This document shows positions 1-64,000 of a stretch of 64,000 nucleotides of DNA, one piece after another. Numbering within the stretch: position 1 is the first letter of the stretch; each line of letters starts with the position of its first letter. Source of the DNA: Myroides profundi (GTDB lineage: Bacteria > Bacteroidota > Bacteroidia > Flavobacteriales > Flavobacteriaceae). A program made the position numbers and the translations under genes. The notes beneath the pieces are model-generated. The model was not told the origin of the DNA. It did not search any database and saw only the letters and a list, made by a program, of their open reading frames with translations. The stretch lies in the NCBI RefSeq assembly GCF_000833025.1, contig NZ_CP010817.1:3658001-3722000 (forward strand), in the 5' to 3' direction.

Positions 1-1
1 C

Positions 2-631
2 CTTATGCGCTATAGCTGGAATGGTAATATCCGTCAGTTAAGAAACGTGGCAGAACAGATATCGGTATTAGAAACCACAAGAGATATTTCTCTACCTGTA
101 CTTCAGGGTTATTTACCTAACCATGACAGACAGTTACCTTCTATCGTGAATGGGCCAAAGGCAGAGTCTGACTTCAGCAATGAACGAGAAATACTGTACA
201 AAGTCTTATTCGACATGAAGAGTGACTTAACTGATCTAAAGAAGCTGACACTAGAGCTACTACAACACGATAAAGGGACAGTATCCGAAACCAACAAATC
301 TCTTATCCAAAAAATCTATGGTACGAAGAAGACTGAGCTACCAGAACTGATGGCTCCACCGAGTACTAATCTAGACATCATCGCGATGGATACTCCGGTA
401 TCTCCTAGTACTAATCTAGGTTTTCACGAGACTGTAGATGACGATGAGGATACTTCTAACTATCTAGAGGCTGAGACAGTAGACGATGAACCTCTAAACT
501 TAGCAAATCAAGAGATAAAGCTGATCAAGCTAGCACTAGAAAGACATAGTGGTAAGAGAAAGGCTGCTGCTAAAGAATTAAACATCTCAGAGAGAACATT
601 GTATAGAAAAATAAAACAATACGACTTATAG
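2..631 (+). CDS. Sigma-54-dependent Fis-type regulator, C-terminal part (cut by window edge)
   Basis: The reading frame is open at the left edge, so only the last 209 codons are present. The first residues (LMRYSWNGNIRQLRNVAEQ) match the end of the AAA+ domain of NtrC-family activators, where YxWPGNxRELxN is conserved. A long acidic, low-complexity linker follows (about residues 55-165). The last 40 residues form a Fis-type helix-turn-helix (HSGKRKAAAKELNISERTLY). The family binds upstream DNA and hydrolyses ATP to open sigma-54 promoters. The stop is 2 nt before lptE, so the two are probably cotranscribed. The sensory domain and most of the ATPase lie outside the window, so the signal cannot be judged. 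A sigma-54-like site lies before groES, 2 kb downstream. Confidence 0.9.
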   Translation, partial: LMRYSWNGNIRQLRNVAEQISVLETTRDISLPVLQGYLPNHDRQLPSIVNGPKAESDFSNEREILYKVLFDMKSDLTDLKKLTLELLQHDKGTVSETNKSLIQKIYGTKKTELPELMAPPSTNLDIIAMDTPVSPSTNLGFHETVDDDEDTSNYLEAETVDDEPLNLANQEIKLIKLALERHSGKRKAAAKELNISERTLYRKIKQYDL

Positions 632-633
632 AC

Positions 634-1137
634 ATGAGAATCAAACAATTATTTGCTCTAATATTTATATCTTTATTTTTTACTAGCTGTAAATATTATA
701 ACTTTACGGGAACAGGTAAGATAGATGCTAACTCATTTCAGGTAAACTCATTCCAGAACAATGCTCCTTTAGTAGAGCCAGGTATAGAGCGCACCTTCAC
801 GATGTCCTTACAAGATCTAATCCAAAACCAAACTAGCTTAAGTCTTACTAATGCTGATGCAGACTTAGTATATGAAGGAGAAATCGTAGAATATCGTATC
901 AGCCCGATGACAGCTACAGCTGATCAGAGAGCGGCTCAGAACAGACTATATGTGTCTGTGAATGTGCGTTTCTTCAACAAGAAGAAACCTGATGACGACT
1001 TCGAAAAGAGATTCTCATTCTACTATGACTATGATGCGAACGTACAGTTAGCAGGAGCTAGTCTTAACACAGCTATCGAGACTATCTATGAGCGTATCAC
1101 ACAGGATGTGTTCAATGAATCATTAGCTAAGTGGTAA
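634..1137 (+). CDS. lptE: LptE-family LPS assembly lipoprotein
   Basis: A 167-residue protein with a lipoprotein signal peptide: short basic N-terminus, hydrophobic stretch and lipobox FTSC with Cys19 as the predicted lipidated residue. The start KYYNFTGTGKI and the overall pattern match the Bacteroidota LptE-like family, the lipoprotein that plugs the LptD barrel and helps place LPS in the outer leaflet of the outer membrane. It starts 2 nt after the upstream regulator gene and is followed by a TPR protein and secG, an order common in flavobacteria. Assignment rests on signal peptide, size and context. LptE sequences diverge strongly, so the family call is good but not certain. Confidence 0.8.
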   Translation: MRIKQLFALIFISLFFTSCKYYNFTGTGKIDANSFQVNSFQNNAPLVEPGIERTFTMSLQDLIQNQTSLSLTNADADLVYEGEIVEYRISPMTATADQRAAQNRLYVSVNVRFFNKKKPDDDFEKRFSFYYDYDANVQLAGASLNTAIETIYERITQDVFNESLAKW

Positions 1138-1156
1138 TTATATAAAAATAAATATC

Positions 1157-2122
1157 TTGACTCTAAACGAATTAGACATATTGCTCCGTCAACCTCAACA
1201 AATCCAAGAGAGTGACAGTCCTCAGTTAAAACAACTCATAGAGAAGTATCCTTACTTCCAGTCTGTGAGAAGTCTTTATCTGAAGAGCCTATATGTACAA
1301 AACAGCACAGAGTATAACCTAGAGTTAAAGAAGACTGCTGCACATACGCTAGATAGGGATATTCTTTTTGATTTTATCGTTTCTCCAGAGTTCGTTACGT
1401 ATACTCCTATCATGATAGACATGACAGAGCCTACAGCTGCTGAGGAGACTGAAATACCAACAGAAGAAAAACCTCAACAAGAGGCTCCAGAACCTAAGCT
1501 AACCTCTACGGCTATTAAGAGCTTACTACAGTCTATCACCTTCCATGAGACAGACGATAAGGAAGAAATTGAAGATGCTGTGGAAGAAGTACCTACAGAA
1601 GTCACTATAGAGACTACTGAGGTCATCACAGAAGATCCTATCGAAACTACTCTAGAAGAAAAAGAGACTGTACAGCAAGAAATAGAAAAGCTAGAAGAGA
1701 AATTAGAAATAGGAAAGCCATTAAACTTCTCAGAAAACGAGAAATTGTCTTTCCAAGAGTGGTTACAATTATCTAAAATTAAGCCTATAGATAGAGAAAA
1801 TGATTCTATTTTAACAGATTTAGAACAAAAATCAGATATCGAAAAACAAAAAAAAATAGAATTAATAGATAAATTTATAGAAACTAACCCAAAGATAGTT
1901 CCTACTAAGAAACCTACCGTAACCCCTGCAAACATTGACACTTCAGTACAAGAGAACAGTAGTTTAATGACAGAAACGTTGGCAAAAATATACTTAGAAC
2001 AAAAGAAATATCAGAAAGCAATACAAGCTTATGAAATATTAATTTTGAAATATCCAGAAAAAAGTAGTTTCTTTGCAAACCAAATATTAGATATAAAAGC
2101 GTTACAACAACATAATAGTTAA
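1157..2122 (+). CDS. TPR-containing conserved flavobacterial protein
   Basis: A 321-residue soluble-looking protein with no signal peptide. The N-terminal 75 residues (LNELDILLRQP, LIEKYPYFQSVRSLYLKSL) resemble a helical domain conserved in Flavobacteriaceae. Residues 100-200 are very acidic and rich in Glu, Thr and Val, probably disordered. The C-terminus (LAKIYLEQKKYQKAIQAYEI) is a clear tetratricopeptide repeat unit. The only reasonable start is TTG at 1157, since no in-frame ATG lies nearby upstream. The gene sits between lptE and secG, 4 nt before secG, so an envelope-related or scaffold role is possible. No function is assigned. Confidence 0.8.
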   Translation: MTLNELDILLRQPQQIQESDSPQLKQLIEKYPYFQSVRSLYLKSLYVQNSTEYNLELKKTAAHTLDRDILFDFIVSPEFVTYTPIMIDMTEPTAAEETEIPTEEKPQQEAPEPKLTSTAIKSLLQSITFHETDDKEEIEDAVEEVPTEVTIETTEVITEDPIETTLEEKETVQQEIEKLEEKLEIGKPLNFSENEKLSFQEWLQLSKIKPIDRENDSILTDLEQKSDIEKQKKIELIDKFIETNPKIVPTKKPTVTPANIDTSVQENSSLMTETLAKIYLEQKKYQKAIQAYEILILKYPEKSSFFANQILDIKALQQHNS

Positions 2123-2126
2123 CACC

Positions 2127-2501
2127 ATGAACACATTTACAATATTTTTAATCTTAATCGCAATTGTATGTTTTTTACTAATCGTAGTAATTATGGTACA
2201 GAATCCTAAAGGTGGAGGATTAGATTCTTCTTTCGGTGGATCTACAGTAGCTGGAGGAGTGAAAAATACAAATGATTTCTTAGATAAAAGTACTTGGACA
2301 TTAGGTGCAGCATTAATCATCTTAATTCTGTTATCATCTACTAGTTTTAGTGGTGGAGCTGCTGGAGATTCTAAATTATTAGATCCTAACGCAGTAGTAC
2401 CTACTCAAAATCTGACACCAGAAGCGCCTGCTAAGCAAGAAGCTCCTGTGACAACAGAAGAGGCTACTCCAACTCAAGAGACTCAAAATCAAGCTGAATA
2501 A
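2127..2501 (+). CDS. secG: Preprotein translocase subunit SecG
   Basis: A 124-residue protein with two transmembrane helices (about residues 3-23 and 55-72). The cytoplasmic loop between them carries the SecG signature MVQNPKGGGLDSSFGG. SecG joins SecY and SecE in the inner-membrane protein-export channel and assists SecA-driven translocation. The family is usually 75-120 residues. Here the extra length is a Pro/Thr/Glu/Gln-rich C-terminal tail of about 40 residues, common in Bacteroidota. It starts 4 nt after the TPR gene and ends with a good intrinsic terminator, so it is the last gene of the lptE-TPR-secG unit. Confidence 0.95.
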   Translation: MNTFTIFLILIAIVCFLLIVVIMVQNPKGGGLDSSFGGSTVAGGVKNTNDFLDKSTWTLGAALIILILLSSTSFSGGAAGDSKLLDPNAVVPTQNLTPEAPAKQEAPVTTEEATPTQETQNQAE

Positions 2502-2525
2502 TTTTAGCTTTAAACAATACACGAA

Positions 2526-2555
2526 ATGCCGGCTGTCAAGCTGGCATTTTTTTTT
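2526..2555 (+). terminator. Intrinsic terminator after secG
   Basis: Stem of AAATGCCGGCT and AGCTGGCATTT around a short loop, with one G-T wobble, followed by a run of nine or more T. It separates the secG unit from groESL. Confidence 0.85.
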
Positions 2556-2578
2556 GCCTATAATGTCACTTTTTAGCT

Positions 2579-2594
2579 TTGGCACACTTTATGC
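2579..2594 (+). promoter_or_regulatory. Candidate sigma-54 (-24/-12) promoter of groESL
   Basis: The sequence TTGGCACACTTTATGC fits the RpoN consensus TTGGCACN5TTGC. The invariant GG (2581-2582) and GC (2593-2594) are exactly 10 nt apart, the -24 half is perfect, and the -12 half has ATGC instead of TTGC. It lies 58 nt upstream of the groES start, just after the secG terminator, and leaves a 5' UTR of roughly 45 nt. The first gene of the window is a sigma-54 activator, which makes this more plausible. It is a single sequence match and unproven. Confidence 0.5.
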
Positions 2595-2651
2595 CTTTTG
2601 ATTATCTATAATAATTAAAAATAATAATTCAATTTCATAAACTATAAAACT

Positions 2652-2927
2652 ATGGCAGTAAATATTAAACCACTTGCAGATAGAGTTCTTATCGAACCAT
2701 TACCAGCTGAAACTAAAACTGCTTCAGGATTATTCATCCCTGATACAGCAAAAGAAAAACCACAAAGAGGTACTGTAGTAGCTGTAGGAAATGGGACTAA
2801 AGATCATGAAATGACAGTAAAAGTAGGAGATACTGTACTATACGGTAAATATGCTGGTACTGATCTAAAATTAGAAGGTACAGACTACCTAATCATGAGA
2901 GAAGACGACATTTTAGCAATCGTTTAA
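2652..2927 (+). CDS. groES: Co-chaperonin GroES
   Basis: A 91-residue protein that matches the 10-kDa co-chaperonin along its whole length. [12 protein letters not shown] at the N-terminus, the mobile loop with [19 protein letters not shown] (about residues 20-38), the GxVVAVGNG turn and the C-terminal EDDILAIV strand are all present. GroES forms a heptameric lid on GroEL and releases substrate proteins in the ATP cycle, in the cytoplasm. groEL follows after 36 nt, giving the usual groESL operon. The gene is preceded by a sigma-54-like motif; no CIRCE inverted repeat is visible. Confidence 0.98.
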
Positions 2928-2948
2928 AATTGAATCATTAACAACTAA

Positions 2949-4592
<1,644 letters not shown>

Positions 4593-4614
4593 TACCTTAT
4601 CTTATTTCAATATT

Positions 4615-4647
4615 AAAAAAGCCAGTTTATATAAACTGGCTTTTTTT
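4615..4647 (+). terminator. Intrinsic terminator after groEL
   Basis: Perfect hairpin GCCAGTTTAT/ATAAACTGGC (4621-4640), preceded by A6 and followed by T7. It ends the groESL transcript. Confidence 0.9.
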
Positions 4648-4723
4648 GTTTACATCTCTCTTAGTAATCTATATGATTTACTCCCATTACAATTTGAATA
4701 CTAAATACTTATAATATATTTTA

Positions 4724-4731
4724 TATCTTTG
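4724..4731 (+). promoter_or_regulatory. Candidate -7 element of the HEPN cassette promoter
   Basis: TATCTTTG matches the Bacteroidota -7 consensus TAnnTTTG and lies 22 nt before the ATG at 4754. No clear -33 TTTG is found at standard spacing. The match suggests the cassette has its own promoter rather than depending on groESL read-through. Confidence 0.45.
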
Positions 4732-4753
4732 TATTCATAATTCTCGCAGACTC

Positions 4754-5221
4754 ATGATCACAAGTAATACATCTAAAGATTTACAGAACTACTTACAATT
4801 TATTGAAACCAAATCAATAGATTCACTGAAAGAAGGTTACTTTCATGTAGACCATGTGATAGATGCTTTTCAAAAAGGAGAAGAGATGGGGAGTCAAAAG
4901 ACTTTAGAAAAACTCAAGGATAAGTTCGTAAGAACTACAACACAAATGTTTTTATATGGTTTAGACTTGATTCACTTACTAGAAGAAAAAGGATACAAGA
5001 CAGTTGACTTCTATGTTAATCCTTATACTTATAAATTCATTGTCGTTACAGAATTAGAAAACACCTTTAATGAGGGTTATATCAATACTTTCTTTACTAT
5101 AGCCTACGATAAACAAAAGCGATTTAAAGATGATTTTGGGACAGAGGCACATTACTTATTCGTAGAGAATGAAGGATTAAATACAGAAGAACTAAAAGCT
5201 GATGGCTTTATTAATATTTGA
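4754..5221 (+). CDS. Unknown protein, first gene of a HEPN cassette
   Basis: A 155-residue, mostly alpha-helical, charged protein without signal peptide or membrane segment. I do not recognise a family. Residues 70-125 (FLYGLDLIHLLEEKGYKTVDFYVNPYTYKFIVVTE) look like an alpha/beta unit, and the end is acidic. Its stop is 5 nt before the start of a HEPN-like protein gene. The pair sits alone between a terminator behind groEL and a bidirectional terminator, with its own promoter-like box. By analogy with two-gene HEPN modules this could be the neutralising or regulatory partner. It lacks the GSx10DxD motif of MNT nucleotidyltransferases, so it is not a classic MNT antitoxin. Function unknown. 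Confidence 0.75.
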   Translation: MITSNTSKDLQNYLQFIETKSIDSLKEGYFHVDHVIDAFQKGEEMGSQKTLEKLKDKFVRTTTQMFLYGLDLIHLLEEKGYKTVDFYVNPYTYKFIVVTELENTFNEGYINTFFTIAYDKQKRFKDDFGTEAHYLFVENEGLNTEELKADGFINI

Positions 5222-5226
5222 TCCTT

Positions 5227-5613
5227 ATGAATAATCGCCTTGAACATGCTAAACGCAACCATCTCCTGTCTGAAAAACTCTATCAAGAAGGTGAGTTTTT
5301 AGATTGGGCAAACACAACAGCGTTCTATGCTGCACTACACTACGTTCAAAGCAAACTACTCCCTAATGTATATAATGGTGTCTACTGTGAAAGCATAGAC
5401 AATGTATATATAGCATTAAACACCAAAGGTAAACATGAAGCTACTTGTGAATTAGTAAAAGTAGGATTACCTTCTATTGCAGAGAAATATAGCTATCTAA
5501 TGAATTGTAGCTTCACAGCACGATATAAGAGCTATATAGTACATAAAGAACAAGCTAAACTTTGTCAAAAGTTTTTAAGCTGTATAAAAGATGAATGTGA
5601 TAATGAACTTTAG
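5227..5613 (+). CDS. HEPN-like domain protein (possible RNase toxin)
   Basis: A 128-residue helical protein. The segment LDWANTTAFYAALHYVQSKL (residues 25-44) resembles the second helix of HEPN domains, and RYKSYIVH (Arg99 to His106) fits the Rx4-6H motif that forms the RNase site in many HEPN proteins. I start it at ATG 5227 rather than at the in-frame TTG 5218, because that TTG overlaps the preceding stop codon and no Shine-Dalgarno supports it. It is the second gene of a two-gene unit. HEPN proteins are frequent in toxin-antitoxin, abortive infection and CRISPR effectors. The role here is inferred from motif and gene pairing only, and Cys content is high (residues 54, 74, 94, 113, 119, 124). 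Confidence 0.7.
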   Translation: MNNRLEHAKRNHLLSEKLYQEGEFLDWANTTAFYAALHYVQSKLLPNVYNGVYCESIDNVYIALNTKGKHEATCELVKVGLPSIAEKYSYLMNCSFTARYKSYIVHKEQAKLCQKFLSCIKDECDNEL

Positions 5614-5640
5614 ACAGTTCTCTACTCATCCGAAATAACA

Positions 5641-5677
5641 AAAAAGGCTTAGTGTATTCAGTACACTAAGCCTTTTT
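5641..5677. terminator. Bidirectional terminator between HEPN cassette and rpe
   Basis: Perfect 13-bp hairpin (GGCTTAGTGTA... with its complement, loop TTCAG) flanked by A5 on the left and T6 on the right. It can therefore stop transcripts from both sides: the cassette on the plus strand and rpe on the minus strand. Confidence 0.9.
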
Positions 5678-5699
5678 TAGATTACTTATTTTAAACTTC

Positions 5700-6362
5700 T
5701 TACTTAGAAGTAATTTCTTTTAAGTCTGCAATAGTTGCGATAGGATCAGCAGCACTGAACACAAAGTTACCCGCTACTAATGCATCTACTCCAGCATCTA
5801 CTAGAGCTTTTGCATTTTTATTATTAACTCCTCCATCTATCTCTATCATTACCTTCGCTCCTTTAGCATCTATCATTGCTTTTAGTTTACGCACTTTCTC
5901 ATACGTATTCTCAATAAAGCTCTGTCCGCCAAAACCAGGATTAACGCTCATGATAAGTACTAAATCTAAGTCTTGAATGATGTCTTCTAATACACTTACA
6001 GGTGTATGTGGATTAAGTGCTACTCCAGCTTTCATACCTTCTGCTTTAATAGCTTGTACAGTACGGTGTAGGTGTGTACACGCTTCATAATGCACAGTCA
6101 AGATATCTGCTCCTAGCTCCTTAAACGTCTTAATATAACGATCAGGGTCTACTATCATTAAGTGAACATCTAAGGTCTTCTTAGCATGCTTATTAATAGC
6201 AGCTAATACTGGCATTCCAAAAGAAATATTTGGCACAAATACTCCATCCATAATGTCAATATGAAACCAATCTGCCTGGCTGTTGTTCACCATTTCAATA
6301 TCTCTCTGAAGATTAGCAAAGTCTGCTGCTAATACTGAAGGTGCTATAATCGTATTTTTCAT
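5700..6362 (-). CDS. rpe: Ribulose-phosphate 3-epimerase
   Basis: A 220-residue TIM-barrel enzyme that interconverts ribulose 5-phosphate and xylulose 5-phosphate in the pentose phosphate pathway. APSVLAADFANL at the start, WFHIDIMDGVFVPNISFG with the metal-binding His and Asp, LDVHLMI, VNPGFGGQSF and EIDGGVNNKNA near the C-terminus are all family signatures. I start at the ATG of MKNTIIAPS (6362), not at the more distant in-frame ATG at 6401, because conservation begins there. It is the last gene of the yqaE-lipB-rpe run and ends at the shared terminator. Its leader shares 14 nt with that of lipB. Confidence 0.96.
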   Translation of the reverse strand: MKNTIIAPSVLAADFANLQRDIEMVNNSQADWFHIDIMDGVFVPNISFGMPVLAAINKHAKKTLDVHLMIVDPDRYIKTFKELGADILTVHYEACTHLHRTVQAIKAEGMKAGVALNPHTPVSVLEDIIQDLDLVLIMSVNPGFGGQSFIENTYEKVRKLKAMIDAKGAKVMIEIDGGVNNKNAKALVDAGVDALVAGNFVFSAADPIATIADLKEITSK

Positions 6363-6429
6363 ATAATTGTGTTGTTTGTACAAAGATAAAAAAAATCCCA
6401 ACAGCGAAGGCTCTTGGGACGTATATTGC

Positions 6430-7134
6430 TTATTGTTTAATAACTTCTGCTTCGAATAATTCAGAAAAATATTGGATAATCTTAGCTCTTACCTCATCTT
6501 CATCTACCTGCTCTACACCTAGTTCTACATTCAGAGAAGTAACTCCTTTACCACGAATACCACAAGGGATAATATTGTCAAAGTAACCTAAGTCCGAGTT
6601 TACGTTTAAGGCAAAACCGTGCATCGTTACCCAACGTGAGGCTCTTACTCCCATCGCACATATCTTACGTGCAAAAGGCGTTCCTACTCCTAACCATACT
6701 CCTGTCTCCCCTTCACTTCTACCAGACTCTATTCCATAATCTTTTAAAACTAAAATGATAGTCTCTTCTAATAAACGCAGATACTTATGTATATCTGTAA
6801 AGAAGTTCTCTAAGTCTAAGATAGGATATCCTACTACCTGACCAGGTCCGTGATAAGTAATATCTCCTCCTCTATTAATCTTATAGAAGGTAGCTCCTTT
6901 TGCCTTTAACTGTTCATCGTTTAAAAGCATATTGTGTACATCTCCGCTTTTTCCTAATGTGTAAACATGTGGATGCTCTACAAATAGCAAATAGTTATCT
7001 GTATCATCTGTACGTTCTTCTCTTCTATTTCTAATTTTGACATCTAAAATAGATTGGAATATCTCTTCTTGGTAATCCCAAGTATCTTTATAATCTTTCT
7101 CGCCTAAATCAATAAGCTTTACTTGTTTATTCAT
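6430..7134 (-). CDS. lipB: Lipoyl(octanoyl) transferase LipB
   Basis: A 234-residue octanoyltransferase that moves octanoyl groups from acyl carrier protein to the lipoyl domains of 2-oxoacid dehydrogenases and GcvH, the first step of endogenous lipoate synthesis. The signature RGGDITYHGPGQVVGYPILDL (about residues 83-103) is complete. The catalytic pair is visible as the Lys of RKICAMG and the Cys of IIPCGI. lipA is not in this window. The gene lies 11 nt after the yqaE-like gene and 67 nt before rpe on the same strand. Confidence 0.96.
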   Translation of the reverse strand: MNKQVKLIDLGEKDYKDTWDYQEEIFQSILDVKIRNRREERTDDTDNYLLFVEHPHVYTLGKSGDVHNMLLNDEQLKAKGATFYKINRGGDITYHGPGQVVGYPILDLENFFTDIHKYLRLLEETIILVLKDYGIESGRSEGETGVWLGVGTPFARKICAMGVRASRWVTMHGFALNVNSDLGYFDNIIPCGIRGKGVTSLNVELGVEQVDEDEVRAKIIQYFSELFEAEVIKQ

Positions 7135-7145
7135 TGTGTTGTTTG

Positions 7146-7310
7146 TTATTTATTGTATTTAGGATTATTTAGTATGACTAATGCCGCAATAACCCCTGGT
7201 ACCCAACCTGCGATAGTCAATAGTGTCACAATCAAAATAGATCCACATCCTTTGTCTAAAACGGCTAAAGGTGGTAAAAAAATAGATAATAATACTCTTC
7301 CTAAACTCAT
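7146..7310 (-). CDS. YqaE/Pmp3-family small membrane protein
   Basis: A 54-residue ORF that fits the YqaE/Pmp3 family closely. It reads MSLGRVLLSIFLPPLAVLDK, then GCGSILIVTLLTIAGWVPGV, then IAALVILNNPKYNK. Two membrane helices are separated by a short turn, with the family motifs FLPPLAV and GW/YVPGVIxAL. These proteolipids sit in the inner membrane and are linked to membrane potential or salt stress in other organisms. The exact role here is unknown. The opposite strand shows only a meaningless open frame. Its stop is 11 nt before lipB, so it likely leads the operon. Confidence 0.9.
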   Translation of the reverse strand: MSLGRVLLSIFLPPLAVLDKGCGSILIVTLLTIAGWVPGVIAALVILNNPKYNK

Positions 7311-7467
7311 GGCTAAATAATTTTGTCTGATACAAATTTCGGCATTTTTTAGTCAACTCCCTCGTTAATGAAGTTAAAATGATGAGACCTACCGCGTTTT
7401 ATTACAAAGTATTGCAAATTAAGTCGTTTTATAGCGAATACTAATTGTCGCATTTTCAAAGATTAAC

Positions 7468-7475
7468 TATATTTG
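7468..7475 (+). promoter_or_regulatory. Candidate -7 element of lysS promoter
   Basis: TATATTTG is a perfect TAnnTTTG match 25 nt before the lysS ATG, in an otherwise gene-free divergent region. Confidence 0.5.
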
Positions 7476-7500
7476 CCTTTTAAATTAATTTACAGTTATT

Positions 7501-9201
7501 ATGCAACTTTCAGAACAAGAAATCATCAGAAGAGAAAAGCTGAGCAAGTTACAAGAGCTTGGTGTGAATCCCTATCCTGCTAATCTATTTCCAGTAGACC
7601 ATACATCGAAGGAGATAAAGAACGATTTTGAAGAAGGTAAGAAGGTTATCGTGGCTGGTAGATTAATGTCTTCAAGAATTCAAGGAAAAGCTTCTTTTGC
7701 AACTATTCAAGATAGCGAAGGAAAGATTCAGTTATATATCAATCGTGATGAGTTATGCCCAGGAGAGGACAAAACTCTTTACAATGAGATTTACAAAAAA
7801 CTTATTGACTTAGGTGACTTCGTTGGTATCGAAGGAGAGTTATTCACTACACAAGTAGGAGAAAAAACAGTACGTGTACAAGGATTACAACTATTAAGTA
7901 AATCTTTACGTCCACTTCCATTACCAAAAACGGATGCAGAAGGAAATACATTTGACGCTTTTACAGATCCAGAATTGCGTTACAGAATGCGTTATGTTGA
8001 TTTAGTGGTAAACCCTATAAATAAAGATATCTTCATTAAGCGTACGAAGTTATTCAACGCTATGCGTCAGTTCTTCAACGAAGCTGGTTATATGGAAGTA
8101 GAAACTCCTGTATTACAGTCTATCCCTGGTGGAGCTTCTGCTCGTCCATTCATCACTCACCACAATGCATTAGATATTCCTCTATACTTGAGAATCGCTA
8201 ATGAATTGTACTTAAAACGTTTAATCGTTGGTGGTTTTGATGGTGTGTATGAGTTCTCTAAAAACTTCCGTAACGAAGGAATGGACAGAACACACAATCC
8301 TGAGTTTACAGCTATGGAGATTTATGTAGCTTATAAAGACTACAACTGGATGATGGAGTTTACAGAGCGTTTATTAGAATTCTGTGCTATCGCTGTTAAT
8401 GGAACTACTAAAGCTACTTTCGGAGAACACGAAATCGACTTTAAAGCTCCTTACAAACGTATCACGATGGCTGACTCTATTAAAGAGTTTACAGGATTTG
8501 ATATCACTGGTAAATCAGAAGATGAGATTCGTCAAGCTGCTTTAGGCATGGGTATTCCAGTAGATGAAACAATGGGTAAAGGAAAACTTATCGACGAAAT
8601 CTTTGGAGAGAAATGTGAAGGAAACTATATCCAACCAACATACATTACTGACTATCCAAAAGAAATGTCTCCATTGACAAAAGCTCATAGAGATAATCCA
8701 GAATTGACAGAACGTTTTGAGCTAATGGTTTGTGGTAAAGAGATTGCGAATGCTTACTCTGAGCTTAATGACCCTATCGACCAAAGAGAGCGCTTCGAAG
8801 CTCAAATGGCTTTAGCTGATCGTGGAGATGATGAAGCGATGTTTATCGACCAAGACTTCTTACGTGCATTAGAGTATGGTATGCCTCCTACATCAGGATT
8901 AGGTATCGGTATGGACCGTTTAATTATGTTCTTAACCAATAATCCTTCTATCCAAGAGGTGCTATTCTTCCCTCAAATGAGACCAGAGAAAGCAGCTCCT
9001 TCAGTAGAGTTATCAGATGAAGAGAAAATCATTATTCAGATATTAGAAAACAATGACAATAAAGTAGAATTAGGCTCTCTAAAAGAACAAGCTGCTTTAA
9101 GTGGTAAGAAATGGGATAAAGCAATGAAAGGACTTGCTTCTCACAATCTTACTAAAGTAGAAACTGAAGGTGACACAAAATATGTAGTGTACCAACACTA
9201 A
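7501..9201 (+). CDS. lysS: Lysyl-tRNA synthetase, class II, with C-terminal extension
   Basis: A 566-residue class II synthetase that charges tRNA-Lys. The N-terminal OB-fold anticodon-binding domain (about residues 50-150) is followed by the catalytic core with motif 2 (FRNEGMDRTHNPEFT) and motif 3 (GLGIGMDRLIMFLTN, about 463-477). The usual bacterial enzyme ends soon after PQMRPE. Here about 70 more residues follow (ELSDEEKIIIQILENNDNKV onwards), resembling a small winged-helix domain, an extension I associate with Bacteroidota LysS. The gene is monocistronic, with its own -7 box and a strong terminator. Confidence 0.98.
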   Translation: MQLSEQEIIRREKLSKLQELGVNPYPANLFPVDHTSKEIKNDFEEGKKVIVAGRLMSSRIQGKASFATIQDSEGKIQLYINRDELCPGEDKTLYNEIYKKLIDLGDFVGIEGELFTTQVGEKTVRVQGLQLLSKSLRPLPLPKTDAEGNTFDAFTDPELRYRMRYVDLVVNPINKDIFIKRTKLFNAMRQFFNEAGYMEVETPVLQSIPGGASARPFITHHNALDIPLYLRIANELYLKRLIVGGFDGVYEFSKNFRNEGMDRTHNPEFTAMEIYVAYKDYNWMMEFTERLLEFCAIAVNGTTKATFGEHEIDFKAPYKRITMADSIKEFTGFDITGKSEDEIRQAALGMGIPVDETMGKGKLIDEIFGEKCEGNYIQPTYITDYPKEMSPLTKAHRDNPELTERFELMVCGKEIANAYSELNDPIDQRERFEAQMALADRGDDEAMFIDQDFLRALEYGMPPTSGLGIGMDRLIMFLTNNPSIQEVLFFPQMRPEKAAPSVELSDEEKIIIQILENNDNKVELGSLKEQAALSGKKWDKAMKGLASHNLTKVETEGDTKYVVYQH

Positions 9202-9210
9202 GAAATAAAA

Positions 9211-9239
9211 AACGAGACTATTAAGTCTCGTTTTTTTTT
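9211..9239 (+). terminator. Intrinsic terminator after lysS
   Basis: Hairpin CGAGACTATTAAGTCTCG with T9 tail. Confidence 0.9.
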
Positions 9240-9313
9240 ATATCTATATTCAAGTATCATCTATTCTTCCTGAAGGATATGCTCAAGTTCTCTAACTAAC
9301 CACTATCTTTTAT

Positions 9314-10186
9314 TCAAGAAAATGACTTGCGATAATGATCTGGTGTAATCCCTTCTTGTTTTTTAAAGAATGTAACAAAGTAAGACGTACTATCAAAGCA
9401 CAATTCCTGCGCAATCTCATTGACATTAAATGTACTAAACTGCAACAATCTCTTTGCTTCTACCACAATGCGTTGACGAACTAATTGTCCTGCAGTAATG
9501 CCTCGCTCCTGTTTACAAAGTTTATTTAGATAATTAGGAGTCACACAGAGCTTCTCAGCGTAAAAAGAAGGCGTTTTAGCCTCTTTAAAGTGAACTTCGA
9601 CCAAATCCATAAAAGCAAGAATACGATCGTTATAACCAACCTTATTGTACTCTATCGCAAAATGCTGATCATCTTCATCCACACTCTGCAACTCACATAA
9701 CAATATATTTAAATAAGAACGCAGAACCTTCATTCGATATACTCTATCAGTACTATACTCCCCCAACATCATATCCACCAATAACACAACCTTAGTACGT
9801 ACACTCTCACTTACTATCTGCTGAGAGGCACTATCTAATTGAAAAAAATCAAAATAACGCAATATGTTCTCATGATAGCGTTGAGAAAAGAAAGAATCCT
9901 CAAAACCTATGAATATACCTGTACATTCAGTATTGAACTGCATCTGTACAATATCACCTGGCTTAATAAAATAAACACTCGACTGATAATCAACATAATC
10001 AACCCCATTAATCTTAATAGAATAGTTTCCCCTATACACAAAGACAATCATATAGAAGTTAGCCCTAAAACTATCTTTTAATAAAGGATAAGCATTGCCT
10101 AAGGCACTTATTGACTTAATAAAAAATGAAGACTGATCCTGTGTAAAATAATTGATTGAAAAGGATTTTATAATCTTAGTAGACAT
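9314..10186 (-). CDS. AraC-family transcriptional regulator
   Basis: A 290-residue regulator. The N-terminal half looks like a cupin-type ligand-binding domain (for example IKPGDIVQMQFNTECTGIFIGFED). The C-terminal 100 residues carry the two helix-turn-helix units of AraC/XylS proteins: TPSFYAEKLCVTPNYLNKLCK and FNVNEIAQELCFDSTSYFVTFFKKQEGITPDHYR. It presumably binds DNA as a dimer and responds to an unknown small molecule. Neighbours are lysS (convergent) and a small Cys-motif protein on the same strand. No target operon is obvious nearby. Confidence 0.92.
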   Translation of the reverse strand: MSTKIIKSFSINYFTQDQSSFFIKSISALGNAYPLLKDSFRANFYMIVFVYRGNYSIKINGVDYVDYQSSVYFIKPGDIVQMQFNTECTGIFIGFEDSFFSQRYHENILRYFDFFQLDSASQQIVSESVRTKVVLLVDMMLGEYSTDRVYRMKVLRSYLNILLCELQSVDEDDQHFAIEYNKVGYNDRILAFMDLVEVHFKEAKTPSFYAEKLCVTPNYLNKLCKQERGITAGQLVRQRIVVEAKRLLQFSTFNVNEIAQELCFDSTSYFVTFFKKQEGITPDHYRKSFS

Positions 10187-10272
10187 AAGAATCTTTAATT
10201 AATATTATACATAAGCTCACTGACCACACTATTATAAAATAGTCGATCAAATAATCACATTATAAATACTAA

Positions 10273-10641
10273 TTAAACGAGGGGAGGACGTAGATCCTGA
10301 CGGATAAATAAAGAGGAATATAAATTATTATATCTATCATAAACCTTATGAACACCTTTTATATCGAAATTAGGAGTAGGCAGTTCAGATTTATAATCAA
10401 CATACATCAAAACAAAAGCAATATTATATACCTGCTTAACGGCATCTTTCTTTTGTTCTTCCTTAGCTATCTTAGCTAATTCTTGCATTAGATAACACTG
10501 TCCATTACAATGCATCTCAGGTTTGTCTTGATTCACACATAAAAAAGTAGCGATATAATCATAGTCTACCAGATAGTCTACCAACGGCACTACTGGTCTA
10601 AATACTAATAAGGATATGATTATAAACAAAAACTTTCTCAC
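10273..10641 (-). CDS. Small Cys-motif membrane-anchored protein, unknown function
   Basis: A 122-residue protein with one N-terminal hydrophobic segment (about residues 3-22) that may be an uncleaved signal anchor. A Cys motif follows, CVNQDKPEMHCNGQCYL (Cys35, Cys45, Cys49), then a basic helix (LAKIAKEEQKKD). Similar small proteins with Cx9Cx3C occur widely in Bacteroidota, often beside metal or TonB genes. That association is from memory and the function is not established. The residues could bind a metal or form a disulphide in the periplasm. The gene lies 86 nt upstream of the AraC gene on the same strand and may be cotranscribed. Confidence 0.75.
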   Translation of the reverse strand: MRKFLFIIISLLVFRPVVPLVDYLVDYDYIATFLCVNQDKPEMHCNGQCYLMQELAKIAKEEQKKDAVKQVYNIAFVLMYVDYKSELPTPNFDIKGVHKVYDRYNNLYSSLFIRQDLRPPLV

Positions 10642-10669
10642 AATACAAATATACGCTAACCTAAGGTAT

Positions 10670-10700
10670 AAAAAAAAGCGTTACCTAAATAGTAACGCTT
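10670..10700 (-). terminator. Intrinsic terminator after the primary sigma gene
   Basis: Read on the minus strand, AAGCGTTACTATTTAGGTAACGCTT is followed by T7: a 9-bp stem just beyond the stop of the sigma factor gene. Confidence 0.85.
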
Positions 10701-10710
10701 CTAATCTATA

Positions 10711-11574
10711 TTATCCTAAATAAGTTTTTAAGATTTTACTTCTAGACGTATGTTTTAATCTACGAATAGCTTTCTCTTTAATCTGTCTAACACGCTCTCT
10801 TGTAAGATCGAATGTTTCTCCTATTTCTTCTAATGTCATAGGATGTTGATCACCTAAACCGAAGTATAAACGTACAACGTCAGCTTCTCTAGGAGTCAAA
10901 GTCTCTAATGCTCTCTCGATTTCTGTTCTAAGAGACTCATGAATAAGCTCTCTATCTGGATTAGGAGACTCACCTGAACGCAATACATCGTATAAGTTAG
11001 AATCTTCTCCTTCTACTAACGGAGCATCCATTGATAAATGACGACCAGAGTTTTTCATACTCTCTTTTACATCATTTACAGTCATATCAAGTTCTACAGC
11101 GATTTCTTCTGCTGAAGGTGGACGTTCATTAGATTGCTCTAATAAAGCATACATCTTATTAATTTTATTAATAGAACCGATCTTATTCAATGGTAAACGT
11201 ACGATACGAGATTGTTCTGCTAAAGCTGATAAAATCGACTGACGAATCCACCATACTGCATAAGAAATGAATTTGAATCCTCGTGTCTCATCAAAACGCT
11301 GTGCAGCTTTGATCAGACCTAAGTTTCCTTCATTAATTAAATCGGGTAATGTCAATCCTTGGTTTTGATATTGCTTTGCCACCGATACTACGAAACGTAA
11401 GTTTGCTTTCGTTAATTTCTCTAGTGCTCTTTGATCTCCTGCTTTGATTCGTTGCGCTAACTCTACTTCCTCATCCGCAGTAATTAAATCTACTTTACCA
11501 ATTTCTTGCAAGTACTTATCTAGAGAAGCGGTCTCACGATTCGTTACCTGCTTGGTAATTTTAAGTTGTCTCAT
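10711..11574 (-). CDS. rpoD: Primary sigma factor, RpoD/SigA type (short Bacteroidota form)
   Basis: A 287-residue sigma-70 protein. Region 1.2 ([29 protein letters not shown]), region 2 ([38 protein letters not shown], then [20 protein letters not shown]), region 3 and region 4.2 ([29 protein letters not shown]) are all present. It lacks region 1.1 and the non-conserved insert, so it is less than half the length of E. coli RpoD. This is the normal form of the housekeeping sigma in Bacteroidota, which reads -33 TTG / -7 TAnnTTTG promoters. Monocistronic. Confidence 0.96.
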
Positions 11575-11691
11575 ATTATTTCTATCCTTATTTTTGCTAT
11601 GATGTGCTCTTCACACATTAGTTATACGTATACTATTACTAAAAGGTTACAACATTTTTAAAAATATTTTTTAACCTCCTATTATCTACAC

Positions 11692-11727
11692 AAAAAAAGC
11701 GCCACAAAATCAAAATCCTGTAGCGCT
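11692..11727 (-). terminator. Intrinsic terminator after tmm
   Basis: On the minus strand, AGCGCTACA pairs with TGTGGCGCT (one G-T) and T7 follows. Confidence 0.8.
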
Positions 11728-11761
11728 AACTCTATTTTATAAAAAATATAACTCTTTTATC

Positions 11762-13628
<1,867 letters not shown>

Positions 13629-15785
13629 TTATTTATTTTCTTGTTTTGGAGCCGCGTCTTTTTTCTCTTCTCTAGGAGGACGTGGCATTAAAGCTTTACG
13701 AGATACTTTAGCTTTTTTAGTTTTAGGGTCTATACCTAAATACTTAACATCTAATTCATCTCCCATTTTAAGAACGTCAGATACATTCTCAATACGTTTC
13801 CAATCTAATTCAGATACGTGAAGTAAAGTTTCTTTACCTGGTACAAATTCTACTACTGCACCGAAGTCAAGCATCTTAACCACTTTCACATGGTAAGTCT
13901 CACCTTCTACTGGAGAGAAAGTAGTATTACTAATAGCTGCTAATGCTCTATCCATACCTGCTTGATCAGTACCTAATACTTCGATGATACCATAATCACC
14001 TTCTTCGTTAATAACGATAGTAGTACCAGTTTCTGCTTGAAGCGCTTGGATGTTTTTACCACCTGGTCCGATAACTGCACCGATAAAGTCTTTAGGAATT
14101 GTAACAGTAACAATCTTAGGAGCTTTAGGTTTAACAGTAGGATTAGGCACAGCGATAGTTTCTTGTAATAATCCTAAGATATGCATACGACCATCAAGAG
14201 CTTGTTTTAACGCTTGCTCCATGATATCATAAGCTAATCCTTCGATCTTAATATCCATTTGACATGCAGTGATACCATCTTTAGTACCAGTAACTTTAAA
14301 GTCCATATCTCCTAAGTGATCCTCATCACCTAAGATATCAGACAATACAGCCCAACGTCCAGTTTTTGCATCAGAGATAAGTCCCATTGCAATACCTGAA
14401 ACTGGTTTTTCAATTTGAATACCTGCATCCATTAATGCTAGAGTACCAGCACATACAGTAGCCATAGAAGAAGAACCGTTAGACTCTAATACCTCAGATA
14501 CTAAACGAATAGTATAAGGACAGTCTGCAGGGATCATGTTTTTCAAAGCACGTTGTGCTAAGTTACCATGACCTACCTCTCTACGAGAAGTACCTCTTAA
14601 TGGTTTTGCCTCACCTGTAGAGAATGGAGGGAAGTTATAATGTAAGTAGAACTTCTCTTCACCTTGCTCACTTGGTAAGTCGATAATATTCGCATCTCTT
14701 GATGTACCTAATGTTACAGTAGCTAACGCTTGCGTTTCACCACGTGTAAAGATAGAAGATCCATGTACTGAAGGTAAGTAATCTACTTCACTCCAGATAG
14801 GACGAATCTCAGTAGTCTTACGACCATCAAGACGAATGTTTTGATCTAAAATAAGGTTACGTACAGCCTCTTTTTGAGTTTTCTTAAAGTATGTACTGAT
14901 CAGTTCAGCTTTCTCTACTAAATCTTCTTCAGAGAATAAAGCTTTAACTTCTTCATACACCTCAGCGAATTTCTCTCCACGCTCAGCTTTAGCACTAGCA
15001 TGAGAAGCTATTTCATACAATTTAGCATACGCTGCATCATGTACGATTTTCTCCACCTCTGCATCAGTTGCTTCTGGTTCGTACTCACGGTAAGTAAGTC
15101 CTAATGCAGCACGCATCTTCTCTTGAGCTTCGATCTGAAGTTTAATCGCCTCATGAGCAAACTTAATTGCATCAATCATTTCTTGTTCTGAGATTTCTTT
15201 CATCTCACCCTCCACCATACATACAGAGTCTTTAGATGCACCGATCATCATATCAAGATCAGATGCGTCTAGTTGTTCTCTAGATGGATTGATGATGAAC
15301 TGCCCATCAACGCGAGCAACTCTTACCTCAGAAATAGAATTATAGAATGGAATATCTGATACTGCTAATGCTGCAGAAGCAGCTAATCCAGCTAATGCAT
15401 CAGGCATTACATTTTCGTCATGAGACATTAATTGAATCATAACTTGTGTTTCTGCGTGATAGTCATCTGGGAACAATGGACGTAAACAACGGTCTACTAG
15501 ACGCATTGTTAACACCTCTTGGTCACTTGGACGAGCCTCACGTTTAAAAAAGCCTCCTGGAAAACGTCCAGCAGCAGAAAATTTTTCTCTGTAATCTACA
15601 GTTAAAGGAAGGAAGTCTACACCAGGGTTAGCAGTTCTCGCTGATACAGCTGTAGCTAAAAGCATACAGTCTCCCATACGAACAACTACAGAACCATCTG
15701 CTTGTTTCGCTAATTTCCCAGTTTCGATCGAGATGCTACGGCCATCTCCTAAATCGATAATCTCTTTAGTTACCTTAGGAATCAT
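13629..15785 (-). CDS. pnp: Polyribonucleotide nucleotidyltransferase (PNPase)
   Basis: A 718-residue phosphorolytic 3'-5' exoribonuclease, a core part of RNA decay. The order is the family's: first RNase PH domain ([19 protein letters not shown]), helical linker, second RNase PH domain with the catalytic region ([37 protein letters not shown]), KH domain ([20 protein letters not shown], about 560-580) and S1 domain ([35 protein letters not shown]). A charged tail of about 25 residues follows. It lies downstream of rpsO on the same strand, the conserved rpsO-pnp order, but an rpsO terminator sits in between. Its leader has a UUCG hairpin and CA-rich repeats. Confidence 0.98.
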
Positions 15786-15809
15786 AATAAATTAATACTT
15801 TAGGGTTTC

Positions 15810-15829
15810 TGTCTCTCCGAAGAGAGACA
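15810..15829 (-). promoter_or_regulatory. UUCG-capped hairpin in the pnp leader
   Basis: On the minus strand an 8-bp perfect stem is closed by the very stable C(UUCG)G tetraloop, 24 nt before the pnp start codon. No U tract follows, so it is not a terminator. Upstream (15837-15871) lies a region made almost only of CA and CAA repeats. In E. coli PNPase controls its own mRNA through a leader hairpin cut by RNase III; a similar role here is inference. Confidence 0.55.
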
Positions 15830-15917
15830 TTAATAATTGTGTGTTGTGTTGTGTGTGTTGTTGTGTAGTTGTATGAAACCCAATGAAAAACCAGTCTTTT
15901 TCTGCAAAAAGGCTAAA

Positions 15918-15946
15918 AAGAAAAAGAGGCGCACAAAGGCACCTCT
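15918..15946 (-). terminator. Terminator after rpsO
   Basis: On the minus strand, GAGGTGC pairs with GCGCCTC (one T-G), followed by TTTTTCTTTTT. It lies 13 nt beyond the rpsO stop and may be leaky into pnp. Confidence 0.7.
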
Positions 15947-15958
15947 TCTCTATATTGA

Positions 15959-16228
15959 TTATTTTCTAATACCCAATACTTTGATAATCTCACGATATCT
16001 GTTAATTTCTGTATTCTTTAAGTAGTCAAGAAGTCTTCTTCTTTTACCTACTAAAAGAACTAATGAACGCTCTGTATTATAATCTTTACGATTTTTTTTC
16101 AAGTGCTCAGTTAAATGCGTGATTCTGTATGTGAACAAAGCGATTTGTCCTTCAGCAGATCCAGTGTTAGCTGCAGCTCCACCGTGTTGTGCGAAGATCT
16201 CAGCTTTTTTCTCTTTTGATAAATACAT
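15959..16228 (-). CDS. rpsO: 30S ribosomal protein S15
   Basis: An 89-residue protein, the normal length for S15. Family residues are visible: TGSAEGQIALFTYRITHLTEHL and the basic NRKDYNTERSLVLLVGKRRRLLDYLK that contacts 16S rRNA at the three-way junction. It binds early in assembly of the small-subunit platform. In many bacteria S15 represses its own mRNA through leader structures that differ between phyla. Here a perfect 8-bp hairpin sits in the leader 33 nt before the start. pnp follows downstream. Confidence 0.99.
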   Translation of the reverse strand: MYLSKEKKAEIFAQHGGAAANTGSAEGQIALFTYRITHLTEHLKKNRKDYNTERSLVLLVGKRRRLLDYLKNTEINRYREIIKVLGIRK

Positions 16229-16260
16229 GCCAATATTATTTTTAATGATTTTTATGCATG

Positions 16261-16281
16261 AAATACGGTGTATCCGTATTT
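16261..16281 (-). promoter_or_regulatory. Leader hairpin of rpsO (candidate S15 control element)
   Basis: On the minus strand AAATACGG, loop ATACA, CCGTATTT: a perfect 8-bp stem inside the 5' UTR. It lies between the -7 box at 16289-16296 and the start codon at 16228. No U tract, so not a terminator. Confidence 0.5.
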
Positions 16282-16288
16282 ACGTTTG

Positions 16289-16296
16289 CAAAGGTA
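16289..16296 (-). promoter_or_regulatory. Candidate -7 element of rpsO promoter
   Basis: On the minus strand TACCTTTG, a perfect TAnnTTTG, about 60 nt before the rpsO start. Confidence 0.55.
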
Positions 16297-16434
16297 ATTT
16301 TATTTTTCAAAATACAACTATAAATAATATACTTTTTTTTAGGTTCTTATCTACCCGCTAGTACATTGATTACCAATACTTCAATTAATAACAGCATAAT
16401 CTAAACATAACGCAAGTCTTCTTTATAATAGGAA

Positions 16435-16899
16435 CTAAATAAACAATTTAGCTATTTCTACATTTAGTAATTCTAAAAATGATTGATCCTCAGCTGTAAA
16501 TGCATTAATCGTATTAGAATCAATATCTATTTGCCCGATATTAACTCCATCAACAAATAACGGAACTACGATCTCAGACTTAACAGTAATACTACAAGCA
16601 ATATAATTATCTTGAGCAGTCACATCTTCTACTAAAAAAGTCTCATTACTAACAGCCACCTGTCCACAAATACCCTTACCAAAAGGAATCACTGTATGGT
16701 CTGTCTCAGGACCGCTGTAAGGCCCTAAATGAAGTACTCTCTCTTCTGGCACTGCAAAGTAGAACCCAACCCAATCATAGTACGCTATTTTCTCATTTAA
16801 CAGAACACATACTTGCTTTAACTTCTCTGTTCTATCTAATACATTAGATTCTAATATTGCCTTAGTTGCCACTAAAAGCTCTTGATATAAATTATTCAT
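16435..16899 (-). CDS. GAF-domain protein of the free methionine-R-sulfoxide reductase family
   Basis: A 154-residue single GAF domain. It aligns with fRMsr (YebR/MsrC type): YYDWVGFYF, LGPYSGP, IPFGKGICGQVA, DNYIAC, SEIVVPLF and IGQIDIDS. fRMsr reduces free methionine-R-sulfoxide, using up to three Cys. Here Cys78 (GICG) and Cys102 (YIAC) are kept, but the first Cys of the usual GPVAC motif is replaced (GPETDHTVI). Activity may therefore run with two Cys, or be reduced. I start at the ATG of MNNLYQEL, where conservation begins, rather than at 16935. Monocistronic. Confidence 0.85.
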   Translation of the reverse strand: MNNLYQELLVATKAILESNVLDRTEKLKQVCVLLNEKIAYYDWVGFYFAVPEERVLHLGPYSGPETDHTVIPFGKGICGQVAVSNETFLVEDVTAQDNYIACSITVKSEIVVPLFVDGVNIGQIDIDSNTINAFTAEDQSFLELLNVEIAKLFI

Positions 16900-16992
16900 C
16901 TTAATTATGGTTTTATAGAAAAACAAATATAACAATCACTTCATTCTATCAATAGAAGTATTTCAAAAAAACTTACACATAGGTATAAAAGC

Positions 16993-17027
16993 AAAAAAGC
17001 ATTAGAACTCACCTCTAATGCTTTTTT
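16993..17027. terminator. Terminator after the CBS protein gene
   Basis: AGCATTAGA/TCTAATGCT stem flanked by A6 on the left and T6 on the right, so it can work on either strand. Its likely use is to end the CBS gene on the minus strand. Confidence 0.8.
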
Positions 17028-17109
17028 CAAACAACAATATGTAATTTCGTAGCCAAACTCACAAACTACAAAATATAATAATCTTTTTTATAGCAATTCT
17101 TCTTATTCC

Positions 17110-17532
17110 TTATTCGTATTGCTTTATCAAATACTTTATCAAATCAGTACTAGTAAGCATGCCTACTAATATATTTCCATCCATAACAGGCAATGATCTA
17201 AATCCTCTTTCGATAATTATTTCGGCTGCATCCTTAATACTACAATCTGCTTGTATAGTCACAACGTCCTTAACCATTACTTGTTCTATAGAGAACATAT
17301 TATATATAGTGGTATCGATAATATCATCATTATCTCCTACCGTCTCTGCTAAACTAATTCTTACTAAGTCAGTATAACTGAGAATCCCTACTAACTCTCC
17401 TCCAGATAACACAGGAAGATGTCTAATCTTGTTCTCTTTAAATAACTTTTCAGCATTTGTCAATGAATCTGTTAGATTTAACTTGACAAGTTTTGAAGCC
17501 ATAATACTAGAAATTGGTACATTCTGTCTCAT
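17110..17532 (-). CDS. CBS-domain-pair protein
   Basis: A 140-residue protein made of two CBS domains (about residues 10-65, KLVKLNLTDSLTNAEKLF to LVGILSYTDLVRI; and 78-135, VMVKDVVTIQADCSIKDAAE to LVGMLTSTDLIKYL). Such stand-alone pairs (Bateman modules) bind adenine nucleotides and act as energy or ligand sensors. No catalytic domain is attached, so the partner is unknown. I start at the ATG of MRQNVPISSIM; an upstream in-frame ATG at 17571 would add 13 residues of doubtful value. It stands alone. Confidence 0.85.
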   Translation of the reverse strand: MRQNVPISSIMASKLVKLNLTDSLTNAEKLFKENKIRHLPVLSGGELVGILSYTDLVRISLAETVGDNDDIIDTTIYNMFSIEQVMVKDVVTIQADCSIKDAAEIIIERGFRSLPVMDGNILVGMLTSTDLIKYLIKQYE

Positions 17533-17800
17533 ATCATAACTTATTTTGTTAGGACAAATGTAACCTAACACTATATCTAAAAATATGATATTTATCAGAT
17601 TCCAGCTTTTTTCATTTATTTTTTAAAAAAAGGCAATTTTATTTTCAGTCTAACACAACACCAACTGCATCCTCCCCTAGCGTTTATCAATACTTATCAC
17701 TTCACACAAAAGAAATCTACCCAAACAGAATAATCTCTCCCCAATACAAAAAAGGAATATTTTCTCCCTCTTCAACAGTCTTTTTTATTACTAAAATAGG

Positions 17801-17905
17801 GGTGGTCGGCTTGTGGTCGGCATATGATAGGCATGTGCTCGGCTAAAAAGTACTATAAATAAGCCCATCACTACCCGATCACATCCCCATCAATATCCGA
17901 TAATA
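17801..17905. repeat. Inverted 4+4 array of degenerate 11-bp repeats, copy A
   Basis: Left arm, four 11-mers from 17801 to 17844: GGTGGTCGGCT, TGTGGTCGGCA, TATGATAGGCA, TGTGCTCGGCT. A 17-nt spacer follows, then a right arm of four 11-mers in inverted orientation from 17862 to 17905 (AGCCCATCACT, ACCCGATCACA, TCCCCATCAAT, ATCCGATAATA). The unit is roughly TRTGRTSGGCA. A second copy lies at 53550-53656 with the same 4+4 plan. An 11-bp period places every unit near the same face of the helix. Confidence 0.75.
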
Positions 17906-17983
17906 TAGAGACAGTAGCATAATAGATACACAATCAAAGTATAAAACAGGCTTTTAAAAAATCTACGGATATCATTCTTAGTA

Positions 17984-18233
17984 TTAGATTATGCAGATAG
18001 AATCAATGACTTTACAAAATAGGAAGATGTACTTAACAATACAGAAGCTATCACACTGCAGATATAAGCATACCTAAAGACCATGAATAATGACTCTAGT
18101 TCATGGCTATCTGGGATATATTCCCAAGATAGAGAAGGTCGGACCTACATTCGATAATATTTTCGGATGGAATGTTATCTATACAATTAGCAATAAGCAG
18201 ACGATGGTGATAAATCCGAGTAAATGGAAGTAG
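17984..18233 (+). pseudogene. Remnant of a protein-coding gene, unknown family
   Basis: Protein-like sequence runs in one frame from 17984 (LDYADRINDFTK, stop, EDVLNNTEAITLQI, stop, AYLKTMNNDSS) and continues in another frame from about 18090 (HGYLGYIPKIEKVGPTFDNI, FGWNVIYTISNKQTMVINPS, KWK, stop at 18231). The two parts read as one coherent C-terminal region broken by two stop codons and a frameshift near 18100. No family is recognised. A chance reading cannot be excluded. Confidence 0.4.
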
Positions 18234-18340
18234 TTAACATAACCTCTTTTTTTACATTAATACTGGTATTCTAAAAAGATAAAAATACATTCACGCATGT
18301 TAATGTGGTACATCTGTTATTTATTATAGCTGTTTTAACG

Positions 18341-18348
18341 TACATTTG
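18341..18348 (+). promoter_or_regulatory. Candidate -7 element of the paralogue cluster promoter
   Basis: TACATTTG, a perfect TAnnTTTG, 20 nt before the ATG at 18369. The -33 region is weak. Confidence 0.5.
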
Positions 18349-18368
18349 ATATAATAAAATCGATCCAA

Positions 18369-18635
18369 ATGATAAACAAAGAATACAACAAAGAAGATAA
18401 TATTGATTCTTTAAAGCAATTAATAAAGGCTCAGAAACTTACAGTAAAAGAGATTAAAGATAGAATTGAGAGATATAGAAATAATATACAATATTTGCTT
18501 AGTATCAATAAACCAACTCCATTTATTAACAATCCACAAGCAATTAAACTTGCAATTCCTTACTTAGATAATTTAGCTGATTATATAGAAATCATAGAAT
18601 TATATAATGAAGGTAAAATCGATTTACCTGTATAG
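18369..18635 (+). CDS. Small helical protein of unknown function, first gene of accessory cluster
   Basis: An 88-residue, Lys- and Ile-rich protein without signal peptide or membrane segment. It consists of a predicted coiled or amphipathic N-terminal helix (about residues 10-45, KQLIKAQKLTVKEIKDRIER) and a second helical region (65-82). I recognise no family. Its stop is 2 nt before the ATG of the next gene, so the two are probably translationally coupled, and a -7 box lies 20 nt upstream. It could be a regulator or a partner of the membrane proteins that follow; this is a guess from position. Confidence 0.7.
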   Translation: MINKEYNKEDNIDSLKQLIKAQKLTVKEIKDRIERYRNNIQYLLSINKPTPFINNPQAIKLAIPYLDNLADYIEIIELYNEGKIDLPV

Positions 18636-18637
18636 TA

Positions 18638-19375
18638 ATGTATATTACTAAAACAGATAAAGCCGTATTATTTACGGCGCTATCTTTGACATCAATTTTA
18701 ATATTATATAATTATATAGACAGTATAAATATGATTGAAGGAATACTAACCCCAATAATAGGTTTTGCAGGTTCACTCATAGCTGCATTTGGAGCTGTAT
18801 ACTTAACAACTCTAAAAGAGAAAAGAAATGAAAAGAACAGTATAGAACTAACACTAATTAATTTTAAAGATATTCTTTCTGAATTGCTTTTACCTAACTT
18901 AGGTGAAATGGTTAAAGATTGTGATATTATCATTAAAGATATTCCAAATGCTGATATATTATCTATTGGGCTTACAGATAATATTTTTTTAGAAACAAAA
19001 ATATCTAATCTATTAGATCAAAATATTTTATCCAAGGCACTAATATTAAAAAACATAGAAGTAAAGTATTTAATTTTTTTACAAATAAAAATGGATCTTA
19101 TTTATAAAAGATCACCACAGAATTTAGTTGCTAATTTCAATAATAGCATATTACAAAATAAAACTGACAGAAGAGATAATATGCAAAAAACCATTGAAAT
19201 GGAAACAAAAGTTGATTCCGTTATAATTCAAGAGTCAAGAGAAAACATTGATCGTATTTATGACGAAAATATTAATACTTTTAAACTTACGACTAAAACG
19301 AATCTAAATCAAACTAAAATTGCAATTGAGGATTTAATTACAATGATAAATAACGATTTTTTATCAAAACTCTAA
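18638..19375 (+). CDS. Membrane-anchored protein of unknown function, paralogue A
   Basis: A 245-residue protein. An N-terminal hairpin of two membrane helices (about residues 9-25 and 32-52; second helix IIGFAGSLIAAFGAVYLTT) is followed by a basic segment (LKEKRNEKN) and about 180 mostly helical residues that should face the cytoplasm. It is related to the protein at 20092-20892: both share TKTD, then GxxGxLIAxFGAxYxT, then a KR-rich turn, then PNL. It is also related, in its later part, to the protein at 19468 (VANF/MANF region). No catalytic motif is visible. Its terminator is a near copy of that behind paralogue C. Very AT-rich. Confidence 0.75.
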   Translation: MYITKTDKAVLFTALSLTSILILYNYIDSINMIEGILTPIIGFAGSLIAAFGAVYLTTLKEKRNEKNSIELTLINFKDILSELLLPNLGEMVKDCDIIIKDIPNADILSIGLTDNIFLETKISNLLDQNILSKALILKNIEVKYLIFLQIKMDLIYKRSPQNLVANFNNSILQNKTDRRDNMQKTIEMETKVDSVIIQESRENIDRIYDENINTFKLTTKTNLNQTKIAIEDLITMINNDFLSKL

Positions 19376-19395
19376 TTTTTCTTTTTAAACATACT

Positions 19396-19434
19396 AATCC
19401 TTTCCATAATATAAGAATGAAAAGGATTTTTTTT
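19396..19434 (+). terminator. Terminator after paralogue A (copy 1 of a repeated terminator)
   Basis: AATCCTTT/AAAGGATT stem with T8 tail. The preceding 27 nt (19381-19407) match 20903-20929 at 26 positions. Confidence 0.75.
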
Positions 19435-19467
19435 AGGTATATTTGAATTGCAACTTCTATAAATATT

Positions 19468-20082
19468 ATGATAAATACTATACTTACAGGTTTCATAAGT
19501 GCTGTATTAGCACTATATCTAAAATATTATTATGACAAAGATAAAGAAGAAAAAGAGCTAGAGCTTGTACGATTAAGCCTATTAGATATTTTCATAGTAA
19601 ATATATCTCCTGCCTTAAAAGTCCTTTCATTTGTATATAAAGATGCCGCAACCAATTTTAATGACAAAAATGTTACAAATATTATTTCTCATAACTTCAT
19701 TCATTTTTTAGATATTGATTTTCAAAATTATCTTGATAAAAATAAAGTAATAGCTATTTTAGGAAAGAGAAAAATTAAATCTAGTTTATTATATAATATC
19801 AATAAAAATCTTCTTTATCTAAAAAATCAAAATGCTAAAACTATTATGGCTAATTTTCAAAAAGAAGAAAATATAATAATAGATAATTACAATAATAAGA
19901 TAAGTCAATTAAACTTACTTGTATCGAATACTAAGTCTTCAGAAATAAAATTTCAATTAGATAAAAAAAAACTTGAAATAAATAATTTAAGAATTAAAAC
20001 TAAATTCGAATTAGATTCTTCCTATGATATACTAAATGTGACTATAGAAATGGTTGATGAAATAATACTACATTTAAAATAG
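19468..20082 (+). CDS. Membrane-anchored protein of unknown function, paralogue B
   Basis: A 204-residue protein with one short N-terminal membrane segment (about residues 2-20, INTILTGFISAVLALYLKYY), then a strongly charged stretch (DKDKEEKELE) and a long helical, probably coiled-coil region (about 130-200). Residues 75-115 (FLDIDFQNYLDKNKVIAIL, then KIKSSLLYNI) resemble paralogue C (FFDKDDLIKIFQEKKIEISI, then LYGIL), and MANF resembles VANF of paralogue A. It lacks the first membrane helix of A and C, so it may be a shortened copy. It lies 9 nt before paralogue C. Function unknown. Confidence 0.7.
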   Translation: MINTILTGFISAVLALYLKYYYDKDKEEKELELVRLSLLDIFIVNISPALKVLSFVYKDAATNFNDKNVTNIISHNFIHFLDIDFQNYLDKNKVIAILGKRKIKSSLLYNINKNLLYLKNQNAKTIMANFQKEENIIIDNYNNKISQLNLLVSNTKSSEIKFQLDKKKLEINNLRIKTKFELDSSYDILNVTIEMVDEIILHLK

Positions 20083-20091
20083 GTTTTTCAT

Positions 20092-20892
20092 ATGTTTACC
20101 AAAACAGATTTATTTCTACTTAAATATTCCTTATTACTAATAATATTTTTACTCTACATTGGACATATGAATATAAACCTTACAGATCCGACTATACAAG
20201 CAGCATTTATAGGAGTTATTGGTGCCTTAATTGCAGGTTTTGGAGCAGCTTATACAACAATACAGCTTACAGACCGAAAAGAAAGAAGACAAAAAAAGGA
20301 TCATCTCCTGATTATAAAAGACTCCTTAATTAGTTTATTACATAATGAGTACATTCCAAATTTAACCAGTTTACAAATTAGTAGTCAAGATCTTGGTAAG
20401 TTTATTGATAAAGAGAAATTAAGATTTCAATTTAACATTGACACTAATTTTGAACATGAAGATGAAACAATTGAAAGTGAACAATTAAGTTTTAGTAGTG
20501 TATATTTCATGAAAACAAGCTTACTTTCTTTCTTTGATAAAGATGATTTGATTAAAATATTCCAAGAAAAAAAGATCGAAATATCTATTCTATATGGTAT
20601 ACTAAACTTTTATGAAAGATTATCTCAAGAAAGCCCATCTTTTATATATGACAATTATATGAATGAATATGAGAAAATTACAATTACAAACCAATCTAAT
20701 TTAAAAGATTTACATGTAATGCATGAACCTGATAGTAATATTTTTAAACAAGAAGAAAGATTGGTCAAAAAAATAACTATATCAAATATTCAATCTCTAT
20801 TTGCTGAGACAGAAGAAAAAGCAAAAAACTATTTTGAAGACCTTAAAACAGCTATAGAATTTACAGAGAAAATAATAAACAAATTAAGTTAA
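20092..20892 (+). CDS. Membrane-anchored protein of unknown function, paralogue C
   Basis: A 266-residue protein with two N-terminal membrane helices (about residues 9-27 and 38-58; the second reads AAFIGVIGALIAGFGAAYTT), then a basic patch (DRKERRQKKD) and about 200 residues of predicted helices on the cytoplasmic side. The membrane hairpin and the following region are clearly related to paralogue A. It is the last gene of the cluster and is followed by the stronger copy of the shared terminator. No known catalytic motif. Anchored two-helix proteins of this shape occur among uncharacterised defence or stress genes, but nothing here proves that. Confidence 0.75.
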   Translation: MFTKTDLFLLKYSLLLIIFLLYIGHMNINLTDPTIQAAFIGVIGALIAGFGAAYTTIQLTDRKERRQKKDHLLIIKDSLISLLHNEYIPNLTSLQISSQDLGKFIDKEKLRFQFNIDTNFEHEDETIESEQLSFSSVYFMKTSLLSFFDKDDLIKIFQEKKIEISILYGILNFYERLSQESPSFIYDNYMNEYEKITITNQSNLKDLHVMHEPDSNIFKQEERLVKKITISNIQSLFAETEEKAKNYFEDLKTAIEFTEKIINKLS

Positions 20893-20917
20893 ACAACCTG
20901 TCCTTTTTAAACATACT

Positions 20918-20957
20918 AACCCTTTCCATTTTTGTATCATGGAAAGGGTTATTTTTT
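20918..20957 (+). terminator. Terminator after paralogue C (copy 2 of a repeated terminator)
   Basis: Perfect 12-bp stem AACCCTTTCCAT/ATGGAAAGGGTT followed by ATTTTTT. Confidence 0.85.
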
Positions 20958-21420
20958 GGTTAGAATCTAAAGATGCGAACTGTTTTTAAGAACAGCTTTT
21001 TATACAAGAACACCCCCTCTCTCGTTTGAGTTCAATTTCAAAAAATCAAAGAGTCATTCTGTACTGATGAGTTTTTATAATACTGCATTAATTGAGCTAA
21101 ATTCAATAATCTTTTCAACAAACAATAAACGACTTATGGCTTATTCAACTCTACTAATTTCTTTCGATTAATTAGATATCTCCTGTACTTATTTATATAC
21201 TTTCCCATCTATTTAATGGCATTGTCAAAAATACTTGTAGATGCCATGCACTAGTATCACCTAGTCAAATATAGTCTCTTTTGATTATGACTTTTTTCTC
21301 GTATTTACTGATAAACTTCCCACTGTTTTTTTGTGGGACATCTTTGGAAATACAATATGGTTTTTTTGAAGTTTTTGTATGATTTTTTTTCAAAAAGGAA
21401 ACACTAACTCCTTGATAATA

Positions 21421-21463
21421 AAAAACTCACAAGAACATTGAAAAAATGCTTTGTGAGTTTTTT
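21421..21463 (-). terminator. Terminator after tRNA-Arg
   Basis: On the minus strand, AACTCACAA pairs with TTGTGAGTT around an internal loop, followed by a T tract. It lies 11 nt beyond the tRNA 3' end. Confidence 0.7.
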
Positions 21464-21473
21464 TATCTACTTG

Positions 21474-21547
21474 CGTCCGCGGGAGGGTTCGAACCCCCAA
21501 CCCTCAGAGCCGAAATCTGATATTCTATCCAGTTGAACTACACGGAC
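21474..21547 (-). tRNA. tRNA-Arg (anticodon UCG)
   Basis: A 74-nt cloverleaf on the minus strand. The acceptor stem is GTCCGTG/CGCGGAC, the D arm contains AGTTCAACTGGATAGAAT, and the anticodon stem TCAGA/TCTGA encloses the loop TTTCGGC with anticodon TCG, which reads CGA. The T arm is GGGGG TTCGAAC CCTCC. The discriminator base is G. The 3' CCA is not fully encoded (the gene continues CAA), so CCA would be added after transcription. I looked for a copy of the tRNA 3' end beyond the accessory cluster and saw none. Confidence 0.95.
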
Positions 21548-21557
21548 ATTAAATCTA

Positions 21558-22010
21558 CTATTTAGACAATAGAGATTTTACTGCAGATGAGATGGTCTTA
21601 CCATCAGCTTTACCAGCCAATTCTTTAGTAGCGATTCCCATTACTTGTCCCATTGAAGACATACCACTGAAACCACCATTCGTAATTATCTCACCTATTA
21701 TTTTTTGAACTTCTTCTTCTGATAATTGCTCTGGCAAGAATTGTTCTATGATTGCAGCTTGTGCTATTTCTGGCTCAGCTAAATCATTTCTACCTTGCTC
21801 TGAAAAAATATTAGCACTATCTTTTCTCTGCTTCACTAATTTTTGAAGGATTTTAATTTCTTCTTCCTCAGTAAGATCAGCTTGTGCTCCTGATTGAGTT
21901 TGAGCTAATAATAACTCTGACTTTACTGCTCTTAATGCTTCTAAAGCTACTGTATCCTTCGCTTTCATTGCAGTTTTTATAGCATCCATAATCTTTGATT
22001 GTAAACTCAT
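21558..22010 (-). CDS. YqeY/GatB-like domain protein
   Basis: A 150-residue helical protein of the YqeY family (GatB/YqeY domain). Typical features are MSLQSKIMDAIKTAMKAKD, LEALRAVKSELLLA, the central KLVKQRKDSANIFSEQGR region, LPEQLSEEEV and the C-terminal MGQVMGIATKELAGKADGK. The domain resembles the tail of the GatB subunit of the glutamyl-tRNA amidotransferase and may bind tRNA, but the cellular role is not established. I start at the ATG at 22010 (MSLQSK), not at 22034. The gene ends 11 nt from tRNA-Arg on the same strand, so the two may share a transcript. Confidence 0.92.
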   Translation of the reverse strand: MSLQSKIMDAIKTAMKAKDTVALEALRAVKSELLLAQTQSGAQADLTEEEEIKILQKLVKQRKDSANIFSEQGRNDLAEPEIAQAAIIEQFLPEQLSEEEVQKIIGEIITNGGFSGMSSMGQVMGIATKELAGKADGKTISSAVKSLLSK

Positions 22011-22349
22011 ATCAAATATTTTTATTTTTTGCAAATATATAAAAAAGCCCTTGTAACTAACAAAATCATATAGTTATAAGTTCACTAAATTCTTTATATT
22101 ATACAATAATCAACATATTTATCCGAATAATGTACCTCTTTTCTGTTGGGAATCAGAATAAAAAGTTTTAAAAATTAACTTTTAAAAATCTTCATAATCA
22201 TTATAAAATTTGATATTTGTCAAAACTCGTCTGAACTCAAGATAGAGACGGTCAACTAAAGCATCAAACCAAAACTAACAAACATAAGAAGCGATATAAC
22301 GTAAACAAGCAATAAAACATTATAAACACCTATTACTACCTTACAAAAT
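22011..22349. other. 339-bp divergent intergenic region
   Basis: AT-rich promoter region between the YqeY-like gene (minus) and an AraC gene (plus). It contains a 7-bp inverted repeat AAAAGTT/AACTTTT around 22161-22185. No ORF and no clear TAnnTTTG box could be fixed. Confidence 0.5.
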
Positions 22350-23201
22350 ATGCTAACTTCTATCGAACTAAAATCTACCTATGGTATAGAGGTAGGTAGA
22401 GCTACTTACCTTACAGAAGACACTGTGCCGTTCGAACAACACAAAGATGTCTACCAACTACTCTGGTTACAAAAAGGAAAAGTAACTGTCACCCTCACTA
22501 CGAACAAAAAAGAAATTAAAGAAGGAGACTGTCTATTCTTAGGAAAGAACGAGCTATTTCGCTTAACGGCTTCTGAGAGTTACACCTTATACTATGTTCA
22601 GTTTACAGATAATTTTTACTGTAGAACAGAACTTGACAGTCACTTTCTAAGCAAATGCTTCTTCTTTGATAATACGAATGCTATTAATTCGATCACGCTT
22701 AAGCCAGAGCATGAAGTTTTTGTACAGTGTTATTTCACCACCTTACTAAAACTGAAGTCAAAAGAATATAGTGAAGTACATTATATGTTAGCTCATAATA
22801 TTATAGAGCGAGTTCTTCTCTACATTATGGCAGGACATATAGAGAAGTTTGTCAGCTTTAATAAAGAGAAACTTACTCCACTACAAATACAACATACTGT
22901 CAAATTTAATGAATTGATTAAACACAACATTAGAAAAGAAAGAAACGTTCATTTCTATGCAGAACAGATGAATATCTCTATTGCTAAGTTAACTGAAGTG
23001 TGTAAAGAAGTATTTGGGACTACACCTAAAAAAATTATAGCAAGTGCAGTGGTCAACGAAATAAAGCTATTATTAAAGCATACTCCAATGACCATTAAAG
23101 AAGTTGCTTTTGAGCTAAACTTTGAAGATGTAAGTAACTTCATCCGTTTCTTTATAAAAGCTACAGGATTAAGCCCTAAAGAATATAGAGAACTATTATA
23201 A
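22350..23201 (+). CDS. AraC-family transcriptional regulator next to pilus-like cluster
   Basis: A 283-residue regulator. Residues 1-140 form a cupin-like sensor domain (VYQLLWLQKGKVTVTL, IKEGDCLFLGKNELFRL). The C-terminal 100 residues hold two helix-turn-helix units (NVHFYAEQMNISIAKLTEVC; MTIKEVAFELNFEDVSNFIR) and the family end FFIKATGLSPKEYREL. It is monocistronic with a strong terminator. It sits directly upstream of the pilin-like gene at 23575, whose promoter region carries a long palindrome and direct repeats, so control of that cluster is a reasonable inference. Confidence 0.93.
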   Translation: MLTSIELKSTYGIEVGRATYLTEDTVPFEQHKDVYQLLWLQKGKVTVTLTTNKKEIKEGDCLFLGKNELFRLTASESYTLYYVQFTDNFYCRTELDSHFLSKCFFFDNTNAINSITLKPEHEVFVQCYFTTLLKLKSKEYSEVHYMLAHNIIERVLLYIMAGHIEKFVSFNKEKLTPLQIQHTVKFNELIKHNIRKERNVHFYAEQMNISIAKLTEVCKEVFGTTPKKIIASAVVNEIKLLLKHTPMTIKEVAFELNFEDVSNFIRFFIKATGLSPKEYRELL

Positions 23202-23217
23202 TATCGTTTATCCTATC

Positions 23218-23252
23218 TCCCCTTGTAATCATCATTTACAAGGGGATTTTTT
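23218..23252 (+). terminator. Intrinsic terminator after AraC gene
   Basis: TCCCCTTGTAA pairs with TTACAAGGGGA, followed by T6; strong 11-bp stem. Confidence 0.9.
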
Positions 23253-23445
23253 ATATCCATCACAGTCTATTCTCTCTCCGACCAAATAGTGCTAATAAAA
23301 AAAGATTTTGATACCATTTAAACTTAAAAACCTAAATAACAATAATCTACCACTATTTAAAATATCAATAACACACATAAACACATCTTAGGCTACATAA
23401 AACAAATTCACAATTCTTTAAAATCAAGGCTTTTATTAAGAATAT

Positions 23446-23466
23446 TTTATCACATTATGTGATAAA
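23446..23466. promoter_or_regulatory. Perfect palindrome, candidate operator of pilin-like gene
   Basis: Arms TTTATCACA and TGTGATAAA around TTA: 9 + 3 + 9 bp with no mismatch, about 30 bp before the -33 region. Flanked by 12-nt and 10-nt direct repeats. The TCACA/TGTGA halves are in the opposite order to a CRP site. Confidence 0.6.
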
Positions 23467-23495
23467 TGACAATTCTTTAAAGATAAATGACACTA

Positions 23496-23523
23496 TTTGA
23501 GAATCAAAGCTGCTATACTTTTG
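23496..23523 (+). promoter_or_regulatory. Promoter of the first pilin-like gene
   Basis: -33 element TTTG at 23496-23499 and -7 element TACTTTTG (TAnnTTTG) at 23516-23523, 16 nt apart. Transcription would start near 23530, 45 nt before the ATG. Confidence 0.6.
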
Positions 23524-23574
23524 CCAAACAAAATAACAAATCAAGTATTCCCACAATTAAAAAGAAATAAGCAA

Positions 23575-24129
23575 ATGAAAACAACATTTAAATTAGTATT
23601 AGTAGCAGTTTTAGCTTTCGCAAGTACTTCAACTTTCGCACAAGACAAAAAAAGTACAGGAAGCACAAACTTAAACGTTAACTTATCAGACGTTTATGAA
23701 TTGACTGTTAAGAATCCTAATGTAAATATCCAAATGAACACTGTAGAACAGTTTCAAAAAGGTAGTACTTCAGGTGAATTACAAAACCACTTAGAAGTAA
23801 CAGCTACTCAAAAATATGAAGTAAAAGTGATCGCTAGCAGTGATTTAACGAATGATGGAGTTAGCATCCCTGTAAACACAGTAGAAGTAAGAGTAAAAGG
23901 TAACAATAACTTAGCAGAAGGTGCTGCACCAGCTAACTTTAATGCTACTCATAACATCACTCCATTAGCTACTACAGAGAGCAGCTCTTTAATCACTACA
24001 TCTGCAGGAAGTGCTAAGATGGGATATGCTATCGAATACGCTATACCAGCAAGCCAAACTTCTGCTTATACAGACAAAAAAGCAGGTACATACAGCACTA
24101 CAGTTACTTATAACTTATATGCTCTATAA
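23575..24129 (+). CDS. Secreted beta-sandwich protein, putative major pilin-like subunit
   Basis: A 184-residue protein. An Sec signal peptide (about residues 1-22, ending TSTFAQ) is followed by an all-beta domain without Cys. The C-terminus KAGTYSTTVTYNLYAL resembles the last strand of spore-coat-U and DUF4402-type secreted subunits (GTYxxTVTY). Two further proteins downstream share this end. I start at ATG 23575, since the in-frame ATG at 23497 would put 26 basic residues before the signal peptide and precedes the promoter. The gene has its own promoter and strong terminator, so it can be expressed at a higher level than the operon behind it, as expected for a major subunit. The pilus role is inference. 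Confidence 0.8.
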   Translation: MKTTFKLVLVAVLAFASTSTFAQDKKSTGSTNLNVNLSDVYELTVKNPNVNIQMNTVEQFQKGSTSGELQNHLEVTATQKYEVKVIASSDLTNDGVSIPVNTVEVRVKGNNNLAEGAAPANFNATHNITPLATTESSSLITTSAGSAKMGYAIEYAIPASQTSAYTDKKAGTYSTTVTYNLYAL

Positions 24130-24152
24130 TAAGATATAGCCTTATACAATAT

Positions 24153-24197
24153 AAATCTACTGTAGTGATATCATTCACTTCAGTAGATTTTTTTTTT
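24153..24197 (+). terminator. Intrinsic terminator after first pilin-like gene
   Basis: AAATCTACTG/CAGTAGATTT stem (10 bp) with T10 tail. It isolates the first subunit gene from the five-gene operon downstream. Confidence 0.9.
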
Positions 24198-24328
24198 GGA
24201 CTAAAAAGCGAATTAATACCCTCTGCTTCTATTCCAATTATTTGTTACCCAAAACAGCTAAAAACATTGACGATTATTGACTTTGTACGCTTTTTTTTAC
24301 TAAATTTAGAATATCTAAAACAGATGAT

Positions 24329-24844
24329 ATGAGACAATTATTCTTTACCTTCTTTTTGATCTTAGTCAGTGTGGTAATGCATGCTCAGAATACTGCGCAA
24401 ACTAACCTTATCGTGACTCTAAAACCAATACAGTCTATAAAGATTAATGATCAACAATCTAATATCAATCTGTCTTTCGAAACAGTAGAAGATTATACTA
24501 AAGGAAAGATCAGCGACCAAGCAGATCATATAGAAGTAATGAGCAGTGGTACTTATGAAGTAAGGGTGGCTGCTAGCTCTCCGCTGACTAGTAATAATGA
24601 ACAAATAAGTTTAGAAAACATTAGTCTAAACCCTACATTAGGGACTATCGGTGATTTTAGAGAAAATATAACCATGATACCTGTATCACTATCTATGAAA
24701 GAACACAATATGATTAGTTCTAATCTAGGTGATGTGAAAAGAACATTCAATGTATCTTATAAAATGGATGCATCCGAAGAATTATTAAATAAACCAGTAG
24801 GTACTTATAGTACTGTAATTACTTACACTATCTTATCATTGTAA
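24329..24844 (+). CDS. Secreted pilin-like subunit 2
   Basis: A 171-residue protein with signal peptide (MRQLFFTFFLILVSVVMHAQ) and one beta-rich domain. It shares the plan of the 184-residue protein upstream: TNLIVTLKPIQSIKI near the mature start, a middle ..VEDYTKGKISDQADHIEVMS like VEQFQKGSTSGELQNHLEVT, and the end KPVGTYSTVITYTILSL. These matches show the two are homologous. It is the first gene of a compact five-gene run (subunit, subunit, chaperone-like, adhesin-like, barrel). Probably a minor subunit or adaptor. Confidence 0.75.
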   Translation: MRQLFFTFFLILVSVVMHAQNTAQTNLIVTLKPIQSIKINDQQSNINLSFETVEDYTKGKISDQADHIEVMSSGTYEVRVAASSPLTSNNEQISLENISLNPTLGTIGDFRENITMIPVSLSMKEHNMISSNLGDVKRTFNVSYKMDASEELLNKPVGTYSTVITYTILSL

Positions 24845-24852
24845 TAGTACAC

Positions 24853-25386
24853 GTGTTTAAAAAATCATTATTCATCACGCTCCTCTTCTGTGTCACCAGC
24901 ATCGCTATGGCTCAGATAGGATCTACAAGGGCTAGGATAGTATTAAACTTTAAGGAACAACAATCCTTGGTTATCTCACATTCTACTGTAGATTTAAACT
25001 TAAATAGAGGAGAAGTATATACTCAAGGGGCAGAAACAGGTATTCTGAAAAATCATGTGATCATAAAGTGTTCTACTCCATACGAATTGTCTGTACGCAC
25101 CATAAATCCATATTTTCAATATGAGTCAACATTGTCATCACTGCCTGTGTCTATCATTCATATCAAGCCAAGTGTAGCAACATCTACCCTATTAAGCTTC
25201 CCGTTGAGATTAAGTACAATCAACTTATCTGATAAGCCTCAGATAATCTTACAATCTGAGAACAGAAGTAACAGTCAACAAATAGATGTCAATTACACGA
25301 TTCCGAAACAAAACATTGTAAGTATATTAAATAAAAAAGCAGGAACATATAAAACAGAGATTATATACACGCTACTGCCTCACTAA
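24853..25386 (+). CDS. Secreted pilin-like subunit 3
   Basis: A 177-residue protein starting at GTG (24853), 8 nt after the previous stop; this is the only start that keeps the signal peptide (MFKKSLFITLLFCVTSIAMA). The mature part is all-beta. It shares with the two other subunits the central motif GEVYTQGAETGILKNHVIIK and the end KKAGTYKTEIIYTLLPH. It is more divergent than the first two. Probably a minor subunit of the same surface structure. The following gene, a chaperone-like protein, starts 20 nt later. Confidence 0.75.
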   Translation: MFKKSLFITLLFCVTSIAMAQIGSTRARIVLNFKEQQSLVISHSTVDLNLNRGEVYTQGAETGILKNHVIIKCSTPYELSVRTINPYFQYESTLSSLPVSIIHIKPSVATSTLLSFPLRLSTINLSDKPQIILQSENRSNSQQIDVNYTIPKQNIVSILNKKAGTYKTEIIYTLLPH

Positions 25387-25406
25387 AATTAAAGCACCAC
25401 ATCATA

Positions 25407-26198
25407 ATGAAAAAACTAATACTACTATTCCTTTTACTAAGCTCTCTTCCAATATTCGCACAAGCAGGACTATCTATCTCTCCTGGTAAGATGTACTTTA
25501 GAAATGCTGCTGGAACTATAGCTACTCAAAAAGTTCGTATTGCCAATCCAAATGACAAAGCTGTCGAAGTGGGAGTCTCTATCGGAGATTGGAATTATGA
25601 TGAGAAAGGTAGTAATAACGTAGTAGAAGCAAATACATTAGAAACTTCGGCTTCTCAATGGATTCAAGTATTACCTAATTCTTATTTTGTAATTGAACCA
25701 AATGAAGTAAAAGAAGTAGAGATTATACTTAATGTTCCTCAAGACCTACCTACTAATATACCTGTACATACAGCGATGGTGTTCTTCACTCAGTTAAACC
25801 CTGGGAATGCAGTGGATGAAAATGGTGCTGCTATCAAAGTGACAGTGCGTATGGGACTAAAAGTATATCATGCAAATCAAAATAATACAGAGTCTGTAGA
25901 AATAGTAGATATCAAACCTGCCAAGACTGCTGAGGGGGAAAAAGCGATAGAAGTTAACTTTCAGAACGATGGGAAACTATGGAGTGACGGAAAGATGACA
26001 GCGAGTATCTTCAATCAACAAACAGGAGAGAAAACAACATTAAATACACTAGATTTTTACAGTCTACCTACTGACGTAAGAAAACATATTATACCACTAC
26101 CGAATCAACTAAAATCAGGCACTTATACCTTTATTATCCAACTAACTTATGGCAAGGATAATATTGTAAAAGTGGCAGAACTAGACTTCACGCTATGA
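25407..26198 (+). CDS. PapD-like periplasmic chaperone
   Basis: A 263-residue protein with signal peptide (residues 1-18, ending LPIFAQ) and two Ig-like domains. The N-terminal one begins AGLSISPGKMYFRNAAGTIA and carries KVRIANPNDKAVEVGVSIGD, then VIEPNEVKEVEIIL and a hydrophobic alternating strand. The hinge region has VRMGLKVYH, where classical chaperones have an R-x-lplyv pattern. The size is close to FimC/PapD (about 205-250). Such chaperones lend a strand to incomplete pilin domains in the periplasm. It stands between pilin-like genes and an outer-membrane barrel gene, exactly as in chaperone-usher operons, and overlaps the next gene by 4 nt. Confidence 0.75.
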   Translation: MKKLILLFLLLSSLPIFAQAGLSISPGKMYFRNAAGTIATQKVRIANPNDKAVEVGVSIGDWNYDEKGSNNVVEANTLETSASQWIQVLPNSYFVIEPNEVKEVEIILNVPQDLPTNIPVHTAMVFFTQLNPGNAVDENGAAIKVTVRMGLKVYHANQNNTESVEIVDIKPAKTAEGEKAIEVNFQNDGKLWSDGKMTASIFNQQTGEKTTLNTLDFYSLPTDVRKHIIPLPNQLKSGTYTFIIQLTYGKDNIVKVAELDFTL

Positions 26199-27229
26199 AC
26201 CTAAAGTTAAATATATACATCAGCCTATTTTTATTACTACTGAGCAATACGGTATTAGCACAGTATGACTTAAATATTTATGGAGGCGGACAGTCTGTAT
26301 TAAATTCATATAATGATCTAAAAGTAGGGAAGACAGAAGATAAACAGATCTCTGTACAGTTTCGCAGATTCTACGGAACGCCTTCTCCTACCAAATGGAA
26401 GTTAACAGTAAGACTACTCGATGATTACTATGCAGGTAACTATATGGTACCTGCTGAGATGTCAACATTAAGTACGAATAAACAAGGGGGTAATTTTAAT
26501 CAACTTGCCTTCAGTGTCGTGGGAAGAGATTTACCTCTAAGCAAATATCAAGAAAATACGATCATAGAGAGCACAACACCTCTACCAGAAGGTAACTACT
26601 ATACCTTAAACTTTGACTTGACTATTCGAGGAGGGGTACATTTACTGACTATCCCTAACAATACTTATATGAGTACATACGAGTTCTCTTTATATGATAC
26701 TTCGTCAGGTAGAGATCAATTACTTCTGCGTAAAACATCTGGTACTGGTAATGCAAGATTTCAGATTAACTATGTAGGAAATCATGGTGATCAAATAGCA
26801 GAGTTGCGAAATGGTGCTAGTGAATTTGTCTTTAACTTTGATTCACCAGATGATATTGTAAAAGGAAAGACAATCACGATTAACAATGCTCTTTACATCA
26901 AGAGCTATCAAGGTCATCAAGTACTCGTAAAGACGGCAGACAATATGATGTATAATAATACGATGACTAATAGCTTACCTGTTTCTATACTAAAACTAAA
27001 GGCGACTTTAAATAACATTGAAGGAGGTAGTCCTTCAGATGCTAGAGATGTAAAGGTATTCGGTCCATTATCACTATCTGCTAATGAACAGCCTCTTGCC
27101 TCCTTCTCTAGATGGAGTCAATCGATGTCTTATAACCTTGAACTGAGTATTCCTCCTAATCAGAAGGAATTACAACAAGCCAGTGGTAGATACGAAACTT
27201 ATTTATACTTTGTAATTGTCCCTAATTAA
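26195..27229 (+). CDS. Two-domain adhesin-like secreted protein
   Basis: A 344-residue protein with signal peptide (about residues 1-22, NTVLAQ). Its size and layout fit a two-domain tip adhesin: an N-terminal beta domain of about 170 residues with aromatic-rich strands (VQFRRFYGTPSPTKWKLTV, EGNYYTLNFDLTIRG) and a C-terminal pilin-like domain ending SGRYETYLYFVIVPN, which mirrors the GTY end of the three subunits. Start overlaps the chaperone stop by 4 nt, and its stop overlaps the barrel gene start by 1 nt, so translation is coupled. No lectin family is recognised; the adhesin role is inferred from layout. Confidence 0.65.
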   Translation: MNLKLNIYISLFLLLLSNTVLAQYDLNIYGGGQSVLNSYNDLKVGKTEDKQISVQFRRFYGTPSPTKWKLTVRLLDDYYAGNYMVPAEMSTLSTNKQGGNFNQLAFSVVGRDLPLSKYQENTIIESTTPLPEGNYYTLNFDLTIRGGVHLLTIPNNTYMSTYEFSLYDTSSGRDQLLLRKTSGTGNARFQINYVGNHGDQIAELRNGASEFVFNFDSPDDIVKGKTITINNALYIKSYQGHQVLVKTADNMMYNNTMTNSLPVSILKLKATLNNIEGGSPSDARDVKVFGPLSLSANEQPLASFSRWSQSMSYNLELSIPPNQKELQQASGRYETYLYFVIVPN

Positions 27230-29958
27230 TGCTTAAACAGCTTTATACATTACTGTTTATCTGTTTGTTTTTTCTTTCTAACGCACAACAAACACCTATA
27301 CACTTAAAGTTTACGGATATAGAAACTCCTGCGGATGAATATGGTAATATCTCATCAGCCATAGAAGTATCTAATGTCAGTAATACACAATGGTCTGGGA
27401 ATATAAAGATAGAAGGTAATTCTACTAACTTACGTATATCTAGTAACGCTAATAAATTCATTCAGATCCATCCTGGACAGAGAGTCTATGTCCCTATCAT
27501 AGCGAATATAGACCAGTCTGCTAGTAGTGAGATAGATTTGTTCATAAGAGCTAGTCTAAGCAACAATTTAAATCAAATCATACAAGTAGCTGAACAAAAG
27601 ATTTTAATACAAAGGAACAGACGTATCTTACTTCAAAATCAGAACAATCATTTACAGTTCCAAAAAATAGGAGATACTATTCACTTAAAAGCTTTAATTC
27701 AAAATAGAGGTAATACATCAGAAAAGCTTCATTATATCATAACCTTTCCCAATCAGGTCAATAAACAACGTACTCATACTTCTCATATCACATTAGCTCC
27801 ACAGCGAGATACACTTATTACTATCAACCAAATCATCTCGAAAGAAGCTGTTAAACTAGAGGATTTTGATATCACTGCTACACTACTATATGAAAATGGA
27901 GATTTTATATCACGTACTAACTATAGTGTCAGTTCTTTAAAATCTAAACGACGATATAAAATAGATAATTCGAATACAGATCCTTATTACCAGAGAAACA
28001 CGATAGAACTCAACCGTGTTAGTGGTAATAATGTAATGAACTCATTTCAGCTGATAGGTTCTACAGAAGTTCACTTAAGCGAAAAGACTAAAGTAGGACT
28101 AACTGGAGATCTAATCTATTGGGACAAGGAGAACAAATATAATCTACGTCACTTCCTAGCTGACATCAAGACCGAAAAAGTACAGGTCCTAGCTGGTAAT
28201 ATTTACCAAACAGGGGAATTCTCATTACAAGGACGAGGAATACAAACTAATATTAATATAAAAGACTCCATCTCTATACAAGGTGGATACTTAGATAAAA
28301 CCTATTTAATCACAGATGCAAGTGATCGCTCTATTGGCTACAATACATGGATTGGGTTTACTTCACTTAAACATAAATGGAGACAATCACAGCTGTACTA
28401 TGACCTAAACCATCGTTATGATGAGAAAAAGACACTGTGGTATAATACATTTAGCCTATGGAATACGCCTACATTTAATTTAGAAATGATGGAAGGTGTC
28501 TCTAATATAGATAGCAAGGAGAATAATCAATTAGGAGCCTTTATAGGGATAAATGCTTATGCAAGGTGGGATAAGTATCAATTCCAAACTAATAGCTTCT
28601 ACAGTAGCCCTTATTATGCAGGTATTAGACAAGGTGCTTCTCAGGTGTCTAGTAGTATCAGAAGAAACTTTGATAAGCATAGTTTTGGCTTGACACAAAG
28701 TTTTGTCCACTATGCTCCTAAATACAGTTATACAGACTATAATAACTCAAAACAACAATCTAATACCATAGGACTAAACTATTCCTATAGAATGCAGACC
28801 AATATGCTTCTGCTTAGTCCACGTTATGTAAATGAACAACGATTCAATTACAAAACTCAATTAATGGATGACTTAGATGCATTGAGATTAAGTACTTCAT
28901 TCAATCACAATAGTTTCACTAATGGCTTAGGATATAATGTATCACTTGACTTAGGGAACTATCTCTCTAAAGTAAGTCTAACTGATAAACTACACTACCG
29001 CTTAAATGCCGGAGTCAACTATAAAAGTGTTGATTTTGGCGTAAGTTATCAGTACAATTATAGCAATCTAAGTGAAGTCATCAACTCGAGTTACTTAGGT
29101 TTTATAGATACAAGTACCTATACTAATCTAATGATTATGGGAAACTATAGACAACGTTTTTTCAATAATCATGTAGGAGTGGTACTTAACGCTTATTATA
29201 CGAAGACATCGACAACAGATGACTTATGGCAATTAAACAGTCGCTTAGAATATAAGTTGACAAAGGACTTTGATATCTATGTTAGTAGTTATAACAACTA
29301 TGGAGGCTTTTCTAAGAACAATAAAACAAATTATGTACAAATAGGGGTAGTCAAACAATTAATGCCTTATAAGCCTTATGAGAAAGCGTATACTCTAAAG
29401 ATAATCGTTTACTACCAAGATGAAGCAAATAATAATTATCCAGCATCTAATAGAATAGTCTATATCAACAATAAATCATTTATCACGAATAAAGAAGGAG
29501 CAATAGAATATAAAAAGTTACCTCTTGATAGCTATACCATACAAGTCAAAAATGATCAGGAATGGTTTGCTAATACAGATAAGATTGTATTAAAATCAGA
29601 TACCACACATAGCATTCACTTAAGACAGACAACTACGTTATCTGGTAGTATTAATTATGAATTCTCTGAGAACTCACATCTTATCAATAGGAATCTCTCT
29701 GGACAACGTATCGTAGCTCAAAGTCATACTGGAGAAAGCTACACTACCTATACGTCAGATAGTGGTAACTACATTCTATACATCCCTAAGGGCGACTATA
29801 TACTAACACTATACCCAGAGAATAGTGCTTATGTAGATGTTATAAAAAATGCTATCAAAGTAAGCACGCATATTAATCAACCGCAGATAAATAATTTCAC
29901 TATTAAAATCAAGGATAAAGAAGTACAAACTAAAAAGTTTAACTCTATCCAGTTCTAG
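27229..29958 (+). CDS. Large outer-membrane barrel, putative usher-like protein
   Basis: A 909-residue protein with signal peptide (about residues 1-19, FFLSNAQ). Three parts can be seen. Residues 20-240 form beta-sandwich domains (SSAIEVSNVSNTQWSGNIKI; LKALIQNRGNTSEKLHYII). Residues 250-745 are rich in alternating aromatic strands ending in Y, as in a transmembrane beta-barrel (for example INAYARWDKYQFQTNSFYSS). Residues 750-895 hold two carboxypeptidase-regulatory-like domains (YINNKSFITNKEGAIEYKKL; SDSGNYILYIPKGDYILTL). This resembles the usher plan of periplasmic, barrel and C-terminal domains. A middle plug domain is not evident. Last gene of the operon, convergent with ftsZ. Sequence similarity to FimD is not obvious. 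Confidence 0.7.
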   Translation: MLKQLYTLLFICLFFLSNAQQTPIHLKFTDIETPADEYGNISSAIEVSNVSNTQWSGNIKIEGNSTNLRISSNANKFIQIHPGQRVYVPIIANIDQSASSEIDLFIRASLSNNLNQIIQVAEQKILIQRNRRILLQNQNNHLQFQKIGDTIHLKALIQNRGNTSEKLHYIITFPNQVNKQRTHTSHITLAPQRDTLITINQIISKEAVKLEDFDITATLLYENGDFISRTNYSVSSLKSKRRYKIDNSNTDPYYQRNTIELNRVSGNNVMNSFQLIGSTEVHLSEKTKVGLTGDLIYWDKENKYNLRHFLADIKTEKVQVLAGNIYQTGEFSLQGRGIQTNINIKDSISIQGGYLDKTYLITDASDRSIGYNTWIGFTSLKHKWRQSQLYYDLNHRYDEKKTLWYNTFSLWNTPTFNLEMMEGVSNIDSKENNQLGAFIGINAYARWDKYQFQTNSFYSSPYYAGIRQGASQVSSSIRRNFDKHSFGLTQSFVHYAPKYSYTDYNNSKQQSNTIGLNYSYRMQTNMLLLSPRYVNEQRFNYKTQLMDDLDALRLSTSFNHNSFTNGLGYNVSLDLGNYLSKVSLTDKLHYRLNAGVNYKSVDFGVSYQYNYSNLSEVINSSYLGFIDTSTYTNLMIMGNYRQRFFNNHVGVVLNAYYTKTSTTDDLWQLNSRLEYKLTKDFDIYVSSYNNYGGFSKNNKTNYVQIGVVKQLMPYKPYEKAYTLKIIVYYQDEANNNYPASNRIVYINNKSFITNKEGAIEYKKLPLDSYTIQVKNDQEWFANTDKIVLKSDTTHSIHLRQTTTLSGSINYEFSENSHLINRNLSGQRIVAQSHTGESYTTYTSDSGNYILYIPKGDYILTLYPENSAYVDVIKNAIKVSTHINQPQINNFTIKIKDKEVQTKKFNSIQF

Positions 29959-29978
29959 CATCAAAATAAGGCAAAAAA

Positions 29979-30008
29979 TAAAAGGACTATCTTTCGATAG
30001 TCCTTTTA
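29979..30008. terminator. Bidirectional terminator between pilus-like operon and ftsZ
   Basis: AAAGGACTATC/GATAGTCCTTT stem, loop TTTC, flanked by A and T runs. It can serve both convergent units. Confidence 0.85.
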
Positions 30009-30024
30009 AATAATATACTTATAA

Positions 30025-32085
30025 TTAATCTACATTATCGTGTAAATATGAGTTGTTAGATCTTAACTGCCCATCGTTATTACTATCTAATCCGAAAGTA
30101 ATACGTGACTTATTAGTTGTCTCGTCTGACTCGTGTAAGTCTACTCCACTTCTTTTATAAGCTGGCTCACGCTCTAACTCTGTTAACTGACTGTTCGTAT
30201 TATTAAACTTGTAGTTAAACTCTTTCATCTTTTTTCTGCGTTCAGCAGCACGACTCTTAAGTGTAAACTCCTCGATACTCATTTCTATAGGGTTTACTTC
30301 ATCTAGTTCCTCTTCTACTACTGCATTAGATGCTTCTACTACAGCTGGAGTTGGTTCCTCTGATTTAATAGAAAATCTAAATTCATCTTCTATTGCATCT
30401 TGATGTTTATTAATCGGTTTTGCTGATGCTAACTCACTTTCTTTATCTGTATAATCTTCTAAAGAGAACATGATAATTTCTTCTTTAGGAGCAGCCATAT
30501 TTTGAACTGATTTAGCTTCATTACCATAAGCAATATTGCTTTTTGCTTCTACCACATCATCCTCTAAATGATACACAACAGGAGCATTTGCTTGTGGTTG
30601 TTGAGACACTTGTGTTTCTGGTCTTTTTGCTACATTTACAATAACAAACTCAGGATCAACAACATTTATATCTCTTATATCTTTTGTTTTTGCTAAATTT
30701 TGCTCTTCTGAAATACTAGTATTTTTTTTTACTTCCTCAGAAGGCGTTACGATTTCAAAAAAAACATCTAATCCATTAGCGTCACTTGCTTTCTCAGTAG
30801 CTTCGGCTGTCACTTGTTTTACTTGAACGTCTTCCTCATTCATTGCCTCTACAGAGATACCTTCATCAAGATCTTCATCTTCAAAATCACCTAACTGATG
30901 TATAGTAATTTTTTCTGTTTCTTCTACTGCTTCTTCTGGAGAAGAAATAATAGTAGTAACCTTAGATAATGGCTCATCTGGAGAAGAATAACCGAAAGAC
31001 TCTACAGATGAAGCTTGCATTAAATTATGCTCTAACTTCTGATCACCTTCTAATACGTGAATAATCTTATTAGGCTCACCTGTTGTAACAATACTTTTTT
31101 GTTGTTCGATATTGAAACCTGTAGCAATAATTGTTACAGAGATAGCGTCTCCTAAAGACTCATCTTCACCAACCCCCATAATGATGTTAGCATTATGTCC
31201 AGCTTCTGTCTGGATGTGGTCGTTGATTTCACCTATCTCATCAATTGTAATCTCATTTGCACCAGACACAATTAATAACAATACATTCTTAGCACCGCTA
31301 ATCTTATTATCATTTAATAGAGGAGAATCTAATGCATCTACGATAGCATCTTTAGCTCTAGTTTCACCAGAAGCTGTAGCAGATCCCATTATAGCAGTAC
31401 CACTATCAGATAATACAGTCTTAGCATCTTTTAAGTCAATATTCTGAGTATAGTGATGCGTAATAACTTCTGCGATACCACGAGCTGCAGTAGATAAGAC
31501 TTCATCGGCTTTGGAGAAACCAGCTTTGAAACCTAAATTACCATATACCTCTCGTAACTTATTATTATTGATAACAACTAAAGAGTCAACTTGTTTACGT
31601 AGACGTTCAACCCCTTTTAAAGCTTGGTCTTGTCTCACCTTACCTTCGAATTGGAAAGGAATAGTAACAATACCTACTGTAAGGATATCACGTTCTTTAG
31701 ATAACTGAGCGATAACCGGAGCAGCACCTGTACCAGTACCACCACCCATACCAGCAGTGATAAATACCATCTTAGTGTTGGTATCTAGCATCTTCTCTAT
31801 CTCTTCTATACTTTCTAAAGCAGACTGTTGGCCCACTTCTGGATTAGCTCCTGCTCCTAACCCTTCAGTAAGGTTAACCCCTAACTGAATTTTAGTTGGA
31901 ACTGGACTATTTTCTAATGCTTGAGAGTCAGTATTACACACTATAAAATCTACACCTTTAATTCCTTGTTGGAACATGTGATTAATAGCATTACTTCCAC
32001 CGCCTCCTACACCTATTACTTTGATAACGTTTGATTGGTTTTTCGGTAAATCAAACTTTATTCCTCCAAAATCTGTATTCTCCAT
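30025..32085 (-). CDS. ftsZ: Cell division protein FtsZ with long C-terminal extension
   Basis: A 686-residue tubulin homologue that forms the division ring. The GTPase part is intact (about residues 1-320): [15 protein letters not shown], the tubulin signature [14 protein letters not shown] and NxDxxD-like contacts (DEVL). Behind it comes about 360 residues of acidic, Glu/Val-rich linker, far longer than in E. coli FtsZ (383 total), ending in a conserved-looking peptide [11 protein letters not shown]. Long linkers are usual in flavobacteria. I start at ATG 32085 (MENTDFGG); the upstream in-frame ATG 32115 would overlap ftsA by 17 nt. Last gene of the dcw cluster. Confidence 0.97.
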
Positions 32086-32098
32086 ATACGTAGCCTTT

Positions 32099-33526
32099 TT
32101 ATTCTTGCTTTTCAATAAAATCTTTTATTTTTCTAAAAAAAGTACCAAAGAAATTTGATTCAAATTTTTCTGCCGTTGGCGATCTAAATTCAGTCTCTTT
32201 TGGTTCTTCAGAAACTTTAGGTCTTTCTTGACTTACTGTTTCTATTGGATCTTGTGACACAACTGGTTGTTGTACCACAGGCTCTGCGCGATTAACAACA
32301 GGCGCCTCCACTTCTGGAACTTTGTTCTCAACAGCAGTCTCTGCCATCGAAACAGCTCCTTTTATATGATGTCTTTCACTTTCCATTACTAACCCTACCG
32401 CAGTAGCATATAATGGACTAGAAATCTCTAAACTAGAGTCTCCAGCTAAGTGCTCATTAGGATATCCTATACGAGTATCTATACCAGTGATATATTCTAC
32501 TAATTGCTTAATGTGTTTTAATTCAGAACCTCCTCCTGTTAAAACAATCCCTGCAATCAATTTCTTCTGTGGGCTTTCATATCCATAGCTCTTAATCTCA
32601 GAGAATACTAATTGAATAATCTCTTCTACTCGAGCATGAATAATCTTAGACAAGTTTTTTAAAGATATTTCCTTTGGCTCTTTTCCTCTTAATCCTGGAA
32701 TAGAAACAATCTCATTATCTTTATTTTCACCTGGCCAAGCAGACCCAAACTTTACTTTTAGAATCTCAGCTTGACGTTCTATAATAGAACATCCTTCTTT
32801 AATATCTTCTGTAATAACATTTCCTCCGAAAGGTACTACAGCAGTATGACGAATAATCCCGTCTTTAAAGATAGCTAAGTCTGTTGTACCACCTCCGATA
32901 TCGATAAGTGCTACTCCTGCTTCTTTTTCTTCTTGACTTAGAACTGCTTCAGCTGATGCTAAAGGCTCTAACGTAATACCTGAAAGCTCTAAACCTGCAT
33001 CCTTAATACATCTCCCCGCATTCTTTATTAATGCAGCTTGACCTACTACTACATGGAATACAGCTTCCAAACGACTTCCATACATTCCAATAGGCTCCTT
33101 AATACCAGGCTCCCCATCTATTTTGAACTCTTGTGGAAGTACATGTATAATTTCTTCACCTGGAAGCATACTCAACTTCTGAACTTGAGTAATTAATTGC
33201 TCAATGTCCTTATCTCCTATTACTTCATCAGGATTATCTCTACTTATATAATCACTATGTTGAATACTACGTATATGCTGTCCAGCGATACCTACTACCA
33301 CATTCTTAATCTTATACCCTGCTGCTGACTCAGCATCAGTAACAGCGTTTTGAATAGATTGAATGGTCTGCGTGATATTGTTAACAACACCTCGTTTAAC
33401 ACCTAGACTTTTAGCTTTACCTAATCCTAAAATTTCTAGTTTACCGTATTCGTTTTTCTTTCCAATCATTGCGACAATCTTAGTTGTCCCAATGTCTAAA
33501 CCTACAGCTATATTTTCTTTTTCCAT
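32099..33526 (-). CDS. ftsA: Cell division protein FtsA
   Basis: A 475-residue actin-like ATPase that tethers FtsZ to the membrane. Visible are phosphate 1 (VGLDIGTTKIVAMIG, residues 8-22), the 1C subdomain, phosphate 2 (ALIDIGGGTTDLAIF) and the adenosine motif (GIVLTGGGSEL). After the core, about 80 Pro/Val/Glu-rich residues lead to a C-terminal amphipathic helix (FFRKIKDFIEKQE), the membrane-targeting peptide. Its stop lies 13 nt before the ftsZ start; ftsQ ends 9 nt upstream. Confidence 0.97.
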   Translation of the reverse strand: MEKENIAVGLDIGTTKIVAMIGKKNEYGKLEILGLGKAKSLGVKRGVVNNITQTIQSIQNAVTDAESAAGYKIKNVVVGIAGQHIRSIQHSDYISRDNPDEVIGDKDIEQLITQVQKLSMLPGEEIIHVLPQEFKIDGEPGIKEPIGMYGSRLEAVFHVVVGQAALIKNAGRCIKDAGLELSGITLEPLASAEAVLSQEEKEAGVALIDIGGGTTDLAIFKDGIIRHTAVVPFGGNVITEDIKEGCSIIERQAEILKVKFGSAWPGENKDNEIVSIPGLRGKEPKEISLKNLSKIIHARVEEIIQLVFSEIKSYGYESPQKKLIAGIVLTGGGSELKHIKQLVEYITGIDTRIGYPNEHLAGDSSLEISSPLYATAVGLVMESERHHIKGAVSMAETAVENKVPEVEAPVVNRAEPVVQQPVVSQDPIETVSQERPKVSEEPKETEFRSPTAEKFESNFFGTFFRKIKDFIEKQE

Positions 33527-33535
33527 ACTCTTTTT

Positions 33536-34273
33536 CTATTTCGTGCATACCACTTGTTGGGTAAACTTAAGGTTTATATACTTGTATTTCTCTTGTTCAA
33601 CATTCCCTCTTATCAAATACTGTACAAAGGCTTTATAGTTTTGTAACTTTATTTCCATTTCATCAAACCCTCCAAACAAAATGTCAAAACGGTTTGTACG
33701 ACTAATCAACATTAAAGTTCCCTTTGGTTCTATAACTATCCCCGTGATATCTTCTCTTAAGAATTCATCCTTGTTGATTAATTCAAGTATTTCCTTAATT
33801 TCTCTTTCATTACTCTTGCTCACTTTTCCCTGCACCATGGGAACTCTATCAGAAAAATTACTAGACAATGGCATCTTTTTTCCTAACTCATCAAGATAAT
33901 AATTATTATCCCCATCTATCACCCTTCCGATTGCTTTTTTTTGCCAAATATCAACGATTACTCTATTATCTATCGTCAAATAAACGTCCGCATTTCTGAT
34001 TAATTCATTTTTTAGTACGTTTTTCTCTAGATTATTCAAATCTAAAACACTTCTATTAATCTCGGAAATTTTTGGAAATTTATTTTTAAGCAAATTGCGA
34101 ATTTCACTACTGGTTACAAAGTGTTCTTCACTTTCCTTAAAAACTACATCGATATCCTTAACTTCACGATCATTACTACGTTTATTAGTAAAAGAATATA
34201 AAAACAGTAACAGTCCACATAATAGCAATATGCGAACATCTGACCACTTTATTTTCTTAAACAACTTTTTCAC
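33536..34273 (-). CDS. ftsQ: Cell division protein FtsQ
   Basis: A 245-residue bitopic inner-membrane protein: short basic cytoplasmic N-terminus, one membrane helix (about residues 13-29, VRILLLCGLLLFLYSFT), then a periplasmic part with a POTRA-like region (IDVVFKESEEHFVTSSEIRN, up to about residue 115) and the FtsQ beta domain. FtsQ recruits FtsL and FtsB to the septum. Sequence conservation is weak in this family, so position between murC and ftsA adds most to the call. It starts 18 nt after murC. Confidence 0.9.
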   Translation of the reverse strand: MKKLFKKIKWSDVRILLLCGLLLFLYSFTNKRSNDREVKDIDVVFKESEEHFVTSSEIRNLLKNKFPKISEINRSVLDLNNLEKNVLKNELIRNADVYLTIDNRVIVDIWQKKAIGRVIDGDNNYYLDELGKKMPLSSNFSDRVPMVQGKVSKSNEREIKEILELINKDEFLREDITGIVIEPKGTLMLISRTNRFDILFGGFDEMEIKLQNYKAFVQYLIRGNVEQEKYKYINLKFTQQVVCTK

Positions 34274-34291
34274 GTACTAAAACTTTCTATA

Positions 34292-35635
34292 TTATTCTAA
34301 TCCTTTCTTGATATCTTCTACCATTTCACCCAAATCACCTGCTCCAATAGTCAGAACTAATTCAGCCTTGGAAGCCTTTAAATAAGGTAATAATTCCTCT
34401 TTTTGCAAGACCACTTTATCCGCTGATGTCATTTGATCTAACAATGCTCCTGATGTAACTCCTTCTATAGGTAACTCTCTTGCTGGGTAAATATCTAATA
34501 ACACTACATGGTCAAAAGTAGATAATGCTGTAGCAAACTCACTCATAAAGTCTCTTGTACGGCTATATAAATGAGGCTGGAACACAGCTACTATCTTCTT
34601 ATTACTATACAACTCATGTACCGCCTGACTTACTGCCCGTATTTCTGTTGGGTGATGAGCATAATCATCTATATAAATAAGATCATCTCTTCTAATCTTA
34701 TAAGAGAACCTCCTTCTAACGCCTTTAAAGCTTCCTAAACCATCCACTAATACCTTTGCATCTATGCCATAATTATAAGCCATAGCGAAGGCTACTAATG
34801 CATTAGATAGGTTATGTCTACCTGGTAATCCAAAGCGAACACCTTCAATTCTTTCATTAGGAGTTATTATATCAAAAACATACCATCCATTATCAATAGA
34901 TATGTTCTCTATTCTATAGGTACAGTCCTCTCCAAAACCAACTTTAATACCATTTAAGTCTACTTGTTCTGTTTTAAAGAATTTAGTCTTATCCTCAATC
35001 TTATTCGCAAAGTCTTGGAACGCTACTAACATTTCTTCTGCAGTACCAAATATATCTAAGTGATCCGCCTCAGTAGAAGTGATACAAGTTGTATCAGGAT
35101 ACAATCTTAAAAAAGAACGATCAAATTCATCTGCCTCTACTACTGTTACTGTCTTCCCACTTCCTATTAGGTTAGTCTGATAATTCTCAACCACACCTCC
35201 GACAAATGCTGTTACATCAACACCTGCTTGAAATAATAGATGCCCTAGAATACTTGTTGTAGTAGTCTTACCATGTGTTCCTGCTACTGCAAAACAATAG
35301 GTATCCTTAGTTATCAAACCTAATACTTCAGAACGCTTACGAATATCAAAACCATTATCGATAAAATAATTCCATTCTGTATGTGTACTAGGTATCGCAG
35401 GAGTGACTACAACTAAAGTAGTTTCCTTATCCTTATACACCTCGTTTACTAACTCTAAATTATCTTCAAAGTGGATATCAATCCCAGCTTCTTTTAATTC
35501 ATCTGTTAATTGTGTTGCAGTACGATCATACCCTGCAACATTCTTTCCTATAAATTTAAAATAACGAGCTAAGGCACTCATACCTATGCCTCCTATTCCT
35601 ATAAAAAATACGCTCTTTATCTTACTTAATTCCAT
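34292..35635 (-). CDS. murC: UDP-N-acetylmuramate-L-alanine ligase
   Basis: A 447-residue cytoplasmic Mur ligase that adds L-Ala to UDP-MurNAc using ATP. The N-terminal GIGGIGMSALA, the ATP loop GTHGKTTT (residues 119-126), the TEADHLD and YAHHPTEI motifs and the C-terminal domain are present. Length is slightly short of the usual 460-490. It is 2 nt downstream of murG and 18 nt before ftsQ. Confidence 0.97.
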   Translation of the reverse strand: MELSKIKSVFFIGIGGIGMSALARYFKFIGKNVAGYDRTATQLTDELKEAGIDIHFEDNLELVNEVYKDKETTLVVVTPAIPSTHTEWNYFIDNGFDIRKRSEVLGLITKDTYCFAVAGTHGKTTTTSILGHLLFQAGVDVTAFVGGVVENYQTNLIGSGKTVTVVEADEFDRSFLRLYPDTTCITSTEADHLDIFGTAEEMLVAFQDFANKIEDKTKFFKTEQVDLNGIKVGFGEDCTYRIENISIDNGWYVFDIITPNERIEGVRFGLPGRHNLSNALVAFAMAYNYGIDAKVLVDGLGSFKGVRRRFSYKIRRDDLIYIDDYAHHPTEIRAVSQAVHELYSNKKIVAVFQPHLYSRTRDFMSEFATALSTFDHVVLLDIYPARELPIEGVTSGALLDQMTSADKVVLQKEELLPYLKASKAELVLTIGAGDLGEMVEDIKKGLE

Positions 35636-35637
35636 AC

Positions 35638-36732
35638 TTAAATATTCATTATAGCTTCTACTTGATCTACTATATTTTTTGTTGCATTAGGTAAGGCTAA
35701 CCTTCTAAAGTTAGTTCCTAACTTATTTTGCAACTCTTTATCTTCTACTAACGTAGTAAATGTTGGCAAGAACTGCTCTGCTAGCTCTGCTTCTTTTAGC
35801 AATATAGCTCCTTCCTCGCTTACGATACTCATCGCATTTTTAGTCTGATGATCTTCAGCTACATTAGGAGAAGGAATAAATATAACAGGCTTACCTACCA
35901 ATGCTAATTCAGAAATAGAAGAAGCTCCTGCTCTAGAAATCACATAATCTGCTGCTGCATAAGCTAAGTTCATCTTCTCCACAAAAGCAGTTACTAATAC
36001 TCCTTCTGTTTGATACTTTTTATACTCCTCATAGTACAACTTACCACATTGCCATATAACTTGTATATTCTTTCTCTTTATTTCTTCTAAATTCTCTTCA
36101 ATCAATTGATTTATTCTTCTAGCTCCAAGACTTCCTCCTAAAACTAAAAGAATTTCTTTAGAACTATCTAATCCAAAAGAACGAATACCCTCTTCCTTCA
36201 TAGAACTAACATCTAACAAATCATTTCTAACAGGGTTACCTGTCTTTATAATCTTTGACGCAGGAAAAAACCTTTCCAAATGATCATATGCCACACATAT
36301 CTTATTTGCTTTCTTTCCTAATAACTTATTCGTTATACCTGGAAAAGAATTCTGCTCTTGAATTAATGTAGGTATATTCTTACCAGCAGCAACTTTCACT
36401 ACAGCTCCACTAGCAAAACCACCAGTCCCAATTACTACATCTGGTTTAAACTTTTTAATTATTTTACCAGACTTCCATAAACTACTGATCAGTTTAAACG
36501 GAAACGCAAGATTATCTACAGTCAGTTTTCTCTGAATACCAGATATCCATAATCCCTCTATCTTATAACCTGCCTGTGGCACCTTCTGCATCTCCATTTT
36601 ATTCTCAGCTCCTACGAACAAGATTTCAGCATCAGCATATCTTGCTTTAATCTCATTGGCAATAGCTATCGCAGGATAGATATGTCCTCCTGTTCCTCCT
36701 CCACTTAATATGACTCTCGGTGCGCGTTTCAT
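35638..36732 (-). CDS. murG: UDP-GlcNAc transferase MurG
   Basis: A 364-residue GT28 enzyme that adds GlcNAc to lipid I to make lipid II at the inner face of the membrane. [15 protein letters not shown] at the N-terminus, [33 protein letters not shown] and the C-terminal donor-binding site ([24 protein letters not shown]) are all seen. Full length, in operon with ftsW (22 nt upstream) and murC (2 nt downstream). Confidence 0.98.
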
Positions 36733-36754
36733 TTATAATATTATTTCCTAAACT

Positions 36755-37993
36755 CTATTTTACTAATTCTTGATTTTGTCTAAACTCTTCTTGTTTACCC
36801 AGCTCTTCTTGCATACGCTCTTCCTCTTCCATTCTTTCCATTTCCTGCTTCTGTATCTCCTGTTCTTTTTTGGTAACACTTAGAATCACTCCTAACGAAA
36901 TACAAGTCATCCAGATCGATGTTCCTCCACTACTAATCAGAGGTAATGTCTGTCCTGTTGTAGGCAGTAATGACACAGCTACTCCCATATTGATCAAGGC
37001 TTGGAATATAAAATAAAACCCTAACCCAGTAACCAACAACTTCCCAAATAAAGTCGGAGCCTTATGTGCTGCAATCAAAAACCTAAAGAACAAATACAGA
37101 TAAAGAAACAATACTGATAGTCCTCCTACCATTCCATACTCTTCCACTATAATAGCATAAATAAAATCCGATGAAGACTGTGGTAAAAAGTTCTTCTGAA
37201 CACTTTTCCCTGGGCCTTTTCCCATTAGTCCACCTGATGCTATAGCTATCTTAGCATTATCAACTTGGTAAAGATCTTTTCCTCCTTCATCTGCATTAGC
37301 GAATCTATCTATACGGCTTATCCATGTATCTACACGGTTAGGCATCGTTCCTTCAGGTAAAGCTTTTGCAGCCAAAACAAACAAGGTTACAAACAACATT
37401 CCTGCTCCAAAAATAGCTGCTAGATATTTAAAAGGATACTTCCCTACAAATACCAATATACCAACCATCAAGAAGATCAAAGCTGCTGTCGAAAAGTTAG
37501 CTGGAAAGATTAATCCAACTACAACCATAACCGGCAACCATAACTCTAATACTGAAGGCCAAAACTCAACTTTCTTATCTTGAATACTGACCAGGTACTG
37601 CGCTACATATCCAAGTACAACTACAGCTGCTATCGCAGATGGTTGTATCTGAATAACGCCTAAGTCTAACCATCTACTTGCATTTGCTCCACCTATAGTC
37701 TTACCTTGAATCAAAGTAAAGAACAGTAACACAATGGCTACTGGCATCATAAGAATGGACAATTGCCTAAAATACCTATACTCTAGTTTATGTGCTAAAT
37801 ACAATAACACAAAACCAATAGATAAGTGAGCAAAATGCTTAAACAAATAAGAGAATGTAGACTTCCCTGTACCAATCGTATAAACTAAGTTAGTACTCGC
37901 ACTATATACAGGTACAAACGAAAACAAGGCCAGTAAAAATATTACTGTCCATATATGTTTATCCCCATATAAATTAGCAACTAACTTTTTCAT
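36755..37993 (-). CDS. ftsW: Septal peptidoglycan polymerase FtsW
   Basis: A 412-residue SEDS-family membrane protein with about ten helices. Conserved pieces include GGANASRWLDLGVIQIQPSA, MGKGPGKSVQKNFLPQSSSDFIYAIIVEEYG and the end LPTTGQTLPLISSGGTS. With FtsI it polymerises septal glycan strands from lipid II. A charged C-terminal tail of about 40 residues, rich in Glu, Gln and Met, is unusual in composition but plausible as a cytoplasmic tail. Lies between murD and murG. Confidence 0.97.
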   Translation of the reverse strand: MKKLVANLYGDKHIWTVIFLLALFSFVPVYSASTNLVYTIGTGKSTFSYLFKHFAHLSIGFVLLYLAHKLEYRYFRQLSILMMPVAIVLLFFTLIQGKTIGGANASRWLDLGVIQIQPSAIAAVVVLGYVAQYLVSIQDKKVEFWPSVLELWLPVMVVVGLIFPANFSTAALIFLMVGILVFVGKYPFKYLAAIFGAGMLFVTLFVLAAKALPEGTMPNRVDTWISRIDRFANADEGGKDLYQVDNAKIAIASGGLMGKGPGKSVQKNFLPQSSSDFIYAIIVEEYGMVGGLSVLFLYLYLFFRFLIAAHKAPTLFGKLLVTGLGFYFIFQALINMGVAVSLLPTTGQTLPLISSGGTSIWMTCISLGVILSVTKKEQEIQKQEMERMEEEERMQEELGKQEEFRQNQELVK

Positions 37994-38000
37994 TTTCTAT

Positions 38001-39332
38001 TTATAGATTATTTACTTCTGCCTTAAACTGATGTCCTCTATCTTCATAATTTTTAAACAAATCAAAACTTGCACAGGCTGGTGATAACAATACTGTATCT
38101 CCACTCTCAGCCAAGCGTTGTGCCATCTTCACAGCATCAGCCATACTCTGAACTTCGATTAGTGTATCTACCACCTGTTCATAAGCCGCTTTTATCTTAC
38201 TATTATCTACTCCTAAGCAGATAATACTTTTTACTTTCTCACGAACTAAAGGCATTAACTCATCATAATCATTTCCTTTATCCACACCTCCAACAATCCA
38301 AACTGTTGGTGTCTTCATGCTTTCTAACGCAAAAAAAGTAGCATTGATATTAGTCGCTTTAGAATCGTTTATATACTGAACATTCTCTACTTTCATCACC
38401 TTCTCTAAGCGATGCTCAGCGCCCTGAAAATCAGACAAGCTCTCTCTAATACTTTGCTTTCTTATTCTTTTTAATTGTGCCACAGCAGTAGCTGCCATAG
38501 CATTCTTAACATTGTGCTTTCCTTCAACACCCAATTCGCTAATTGGTAATATCAGTGTTTCCTTGTCCATAGCCACTACAATATTTTGCCCTTCTAAATA
38601 AGCTCCGTACTCTAACTTTTTAGTAATAGAGAATGGTACTCTTTTAGCAGCAGTTTTATTATTAGTTAACCAACGTTGAATCTCCACATCATCATCATCA
38701 TAGATTAGATAATCCTCTTTAGTCTGATTCAATGTAATTCTAAACTTAGCATTGATATAATTTTCATATTTATAATCATATCTATCTAAGTGATCTGGAC
38801 TAATATTAGTAATAACAGCAATATGAGGTCTAAACTTGCGTATGCCATCTAATTGAAAACTACTCAATTCTAACACATAACACTTTTCAGGATTCACAGC
38901 TACCTGTTTAGCATAGCTATCTCCTATATTTCCCCCAATACCAACGTTCAATCCTCCCTTACTCAATAAATGATAAGTAAGCATAGTCGTTGTTGTTTTC
39001 CCATTACTACCTGTAATAGCGACAGATGGTTCTGTATTAAAAGTATAAGCAAACTCTATCTCCGAAATCACATCGATATCTGCTGCTAATGCTTTTTGAA
39101 TAATAGCTACTTTATCTGGTATCCCAGGGCTTTTCACGATTATATCACCACTTAATATTTCTATCTCTGTATGTTTTCCCTCTTCCCAACGTATATTGAA
39201 TTCATTCAGAACAGACTTATATTTATCTTCAATCTGTCCAAAATCAGAAACGAATACATCATATCCTTTAGTCATAGCTAGCACAGCTGTACCAACTCCA
39301 CTTTCTCCTGCTCCTAATACAACTACTCTCAT
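38001..39332 (-). CDS. murD: UDP-MurNAc-L-Ala-D-glutamate ligase
   Basis: A 443-residue Mur ligase adding D-Glu. N-terminal GAGESGVGTAVLA, ATP loop ITGSNGKTTTT (about residues 107-117), NISPDHLDRY, VQYINDSKATN and the C-terminal LLSPACASFDLFKNYEDRGHQF are signatures of MurD. Cytoplasmic. It starts 1 nt after mraY ends and is followed by ftsW after 7 nt, so it is in the same transcript. Confidence 0.98.
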   Translation of the reverse strand: MRVVVLGAGESGVGTAVLAMTKGYDVFVSDFGQIEDKYKSVLNEFNIRWEEGKHTEIEILSGDIIVKSPGIPDKVAIIQKALAADIDVISEIEFAYTFNTEPSVAITGSNGKTTTTMLTYHLLSKGGLNVGIGGNIGDSYAKQVAVNPEKCYVLELSSFQLDGIRKFRPHIAVITNISPDHLDRYDYKYENYINAKFRITLNQTKEDYLIYDDDDVEIQRWLTNNKTAAKRVPFSITKKLEYGAYLEGQNIVVAMDKETLILPISELGVEGKHNVKNAMAATAVAQLKRIRKQSIRESLSDFQGAEHRLEKVMKVENVQYINDSKATNINATFFALESMKTPTVWIVGGVDKGNDYDELMPLVREKVKSIICLGVDNSKIKAAYEQVVDTLIEVQSMADAVKMAQRLAESGDTVLLSPACASFDLFKNYEDRGHQFKAEVNNL

Positions 39333-39333
39333 A

Positions 39334-40545
39334 CTATCTTATTTTTAAAGAAACAATACAGAATATTCCTAACAATATTCCGATAATCCAAAAGCGAGTT
39401 ACAATCTTACTTTCATGATATCCTTTCTTTTGGAAATGGTGGTGAAGTGGAGACATTAAAAATATCCTTCTTCCTTCCCCATATCTCTTCTTAGTATATT
39501 TAAAGTAACCTACCTGTAATACTACTGATAAGTTCTCTGCTAAAAATATTCCACATAATACTGGAATGATTAACTCTTTTCTTACTGCTATAGCTAATAC
39601 TGCTATAATACCACCAATAGTTAAACTACCTGTATCTCCCATAAATACCTGCGCAGGATAGGTATTATACCATAAGAACCCTATCAATGCACCCATAAAG
39701 GAGGCTATGTAAATAGTCATCTCACCTGAATGAGGTATATACATTACATTCAGATAAGCTGATAGCACAACGTTCCCTGAAATAAACGCAAAAATTCCCA
39801 ACACAAATGTTGAGATTGCTGACGTACCGGCGGCCAGTCCATCGATACCATCTGTTAGGTTAGCTCCATTAGATACAGCTGTCACAATAAAGATTACAAC
39901 AGGTATAAAGATTAACCAAGTATATTTCTCTGCACCCTCTCCTAACCAACTGATTAAGATAGAATAGTCAAACTCATTGTCTTTTAAAAAAGGAATAGTC
40001 GTTGCTGTTGACTTTACATCATATCTACTAGCTACATCTTCAACTAATGCTCTATTCGCAGGCATTTCTCTAACCGTTACAGTAGGGCTAAAATAAAGTA
40101 CTGCTCCTACGATTAATCCTAGTCCTACCTGTCCTATTACTTTGAATCGTCCTTTCAGTCCTTCTTTATCCTTTTTCTTCATCTTTAGATAATCATCTAA
40201 GAATCCGATAGTCCCCATCCATACTGTCGTTAACAAAAGTAATAGAACGTAAGTATTGTCAAGTTTTGCAAACAATAGAACTGGTATAAGAGTAGCTACA
40301 ATAATAATTAGCCCTCCCATAGTTGGTGTACCTGCTTTTTCCTTCTGCCCTTCTAATCCAAGCTCACGAACAGTCTCACCAATCTGCATTTTTCGTAAAT
40401 ATTTGATAATTCTCTTACCGTAGATGATCGAAATCAGCAATGAGAATATCATAGCCATACCTGATCGGAAAGTGATGTATTGAAACATCCCCGCCCCAGG
40501 AATTTTGAAATAATCATCTAAGTACTCAAATAAATAATATAACAT
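39334..40545 (-). CDS. mraY: Phospho-MurNAc-pentapeptide transferase MraY
   Basis: A 403-residue membrane enzyme with about ten helices that transfers phospho-MurNAc-pentapeptide to undecaprenyl phosphate, forming lipid I. The catalytic motifs are present: [51 protein letters not shown] and the HHHFQKKG loop. It is longer than E. coli MraY (360), through a periplasmic insert of about 50 residues before YTWLIF (around residues 160-215), common in Bacteroidota. Confidence 0.98.
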
Positions 40546-40564
40546 ACCTTAAATCTCCCTTATT

Positions 40565-42022
40565 CTATTGTTCTAAAAATTCAGTTACAATCTCTAAATC
40601 ATTAAAATGATTTCTTACCCCTTTAATCTCCTGATAAGTTTCATGTCCCTTACCAGCGATTAAAATAATATCACCAGCTTCTGCCTGCTGACAAGCTAAT
40701 TTGATAGCTTGCTTACGATCCTCCACTACTATAGTCTTCATCGTATTCTGAGGCTCCACTCCTTTTTCCATTTCTTCTAAGATTACAACAGGGTCTTCGA
40801 AGCGTGGATTATCTGAAGTGAATATTACTTTATTACTCAGTTCTGACGCTATCTGTGCCATCTCTGGTCTTTTCGTTTTATCTCTATTACCTCCACATCC
40901 TACTACAGTGATTAGTTTCTCATTGTAGGTACGAATAGAGTTAATTGTTTCTATTACATTCTTTAATGCATCAGGTGTATGAGCGTAATCTACTATAGCA
41001 GTTACCTTTTTAGAAGATACTACGTATTGGAATCTTCCTGCTACACTAGTTAACTTGCTTACTTCTAATAAAGCATCCTCTTCACGCACTCCTAATTGGA
41101 TAGCTGCTGCATAAACAGCCAATAGATTAGAAGCATTAAACAAGCCTATTAATTGAACCCAAATCTCACGTTGATTAATTTTCATTAACATCCCAGAGAA
41201 CTGACTTTCTAATACTTCAGCTTTATAATCAGCTACATTCTTAAGACCATAAGTCTTGATAGTTGCACCTGTATTTTGGGTCATAATCAACCCATTTTTA
41301 TCATCTACATTTGTTATTGCAAAAGCACCTTTAGGCAATTGATCAAAGAAAGCTTTTTTCGCATTTCTATATTCAGCGAACGTTTTGTGATAATCTAGAT
41401 GATCGTGTGTTAGGTTAGTAAATATCCCTCCATCAAACTCTAGACTATGTGTACGCATCTGTACAATACCATGCGAACTAACTTCCATAAAACAGTACTC
41501 ACATCCAGCTTCAACCATCTCATTTAAATAATGATTGATCGTAAGCGAATCAGGTGTAGTGTGCGTAGCATTATAATCTACATCTCCTACTTTTATAACT
41601 ACAGTAGATAATAAACCTACCTCATATCCTAAGTTTTTAAACAACGTATACAAAAGAGTAGCTATAGTTGTTTTTCCATTTGTACCTGTTACTCCAACTA
41701 ATTTTAATTTAGAAGAAGGGTTGTCATAAAAATTACTAGCAACGATGGCTAGTGCCTTATTACTATCTTCCACTAATATATAGGTAACTCCTGACTGGAT
41801 ATCCTCTGGCAATCTCTCACATATAACAGCACTAGCACCATCTTTAATCGCTTGTGAGATATAGTCATGACCATCTACTACAGTACCAGGTATAGCTACA
41901 AATAGAGTCCCTTTTGAAACTTCACGTGAATCAAATGCAATCTTGGTCACAGTAAGTTCTAAATCACCTCCTGTAACAGATATCATTTTTGCTTTGTATA
42001 ATAATTCGTTTAACTTTTTCAC
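40565..42022 (-). CDS. murE: UDP-MurNAc-tripeptide synthetase MurE (meso-DAP type)
   Basis: A 485-residue Mur ligase that adds the third amino acid. The ATP loop GTNGKTT is at residues 113-119, and DSREV, TTPDSL and YAHTPDAL motifs follow. The substrate motif DNPR (in TSDNPRFEDP) marks the enzyme as specific for meso-diaminopimelate rather than lysine, so the peptidoglycan is of the DAP type. It overlaps ftsI by 4 nt. murF, which usually follows in the cluster, is missing: mraY comes directly next. Confidence 0.98.
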   Translation of the reverse strand: MKKLNELLYKAKMISVTGGDLELTVTKIAFDSREVSKGTLFVAIPGTVVDGHDYISQAIKDGASAVICERLPEDIQSGVTYILVEDSNKALAIVASNFYDNPSSKLKLVGVTGTNGKTTIATLLYTLFKNLGYEVGLLSTVVIKVGDVDYNATHTTPDSLTINHYLNEMVEAGCEYCFMEVSSHGIVQMRTHSLEFDGGIFTNLTHDHLDYHKTFAEYRNAKKAFFDQLPKGAFAITNVDDKNGLIMTQNTGATIKTYGLKNVADYKAEVLESQFSGMLMKINQREIWVQLIGLFNASNLLAVYAAAIQLGVREEDALLEVSKLTSVAGRFQYVVSSKKVTAIVDYAHTPDALKNVIETINSIRTYNEKLITVVGCGGNRDKTKRPEMAQIASELSNKVIFTSDNPRFEDPVVILEEMEKGVEPQNTMKTIVVEDRKQAIKLACQQAEAGDIILIAGKGHETYQEIKGVRNHFNDLEIVTEFLEQ

Positions 42023-44022
42023 GATAGTTCTAATACTACTTTTTGATTCTTAATTATTTTTTGTCCAGCTATTACAGACTGTTTCTTTATTTTTCCTATT
42101 CCTTTTATTTCTACTTTTAAACCTAAGTTTTCTAATAGAGGTACTGCGTCCATTGCATACATTCCTCTCACATCAGGCATAACTTCAAGATTATCCATTA
42201 CTTTCTCATGATAATCTTGGTAACTTGTTCTCACATTAGACGGTACTTCATCTATATTGCTCAAACTTGTTGTTGTAGGCACATCCGTATATATCTTCTG
42301 TGCTATACGTTTAAATACAGGCCCAGACACATCCGCCCCATAATAACTCTTCGTTCTATCTGGTTTATGTATAATCACTATACATGAATATTTCGGATTC
42401 TCCGTTGGGAAGTATCCCGCAAAAGAAGAAGAATAATACATATCCTTTCCTTTTCCTTTCCCATAATTTACCTGAGCAGTTCCCGTTTTACCCGCCATTG
42501 AGAAATTAGGAGAACCTACTTTTCTACCTGTCCCTTTTATAACTACATTAGTCAATACTCCTTGTACCTGTTTAATAACTTCTGGAGAAGCAATCTGAGG
42601 GTTTAAAACCTCTGGTTCAAACTTCACCACTGTTTTATTAAACTCTTTTACTTCTGAGACAAACATTGGTTTTACCATCACCCCATTATTTGCCACTGCA
42701 TTATACAATGTCAAAGTATGTAAAGGTGTTATCGAAATCCCATACCCAAAAGCCATCCAAGGCAACGCTAATCCACTCCACCCTTTTTTACCAGGTTTTG
42801 GTATATAAGGTACACTTGCTCCTTTAATAGGTATATCTAATGCCTTATCCATACCTAGAGTAGATAGATAATTAGTGAACTCACTAGGCTTATCTTTAAA
42901 TCCTTCGTTCACAGCTTGAGTGATCACAGTGTTTGATGACACCTCTATCCCTCTCGCTAGCGAAATCTTTCCATATCCTCCCCATTTAGAATCCCTCACT
43001 CTTGCATTATAAAACTTTACCACACCATCATTCGTATCATATATCCTAGCAGTATCACTTTTCCCTTTTTCTAAAAGAGCAAGTAATGATGCTAGTTTAA
43101 ACGTAGAACCAGGCTCGTGTTTCTCTCCTACAGCATAATTAATTGTTTCATAATAATTACCACTTTCAGATCGTCCTAAATTAGAAATAGCTTTAATAGC
43201 ACCAGTTCCAACTTCCATCACTACCACACATCCATGATCTGCACTATAATACTCTAATTGTTTTAGTAGTGCATGGTGAGCGATATCTTGTATATAAACA
43301 TCAATGGTAGATACGATATCTTGTCCATCGATAGGTTCTATCTCATTTTCATCATTAATAGGCTTCCATTGATCCTTACCAAGACTTTGCATCTTTCTAC
43401 GACCATCTACTCCACTTAAATAGGATGTAAATGCTCCTTCTATTCCTACTCGAGTGAAAGAATTATCCTCATTCTTTCTTTCATACCCGATTGTACGTTG
43501 TGCAATCTTACCTATAGGATGTTGCCTAATTGTTTTTTGCAGAGAAATAAGCCCTCCTTTATAAGGCCCTCTTTTTAAAAGAGGAAAGCTTTTAACTCTT
43601 ACATATTGTGTATAACTAAGATCTTTAGCTATGAATACATATCTGTTTCCATTCTTTCTAGCCTTTCTAAGCATATTTTCATAATAGCTAGAAGGTTTCT
43701 GAAACATCACTCCTAAAGAATCAGACAACGGCTTCACATTCTCGTAAAAATCCTTCTCACTAGGTGCTAAACCATCAAAACGAATTTCAAAGACCGGTAC
43801 AGAAGTCGCTAATAGACTTCCATCTGACGAATACACATTCCCTCTATTAGCAGGAATCTCTTCTATCTTTACTCTAGTTTTATCTTGAGCCTTAGCTCTT
43901 AGCTCCTTTCCTTCTATCCCCTGGATCTGTACTAATCTATAGATAATCCCTCCCGCAAAGAGTAAAACCAAAGCAGAGATAAGATATATATTCACATAAA
44001 TATTCTTATTATTTAGCGCCAT
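42019..44022 (-). CDS. ftsI: Septal transpeptidase FtsI (PBP3) with PASTA domain
   Basis: A 667-residue class B penicillin-binding protein. One N-terminal membrane helix (about residues 9-28), the dimerisation domain (RGNVYSSDGSLLATS) and the transpeptidase domain with SxxK at Ser306-Lys309 (PGSTFKLAS), SSN at 362-364 and KTGT at 512-515 are present. A single C-terminal PASTA domain (about residues 608-667, VMPDVRGMYAMDAVPLLENL) is added, unlike E. coli FtsI. It cross-links septal peptidoglycan in the periplasm together with FtsW and is a target of beta-lactams. Overlaps ftsL by 10 nt and murE by 4 nt. Confidence 0.98.
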   Translation of the reverse strand: MALNNKNIYVNIYLISALVLLFAGGIIYRLVQIQGIEGKELRAKAQDKTRVKIEEIPANRGNVYSSDGSLLATSVPVFEIRFDGLAPSEKDFYENVKPLSDSLGVMFQKPSSYYENMLRKARKNGNRYVFIAKDLSYTQYVRVKSFPLLKRGPYKGGLISLQKTIRQHPIGKIAQRTIGYERKNEDNSFTRVGIEGAFTSYLSGVDGRRKMQSLGKDQWKPINDENEIEPIDGQDIVSTIDVYIQDIAHHALLKQLEYYSADHGCVVVMEVGTGAIKAISNLGRSESGNYYETINYAVGEKHEPGSTFKLASLLALLEKGKSDTARIYDTNDGVVKFYNARVRDSKWGGYGKISLARGIEVSSNTVITQAVNEGFKDKPSEFTNYLSTLGMDKALDIPIKGASVPYIPKPGKKGWSGLALPWMAFGYGISITPLHTLTLYNAVANNGVMVKPMFVSEVKEFNKTVVKFEPEVLNPQIASPEVIKQVQGVLTNVVIKGTGRKVGSPNFSMAGKTGTAQVNYGKGKGKDMYYSSSFAGYFPTENPKYSCIVIIHKPDRTKSYYGADVSGPVFKRIAQKIYTDVPTTTSLSNIDEVPSNVRTSYQDYHEKVMDNLEVMPDVRGMYAMDAVPLLENLGLKVEIKGIGKIKKQSVIAGQKIIKNQKVVLELS

Positions 44023-44372
44023 AACTTATCCCAAAAACTTTCTTTTTCTACTTCTCTTGTTACTTTGATCTTTGTCGCCGGTGTCTCTGAAGGAAATATT
44101 CCATCTTCTTCTAAATTCTTAGTGATAGTGGACTCCATCTTTAACTCCATTAACTCTGATCGTGTATCAACAAACTCTGCACGCAACATCTTCACTTCAT
44201 GAGTTAGTTTTGCTATTTTAAATACTTTCGCCTCATACGACTGAGTATTACCAATCAACAATAAACTTAAAATGATTACATAAATAATAAATGCCCAAGT
44301 CTTAGCCGAATTCTCATTAACGAGAATCTTAGCTTTGATAATATCTCCTGGGCTACTTACTTTATTTTTCAT
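44013..44372 (-). CDS. ftsL: FtsL-like cell division protein
   Basis: A 119-residue bitopic protein: cytoplasmic basic N-terminus of about 25 residues, one membrane helix (about 26-43, WAFIIYVIILSLLLIGN) and a periplasmic coiled coil (KLTHEVKMLRAEFVDTRSEL). This shape and its place between rsmH and ftsI identify FtsL, which with FtsB bridges FtsQ to FtsWI. Sequence similarity alone would not be enough. Start overlaps the rsmH stop by 4 nt. Confidence 0.9.
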   Translation of the reverse strand: MKNKVSSPGDIIKAKILVNENSAKTWAFIIYVIILSLLLIGNTQSYEAKVFKIAKLTHEVKMLRAEFVDTRSELMELKMESTITKNLEEDGIFPSETPATKIKVTREVEKESFWDKLWR

Positions 44373-45283
44373 TTTTTCTCGGCAATTCTCAATTTCGCAG
44401 AGCGAGCTCTATTATTTATTGCAATTTCTTCATCAGTTGGCAAGATCAACTTCCCTAACTGTTTCATCGGAACTTCAAATCTTCCGAAGAAGTCTTTTTC
44501 AGGTTCTCCTTCGAACATTCCGTTTTTCATAAATCGTTTCACTAAACGATCTTCTAATGAATGGTAAGAGATAATACTTAATCTCCCTTTCGGCTTCAAG
44601 ACCTCTTGGCTTTGTACCAACATTTCTTTTAACACATCCATTTCCTGATTCACTTCTATTCGAATCGCTTGATATATCTGAGCCAAAATCCTAGCACTCT
44701 TATGAGCAGGCAAGAATCTAGCCAATACCTCTTTTAATTCATCTGTATTCCTGATAGGGTTGTCTACTCTCGCCTTTACGATTGTATTCGCAATAGCTCC
44801 AGCATTTTTTAATTCCCCATACATATAAAACATATTTCTAAGATCCGCTTCTTCATATTCATTCACCACGTTAAAAGCAGAAATATCTCCTGACTGATTC
44901 ATTCTCATATCTAGCTCACCATCGAATCTTGTCGAGAATCCTCTCTCTGGCACATCGAACTGATGTGATGACACTCCTAAATCTCCTAACACCCCATCTA
45001 CTTCTTTCACTCCATGAAAACGCAAATAACGTTTTAGATATCTAAAATTTTGATTGATCAAAGTAAACCTTGGGTCATCTAACGCATTTGCTAATGCATC
45101 CTCATCTTGATCAAATGCAAACAACTTCCCTTCACTTCCTAGACGGTTAAGTATCTCTCTAGAGTGTCCTCCTCCTCCGAATGTCACATCTACATAGACA
45201 CCATTCGGATCAGTAATTAATCCATCAATACTCTCTGTCAACAAAACAGGTCTGTGATAACCGTATTCTTCTTTACTCATCAA
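44369..45283 (-). CDS. rsmH: 16S rRNA m4C1402 methyltransferase RsmH
   Basis: A 304-residue SAM-dependent methyltransferase (formerly MraW) that makes the N4-methyl group of C1402 of 16S rRNA in the decoding centre. YHRPVLLTESIDGL, the SAM loop VDVTFGGGGHSREIL, DQDEDAL, GVLGDLGVSSHQFDVPERGFS and the end ISYHSLEDRLVKRFMK are family motifs. The mraZ-rsmH pair opens the cluster; the start overlaps the end of mraZ by 11 nt. Confidence 0.98.
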   Translation of the reverse strand: MMSKEEYGYHRPVLLTESIDGLITDPNGVYVDVTFGGGGHSREILNRLGSEGKLFAFDQDEDALANALDDPRFTLINQNFRYLKRYLRFHGVKEVDGVLGDLGVSSHQFDVPERGFSTRFDGELDMRMNQSGDISAFNVVNEYEEADLRNMFYMYGELKNAGAIANTIVKARVDNPIRNTDELKEVLARFLPAHKSARILAQIYQAIRIEVNQEMDVLKEMLVQSQEVLKPKGRLSIISYHSLEDRLVKRFMKNGMFEGEPEKDFFGRFEVPMKQLGKLILPTDEEIAINNRARSAKLRIAEKK

Positions 45284-45728
45284 AACTTATATTACTCATT
45301 ACATCCTGAGCCAACTCTCCGAAATCAAAATCATCCACCTCTAGCGTTGCCTCGTACAATTTCTTATCCCAAATTTCCATTATATTCACCTTAGACGAAA
45401 AAACAAGATCCTTGCTTATTTGTGCAAAATCTATCAAGTCTTTCGCTATCAAAAGACGTCCTGCATCATCTATTTCAACATTCTTCACACCAGCCATAAA
45501 ACGACGAATAAAAGCATCATTCTTTTTATCAAAAGGATTCAACTTTCCTATTTTACTCATCATTCTATCCCATTCCGCCATCGGCCATAACTCTAAACAG
45601 CTCTCAAAAACAGAACGTTTTAATACAAAACCATCGCCAATACCAGGCAACTGCTTCTTTAGAGAAGCAGGTACAAGCACCCTTCCTTTAGCGTCTATTT
45701 TGCATTCATATGTTCCGATTATTGCCAT
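45273..45728 (-). CDS. mraZ: Transcriptional regulator MraZ
   Basis: A 151-residue protein with two SpoVT-AbrB domains: GTYECKIDAKGRVLVPASLKKQL (residues 5-27) and NVEIDDAGRLLIAKDL (about residues 81-96). MraZ binds repeats before its own gene and controls the dcw cluster in several bacteria. Here three GTGG boxes at 10-bp spacing lie 49-72 bp upstream of the start. It is the first gene of a run of 13 genes in one direction. Confidence 0.97.
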   Translation of the reverse strand: MAIIGTYECKIDAKGRVLVPASLKKQLPGIGDGFVLKRSVFESCLELWPMAEWDRMMSKIGKLNPFDKKNDAFIRRFMAGVKNVEIDDAGRLLIAKDLIDFAQISKDLVFSSKVNIMEIWDKKLYEATLEVDDFDFGELAQDVMSNISFDE

Positions 45729-45756
45729 CTATGTACACCTATAAATATAATCTTAG

Positions 45757-45764
45757 CAAATGTA
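45757..45764 (-). promoter_or_regulatory. -7 element of mraZ/dcw promoter
   Basis: On the minus strand TACATTTG, a perfect TAnnTTTG, 29 nt before the mraZ ATG. The -33 position falls among the MraZ boxes. Confidence 0.6.
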
Positions 45765-45773
45765 GTCAATTTT

Positions 45774-45800
45774 TTACCACAATTTACCACTTTTTCCCAC
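45774..45800 (-). promoter_or_regulatory. MraZ-binding repeats
   Basis: Read on the minus strand: GTGGGAAAAA, GTGGTAAATT, GTGGTAAAAA, three boxes with GTGG at exact 10-bp spacing. E. coli-type MraZ sites are direct repeats of (G)TGGGN with 5-nt gaps, that is the same 10-bp period. The third box touches the expected -33 element, so bound MraZ should block transcription of the dcw operon. Confidence 0.75.
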
Positions 45801-46043
45801 TTTGTTGATAAGTTTTGAGTGTTAAACTAAATAATTCAAGTAAATAGGGTAATCAGCTGACTAATAGTCCTTAATTTTAAAATACAAATCACAATTCGAA
45901 CCCTAGCTTTTGACCATAAAAACGCTTTTATCAACACCCATAAATTAGCATTTACGACAAGGCCAGAAGCGCTGAAATGGACAAATTCACACTTTTACAA
46001 TAAATTATTACTCCTTTTAGAATTTTTCTCATATTTAAAAACG

Positions 46044-46051
46044 TATATTTG
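46044..46051 (+). promoter_or_regulatory. -7 element of hydrolase-engB promoter
   Basis: TATATTTG, a perfect TAnnTTTG, 31 nt before the ATG at 46083. Confidence 0.55.
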
Positions 46052-46082
46052 TGGGAATTTAAAAATCGCATTTAGAAACTAC

Positions 46083-46850
46083 ATGGAGCGAACTTTAAAA
46101 GAAGATGGTAAATTCCGTTTTATAGAAATTGGCGAAGGTACACCAATTGTTATCTTACACGGATTAATGGGAGGTCTGAGCAATTTTGATGGTGTTACAA
46201 ATTTTTTCCCAAATGAAGGTTACAAAGTAGTTCTTCCAGAACTTCCACTTTACACGAACAGCATTTTAAAAACGAATGTAAAGGCTTTCGCAAAATTTGT
46301 AAAAGATTTTATAGATAGAAGAGGTTATAAAAAAGTGATCTTGCTAGGGAATTCTCTAGGAGGACATATCGCTTTGTACTTTTCAAAAATGTATCCTGAA
46401 TATCTTCAAGCGATGATATTAACAGGAAGCTCTGGCTTATACGAAAGTGCTATGGGAGACAGCTACCCTAAACGTGGGGACTATGAATACATCAAGAAGA
46501 AAGCTGAAGATGTATTTTATCATCCAGAAATAGCTACTAAAGAAATCGTAGACGAAGTCTTTGCTACAGTTAATGATCGAATGAAAGTAATCAAGACTAT
46601 TACTATCGCCAAAAGTGCGATACGACACAATATGTCTAAAGATTTACCTAAAATAAAAGTACCTACGTGTTTAATCTGGGGAAAGAATGATAAAGTAACT
46701 CCTCCTGAAGTAGCTGTAGAGTTCAATGAACTACTACCTGACTCTGACCTATATTGGATCGATGAGTGTGGACATGCTGCTATGATGGAACACCCAGATC
46801 AATTCAACGAATTACTAAACGCGTGGTTTATCAAAAGAAATATCAAATAA
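46083..46850 (+). CDS. Alpha/beta hydrolase
   Basis: A 255-residue alpha/beta-fold hydrolase. The oxyanion region ILHGLMGG (residues 24-31), the nucleophile elbow GNSLGG with Ser91, the acid in [11 protein letters not shown] and the His in [15 protein letters not shown] complete a catalytic triad. A cap region lies between about residues 120 and 190. No signal peptide, so cytoplasmic. The substrate is unknown. The stop is 1 nt before engB, and the pair shares a promoter; this hydrolase-engB pairing is frequent in flavobacteria as I recall, with no known functional link. Confidence 0.9.
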
Positions 46851-46851
46851 A

Positions 46852-47472
46852 ATGAAAATAAATACAGCTGAATTTGTTGTTAGTAACTCTGACGCTAAGA
46901 AGTGTCCTAATGAACCTATCCCTGAATATGCATTCATCGGTAGATCTAATGTAGGTAAGTCTTCTCTGATCAATATGCTTACTAATCAAAAATACTTAGC
47001 CAAAACCTCTTCTAGACCAGGAAAGACACAACTAATCAACCACTTTAAAATTAATTCTAATTGGTATTTAGTAGACTTACCAGGTTATGGGTACGCAAAA
47101 GTATCTAAAAAGACTAAAGCTGTATTCCAGAAGTTTATCACAGATTACTTCGAGAATAGACAACAATTAGTAAGTGCCTTTGTATTAGTAGATATAAGAC
47201 ATGAAGCTCAGAAGATTGACTTAGAATTCATGCAGTATCTAGGAGAGACAGAAGTTCCTTTCTCTATCATCTTTACTAAAGCTGATAAAGTAGGTAAACA
47301 AAAAGTAGCTAGCCTTATCGCTGACTACAGAAAGAAAATGTTAGCTGATAACTGGGAAGAAATGCCACCATGCTTTGTTACCTCATCAGAAGACAAAACT
47401 GGTAGAGACGAAGTCTTAAACTATATCGAAGAAATAAACGTTGAGATGTTTAAAAATCAAAACTTTATATAA
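46852..47472 (+). CDS. engB: Ribosome biogenesis GTPase EngB (YsxC/YihA)
   Basis: A 206-residue TRAFAC GTPase. G1 [10 protein letters not shown] (residues 30-39), G2 region [15 protein letters not shown]3 DLPGYG, G4 TKAD (FTKADKVGK) and G5 TSSED are present in order, and length matches the family (about 200). EngB takes part in assembly of the large ribosomal subunit and is essential in many bacteria. It ends with a strong terminator. Confidence 0.97.
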
Positions 47473-47476
47473 AACA

Positions 47477-47504
47477 AAAAACTGCTTAATAGCAGTTTTT
47501 TTTT
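47477..47504 (+). terminator. Intrinsic terminator after engB
   Basis: AAAACTGC/GCAGTTTT stem with T9 tail. Confidence 0.88.
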
Positions 47505-47514
47505 ATTTCTATCA

Positions 47515-48171
47515 TTAGATATAATACTCATTTACAGTAATAATACCTGCTCTAATAGCATATCGCGTTGCATCATATACATTGCTAACACCTAGTTTCT
47601 TAAATATATTCTTACGATGTGTTATCACAGTATGAGCACTAATATTGCGATCTGCAGCTATCTCCTTAGTCATTTTTCCAGAAGCTATTTCTTTTAGTAT
47701 CTCACGCTCAGCATTAGTAAGCACCTGTTCCACTTTTAGAATACTATCCTGATGTTCTTCTAGCTTCTTCATTATCCAAGGTGCGAGATAGGTCTCCTTA
47801 GAAATAGTCTTATAGATACCTTCCTTGATATGTTCTAGTTTATCATTTTGGAAGACAATATTAAAGGCAGAGATACGATTAGACAAAAACTGTTTTAACC
47901 ATTGCTCATTTAACTCACTAAAGAACAACAACCATTGTGACTTCTCACTTTGCTCTCGCAACAGTAATAACAACTCCGTTTGCTTCTCTAGACATCTACT
48001 AAAAGGATCTACAATGATGACTGCGCCAGGATTCTTCAAAAGATAGCTTTTTAAGCCCGTCAAATCATCAAGCACAACAATACTTACCTCGCCTGAGCAA
48101 ACCTCTCTAATAAGCCCTTGCAAAGCATAACGCGTTATTTCTTGACTCTCTACTATCCCTATATTTAACAT
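47515..48171 (-). CDS. LuxR/NarL-type response regulator
   Basis: A 218-residue protein. The N-terminal 125 residues look like a divergent receiver domain: the presumed phospho-acceptor is Asp55 (AVIIVDPFS), while the usual acidic pair near residue 10 is only partly kept (IVES). The C-terminal 70 residues are a LuxR-type helix-turn-helix (LTNAEREILKEIASGKMTKE, then RNISAHTVITHRKNIFKKLG). No histidine kinase gene is adjacent. A perfect 11-bp inverted repeat lies 36 bp upstream of its start, suggesting autoregulation. Confidence 0.9.
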   Translation of the reverse strand: MLNIGIVESQEITRYALQGLIREVCSGEVSIVVLDDLTGLKSYLLKNPGAVIIVDPFSRCLEKQTELLLLLREQSEKSQWLLFFSELNEQWLKQFLSNRISAFNIVFQNDKLEHIKEGIYKTISKETYLAPWIMKKLEEHQDSILKVEQVLTNAEREILKEIASGKMTKEIAADRNISAHTVITHRKNIFKKLGVSNVYDATRYAIRAGIITVNEYYI

Positions 48172-48206
48172 CCTTATCTCCTTAAGTTAACTCCTCCACT
48201 CCTCTA

Positions 48207-48242
48207 GTACTAGAATAGAGTATCTTATTAATATTCTAGTAC
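48207..48242. promoter_or_regulatory. Inverted repeat upstream of LuxR-type gene, candidate operator
   Basis: GTACTAGAATA (48207-48217) and TATTCTAGTAC (48232-48242), perfect 11-bp arms, 14-nt spacer. A third similar half-site, TTTTCTAGTAT, follows at 48257-48267, about 25 bp further. No T tract on either side, so not a terminator. Confidence 0.6.
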
Positions 48243-48293
48243 AAAAATACATAACTTTTTCTAGTATTAATACAACGCTAAATAGCCTTATAA

Positions 48294-48338
48294 CAAAAAA
48301 GGTTACTCTTAATTATAATATTAAGAGCAACCTTTTAT
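48294..48338 (-). terminator. Intrinsic terminator after susD-like gene
   Basis: On the minus strand AAGGTTGCTCTTAA pairs with TTAAGAGTAACCTT, followed by T6. Confidence 0.88.
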
Positions 48339-48374
48339 ATGAATAAACGCTAACTAATTTTTTTATCTTTTTCC

Positions 48375-49898
48375 TTATTTATAAAGGTTTCCATTTTCGA
48401 TCTCCTCTACTTCTGGAATGCGGTATAGATAATATTTACTATTCTTAACAAAGTCTGTTTTATCAGGAAAGTTAAGAATATGATGTCCTTGAGGTAACAA
48501 ACCAACATTCACTTTAGAAATAACCCCACCACTTCCCATCACTTCATAAGTATAAGGAACTAGATTCTGAGGAAAATCTTTTCTAACTACTTTTTGCTGA
48601 TTTCTTACAATATCAACTAAACTAAATCCTTCACCAAACAGCTCTTTTCTTCTCTCAATCCAAATAGCATCTAACAATGACTGCCCTGATAATCCTGACA
48701 CTTCTTTAGCCCCTCTAGCCTGTTTTAATGCATTCAATTTATTAATAGCATCAGCATCTCCTAATTGAGCTTTAGCTTCTGCATTTATTAAGTATATCTC
48801 AGAAGTACGCATTAACACGATATCCGCTACCTGTGGTTCTCTAAATTTAAACTTAGTATAACGCATATAAGCTAAATCACCTTGATTAGGTTTTTTATTA
48901 GACGGATCTGGAGCCCAATAAATCATGCTTTTTCTATAATCGCCTTCATCAAATAAATCTCTGAAATATGGATCTGCATTAAAACTAAAATAATAACTAT
49001 CTGTAGAAGTAACGTCTAAATAGTTAAATGAATAAGAAGCATTGCTTTGCTCTGCTGTCTGAGGTTGCCCCCATATCCACTCATTATTATTAACATCATT
49101 AAATCCTGACTTATACTCCTCCTGTGTCATTAAATAACTATTCATACTTAATAGCTCGTCAGAATACTTCTTAGCTTTCTCCCAATTACGAGAATAAAGA
49201 TTAGCTCTTGATAACAACCCTAAAACAACTTGTTTGTCAAATTTGTATTTCGCATTTCTTCTATAACTCTGAGGAATCAATGACAATGCTTCTTCCAAGT
49301 CATTGATCGCTTGTTTATATAATTCTGAAACTGTAGCTGCTGGACGCCCCTCAGTTTCCTTAGTAGTAGGTTCTAAATAAATAGGTGCCGTTTTTGCATT
49401 TGGGTCTACATCTATTGCTAAAGCATAACTAGATGCTAAATGCAGATACATAAATCCTCTTAATGCTAACGCTTGACCTCTTACTCGTTGTTTGTCACTC
49501 ACAGTCCCTTCAGAACCATATACCTTAGTGATAACATGATTTGCATTATTAATTGTCTTATAAGTCAAATCCCAACTATGAGTATTAGTACCTCCTCTAG
49601 AATACAAGGCATTAAAAGCATAATGACTTGCAAAACCATACTTACCATTCAGAACTACATCATTCCCCATGGCATCATTAGTTCTTAAAAAAGAACTATA
49701 ACCAGGATTAGCATAAGTATAAAATGTCTCCATTAAATACCCCCACGCTCCAATAAGCACTTTTTCATTACCTTCGGTAGTTTTAAATACAGTTTGATCT
49801 TCAACTGCAGTTGATGGTGTTGTATCTAAATCACAAGAAACCAAAGTACTTGAAATTAAAAATGTACCTATTATATATTTTATAAATTTATTTCTCAT
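48375..49898 (-). CDS. RagB/SusD-family nutrient-binding lipoprotein
   Basis: A 507-residue outer-membrane lipoprotein (signal peptide to STLVSC, Cys22). It has the helical TPR-like SusD fold pattern: ALALRGFMYLHLASSYAL, NDLEEALSLIP, LGLLSRANLYSRNWEKAKKY, LMRTSEIYLINAEAKAQLGD and IWIERRKELFGEG near the end. SusD-like proteins form the lid over the SusC channel and bind the ligand at the cell surface. The ligand is unknown: no glycosidase, sulfatase or peptidase gene is adjacent. It lies 11 nt after the susC-like gene. A Cys-rich leader ORF ahead of the operon hints at a sulfur-related nutrient; this is speculation. Confidence 0.96.
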   Translation of the reverse strand: MRNKFIKYIIGTFLISSTLVSCDLDTTPSTAVEDQTVFKTTEGNEKVLIGAWGYLMETFYTYANPGYSSFLRTNDAMGNDVVLNGKYGFASHYAFNALYSRGGTNTHSWDLTYKTINNANHVITKVYGSEGTVSDKQRVRGQALALRGFMYLHLASSYALAIDVDPNAKTAPIYLEPTTKETEGRPAATVSELYKQAINDLEEALSLIPQSYRRNAKYKFDKQVVLGLLSRANLYSRNWEKAKKYSDELLSMNSYLMTQEEYKSGFNDVNNNEWIWGQPQTAEQSNASYSFNYLDVTSTDSYYFSFNADPYFRDLFDEGDYRKSMIYWAPDPSNKKPNQGDLAYMRYTKFKFREPQVADIVLMRTSEIYLINAEAKAQLGDADAINKLNALKQARGAKEVSGLSGQSLLDAIWIERRKELFGEGFSLVDIVRNQQKVVRKDFPQNLVPYTYEVMGSGGVISKVNVGLLPQGHHILNFPDKTDFVKNSKYYLYRIPEVEEIENGNLYK

Positions 49899-49909
49899 AA
49901 CTCTAATTC

Positions 49910-52900
49910 TTATAATTTAATATTTACTCCTAATGAAAGTGTTTTCATTGCAGGATATCTATAATATGTATTACCATCAAAAGTCTGCTCTGGATCAAGC
50001 CCTTGTTCTTTCGTCCAAGTAAATAAATTCTCTGCTTGGAAGAATATGCTCGCTGAACCTAAGTTGATTTTTCTCAACCACTCTTTTGGTAAATTATACG
50101 ATACTGTAAGGTTTTTTAATTTCAAGAAAGAACGATCTACTAAGAATCGATCAGACTGATTTGTCCACGAACTTCTAGGATTAGTACTTAATCGTGCTAC
50201 ATCAGTATCCGTATTCTCAGGTGTCCATCTATCCATCATATCAGCACTCCATGTATTACCATTTCCTGCTTGTCTATACAAACTTGTCTTATCACTGTTG
50301 TAGATTTTCCCACCTACTGTATAAACAAAGTTTGCTGCTAACTGCCAATTTTTATAAGTAACTTCAGTTAAGAAACCTCCTGTTACATCTGGTAACGAAT
50401 TTCCTTTGTGTATTCTATCTTTCTTTGTGATTTGACTATAATCCTCAGTAACTGTCTTACTTCCATCTTCATTCTGAAGATACCATTGTGCATTACCATT
50501 CTCTGGATTAACACCTGCCCACTCAGCTAAATAAAAATCATATAAAGAACCACCTTCTACCCATTTTTTATTTCCACTCCACATTTCTTTAGAAGGCAAT
50601 GCTGTAATTTTATTCTTATACGTTGTCAAGTTCATCCCAAGGTGTAACTTCCAATCATCCGTCACTATAGGGTATCCATCTAATGTAAATTCCCATCCAT
50701 AGTTTTTCATTGCTCCAATATTTTCTTGTACAGAAGAGAATCCTATAGAAGAAGCCAATTGTCTATTAAATAGTAAGTCTTTAGATCGTCTCTCAAAATA
50801 CTCTACAGTACCAGTCAATCTATCGTTAAACAGACCAAAATCTACTCCTATGTTTAAGTTTAAATTACTCTCCCATGATAAATCTGGAGTACCTATTCTA
50901 GAAGCATATAATCCTGATTCTCCTAGGTTATTATAAATATTAAACAAAGCCTGATAAGCATAATACCCAATATTATCATTACCCTGAGCACCATAACTCG
51001 CTCTAAATAATAAGTTACTCAACCAAGTATCTCTATAAGCACTCATAAAGTCCTCATCTATAACTTTCCATGATGCCCCAAAAGACCAGAAACCTCCCCA
51101 TCGTGTACTAGGATGGAATCTAGATGATGCATCTGCACGGTATGAAGCTGACAAATAGTATTTTCTGTCATAAGAATACTGTGCATTACCAAAGAAACTC
51201 AACATCTTATATTGATCTGCATCTCCATAAAAATCTAATAATTTAGAAGCAGCACTTGGCTCTAAATAACCATTCATTATAATCTGTTGACGAGCTCCAC
51301 CGAAAGCATTAGAATCAAATTGATAATACTCTTGACCCACCATCGCAGAGATATTATTTTTATCATCTAAATCTACATTATAGTTTAATATATTATTAAA
51401 TGTCATACTTACTGTACGAGTATTCTTACGACTAATACTTCCTCCTGATTCTGCAGATGGTCCGAAATCTGGATTTATTACATTATGATTATTAGTACTA
51501 TTATAATCAACATTAAGAGATGATTTAAATTTCAAATTATCTAGTAACTTAACTTGAGCGTATGTACGCACAGTAGCTACATCCTTCTTAATTGAACTTA
51601 AGTCCTCAGGTAACGTTGCTACTAGATTATATCTCGCATAAGAAGATTTTCTATAAGCACCATAATCATATAATCTATTACCAGTATCCTCATCTAATAA
51701 ATAAGCACCAGTAGTTAAGTCTCTTTGATAAATCGGATAAAAAGAAGGTAATCCTCTCGCAAAACCAATTACATTACTAATCGCACTATCATCTTGTTTT
51801 GGATAATTCTGCTCAGAACTAGCTGCCGACACATTCAACCCTAATTCTAACCAACTTTTTGCATCCACAACAATATTAGATCGTAAATTATATCTCTTAA
51901 ATCCAGACTCTAACACATACCCTTGGTCATTAAGAAAACCACCCGAAATAAAGTATCTTGAATTTGCTCCCCCACCACTTACTTTTAAATTAACATCAGT
52001 ATAACGCGCGTTTTGAGATAAAGCATCTTCCCAGTTATCATTCCATAAAGGGTTTAAACCTGGTAACAACTTACCATCCACACCTACAGGCATAGGATTA
52101 TCTAATCCATAAGGGTTAATCCCAATAGAACCAATTAAGTTTTTTGTTGCATACTCAGCAGCATCAGCAGCATTCATTTTAGCATTATCCATACGTCCAT
52201 TGCGAATAGCTTCCCACTGCAACTCCATGTATTGATTAGTACTTAGCTGTTTATAATCACTTCTAGATCGACTAGAAATACCATGCTTCGCAGTAATTTC
52301 TATTTGAGGAGCAGTATCTCTTGTACCTTGTTTTGTAGTAATCATCACTACCCCATTAGCTGCACGAGATCCATATAACGTCGCTGCAGTAGCATCTTTT
52401 AATACTGTCATAGACTCAATATCTGATGCTGCGATAGCTGATAACTCTCCTTCATAAGGCACACCATCTACTACGTATAGAGGTTTACTACTCGCATTCA
52501 CAGATCCTACTCCACGTATACGGATAGTAGCTTCTGACCCAGGCTGTCCACTAGCTGAGAACGACTGTACCCCTGCTACTGATCCTTCTAATATTTTTGT
52601 CACATTACTAACCTGAGATTTTTCGATACTTTTCGCTTGTATCAATCCAACAGACCCTGTATATGTCTTTTTATTAGCAGTACCATAAGGCACATTGATT
52701 ATTACCTCTCCTAATTCACTCGCTTCGTCTGCAAGTTTTACATTCAGAACTTCCTGTCCTTTATATGTAATATTCTTTGTGGTATACCCTATAAATGAAA
52801 AGACTAATACCTGTCCATTATTAACTTTTATAGAATAATTACCATCTAAGTCTGTCATTGTTCCTTCATCACTTCCCTGAATCAGAACACTCACACCTGG

Positions 52901-53005
52901 TAATGCTCCACTTATATCTGTAACAGATCCTGTCACAAGTTTTTCTTGCGCCTGTAAGTTTAAAACACTAACAAACACAAATAAGATTGCGTAAATTTTT
53001 TGCAT
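49910..53005 (-). CDS. SusC/RagA-family TonB-linked outer-membrane protein
   Basis: A 1031-residue TonB-dependent transporter. Signal peptide (MQKIYAILFVFVSVLNLQAQ), carboxypeptidase-like N-terminal domain (GSVTDISGALPGVSVLIQGS, about residues 25-95), plug domain with the family motif PLYVVDGVPYEGELSAIAAS and DIESMTVLKDATAATLYGSR (about 175-220), then a 22-strand-type barrel to the C-terminal strand (MKTLSLGVNIKL). It imports a large nutrient across the outer membrane with energy from TonB-ExbBD. First gene of the susC-susD operon. No anti-sigma/ECF pair is next to it; a leader with conserved-looking structure lies upstream instead. Confidence 0.97.
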   Translation of the reverse strand: MQKIYAILFVFVSVLNLQAQEKLVTGSVTDISGALPGVSVLIQGSDEGTMTDLDGNYSIKVNNGQVLVFSFIGYTTKNITYKGQEVLNVKLADEASELGEVIINVPYGTANKKTYTGSVGLIQAKSIEKSQVSNVTKILEGSVAGVQSFSASGQPGSEATIRIRGVGSVNASSKPLYVVDGVPYEGELSAIAASDIESMTVLKDATAATLYGSRAANGVVMITTKQGTRDTAPQIEITAKHGISSRSRSDYKQLSTNQYMELQWEAIRNGRMDNAKMNAADAAEYATKNLIGSIGINPYGLDNPMPVGVDGKLLPGLNPLWNDNWEDALSQNARYTDVNLKVSGGGANSRYFISGGFLNDQGYVLESGFKRYNLRSNIVVDAKSWLELGLNVSAASSEQNYPKQDDSAISNVIGFARGLPSFYPIYQRDLTTGAYLLDEDTGNRLYDYGAYRKSSYARYNLVATLPEDLSSIKKDVATVRTYAQVKLLDNLKFKSSLNVDYNSTNNHNVINPDFGPSAESGGSISRKNTRTVSMTFNNILNYNVDLDDKNNISAMVGQEYYQFDSNAFGGARQQIIMNGYLEPSAASKLLDFYGDADQYKMLSFFGNAQYSYDRKYYLSASYRADASSRFHPSTRWGGFWSFGASWKVIDEDFMSAYRDTWLSNLLFRASYGAQGNDNIGYYAYQALFNIYNNLGESGLYASRIGTPDLSWESNLNLNIGVDFGLFNDRLTGTVEYFERRSKDLLFNRQLASSIGFSSVQENIGAMKNYGWEFTLDGYPIVTDDWKLHLGMNLTTYKNKITALPSKEMWSGNKKWVEGGSLYDFYLAEWAGVNPENGNAQWYLQNEDGSKTVTEDYSQITKKDRIHKGNSLPDVTGGFLTEVTYKNWQLAANFVYTVGGKIYNSDKTSLYRQAGNGNTWSADMMDRWTPENTDTDVARLSTNPRSSWTNQSDRFLVDRSFLKLKNLTVSYNLPKEWLRKINLGSASIFFQAENLFTWTKEQGLDPEQTFDGNTYYRYPAMKTLSLGVNIKL

Positions 53006-53115
53006 AAAACAATTAGTTTAAAATGAACTATCTTTGAAAGACTGATTCATTATGTCTAGAAATATTGAAATGTAGTATCGGTACAGCCACCATGAGCTGA
53101 CCTAAAAAGAATAAA

Positions 53116-53223
53116 CTATAGGCAGCAACACATGCACATCATAGAAGATGCGCTAGAAGAAAAGAAATCAGTAAATCTAAAAATACGAGTGTCAAGTTCT
53201 CGCTTTTGTTGAATTGATTGCAT
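53116..53223 (-). CDS. Short ORF with Cys cluster, candidate leader peptide of susCD
   Basis: A 35-codon ORF from ATG 53223 to TAG 53116: MQSIQQKREL, then DTRIFRFTDFFSSSASS, then MMCMCCCL. Four Cys among the last six residues just before the stop, plus three Met, is very unusual in such a short ORF. It has no signal peptide. It sits in the leader of the susC-susD operon, 110 nt before susC, behind a plausible promoter. Leader peptides rich in one amino acid let ribosome stalling sense its supply, so this may sense cysteine. It could also be a chance ORF. Confidence 0.5.
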   Translation of the reverse strand: MQSIQQKRELDTRIFRFTDFFSSSASSMMCMCCCL

Positions 53224-53265
53224 AATATTTAGGTTATATAATTTTTTCTTATCAGTGAAAAAAGC

Positions 53266-53355
53266 AAAGTAGGGAAACCCTTATATGTAATTATTTTCTT
53301 ACAAAACAAACAATAATTATACACAACAGATTAAGGATATAGCACTCCCTACTTT
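53266..53355 (-). promoter_or_regulatory. Structured 5' leader of the susCD transcript
   Basis: Perfect 10-bp pairing between 53346-53355 (at the predicted RNA 5' end) and 53266-53275 (AAAGTAGGGA and its complement). An inner perfect stem AATAATTA/TAATTATT (53312-53319 with 53288-53295) lies inside. The outer stem is followed by GCTTTTTTC, a weak terminator-like tail, so attenuation is possible. Confidence 0.4.
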
Positions 53356-53362
53356 TGTAATA

Positions 53363-53370
53363 CAAAGGTA
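53363..53370 (-). promoter_or_regulatory. Candidate -7 element of susCD promoter
   Basis: On the minus strand TACCTTTG, a perfect TAnnTTTG. Transcription would begin near 53356, giving a leader of about 350 nt before susC. Confidence 0.5.
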
Positions 53371-53549
53371 TTTCAACACCTCATTCTATGAAATACCATG
53401 TATATGGTATATTTTAATTCTCTCTCATAATACTCAGAGAAGAAAGACACCATAATCATTCAAAACGACTAATTAGGCAACCTTTTAATTAGAGCCAAAA
53501 ACCTAGTAAATACAAGGAGGAACTACTCTTTTTTTTACAACAAAAACGC

Positions 53550-53656
53550 GACTGGTCCCATAGTTATCGCATAGTGATGGCATACTGCTCGCATAGTTTT
53601 ACCCATTTTTTATGCGATCACTATGCCATCAATACCCCATTACCTTATGACCAGAT
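53550..53656. repeat. Inverted 4+4 array of degenerate 11-bp repeats, copy B
   Basis: Left arm 53550-53593: GACTGGTCCCA, TAGTTATCGCA, TAGTGATGGCA, TACTGCTCGCA. A 19-nt spacer follows, then right arm 53613-53656: TGCGATCACTA, TGCCATCAATA, CCCCATTACCT, TATGACCAGAT, which read in reverse complement as the same unit. Left unit 1 pairs with right unit 4 (CTGGTC/GACCAG). The plan is the same as in copy A at 17801, and the unit-specific TGCTCG of left unit 4 occurs in both copies. Confidence 0.75.
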
Positions 53657-53668
53657 AAATTATAGACC

Positions 53669-53702
53669 AAAAAAAAGGGCTCCCATTACTGAGAGCCCTT
53701 AT
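53669..53702 (-). terminator. Intrinsic terminator after tyrS
   Basis: On the minus strand AAGGGCTC pairs with GAGCCCTT, followed by T6 or more. Confidence 0.88.
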
Positions 53703-53720
53703 ATAAGTGTACTTATGATC

Positions 53721-55013
53721 TTACTTTACATGTAAAACGAAGTAATTTTTCTTTCCTTTTTGTAGTAATACGAATTGATCATTAATCAAATCGTTTGTAG
53801 TCACTACGTAGTCTTCAGCTACTTTCTCTTTGTTTACAGAGATAGAGTTAGCTTGTAACGAACGACGAGCATCTCCATTAGATGAAGCCAAATTAGAATT
53901 AGCAGCTAAGGCATCTACGATAGTTAACCCAGCTTCGATATCTGCTTTTGCTACTTCTGACTGTCCCACTCCATCGAATACCTCTAAGAAAGTCTTCTCG
54001 TCTAATTGTTTTAAATCTTCTGTAGAAGAGTTACCGAACAAGATATTAGACGCTTTGATAGCATTATCTAATTGCTCTTGACCGTGTACCATAATCGTTA
54101 CTTCTTCTGCTAGACGACGTTGTAACACACGTAAATGTGGAGCCTCTGAATGCTCTTTTACTAATGCTTCAATATCTTCTCTAGAGATGAATGTAAAGAT
54201 CTTAATATAACGCTCAGCATCAGCATCAGCCACGTTTAACCAGTATTGGTAGAATTTATATGGAGAAGTGTACTCTGCAGACAACCAAATATTACCCCCT
54301 TCTGACTTACCGAATTTAGTTCCGTCAGCTTTAGTAATCAATGGACAAGTAAGCGCATACGCTTTCTCGCTAATTGTTCTACGGATTAACTCTGTACCAG
54401 TAGTGATATTTCCCCATTGGTCAGATCCTCCCATTTGTAATGTAATATTGTTCTCTTTGTATAAATGCAAAAAGTCATATCCTTGCATTAACTGATAACA
54501 GAACTCTGTAAAAGACATTCCATCTTGAAACTCACCGTTTAGACGTTTCTTCACAGAATCTTTAGCCATCATATAGTTCACTGTGATATGCTTACCTACT
54601 GTACGGATAAACTCTAAGAAAGAGAAATCCTTCATCCAGTCATAGTTATTTACTAACACAGCAGCATTCTCAGCACCTGAATTAAAATCCAAGAAACGAC
54701 TTAATTGTTCTTTAATCGCATTTTGATTATGACGTAAAGCCTCTTCGTCTAATAAGTTTCTTTCATTAGACTTTCCTGAAGGGTCACCTACCATACCAGT
54801 AGCACCTCCCACAAGAGCATAAGGTTTATGTCCGGCTAATTGAAAGTGTTTCAATAGCATTACTCCTACTAAATGTCCAATATGCAATGAATCGGCTGTT
54901 GGGTCAATTCCCACATACGCAGCACGCATTTGCTCCAACAAATGTTCTTCAGTGCCTGGCATTACGTCGTGGAGCATTCCTCTCCAAGTCACTTCTTCAA
55001 TAAAATTCTTCAT
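53721..55013 (-). CDS. tyrS: Tyrosyl-tRNA synthetase
   Basis: A 430-residue class I synthetase. The HIGH motif ([10 protein letters not shown], residues 42-51), tyrosine-binding region, [12 protein letters not shown], the KMSKS-type motif KFGKS (about residue 232) and a C-terminal S4 RNA-binding domain (residues 360-430, ending [11 protein letters not shown]) are present. It charges tRNA-Tyr in the cytoplasm. Length is normal for the bacterial enzyme. Monocistronic with its own terminator. Confidence 0.98.
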
Positions 55014-55180
55014 TTAAATAAATTTTACACAAAGATAGCTCAAAACCTTAGCTTATGGAATAAAAATTCTCAAACACTGCATTTTTATACGTTTTCTACA
55101 TTTATCCTTTAAGAACTAATAATAGGGGCGTTAGAATTCAACTTTATTTCATAATTTTTCACTATGTAAAACATATAACT

Positions 55181-55188
55181 TACTTTTG
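55181..55188 (+). promoter_or_regulatory. -7 element of the SDR gene promoter, almost no 5' UTR
   Basis: TACTTTTG, a perfect TAnnTTTG, ends only 7 nt before the ATG at 55196, so the mRNA would be leaderless or nearly so. Confidence 0.5.
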
Positions 55189-55195
55189 TCTAAAT

Positions 55196-56194
55196 ATGAT
55201 ACTAGTAACAGGAGGTACAGGCTTAGTAGGAGCACATTTATTATTACATCTTCTTCAGTCAGAAGGTGCAGTTCGTGCTATTTATAGAAATGAGGATAGT
55301 ATTAAAAAAACGAAGAACCTCTTCGTCTTAAACAATCAAGAAGCTCTATTCTTAAAAATAGAATGGGTAAAAGCAGATCTAATAGATGTACCTACCTTAG
55401 AAAAAGCCTTTGTTGGAATTGATTACGTATATCATTGTGCAGCTTTAGTCTCTTTCGAGCCTAAAGATGAAAAAAAACTTCGCAAGACGAATATAGAAGG
55501 TACCGCTAATATCGTGAACCTATCTATCGCCTTTAATGTAAAAAAACTGTGCTATGTAAGTTCTATCGCCGCTCTAGGTGAGACATTAGCCAAAGATAAA
55601 ATCATTACAGAAAAGACAGATTGGAACCCTGAGCTATATCATGGAGACTATGCTATCACTAAGTATGGAGCCGAAATGGAGGTATGGAGAGGGACTCAAG
55701 AAGGACTAGATGTAGTCATCGTCAATCCTGGTATTGTATTCGGACGTGGCTTCGGTTATGAAGGTAGTGGAGCTTTCTTCCAAAAAGTAAAAAAAGACTT
55801 TCCATTCTACACCACAGGTATTGCAGGAATCGTAGGAGTAAATGATGTGGTAAGAGCTATGCATCTCCTTATGATCAGTGATATTAAAAACGAGAGATTT
55901 GCATTAGTTTCTAATAATATTACTTACCAAGAGCTTATCAATCATATCGCAGACTTAATGGGTAAGAAACATCCTAGTATCCATGTATCGCGTACATCAA
56001 GTCTATTTGCATGGAAGTTAGACAATTTCGTCTCTCTGATAACGAGAAAAAAAAGAAGCTTTACACGATCAATCGCGCAAGCTTCTCATTCTTCTTATAT
56101 TTATGATTGTTCAAAAATTAAAAACACTATTGAATTTGATTTCGAAGACTATCGATCTTTTCTCGATCCAATTTCACAGTATCATCAACTTTAA
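55196..56194 (+). CDS. Extended SDR, NAD-dependent epimerase/dehydratase family
   Basis: A 332-residue extended short-chain dehydrogenase. The nucleotide-binding motif GGTGLVGAHL is at residues 6-15. The catalytic Ser (YVSSIAALG) and YxxxK (DYAITKYGAEM) follow, then VIVNPGIVFGRG. Close to dihydroflavonol-4-reductase-like and 3-beta-HSD-like enzymes, so it could act on a sugar nucleotide, a ketone or a lipid; the substrate cannot be told. The stop at 56194 lies inside the convergent DUF4296 gene (68 nt of overlap). Confidence 0.9.
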   Translation: MILVTGGTGLVGAHLLLHLLQSEGAVRAIYRNEDSIKKTKNLFVLNNQEALFLKIEWVKADLIDVPTLEKAFVGIDYVYHCAALVSFEPKDEKKLRKTNIEGTANIVNLSIAFNVKKLCYVSSIAALGETLAKDKIITEKTDWNPELYHGDYAITKYGAEMEVWRGTQEGLDVVIVNPGIVFGRGFGYEGSGAFFQKVKKDFPFYTTGIAGIVGVNDVVRAMHLLMISDIKNERFALVSNNITYQELINHIADLMGKKHPSIHVSRTSSLFAWKLDNFVSLITRKKRSFTRSIAQASHSSYIYDCSKIKNTIEFDFEDYRSFLDPISQYHQL

Positions 56195-56579
56195 TATCTT
56201 CTTTACTTAATTCGTCTTTAGGCTCATCTTGAGATTTAGACAATAAAGAGTCTGCTACAACCTTAGCAGCTTCTAGACGACTTAGAATATTGTTCTGCAT
56301 AGTGTGATACACACCATCGCCTAACTCTACATAATATCTATTATTCGATACGAAAGTAAGACTGTCTATATCGTATTTTTTAAAGATAGAGTTAACGTTA
56401 AGCCTTTTCAGAGTATCTTCTCTACTATATGCACTTACACTCTCGATAGAGTATAATAATGATATGTCATACAAGATATCTTCCATTCTTTGTTGTTCAA
56501 TAAATGGAGACGGTTTTACTACATCATCCTTACATGACATAAGTAAAAACACAGCTAATATTACTAAGTATTTATTCAT
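56127..56579 (-). CDS. DUF4296 lipoprotein
   Basis: A 150-residue lipoprotein (signal peptide, lipobox LMSC, Cys16). The central part (RMEDILYDISLLYSIESVSA, then YDIDSLTFVSNNRYYVEL) matches the DUF4296 family of Bacteroidota, helical proteins of unknown function. The C-terminal 35 residues are charged (KDELSKEDIKVDDTVKLDRE) and are encoded in the segment that overlaps the SDR gene on the other strand. It follows the dihydroorotase gene by 13 nt and may be in its operon. Confidence 0.88.
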   Translation of the reverse strand: MNKYLVILAVFLLMSCKDDVVKPSPFIEQQRMEDILYDISLLYSIESVSAYSREDTLKRLNVNSIFKKYDIDSLTFVSNNRYYVELGDGVYHTMQNNILSRLEAAKVVADSLLSKSQDEPKDELSKEDIKVDDTVKLDREKIDSLRNQIQ

Positions 56580-56592
56580 CTAGTATTTAGTT

Positions 56593-57930
56593 TTAACGCA
56601 CGAATAATAATCGTTGCCCTTTATGTTCTTCTTTAACCTTATCGTTTTCATAAGCTAAGAAACCATTTACAAAAGTATGAGTAATTTTAGAACTAAATTT
56701 CTCTCCTTCGAATGGAGACCACCCACATTTATATAAAATATTGTCTTTATTTACTTCCCAGTCATGATTCACATCTACGATGGCTATATCAGCATGATAT
56801 CCTTCTTTTACATAACCGCGTTTCTCTACTTGGAATAGAATAGCAGGATTATGTGCTGTTTTCTCTACGATCTTCTCTATACTGATCTTCCCTTGTTTAG
56901 AAGCTTCAAATAGCGAAACTAAAGCATGTTGCACAAGTGGCCCTCCAGAAGGAGCAGAAGAATACGCTTTACTCTTCTCTTCTAGAGTATGAGGGGCATG
57001 ATCAGTAGCGATAACATCTATTCTATCATCTAATAACGCCTTCCACAGACCATCTCTATCAACCTCTGTTTTTACAGCAGGATTCCACTTAATAAAGTTA
57101 CCTTTCTTATCATAATCTTTATCCGTGAACCATAAATGGTGAACACATACCTCTGCAGTAATCTTTTTATCTTTTAAAGGAATATCGTTTCTGAACAACT
57201 CTGTTTCCTTCGCTGTAGAAAGGTGGAATACGTGTAATCTCGCTCCCGTTTTCTTCGCTAGTTCTATCGCTTTAGAAGAAGATAAATAACAAGCCTCTTC
57301 ACTTCGGATAATCGGGTGATACTTCACAGGGATATCTTCTCCGAACTCTTCTTTATACTTCGCTAAGTTAGCCTTAATCGTCCCTTCATCCTCAGCGTGT
57401 ACAGCGATAAGCATAGAAGTATTCGAAAAGATCTTCTCTAATACATCCTGTCTATCTACTAACATATTACCTGTAGATGAACCTAAGAAAAGCTTAATAC
57501 CAGCTACATTACGTGGGTTTGTTTTTAGCAGTTCTTCTAAGTTATCATTTGTCCCTCCCATCATAAATGAATAGTTAGCAAATGATTTAGTAGAAGCTAT
57601 TTCGTACTTCTGTTCTAGTAATTCTTGAGTCACAGCATTAGGTACTGTATTCGGTTGCTCTATAAAAGAAGTAATCCCTCCGGCAATAGCTGCTCTAGAC
57701 TCAGATTCTATATCTCCTTTATGAGTCAAACCTGGTTCTCTAAAATGCACTTGATCATCGATCATTCCAGGAATAACATAATTCCCTTTTGCGTCAACAA
57801 CAGTTACATCATTAGAAACTTCGATATTAGAAGCTACTTTCGCAATAAAGCCATTCTCAATTAGAACATCCGCTCCTACAATAGTCCCTTCGTTTACGAC
57901 TTTTCCGTTTTTAATTAAATAGTGTGTCAT
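56593..57930 (-). CDS. pyrC: Dihydroorotase (class I)
   Basis: A 445-residue amidohydrolase that closes carbamoyl aspartate to dihydroorotate in pyrimidine synthesis. Seen: MIDDQVHFREPGLTHKGD near residue 57, the middle His motifs (IAVHAEDEG; RLHVFHLSTAKE) and the catalytic ATDHAPHTLEEK (about residue 309). The first metal motif normally reads DxHxH; here it is DDQVH, with Gln in place of the first His. I recall this variant in other Bacteroidota. An allantoinase or dihydropyrimidinase role is less likely. It overlaps the glycosyltransferase gene upstream by 1 nt. Confidence 0.9.
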   Translation of the reverse strand: MTHYLIKNGKVVNEGTIVGADVLIENGFIAKVASNIEVSNDVTVVDAKGNYVIPGMIDDQVHFREPGLTHKGDIESESRAAIAGGITSFIEQPNTVPNAVTQELLEQKYEIASTKSFANYSFMMGGTNDNLEELLKTNPRNVAGIKLFLGSSTGNMLVDRQDVLEKIFSNTSMLIAVHAEDEGTIKANLAKYKEEFGEDIPVKYHPIIRSEEACYLSSSKAIELAKKTGARLHVFHLSTAKETELFRNDIPLKDKKITAEVCVHHLWFTDKDYDKKGNFIKWNPAVKTEVDRDGLWKALLDDRIDVIATDHAPHTLEEKSKAYSSAPSGGPLVQHALVSLFEASKQGKISIEKIVEKTAHNPAILFQVEKRGYVKEGYHADIAIVDVNHDWEVNKDNILYKCGWSPFEGEKFSSKITHTFVNGFLAYENDKVKEEHKGQRLLFVR

Positions 57931-58652
57931 TATAGTGTGTTTAGTAGTTTACGTATACGTAGATTAATAACGCCAAAAACAGCTTCTTTAATAATTCCTC
58001 CAGACATTTTAGATTCTCCTCTCGTCCTATCTGTAAAAATAATAGGCACTTCTGTAATCGCAAAGTTCTTCACATAAGTACGATACTTCATCTCGATCTG
58101 AAAAGCATACCCGACAAAGCGCACCTTATCAAAATCAAAACTCTCTAATACTTTGCGCGAAAAACAAACAAAGCCTGCTGTCGTATCTTTAATCTTCATC
58201 CCTGTTATCATTCTAACATAGATAGAAGCTCCGTAAGACAACAGAACACGGTTTAACGGCCAATTCACTACATTTACTCCAGTGACGTATCTAGAGCCTA
58301 TAGCTAAGCCTTGATTCGCTTTACAAGCCTCTAAAAGTTTAGGAAGGTCATTCGGATTATGAGAGAAGTCCGCGTCCATTTCAAATACATAGTCATAGTC
58401 ACGCGCCAAAGCCCATCTAAAACCGTGTACATAAGCAGTACCAAGACCATTCTTGCCTTCTCTCTTCTCTAAAAATAAAGATTCTGGATACTTACTTTGC
58501 AACTCTTCAACTACAGCTGCTGTACCATCAGGGGAATTATCATCAACAATCAGAACATGAAAATGCTGAGGCAATGCCATGACAGCATCGATAATCAATT
58601 CTATATTTTCAATTTCATTATACGTTGGTATAATGACAAGTCCTGACTCCAT
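57930..58652 (-). CDS. Polyprenol-phosphate mannosyltransferase-like GT2
   Basis: A 240-residue family-2 glycosyltransferase close to dolichol-phosphate mannose synthase (DPM1). IPTYNEIENIELIIDAV at the start, DDNSPDGT, EMDADFSHNP (the DxD-like metal site) and VPIIFTDRTRGESKMSGGII near the end are the family pattern. It lacks the C-terminal membrane helices seen in some relatives, so it is a soluble or peripheral form. It probably transfers a sugar from a nucleotide donor to a polyprenyl phosphate, for use in glycan or protein glycosylation. Forms an operon with pyrC and the DUF4296 gene. Confidence 0.93.
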   Translation of the reverse strand: MESGLVIIPTYNEIENIELIIDAVMALPQHFHVLIVDDNSPDGTAAVVEELQSKYPESLFLEKREGKNGLGTAYVHGFRWALARDYDYVFEMDADFSHNPNDLPKLLEACKANQGLAIGSRYVTGVNVVNWPLNRVLLSYGASIYVRMITGMKIKDTTAGFVCFSRKVLESFDFDKVRFVGYAFQIEMKYRTYVKNFAITEVPIIFTDRTRGESKMSGGIIKEAVFGVINLRIRKLLNTL

Positions 58653-58740
58653 TTTTTAAAACGTTTGCCACAAAAATAACCTTTTTCTAGAAAGTTATCA
58701 CTTAAATAAAATACAAAGTCAATCTAAAAGGTTTTTTTGC

Positions 58741-58748
58741 TAATTTTG
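58741..58748 (+). promoter_or_regulatory. -7 element of the DUF4271-hemD promoter, short 5' UTR
   Basis: TAATTTTG, a perfect TAnnTTTG, ends 8 nt before the ATG at 58757, so a leaderless or near-leaderless mRNA is expected. Confidence 0.5.
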
Positions 58749-58756
58749 CAGATATT

Positions 58757-59431
58757 ATGGAGAATCTAATACTTATCGAGCGTGTACTCCCTAGTAAAGA
58801 TTGGGCAACAGTCCTATTCTTTATCGGATTCTCTATTATTGCTGTTAACCGTACTATCTTCGGAGTACGCTTTTCTGAGTTTACAAAACTAGCAGCATCG
58901 AATAAGTACTTAAAGATTTATAAAGACAATACCAACTTAAGAAATAGTTTTACACTGTCTTTTCTACTTGTACAACTTTTATCTATTACATTCTTTATAC
59001 AAATCGCTTTAAAAGCATTTGAACTAATACCTGACTACAGCTTTGGTTCGTACCTTATGATTTTAAACTTTGTTACAACGTTTATCATCGGAAAGTATTT
59101 AATAGATAAGATTATATCAACAACATTTGGTATAGACGAATTTTCGGATGCGTTAAATCTACAAAAAGCTACCTATCGAAATTATATCGGAATGTTACTG
59201 CTAGCAGTAGACGTTCTTTTATTCTACAACAATATAACCAACAAACTTATAATTGGGTTCATGTTGATTGCATTAATCGCAACAAATATCCTTTTATACG
59301 TTCTTTTTATAAAAAACAACCAAAAATCAATAATGAATAAGGTGTTCTATTTTATTTTGTATCTTTGCACCCTTGAAATAGCTCCTTATCTATTATTATA
59401 TTTCTGGTTAAAAGATTACGGAGCATTATAA
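58757..59431 (+). CDS. DUF4271 membrane protein
   Basis: A 224-residue integral membrane protein with about six helices (near residues 15-33, 63-83, 97-115, 142-158, 164-183 and 194-217). It matches DUF4271, a Bacteroidota family that is nearly always encoded in front of hemD, as here with a 14-nt gap. No function is known and no catalytic motif is visible. The linkage with hemD suggests a shared need, but not necessarily a role in haem synthesis. Confidence 0.88.
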   Translation: MENLILIERVLPSKDWATVLFFIGFSIIAVNRTIFGVRFSEFTKLAASNKYLKIYKDNTNLRNSFTLSFLLVQLLSITFFIQIALKAFELIPDYSFGSYLMILNFVTTFIIGKYLIDKIISTTFGIDEFSDALNLQKATYRNYIGMLLLAVDVLLFYNNITNKLIIGFMLIALIATNILLYVLFIKNNQKSIMNKVFYFILYLCTLEIAPYLLLYFWLKDYGAL

Positions 59432-59445
59432 GAAAAAGTACAATT

Positions 59446-60189
59446 ATGAAAGTGAAAACAATTTTGGTTTCTCAACCAGAGCCTAAAGTAGAAAACTCAC
59501 CTTACTTCGAATTAGAGCAGAAATTCAAAGTAAAAATTGACTTTAGACCCTTCATCCACGTAGAAGGTGTACCAGCCAAAGAGGTAAGACACCAAAAGAT
59601 TGATTTAAACAATTACACTGCTATTATTTTAACAAGTAAGAACTCTGTAGACCACTTTTTCCGCGTAGCAGAAGAAATGAGATATAAAGTTCCTGAAACG
59701 CTTAAGTATTTCTGTCAATCAGAGGCGGTAGCATACTATTTACAAAAATATGTAGTATACCGTAAAAGAAAGATTTATGTAGGTCAGAAAGACTTTGCAG
59801 AATTAGCTCCTTTGATTAAGAAGTATAAAGATGAGACCTTCTTACTTCCTGCATCAGATCAATTAAATCACGATGTACCAACTACTTTAAACGATTTAAA
59901 AGTAAATTGGACTCCAGGTACATTCTATCGTACTGTTATGAGTGACTTATCAGATTTAGCAGATGTGAAGTATGATGTTTTAGCATTCTTTAGCCCTACA
60001 GGTATTAAATCTCTATTCAAAAATTTCCCTGACTTTAGTCAAGACAATACGAGAATAGCTGTATTTGGAACTACAACGCAGAAAGAAGCTTTAGACAATA
60101 ACTTAAGAGTAGACATCATGGCTCCTGCACCAGGAACACCGTCTATGACTATGGCATTAGAAAAGTACATTCAACAAGTAAATAAATAA
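59446..60189 (+). CDS. hemD: Uroporphyrinogen-III synthase
   Basis: A 247-residue two-domain protein of the HemD fold, which closes hydroxymethylbilane to uroporphyrinogen III in haem synthesis. ILVSQPEPKVENSPYFELEQ at the start, AIILTSKNSVDHFF in domain 1, and VLAFFSPTGIKSLFKNFPDF, VFGTTTQKEA and APAPGTPSMTMALEKY in domain 2 fit the family, whose sequences are poorly conserved. Other haem genes are not in the window. It ends at a strong terminator. Confidence 0.92.
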   Translation: MKVKTILVSQPEPKVENSPYFELEQKFKVKIDFRPFIHVEGVPAKEVRHQKIDLNNYTAIILTSKNSVDHFFRVAEEMRYKVPETLKYFCQSEAVAYYLQKYVVYRKRKIYVGQKDFAELAPLIKKYKDETFLLPASDQLNHDVPTTLNDLKVNWTPGTFYRTVMSDLSDLADVKYDVLAFFSPTGIKSLFKNFPDFSQDNTRIAVFGTTTQKEALDNNLRVDIMAPAPGTPSMTMALEKYIQQVNK

Positions 60190-60205
60190 TATCTATTTAT
60201 ATCAT

Positions 60206-60238
60206 AAAAAACCACCTCTATAAAGAGGTGGTTTTTTT
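60206..60238 (+). terminator. Intrinsic terminator after hemD
   Basis: AAACCACCTC/GAGGTGGTTT stem, loop TATAAA, T7 tail. Confidence 0.9.
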
Positions 60239-60277
60239 ATACAAGTTAAACAAGTATTCACTGTTTAATTAAGAGTA

Positions 60278-60312
60278 CAAAAAAAGGAGATGATATAATC
60301 ATCTCCTTTTTA
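60278..60312 (-). terminator. Intrinsic terminator after pckA
   Basis: On the minus strand AAAAGGAGATGAT pairs with ATCATCTCCTTTT, followed by a T tract. Confidence 0.9.
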
Positions 60313-60329
60313 TATAGCTATATATTACA

Positions 60330-61949
60330 TTATAATTGAGGCCCAGCAGCTACTAGAGCTTTACCTTCGTCATTATTAGAATATAACTTAAAGTTTTCTA
60401 CGAATAATCCAGCTAATTCTTTTGCTTTCTCTTCCCATTCAGAAGCATCAGCATACGTATTACGAGGATCTAGAATAGTAGTATCTACACCTTCTAAAGC
60501 TGTTGGTACAGCGAAGTTATAGATAGGTACAATAGTAGTCTCAGCGTTCTCGATAGAACCATCTAAGATACGGTCAATGATTGCTCTAGTATCTTTAATA
60601 GAGATACGTTTACCAGTACCATTCCATCCAGTGTTTACCATATAAGCAGTAGCATTGTGCTCTTCCATTTTCTTCACTAGCTCTTCACCGTATTGAGTTG
60701 GGTGTAGAGATAAGAAAGCTTTACCGAAACAAGCAGAGAATGTAGGCTCTGGTTTAGTTACTCCACGCTCAGTACCCGCTAACTTAGCAGTAAATCCTGA
60801 TAAGAAGTAGTATTTAGTTTGCTCTGGAGTTAACTTAGAAACTGGAGGCATTACACCAAAAGCATCTGCAGTTAAGAAGATAACTTTAGTAGCATGTCCA
60901 GCTTTAGACACAGGCTTAACAATATTCTCGATATGTTCGATTGGGTAAGATACACGTGTATTTTGTGTTACAGAACCATCATTAAAGTCAATAATACCAT
61001 TAGCATCAACAGTAACGTTCTCTAATAAAGCATCACGACGGATAGCACCATAGATATCTGGCTCATTCTCTTTGCTCAAGCTGATTGTCTTAGCGTAGCA
61101 ACCTCCTTCGAAGTTAAATACACCTTCGTCATCCCATCCGTGCTCATCGTCTCCGATTAACTCACGTTTTGGGTCAGTTGATAAAGTTGTTTTACCTGTA
61201 CCTGATAATCCGAAGAATACAGCTACATCACCATCTTTACCTTTGTTAGCAGAACAGTGCATAGCAGCCATTCCTTGAAGAGGTAAGTAGTAGTTCATCA
61301 TTGCGAACATACCTTTTTTCATCTCACCACCGTACCAAGTACCACCGATAACTTGAATCTTCTCAGTCAAGTTGAACGCGATATAAACTTCAGAGTTTAA
61401 TCCGTAATCTTTATAGTTTTTGAAAGTAGTTTTAGAACCGTTCATTACTACGAAGTCTGGCTCACCGAAGTTAGCTAACTCTTCTGCAGTAGGACGGATA
61501 AACATATTAGTTACGAAGTGCGCTTGCCACGCTACTTCCATAATAAATCTAACTTTTAAACGAGTATTCTCGTTAGCTCCACAAAACGCATCAACAACGA
61601 ATAATCTTTTTCCAGATAACTGATCAACAGTATTCTCTTTTAAAGCATTCCAAGTTCTGTTATCGATTGGTTTGTTGTCATTTGGAGATTCTGGTGAATT
61701 CCACCATACTGTGTTTTCTGTAACTGAATCTTTAACGATGTACTTATCTTTAGGAGAACGTCCTGTAAACTCTCCTGTCATTACGTTAACTGCACCTAGC
61801 TCAGTTACAACTCCTTTATCATACCCTGTTAAGTTAGGGTTAGTTTCTTCATTATATAAAACGTCGTACGAAGGATTATAGATTACCTCTACAACATCTT
61901 TAATACCATATTTTTCCAGTGAAATTGATTCAGAAATATCCATTTTCAT
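60330..61949 (-). CDS. pckA: Phosphoenolpyruvate carboxykinase (ATP)
   Basis: A 539-residue enzyme that makes phosphoenolpyruvate from oxaloacetate and ATP, the entry step of gluconeogenesis. [16 protein letters not shown], the metal/substrate motif [13 protein letters not shown], the kinase loop [14 protein letters not shown] (about residues 246-259) and LIGDDEHGW are present, and length matches the ATP-dependent class. Either ATG 61949 or ATG 61943 could be the start; they differ by two residues. Monocistronic. Asp/Glu-rich metabolism of amino acids by such bacteria would need this enzyme (inference). Confidence 0.98.
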
Positions 61950-62017
61950 TATTTAGGTTGTGTATTAATTTGTTTGCAAACTTAGAAATAAATTTAAAAT
62001 ATAAATATACAAAAGAA

Positions 62018-62413
62018 TTATTTAATCATGTTTTTACTTTTATACGCCTGAATTCCAGCATATAGCCATGCAACAATGAACAATACTCCTCCTACAGGAG
62101 TAATTGGACCAATAACTCTTAAGTCTATGGTTATCATATCTTTAAAGGTAAGAAGGTATATAGAACCGCAGAAAAACAATATTCCAAACAAAACCAGATA
62201 CATAACTATTTTTTTAGCCTTGTCTGAAAATATTCCGCATATACCTATAAAAAGTAAAAAAAGTGCGTGGTACATTTGATAACGAACGCCTATTTCAAAA
62301 GTAGCTACTTGAGCCTCTGTTACAACTTTCTTTAGACCATGAGCTCCAAAAGCCCCTAGCATAATACCAATTGCGCCGATTATAGCAGCTATAAATATAA
62401 CTTTTCGTCCCAT
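62018..62413 (-). CDS. DUF423 (YgdD/TMEM256-like) membrane protein
   Basis: A 131-residue inner-membrane protein with four helices. The N-terminal AAIIGAIGIMLGAFGAHGLK and the C-terminal IGPITPVGGVLFIVAWLYAG are the DUF423 family signatures; MYHALFLLFIGI lies between. Function is unknown. It lies 68 nt before pckA on the same strand. Confidence 0.92.
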   Translation of the reverse strand: MGRKVIFIAAIIGAIGIMLGAFGAHGLKKVVTEAQVATFEIGVRYQMYHALFLLFIGICGIFSDKAKKIVMYLVLFGILFFCGSIYLLTFKDMITIDLRVIGPITPVGGVLFIVAWLYAGIQAYKSKNMIK

Positions 62414-62530
62414 TTATTTTTCTTTCAAATATACAACTTATCAGACAAATAGCACATTAAAAATTTTGTAGAATTTTATCCATTTATTGAACTACTAATT
62501 TTTGTATCTTGAAAAACCAACTAGAATATT

Positions 62531-63886
62531 ATGACAAAAGAAATTTTAATAGTAGGAGCAGGTAGATCCAGCTCTTCATTAATCAAGTATCTCTTGGACA
62601 AATCAGACTCAGAGAACTTACACCTTACTATAGGGGATTTATCTCTAGAATCCGCTCAACAAAAAGCGATGAATCATCCTAATGCTACGGCTATCGCATT
62701 TGACCTATTCAACGAAACAGAAAGACAAACCTTAGTACAGAAAGCAGACATTGTAGTCTCTATGTTACCTGCCATACATCACTTAGAACTAGCTAAAGAC
62801 TGTGTGAGGTATAAAAAACACATGGTTACGGCATCTTACATCAACCCTACTATGCAAGAACTCAATGAGGAAGTAACTAAGAACAGCCTCATCTTCATGA
62901 ACGAAATAGGCTTAGATCCAGGAATAGACCACATGAGTGCAATGAAAATCATACACGATATCGAAAGAAAAGGAGGTAAAGTCATCTCTTTTGAATCTTT
63001 CTGTGGTGGACTAATCGCTCCTGAATCTGACAACAATCTATGGAATTACAAATTCACTTGGAACCCTCGTAATGTAGTATTGGCAGGACAAGGTGGTGCA
63101 GCTAAATTCTTACAAGAAGGTCAATATAAATACATCCCTTACAACAAAGTATTTAGACGTACTGAGTTTTTAGATGTAGAAGGATATGGAAAGTTCGAAG
63201 CTTACGCTAATAGAGATTCTCTAAAATACAAAGATGTCTATGGACTTCGTGATGCTAAGACCATCTTTAGAGGTACAATCAGAAGAGTGGGATACTCTAG
63301 AGCTTGGAATCTTTTTGTAGAATTAGGAATAACAGATGATAGCTACACAATTGATAATTCTGAGGAGATGTCTTACAGAGAGTTTATCAACTCATACTTA
63401 CCCTACCACCCTACAGATACTGTAGAGACCAAACTAAGGTTAGCGCTAGGTATTGACCAAGATGATATTATATGGGACAAGCTGCTAGAGCTAGACTTAT
63501 TCAACCCAACTAAAAAAATAGGATTAAAGAAAGCGACTCCTGCGCAAATCTTAGAAAAGATACTGAGTGACTCTTGGTCACTGAGTCCAGAAGATAAAGA
63601 CATGATCGTGATGTATCACAAGATAGGATACGAACTACATGGACAGAATCACCAGATAGACTCTCGTATGGTCTGCATAGGAGATAATCAGATCTACACT
63701 GCTATGGCTAAGACAGTAGGTCTTCCCGTAGCCATCGCTACTCTAAAGATTCTAAAAGGAATCATCACTACACCAGGTGTACAGATGCCAATAGAAGAGG
63801 AAGTATATACTCCTATTCTAAAAGAATTAGAAGAGAATGGCATTCACTTTATAGAAGAAGAAGTTCCATATTCAGGATATAACTAA
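62531..63886 (+). CDS. Saccharopine dehydrogenase-type oxidoreductase
   Basis: A 451-residue protein with an N-terminal Rossmann domain (ILIVGAGRSSSSLIKYLLDK, residues 5-24), the pair ADIVVSMLPAIHHLEL and MNEIGLDPGIDHMSAMK, and a C-terminal part (SFCGGLIAPESDNNLWNYKF) that match the saccharopine reductase/dehydrogenase family (Lys9 type). It may reduce or oxidise saccharopine in lysine breakdown; homologues also act on other amino-acid adducts, so the substrate is not certain. Monocistronic, with terminator. Confidence 0.9.
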   Translation: MTKEILIVGAGRSSSSLIKYLLDKSDSENLHLTIGDLSLESAQQKAMNHPNATAIAFDLFNETERQTLVQKADIVVSMLPAIHHLELAKDCVRYKKHMVTASYINPTMQELNEEVTKNSLIFMNEIGLDPGIDHMSAMKIIHDIERKGGKVISFESFCGGLIAPESDNNLWNYKFTWNPRNVVLAGQGGAAKFLQEGQYKYIPYNKVFRRTEFLDVEGYGKFEAYANRDSLKYKDVYGLRDAKTIFRGTIRRVGYSRAWNLFVELGITDDSYTIDNSEEMSYREFINSYLPYHPTDTVETKLRLALGIDQDDIIWDKLLELDLFNPTKKIGLKKATPAQILEKILSDSWSLSPEDKDMIVMYHKIGYELHGQNHQIDSRMVCIGDNQIYTAMAKTVGLPVAIATLKILKGIITTPGVQMPIEEEVYTPILKELEENGIHFIEEEVPYSGYN

Positions 63887-63888
63887 CT

Positions 63889-63917
63889 AAAAAAGCTCCG
63901 ATAGTGGAGCTTTTTTT
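63889..63917. terminator. Terminator between saccharopine dehydrogenase and ABC genes
   Basis: AAAAGCTCC/GGAGCTTTT stem with A5 on the left and T7 on the right; it can serve both convergent genes. Confidence 0.85.
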
Positions 63918-63925
63918 ACTATATC

Positions 63926-64000
63926 TTATTTCGGGATAGAACTAATTAATCCTTTTGTGTACGCAGTCTTAGGGTGAGCATACAACTCATCTGCCTCGCC
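63926..64000 (-). CDS. ABC transporter ATP-binding protein, C-terminal end (cut by window edge)
   Basis: Only the last 24 codons are inside the window. They read GEADELYAHPKTAYTKGLIS, then SIPK and a TAA stop. The pattern ADELYxxPxxxYTKxLISxIP is typical of the end of ATPases of the oligopeptide/dipeptide ABC importer group (DppD/OppF type) and related two-ATPase fusion proteins. The rest lies to the right of the window, so subunit type and substrate cannot be judged. Confidence 0.75.
   Translation of the reverse strand, partial: GEADELYAHPKTAYTKGLISSIPK

Follow-up and report, generated by a model that had tools for sequence, protein, structure and literature searches.

A divergent chaperone–usher-like operon in Myroides profundi and a related usher clade that appears to lack the plug

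Introduction

Do six adjacent genes of Myroides profundi, a member of the Bacteroidota, encode a chaperone–usher fibre? We analyzed a 64,000-nucleotide stretch of its genome (contig NZ_CP010817.1, positions 3,658,001 to 3,722,000; hereafter the window), in which a sequence-only reading had proposed a separate chaperone–usher-like pathway with its own tip protein. Searches of Pfam and NCBIfam recognized none of the six proteins as fimbrial. A likeness to WxL-interacting proteins (PF11797, 0.0011) was judged to be generic Ig similarity, because members of the family weakly match several Ig-like families.

Six genes, with a conserved order of chaperone, tip-like and barrel genes

Six co-directional ORFs on the + strand (23575–29958) make up the locus; their products are three pilin-like proteins, a chaperone and a tip-like protein of two domains each, and an outer-membrane barrel of 909 residues. 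Unless stated otherwise, all features below are on this strand. All six ORFs were found where the earlier reading had placed them, and its description of tight packing holds on the sequence, with a 4-nt overlap between the chaperone and tip-like genes (26195–26198) and a 1-nt overlap between the tip-like and barrel genes (27229). That reading had also suggested looking for the same arrangement in other genomes. A chaperone profile search yielded 36 named loci, and 35 of these have, in this order and on one strand, genes for the chaperone, the tip-like protein, and a homologous barrel, with the usher two genes after the chaperone; the loci with this order come from at least three families.

The chaperone is related to PapD

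By profile comparison, the 263-aa product of 25407–26198 is a two-domain periplasmic chaperone homologous to the PapD family across both domains: 42 family chaperones matched 11 E. coli K-12 chaperones in hhalign with a probability of 96.1% (E 3.3e-9) over 210 columns covering both domains. Lys28 (25488–25490), aligned with R44 of the FimC precursor, is the equivalent of Arg8 of mature FimC, and this column is R or K in 39/42 family chaperones. Lys152 (25860–25862), aligned with K148 of the precursor, is the equivalent of mature Lys112, in a column that contains K in 34, H in 5, Q in 2, and Y in 1 of the 42 proteins. In FimC, the counterparts of P90 and W62 are a D1 proline and a Trp. A D1 proline is described as invariant in the chaperone–usher superfamily (PMC4654587), and we infer that P90 is this residue; the column is proline in 34/42 chaperones and something else in 8 deeper ones. 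Pfam PapD_N was matched by only 6/32 chaperones (best 4.7e-4), and the chaperone profile had no match to PDB sequences up to E 1. Compared with the pilin profile, it scored 50.3%, through the signal-peptide region.

Pilin-like subunits and a two-domain tip-like protein

Subunit 1 (23575–24129, 184 aa) lies within a mechanically called ORF that begins at TTG 23497, with ATG 23575 as its likely start. Subunit 2 occupies 24329–24844 (171 aa), and subunit 3 (24853–25386, 177 aa, GTG start) is directly 5′ of the chaperone gene. The view that these three secreted proteins form one family is borne out in that they align together, though they are weakly alike, with identities to the first of 28% and 20%. 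Their C-terminal ends are GTYSTTVTYNLYAL (subunit 1), GTYSTVITYTILSL, and GTYKTEIIYTLLPH, and a Gly stands exactly 14 residues from the C-terminus in each of them and in the tip-like protein. The same Gly occurs in 70/91 pilin candidates (7 of the 91 were dropped before alignment as unrelated ORFs) and in 36/37 tips (L037 was excluded from the tip alignments). An alternating N-terminal pattern is seen in the pilin-like subunits, and in subunit 1 it takes the form of an alternating-hydrophobic extension, TNLNVNLSDVYELTV. Inspection of the signal peptides showed that they end in AQ and have no lipobox.

The number of similar pilins is three to five in paralogous loci, and some related loci, such as L027 and L036, have a single pilin candidate. 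The pilins did not match E. coli pilins in a profile comparison (16%), and PDB sequence searches with pilins and tips returned chance-level matches only. SCPU was not matched by the subunits of the window, nor did it appear among the best 25 of 29 families for 44 subunits.

The 344-aa tip-like protein (26195–27229) consists of an N-terminal domain (about aa 23–195) followed by a C-terminal pilin domain, and it ends in GRYETYLYFVIVPN. Tip columns 199–352 match pilin columns 48–204 with a probability of 99.3 (E 1.7e-20); judged by this match, the C-terminal domain is a pilin domain without the N-terminal extension.

The barrel belongs to the usher family through intermediates

The 909-aa product of 27229–29958 is connected to E. 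coli ushers by a chain of profiles. Compared directly, the barrel family does not match E. coli ushers (5%, E 0.008), and usher homology rests on two steps. Intermediate Bacteroidota ushers (CU1, n = 28) matched the eight K-12 ushers at 99.6% (E 7.9e-24) over 716 columns in a profile–profile comparison, and the barrel family (n = 53) matched CU1 at 99.0% (E 6.9e-18) over 376 columns comprising the C-terminal part of the barrel and the C-terminal domains (CTDs). The barrel family also matched B2, a set of six further intermediates, at 100% (E 5.7e-39), and one B2 usher has a match to the usher C-terminal family CooC_C (1.3e-5) that falls short of its curated cut-off. On the strength of this chain, the barrel is an usher-family member. 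A PDB sequence search with the barrel returned only NOMO2 and FixG-like domains.

As controls, we used seven ORFs from among 45 loci of the same genome, namely those with a complete central ORF of 600–1150 aa; those found were 625–680 aa long. One came from a Plug search and six from a CarboxypepD_reg search; chosen by length, they are putative barrels, and two are equal in length and perhaps copies. The controls scored 4% against the barrel family. Since their scores rose to 47.7% (E 1.9e-4) with CU1 and 39.9% with B2, a probability of about 50% carries little weight in these comparisons.

The N-terminal module of the usher (aa 20–245, 27286–27963) appears to be a tandem pair of PapD/NEW3-like Ig domains. 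Its first half matches its second (95.7%, E 8.4e-9), and the module matches a wider chaperone profile at 92.3% (E 5.4e-7) over 203 columns that include both chaperone domains. We do not claim that a chaperone gene was duplicated onto the usher, because a chaperone profile is also matched by segments of large ORFs that are probably unrelated. With the chaperones of the plug-bearing clade, the module has almost no match (6.7%), and its likeness to chaperones could be general Ig similarity. Comparisons of the family N-terminus with E. coli or CU1 N-terminal domains (NTDs) gave 0.1–0.8%, values without power, given that even the NTD crops of CU1 and E. coli score just 0.6% against one another.

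The predicted barrel spans aa 246–720 (27964–29388), with boundaries set from the alignment. Depending on threshold, it contains 17–24 amphipathic peaks; the same scan, which is poorly calibrated, gives 18–22 in FimD including the plug. The C-terminal beta-sandwich domains (aa 721–909, 29389–29955) match the CU1 CTDs at 99.1% (E 4.7e-19), which in turn match the E. coli CTDs at 91.0%; directly, family and E. coli CTDs score only 21.6%.

The usher clade appears to lack a plug

In published work, the usher is a five-domain protein composed of an NTD, a 24-strand barrel, a plug, CTD1, and CTD2 (PMC8410936), and the plug is a core domain that keeps the resting pore shut and contributes to subunit recruitment (PMC8410936, PMC3960871). 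At the junction where other ushers carry the plug, the Myroides protein has a short connection (aa 337–353, GRG...GGY; 28237–28287). The number of residues between the plug-flanking anchors is 13–22 in 59/59 ushers of the clade vs 97–119 in 36/36 plug-bearing ushers. The second anchor residue is Gly in 40/40 main-family ushers but in only 9/19 deeper ushers, making the anchor less certain in the latter.

Plug profiles work across families: the CU1 plug matches the E. coli plug at 89.8%, and plugs are found in whole barrels at 64.8% and 57.9%. On the barrels of the clade, these profiles gave 0.1–0.5%. Relocation of the plug to either end of the usher was considered and set aside: the profiles gave only 0.1–0.2% on the N-terminal module, and the CU1 plug profile scored 14.2% (E 0.0019) on the usher C-terminal region and 5.5%, near the C-terminus, on the whole family. 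When 83 residues were excised from the plug-bearing profile at 34 coarse positions and in 44 fine combinations, the best global match to the main family came with excisions starting at 288–294, which corresponds to the plug (scores of 37.0–39.0 vs 28.3 uncut). The plug site was not favored in the same test with B2/B3 relatives (best 42.7 at 218–266, compared with 34.3 at the plug and 34.9 uncut) or with E. coli ushers, where excision at the plug scored 15.1 and the best excision, at another site, 25.4. The barrel segment is 451–475 residues long (475 by crop for the window; the set includes ten B2/B3/G269 ushers), and the FimD barrel without its plug is, with domain boundaries that we assume, about 443 residues.

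These observations suggest that the usher clade is plugless. On the chaperone tree, all 32 chaperones of plugless ushers fall on one side of one branch (95/90), which is present in 94% of 200 bootstrap trees; the apparently plugless systems have one origin on this tree.

A divergent chaperone–usher fibre and alternative explanations

Chaperone homology, the usher profile chain, and the pilin domain of the two-domain tip-like protein favor the separate pathway originally proposed, and we consider it likely from these comparisons that the operon encodes a complete, highly divergent chaperone–usher pilus or thin fibre. In such an assembly, the fibre would begin with the 344-aa protein as its tip, since the pilin domain of this protein lacks an N-terminal extension that could be donated. 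Donor-strand exchange at the usher (909 aa) would add the three small subunits, which would leave through the usher barrel. The two PapD/NEW3-like Ig domains of the usher most likely dock chaperone–subunit complexes, and they may also cover the pore.

Archaic (Csu-type, sigma) operons contain several small subunits, a chaperone, an usher, and a two-domain tip, and the class has SCPU-type subunits. The Myroides operon unites the same kinds of genes, a content that we take to be Csu-like, and it could be an ordinary archaic-class member whose usher plug is retained but too diverged or displaced to recognize. Direct similarity to known ushers is undetectable, so a plug could be undetectable too; the B2/B3 excision replicate does not favor the plug site; and archaic systems are reported from a wide range of phyla (PMC9452303). 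We nevertheless regard this explanation as unlikely, as the short anchor spacing in every clade usher, the failure of plug profiles on clade barrels, and the length of the barrel segment all argue against a retained plug. Two features also set the operon apart from the archaic class itself: the family chaperones carry the classical-type basic pair, analogues of which archaic chaperones are reported to lack (PMC4654587), and SCPU is absent from the matches of the window's subunits and from the best 25 of 29 families for 44 subunits.

It is quite improbable that the operon is instead a secretion system, derived from a chaperone–usher pathway, that exports subunits, or displays them, singly or as short oligomers. 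The related loci with one pilin candidate fit such a system, but the parts are those of a polymer, with N-terminal extensions on three pilins and none on the tip, and the multiple similar pilins of paralogous loci also speak against single-subunit export. The sequence-only reading had itself raised an unrelated barrel family, such as TonB-dependent receptors, as an outcome that would contradict it, and a TonB-dependent receptor or other nutrient transporter adjoining Ig-like proteins by chance is a very remote prospect. One barrel homologue (P0015) is named a TonB-dependent receptor in a database, and CarboxypepD_reg domains, common in these receptors, are matched by 37/40 barrel homologues at E up to 1. 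The CarboxypepD_reg match, however, lies near the C-terminus; Plug (PF07715) is absent from the Pfam matches of the barrel and from the best 25 of 48 families for the 40 homologues; and the control ORFs score only 4%. The receptor identity was therefore rejected.

The predicted fibre system resembles type 1 and P pili (FimACDFGH, PapACDEFGHK) in its two-domain PapD-like chaperone with an R8/K112-type basic pair, its two-domain tip with a C-terminal pilin domain, its usher-family barrel with C-terminal beta-sandwich domains, and the C-terminal Gly-14 motif that characterizes subunits of those pili. Unlike those systems, it has no detectable usher plug, a tandem Ig-like usher N-terminus, usher and pilin profiles that fail to match theirs directly, a tip gene that precedes the usher gene, and a Bacteroidota host. 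The plug-bearing CU1 systems (e.g., L072–L076, L106, L135–L141) share homologous chaperones, the C-terminal part of the barrel, and the CTDs with the family described here but differ in having 98–119 residues between the plug anchors, another usher N-terminal region, and subunits most of which end in a GxYxGxxxxxxY pattern. Type V pili (FimA/Mfa1 of Porphyromonas) are lipoprotein-based; like the fibre predicted here, they are surface structures of Bacteroidota with beta-sandwich subunits, but the Myroides locus has a chaperone and an usher, and its signal peptides show no lipobox on inspection.

We lean towards the view that these operons form a distinct chaperone–usher class with a single origin in Bacteroidota, in which the usher lost its plug and gained a tandem chaperone-like N-terminal module. 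If so, pore closure and subunit docking would proceed by a mechanism unlike that of ushers with known structures, and the chaperone-like module might itself lie over the pore. A natural plug-free clade would reveal which usher parts are indispensable and would let gating be tested by comparison rather than with deletion mutants.

Related systems and their annotation in Bacteroidota

Related chaperones are common in Bacteroidota: a broad chaperone profile matched 131/395 genomes. PF00577 passed its cut-off in 0/296 sampled Bacteroidota genomes, and the two counts together point to an annotation blind spot. Forty broad-profile loci were opened, 32 with a usable usher candidate (23 CU1, 6 B2, 3 B3; L131 was assigned to CU1 by position, though no usher profile matched). 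The eight others (L104, L105, L107, L119, L120, L128, L132, L134) had no chaperone ORF that could be found or no clear usher, and L077 and L087 were left unused from a further 17 loci. Usher homologues that carry a name in databases appear there as hypothetical or uncharacterised proteins, as outer membrane beta-barrel proteins, or as TonB-dependent receptors, and chaperone homologues are sometimes named fimbrial or P pilus chaperone.

Putative regulation and operon boundaries

An AraC-family regulator gene (22350–23201; Pfam HTH_18, 7.8e-21) lies upstream of the operon and probably controls it; among 32 related loci for which 3.6 kb or more of upstream sequence was available, 21 have a homologue upstream in the same orientation. 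Scanning for sigma-70-type promoters gave no excess (37 found vs 37.6 expected), and a Bacteroidota promoter pattern with a spacer of 18–22 matched the window twice, each time away from the operon, with 2.27 matches expected by chance. A putative promoter region (23464–23523), read by eye against what we take to be the Bacteroidota consensus, contains direct repeats AAATGACA at 23464–23471 and 23485–23492, 21 bp apart, and a −7-like element TACTTTTG at 23516–23523, read with a spacer of 16. The TGAC motif in each repeat, as well as the −7-like element, is largely conserved among the window and five Myroides loci. Terminator-like hairpins flank the operon: one with an 11-bp stem followed by a T run separates it from the regulator gene (23218–23246), and another (29979–30008, − strand) lies between the usher gene and a convergent ORF at 30025–32115, which from its sequence is presumably FtsZ-like.

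Homology of the window operon to chaperone–usher systems

ORF calling placed the six plus-strand genes of the operon (23575–29958), with their 4-nt and 1-nt overlaps, where the sequence-only reading had put them, and by inspection of sequence all six proteins carry putative signal peptides that end in AQ and have no lipobox. Pfam and NCBIfam searches of the region identified only the AraC-family regulator encoded upstream (22350–23201, plus strand). These libraries gave weak matches of the window chaperone (25407–26198) to WxLIP_HBD (0.0011) and of the 909-residue barrel protein (27229–29958) to CarboxypepD_reg (0.0025), zero matches for the tip-like protein, and chance-level rows only for the pilins. 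PDB searches found no fimbrial relative, either with the window chaperone and barrel as single queries or with family profiles for chaperone, barrel, pilin, and tip, and the Pfam Usher model (PF00577) had no matches above cut-off and three weak ones in 296 Bacteroidota genomes.

The proposed PapD-like two-domain chaperone was borne out by profile–profile comparison, in which 42 family chaperones matched 11 E. coli K-12 chaperones over both domains (96.1%, E 3.3e-9). When the window chaperone is aligned with FimC, K28 and K152 correspond to R8 and K112, the basic pair of mature FimC, P90 to a D1 proline, and W62 to a Trp. The R8 column is basic in 39 of the 42 family chaperones, the K112 column holds Lys in 34 and His in 5, and the P90 column holds Pro in 34. 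The available text of PMC4654587 describes a D1 proline as the sole invariant residue of the chaperone superfamily and reports archaic chaperones without analogues of the classical Arg/Lys pair.

For the ushers, further Bacteroidota loci yielded plug-bearing usher candidates adjoining homologous chaperones, and a profile of 28 of these candidates (CU1) matched eight E. coli ushers over 716 columns (99.6%, E 7.9e-24). The window's usher family (BAR; n=53) matched CU1 over 376 columns that span the barrel's C-terminal part together with the C-terminal domains (99.0%, E 6.9e-18), and matched B2, a set of six more intermediates, at 100% (E 5.7e-39); compared directly with E. coli ushers, BAR and B2 reached 5% and 1.3%, respectively. 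Seven CarboxypepD_reg/Plug-bearing control ORFs from the window's own genome scored 4.0% against BAR, but 47.7% against CU1 and 39.9% against B2, where values near 50% mean little. One B2 usher had a CooC_C match under the curated cut-off (1.3e-5), and a search seeded with this usher yielded four proteins, of which one was nearly identical and carried the CooC_C label. We are confident that the window operon encodes a chaperone–usher system.

The plug-bearing Bacteroidota clade (L072–L076, L106, and L135–L141) is itself widespread, and Pfam Usher misses or barely detects it; its N-terminal region has weak Cu_amine_oxidN1 similarity (0.029 at L072, 2.3e-5 at L140).

Probable loss of the plug and an Ig-type N-terminus

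Ushers are described as having five domains, an NTD, a 24-stranded barrel, an internal plug, and two CTDs (PMC8410936, available text), and the plug is described as an insertion that breaks up the pore domain (PMC4356140, available text). CU1 and FimD residues correspond nearly one to one across the plug region. Taking as anchors the motifs before (FRG/GRG) and after (AG/GG) the plug, in alignments made within each group, we counted 97–119 intervening residues in all 36 CU1 and E. coli ushers and 13–22 in all 59 ushers of BAR and its further relatives (the deep, B3, and B2 sets). All 59 retain the first anchor Gly, whereas the second is present in 40/40 of the main family vs 9/19 deeper ushers.

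We also cut an 83-residue window from the CU1 barrel profile at 34 coarse positions and in 44 fine combinations. Against BAR, excision worked best at window starts 288–294, the plug, raising the global score from 28.3 uncut to 37.0–39.0, and the local alignment crossed the joint. No gain of this kind was found for the control ORFs. Two further comparisons count against this result: with B2/B3 (10 sequences) the plug site scored 34.3 vs 34.9 uncut, with a peak of 42.7 at 218–266, and with E. coli ushers there was no gain centred on the plug, which scored 15.1 vs a best of 25.4 at another position. Plug profiles crossed families, at 64.8% and 57.9% in whole barrels and 89.8% plug to plug, and scored 0.1–0.5% on BAR and B2/B3 barrels. 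On balance, loss of the plug is favoured.

The usher's residues 20–245 divide into two mutually similar halves (95.7%, E 8.4e-9). This N-terminal module matched the family chaperone profile at 80.0% (E 1.4e-5), a wider chaperone set at 92.3% (E 5.4e-7; colinear over both domains), and E. coli chaperones at 67.2%; with the chaperones of the plug-bearing clade alone there was next to no match (6.7%). The B2 N-terminus scored 66.3% against family and 24.3% against E. coli chaperones. As specificity controls, the reversed sequence scored 1.8% and twelve other beta-sandwich/usher-domain sets at most 1.3%. Because Pfam scans of the N-terminus of two B2 ushers gave weak NEW3, FixG_C, and HYDIN-like Ig matches, we term the module PapD/NEW3-like and stop short of claiming that a chaperone was duplicated. 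The 909-residue protein is likely to be an usher that has no plug and carries an Ig-type N-terminus.

Subunits and tip

The tip C-terminal domain matched the pilin profile from column 48, past the N-terminal extension (99.3%, E 1.7e-20), and a Gly at −14 occurs in 36/37 tip-like proteins and 70/91 small-ORF candidates. Family pilins matched CU1 pilins over 89 columns from near the signal peptide (88.4%, E 2.8e-6) and did not match E. coli pilins (16%). No Pfam family accounts for the tips (best 5.1e-4, in one of 35 members).

Distribution, gene order, and origin

Chaperone searches returned 88 proteins and barrel searches 17, the named barrel rows being five Myroides and one Solitalea koreensis; the window's own 4.06-Mb genome, a single contig in which the window spans 3658001–3722000, has one match to each. 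The window chaperone and its counterpart in M. odoratimimus CCUG 39352 share 98% identity. The chaperone profile led to 36 named loci in Myroides, Paenimyroides, Flavobacterium, Mesonia, Arenibacter, Cellulophaga, Sediminibacterium, Daejeonella, Arcticibacter, Pedobacter, Taibaiella, and an uncultured Chitinophagaceae bacterium. The gene-order check suggested by the sequence-only reading found chaperone, tip-like protein, and barrel in succession at 35 of these, the lone exception being a 3.9-kb contig without a barrel (L037). The intervening tip-like proteins are ~340–510 aa among the loci listed, and an AraC homologue lies upstream at 21 of 32 related loci with enough sequence.

Across the phylum, the barrel profile matched 40/395 genomes, 13 with E ≤ 2.5e-9 and 27 with short, mostly C-terminal matches. 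A broad chaperone profile matched 131/395 genomes, a count that includes some fragment matches inside large ORFs, and 55/170 genera. In genomes G167, G258, G022, and G112, partial chaperone-profile matches lie within ORFs of ~1150–2340 aa that probably encode unrelated Ig-like proteins. Five genomes (G210, G308, G012, G095, and G002) have at least two barrel matches. A second, paralogous system occurs at loci L083, L084, L086, and L088; the first three have three to five similar pilins and a tip-like gene of 477–478 aa 3′ of the usher.

In a tree of 66 chaperones, all 32 from plugless-usher loci fall on one side of one branch (95/90), recovered in 94% of 200 bootstrap trees; long-branch warnings include one within this group. 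The chaperones accompanying plugless ushers have one origin on this tree.

Among the literature matches listed, titles and abstract openings mention no Flavobacteriaceae chaperone–usher system and no usher without a plug. A broad secretion-system survey omitted chaperone–usher systems (PMC4793230, available text), and no mention of Bacteroid, phyla, or plug was found in the available text of PMC5717340. According to the available text of PMC9452303, archaic systems are found across a broad spread of phyla, so Bacteroidota chaperone–usher pili as such may already be known; the novelty here is the remodelled usher.

Surroundings of the operon

A perfect inverted repeat, TTATCACA-TTA-TGTGATAA (23447–23465), lies directly 5′ of the operon's putative promoter region; it is present in the close relative M. 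odoratimimus CCUG 39352 and absent from the other four aligned Myroides loci. The sole tRNA detected in the window, tRNA-Arg (tcg; 21473–21547), lies ~0.8 kb before the AraC gene. The 4.06-Mb M. profundi genome has 49 matches to the TonB receptor Plug family (PF07715).
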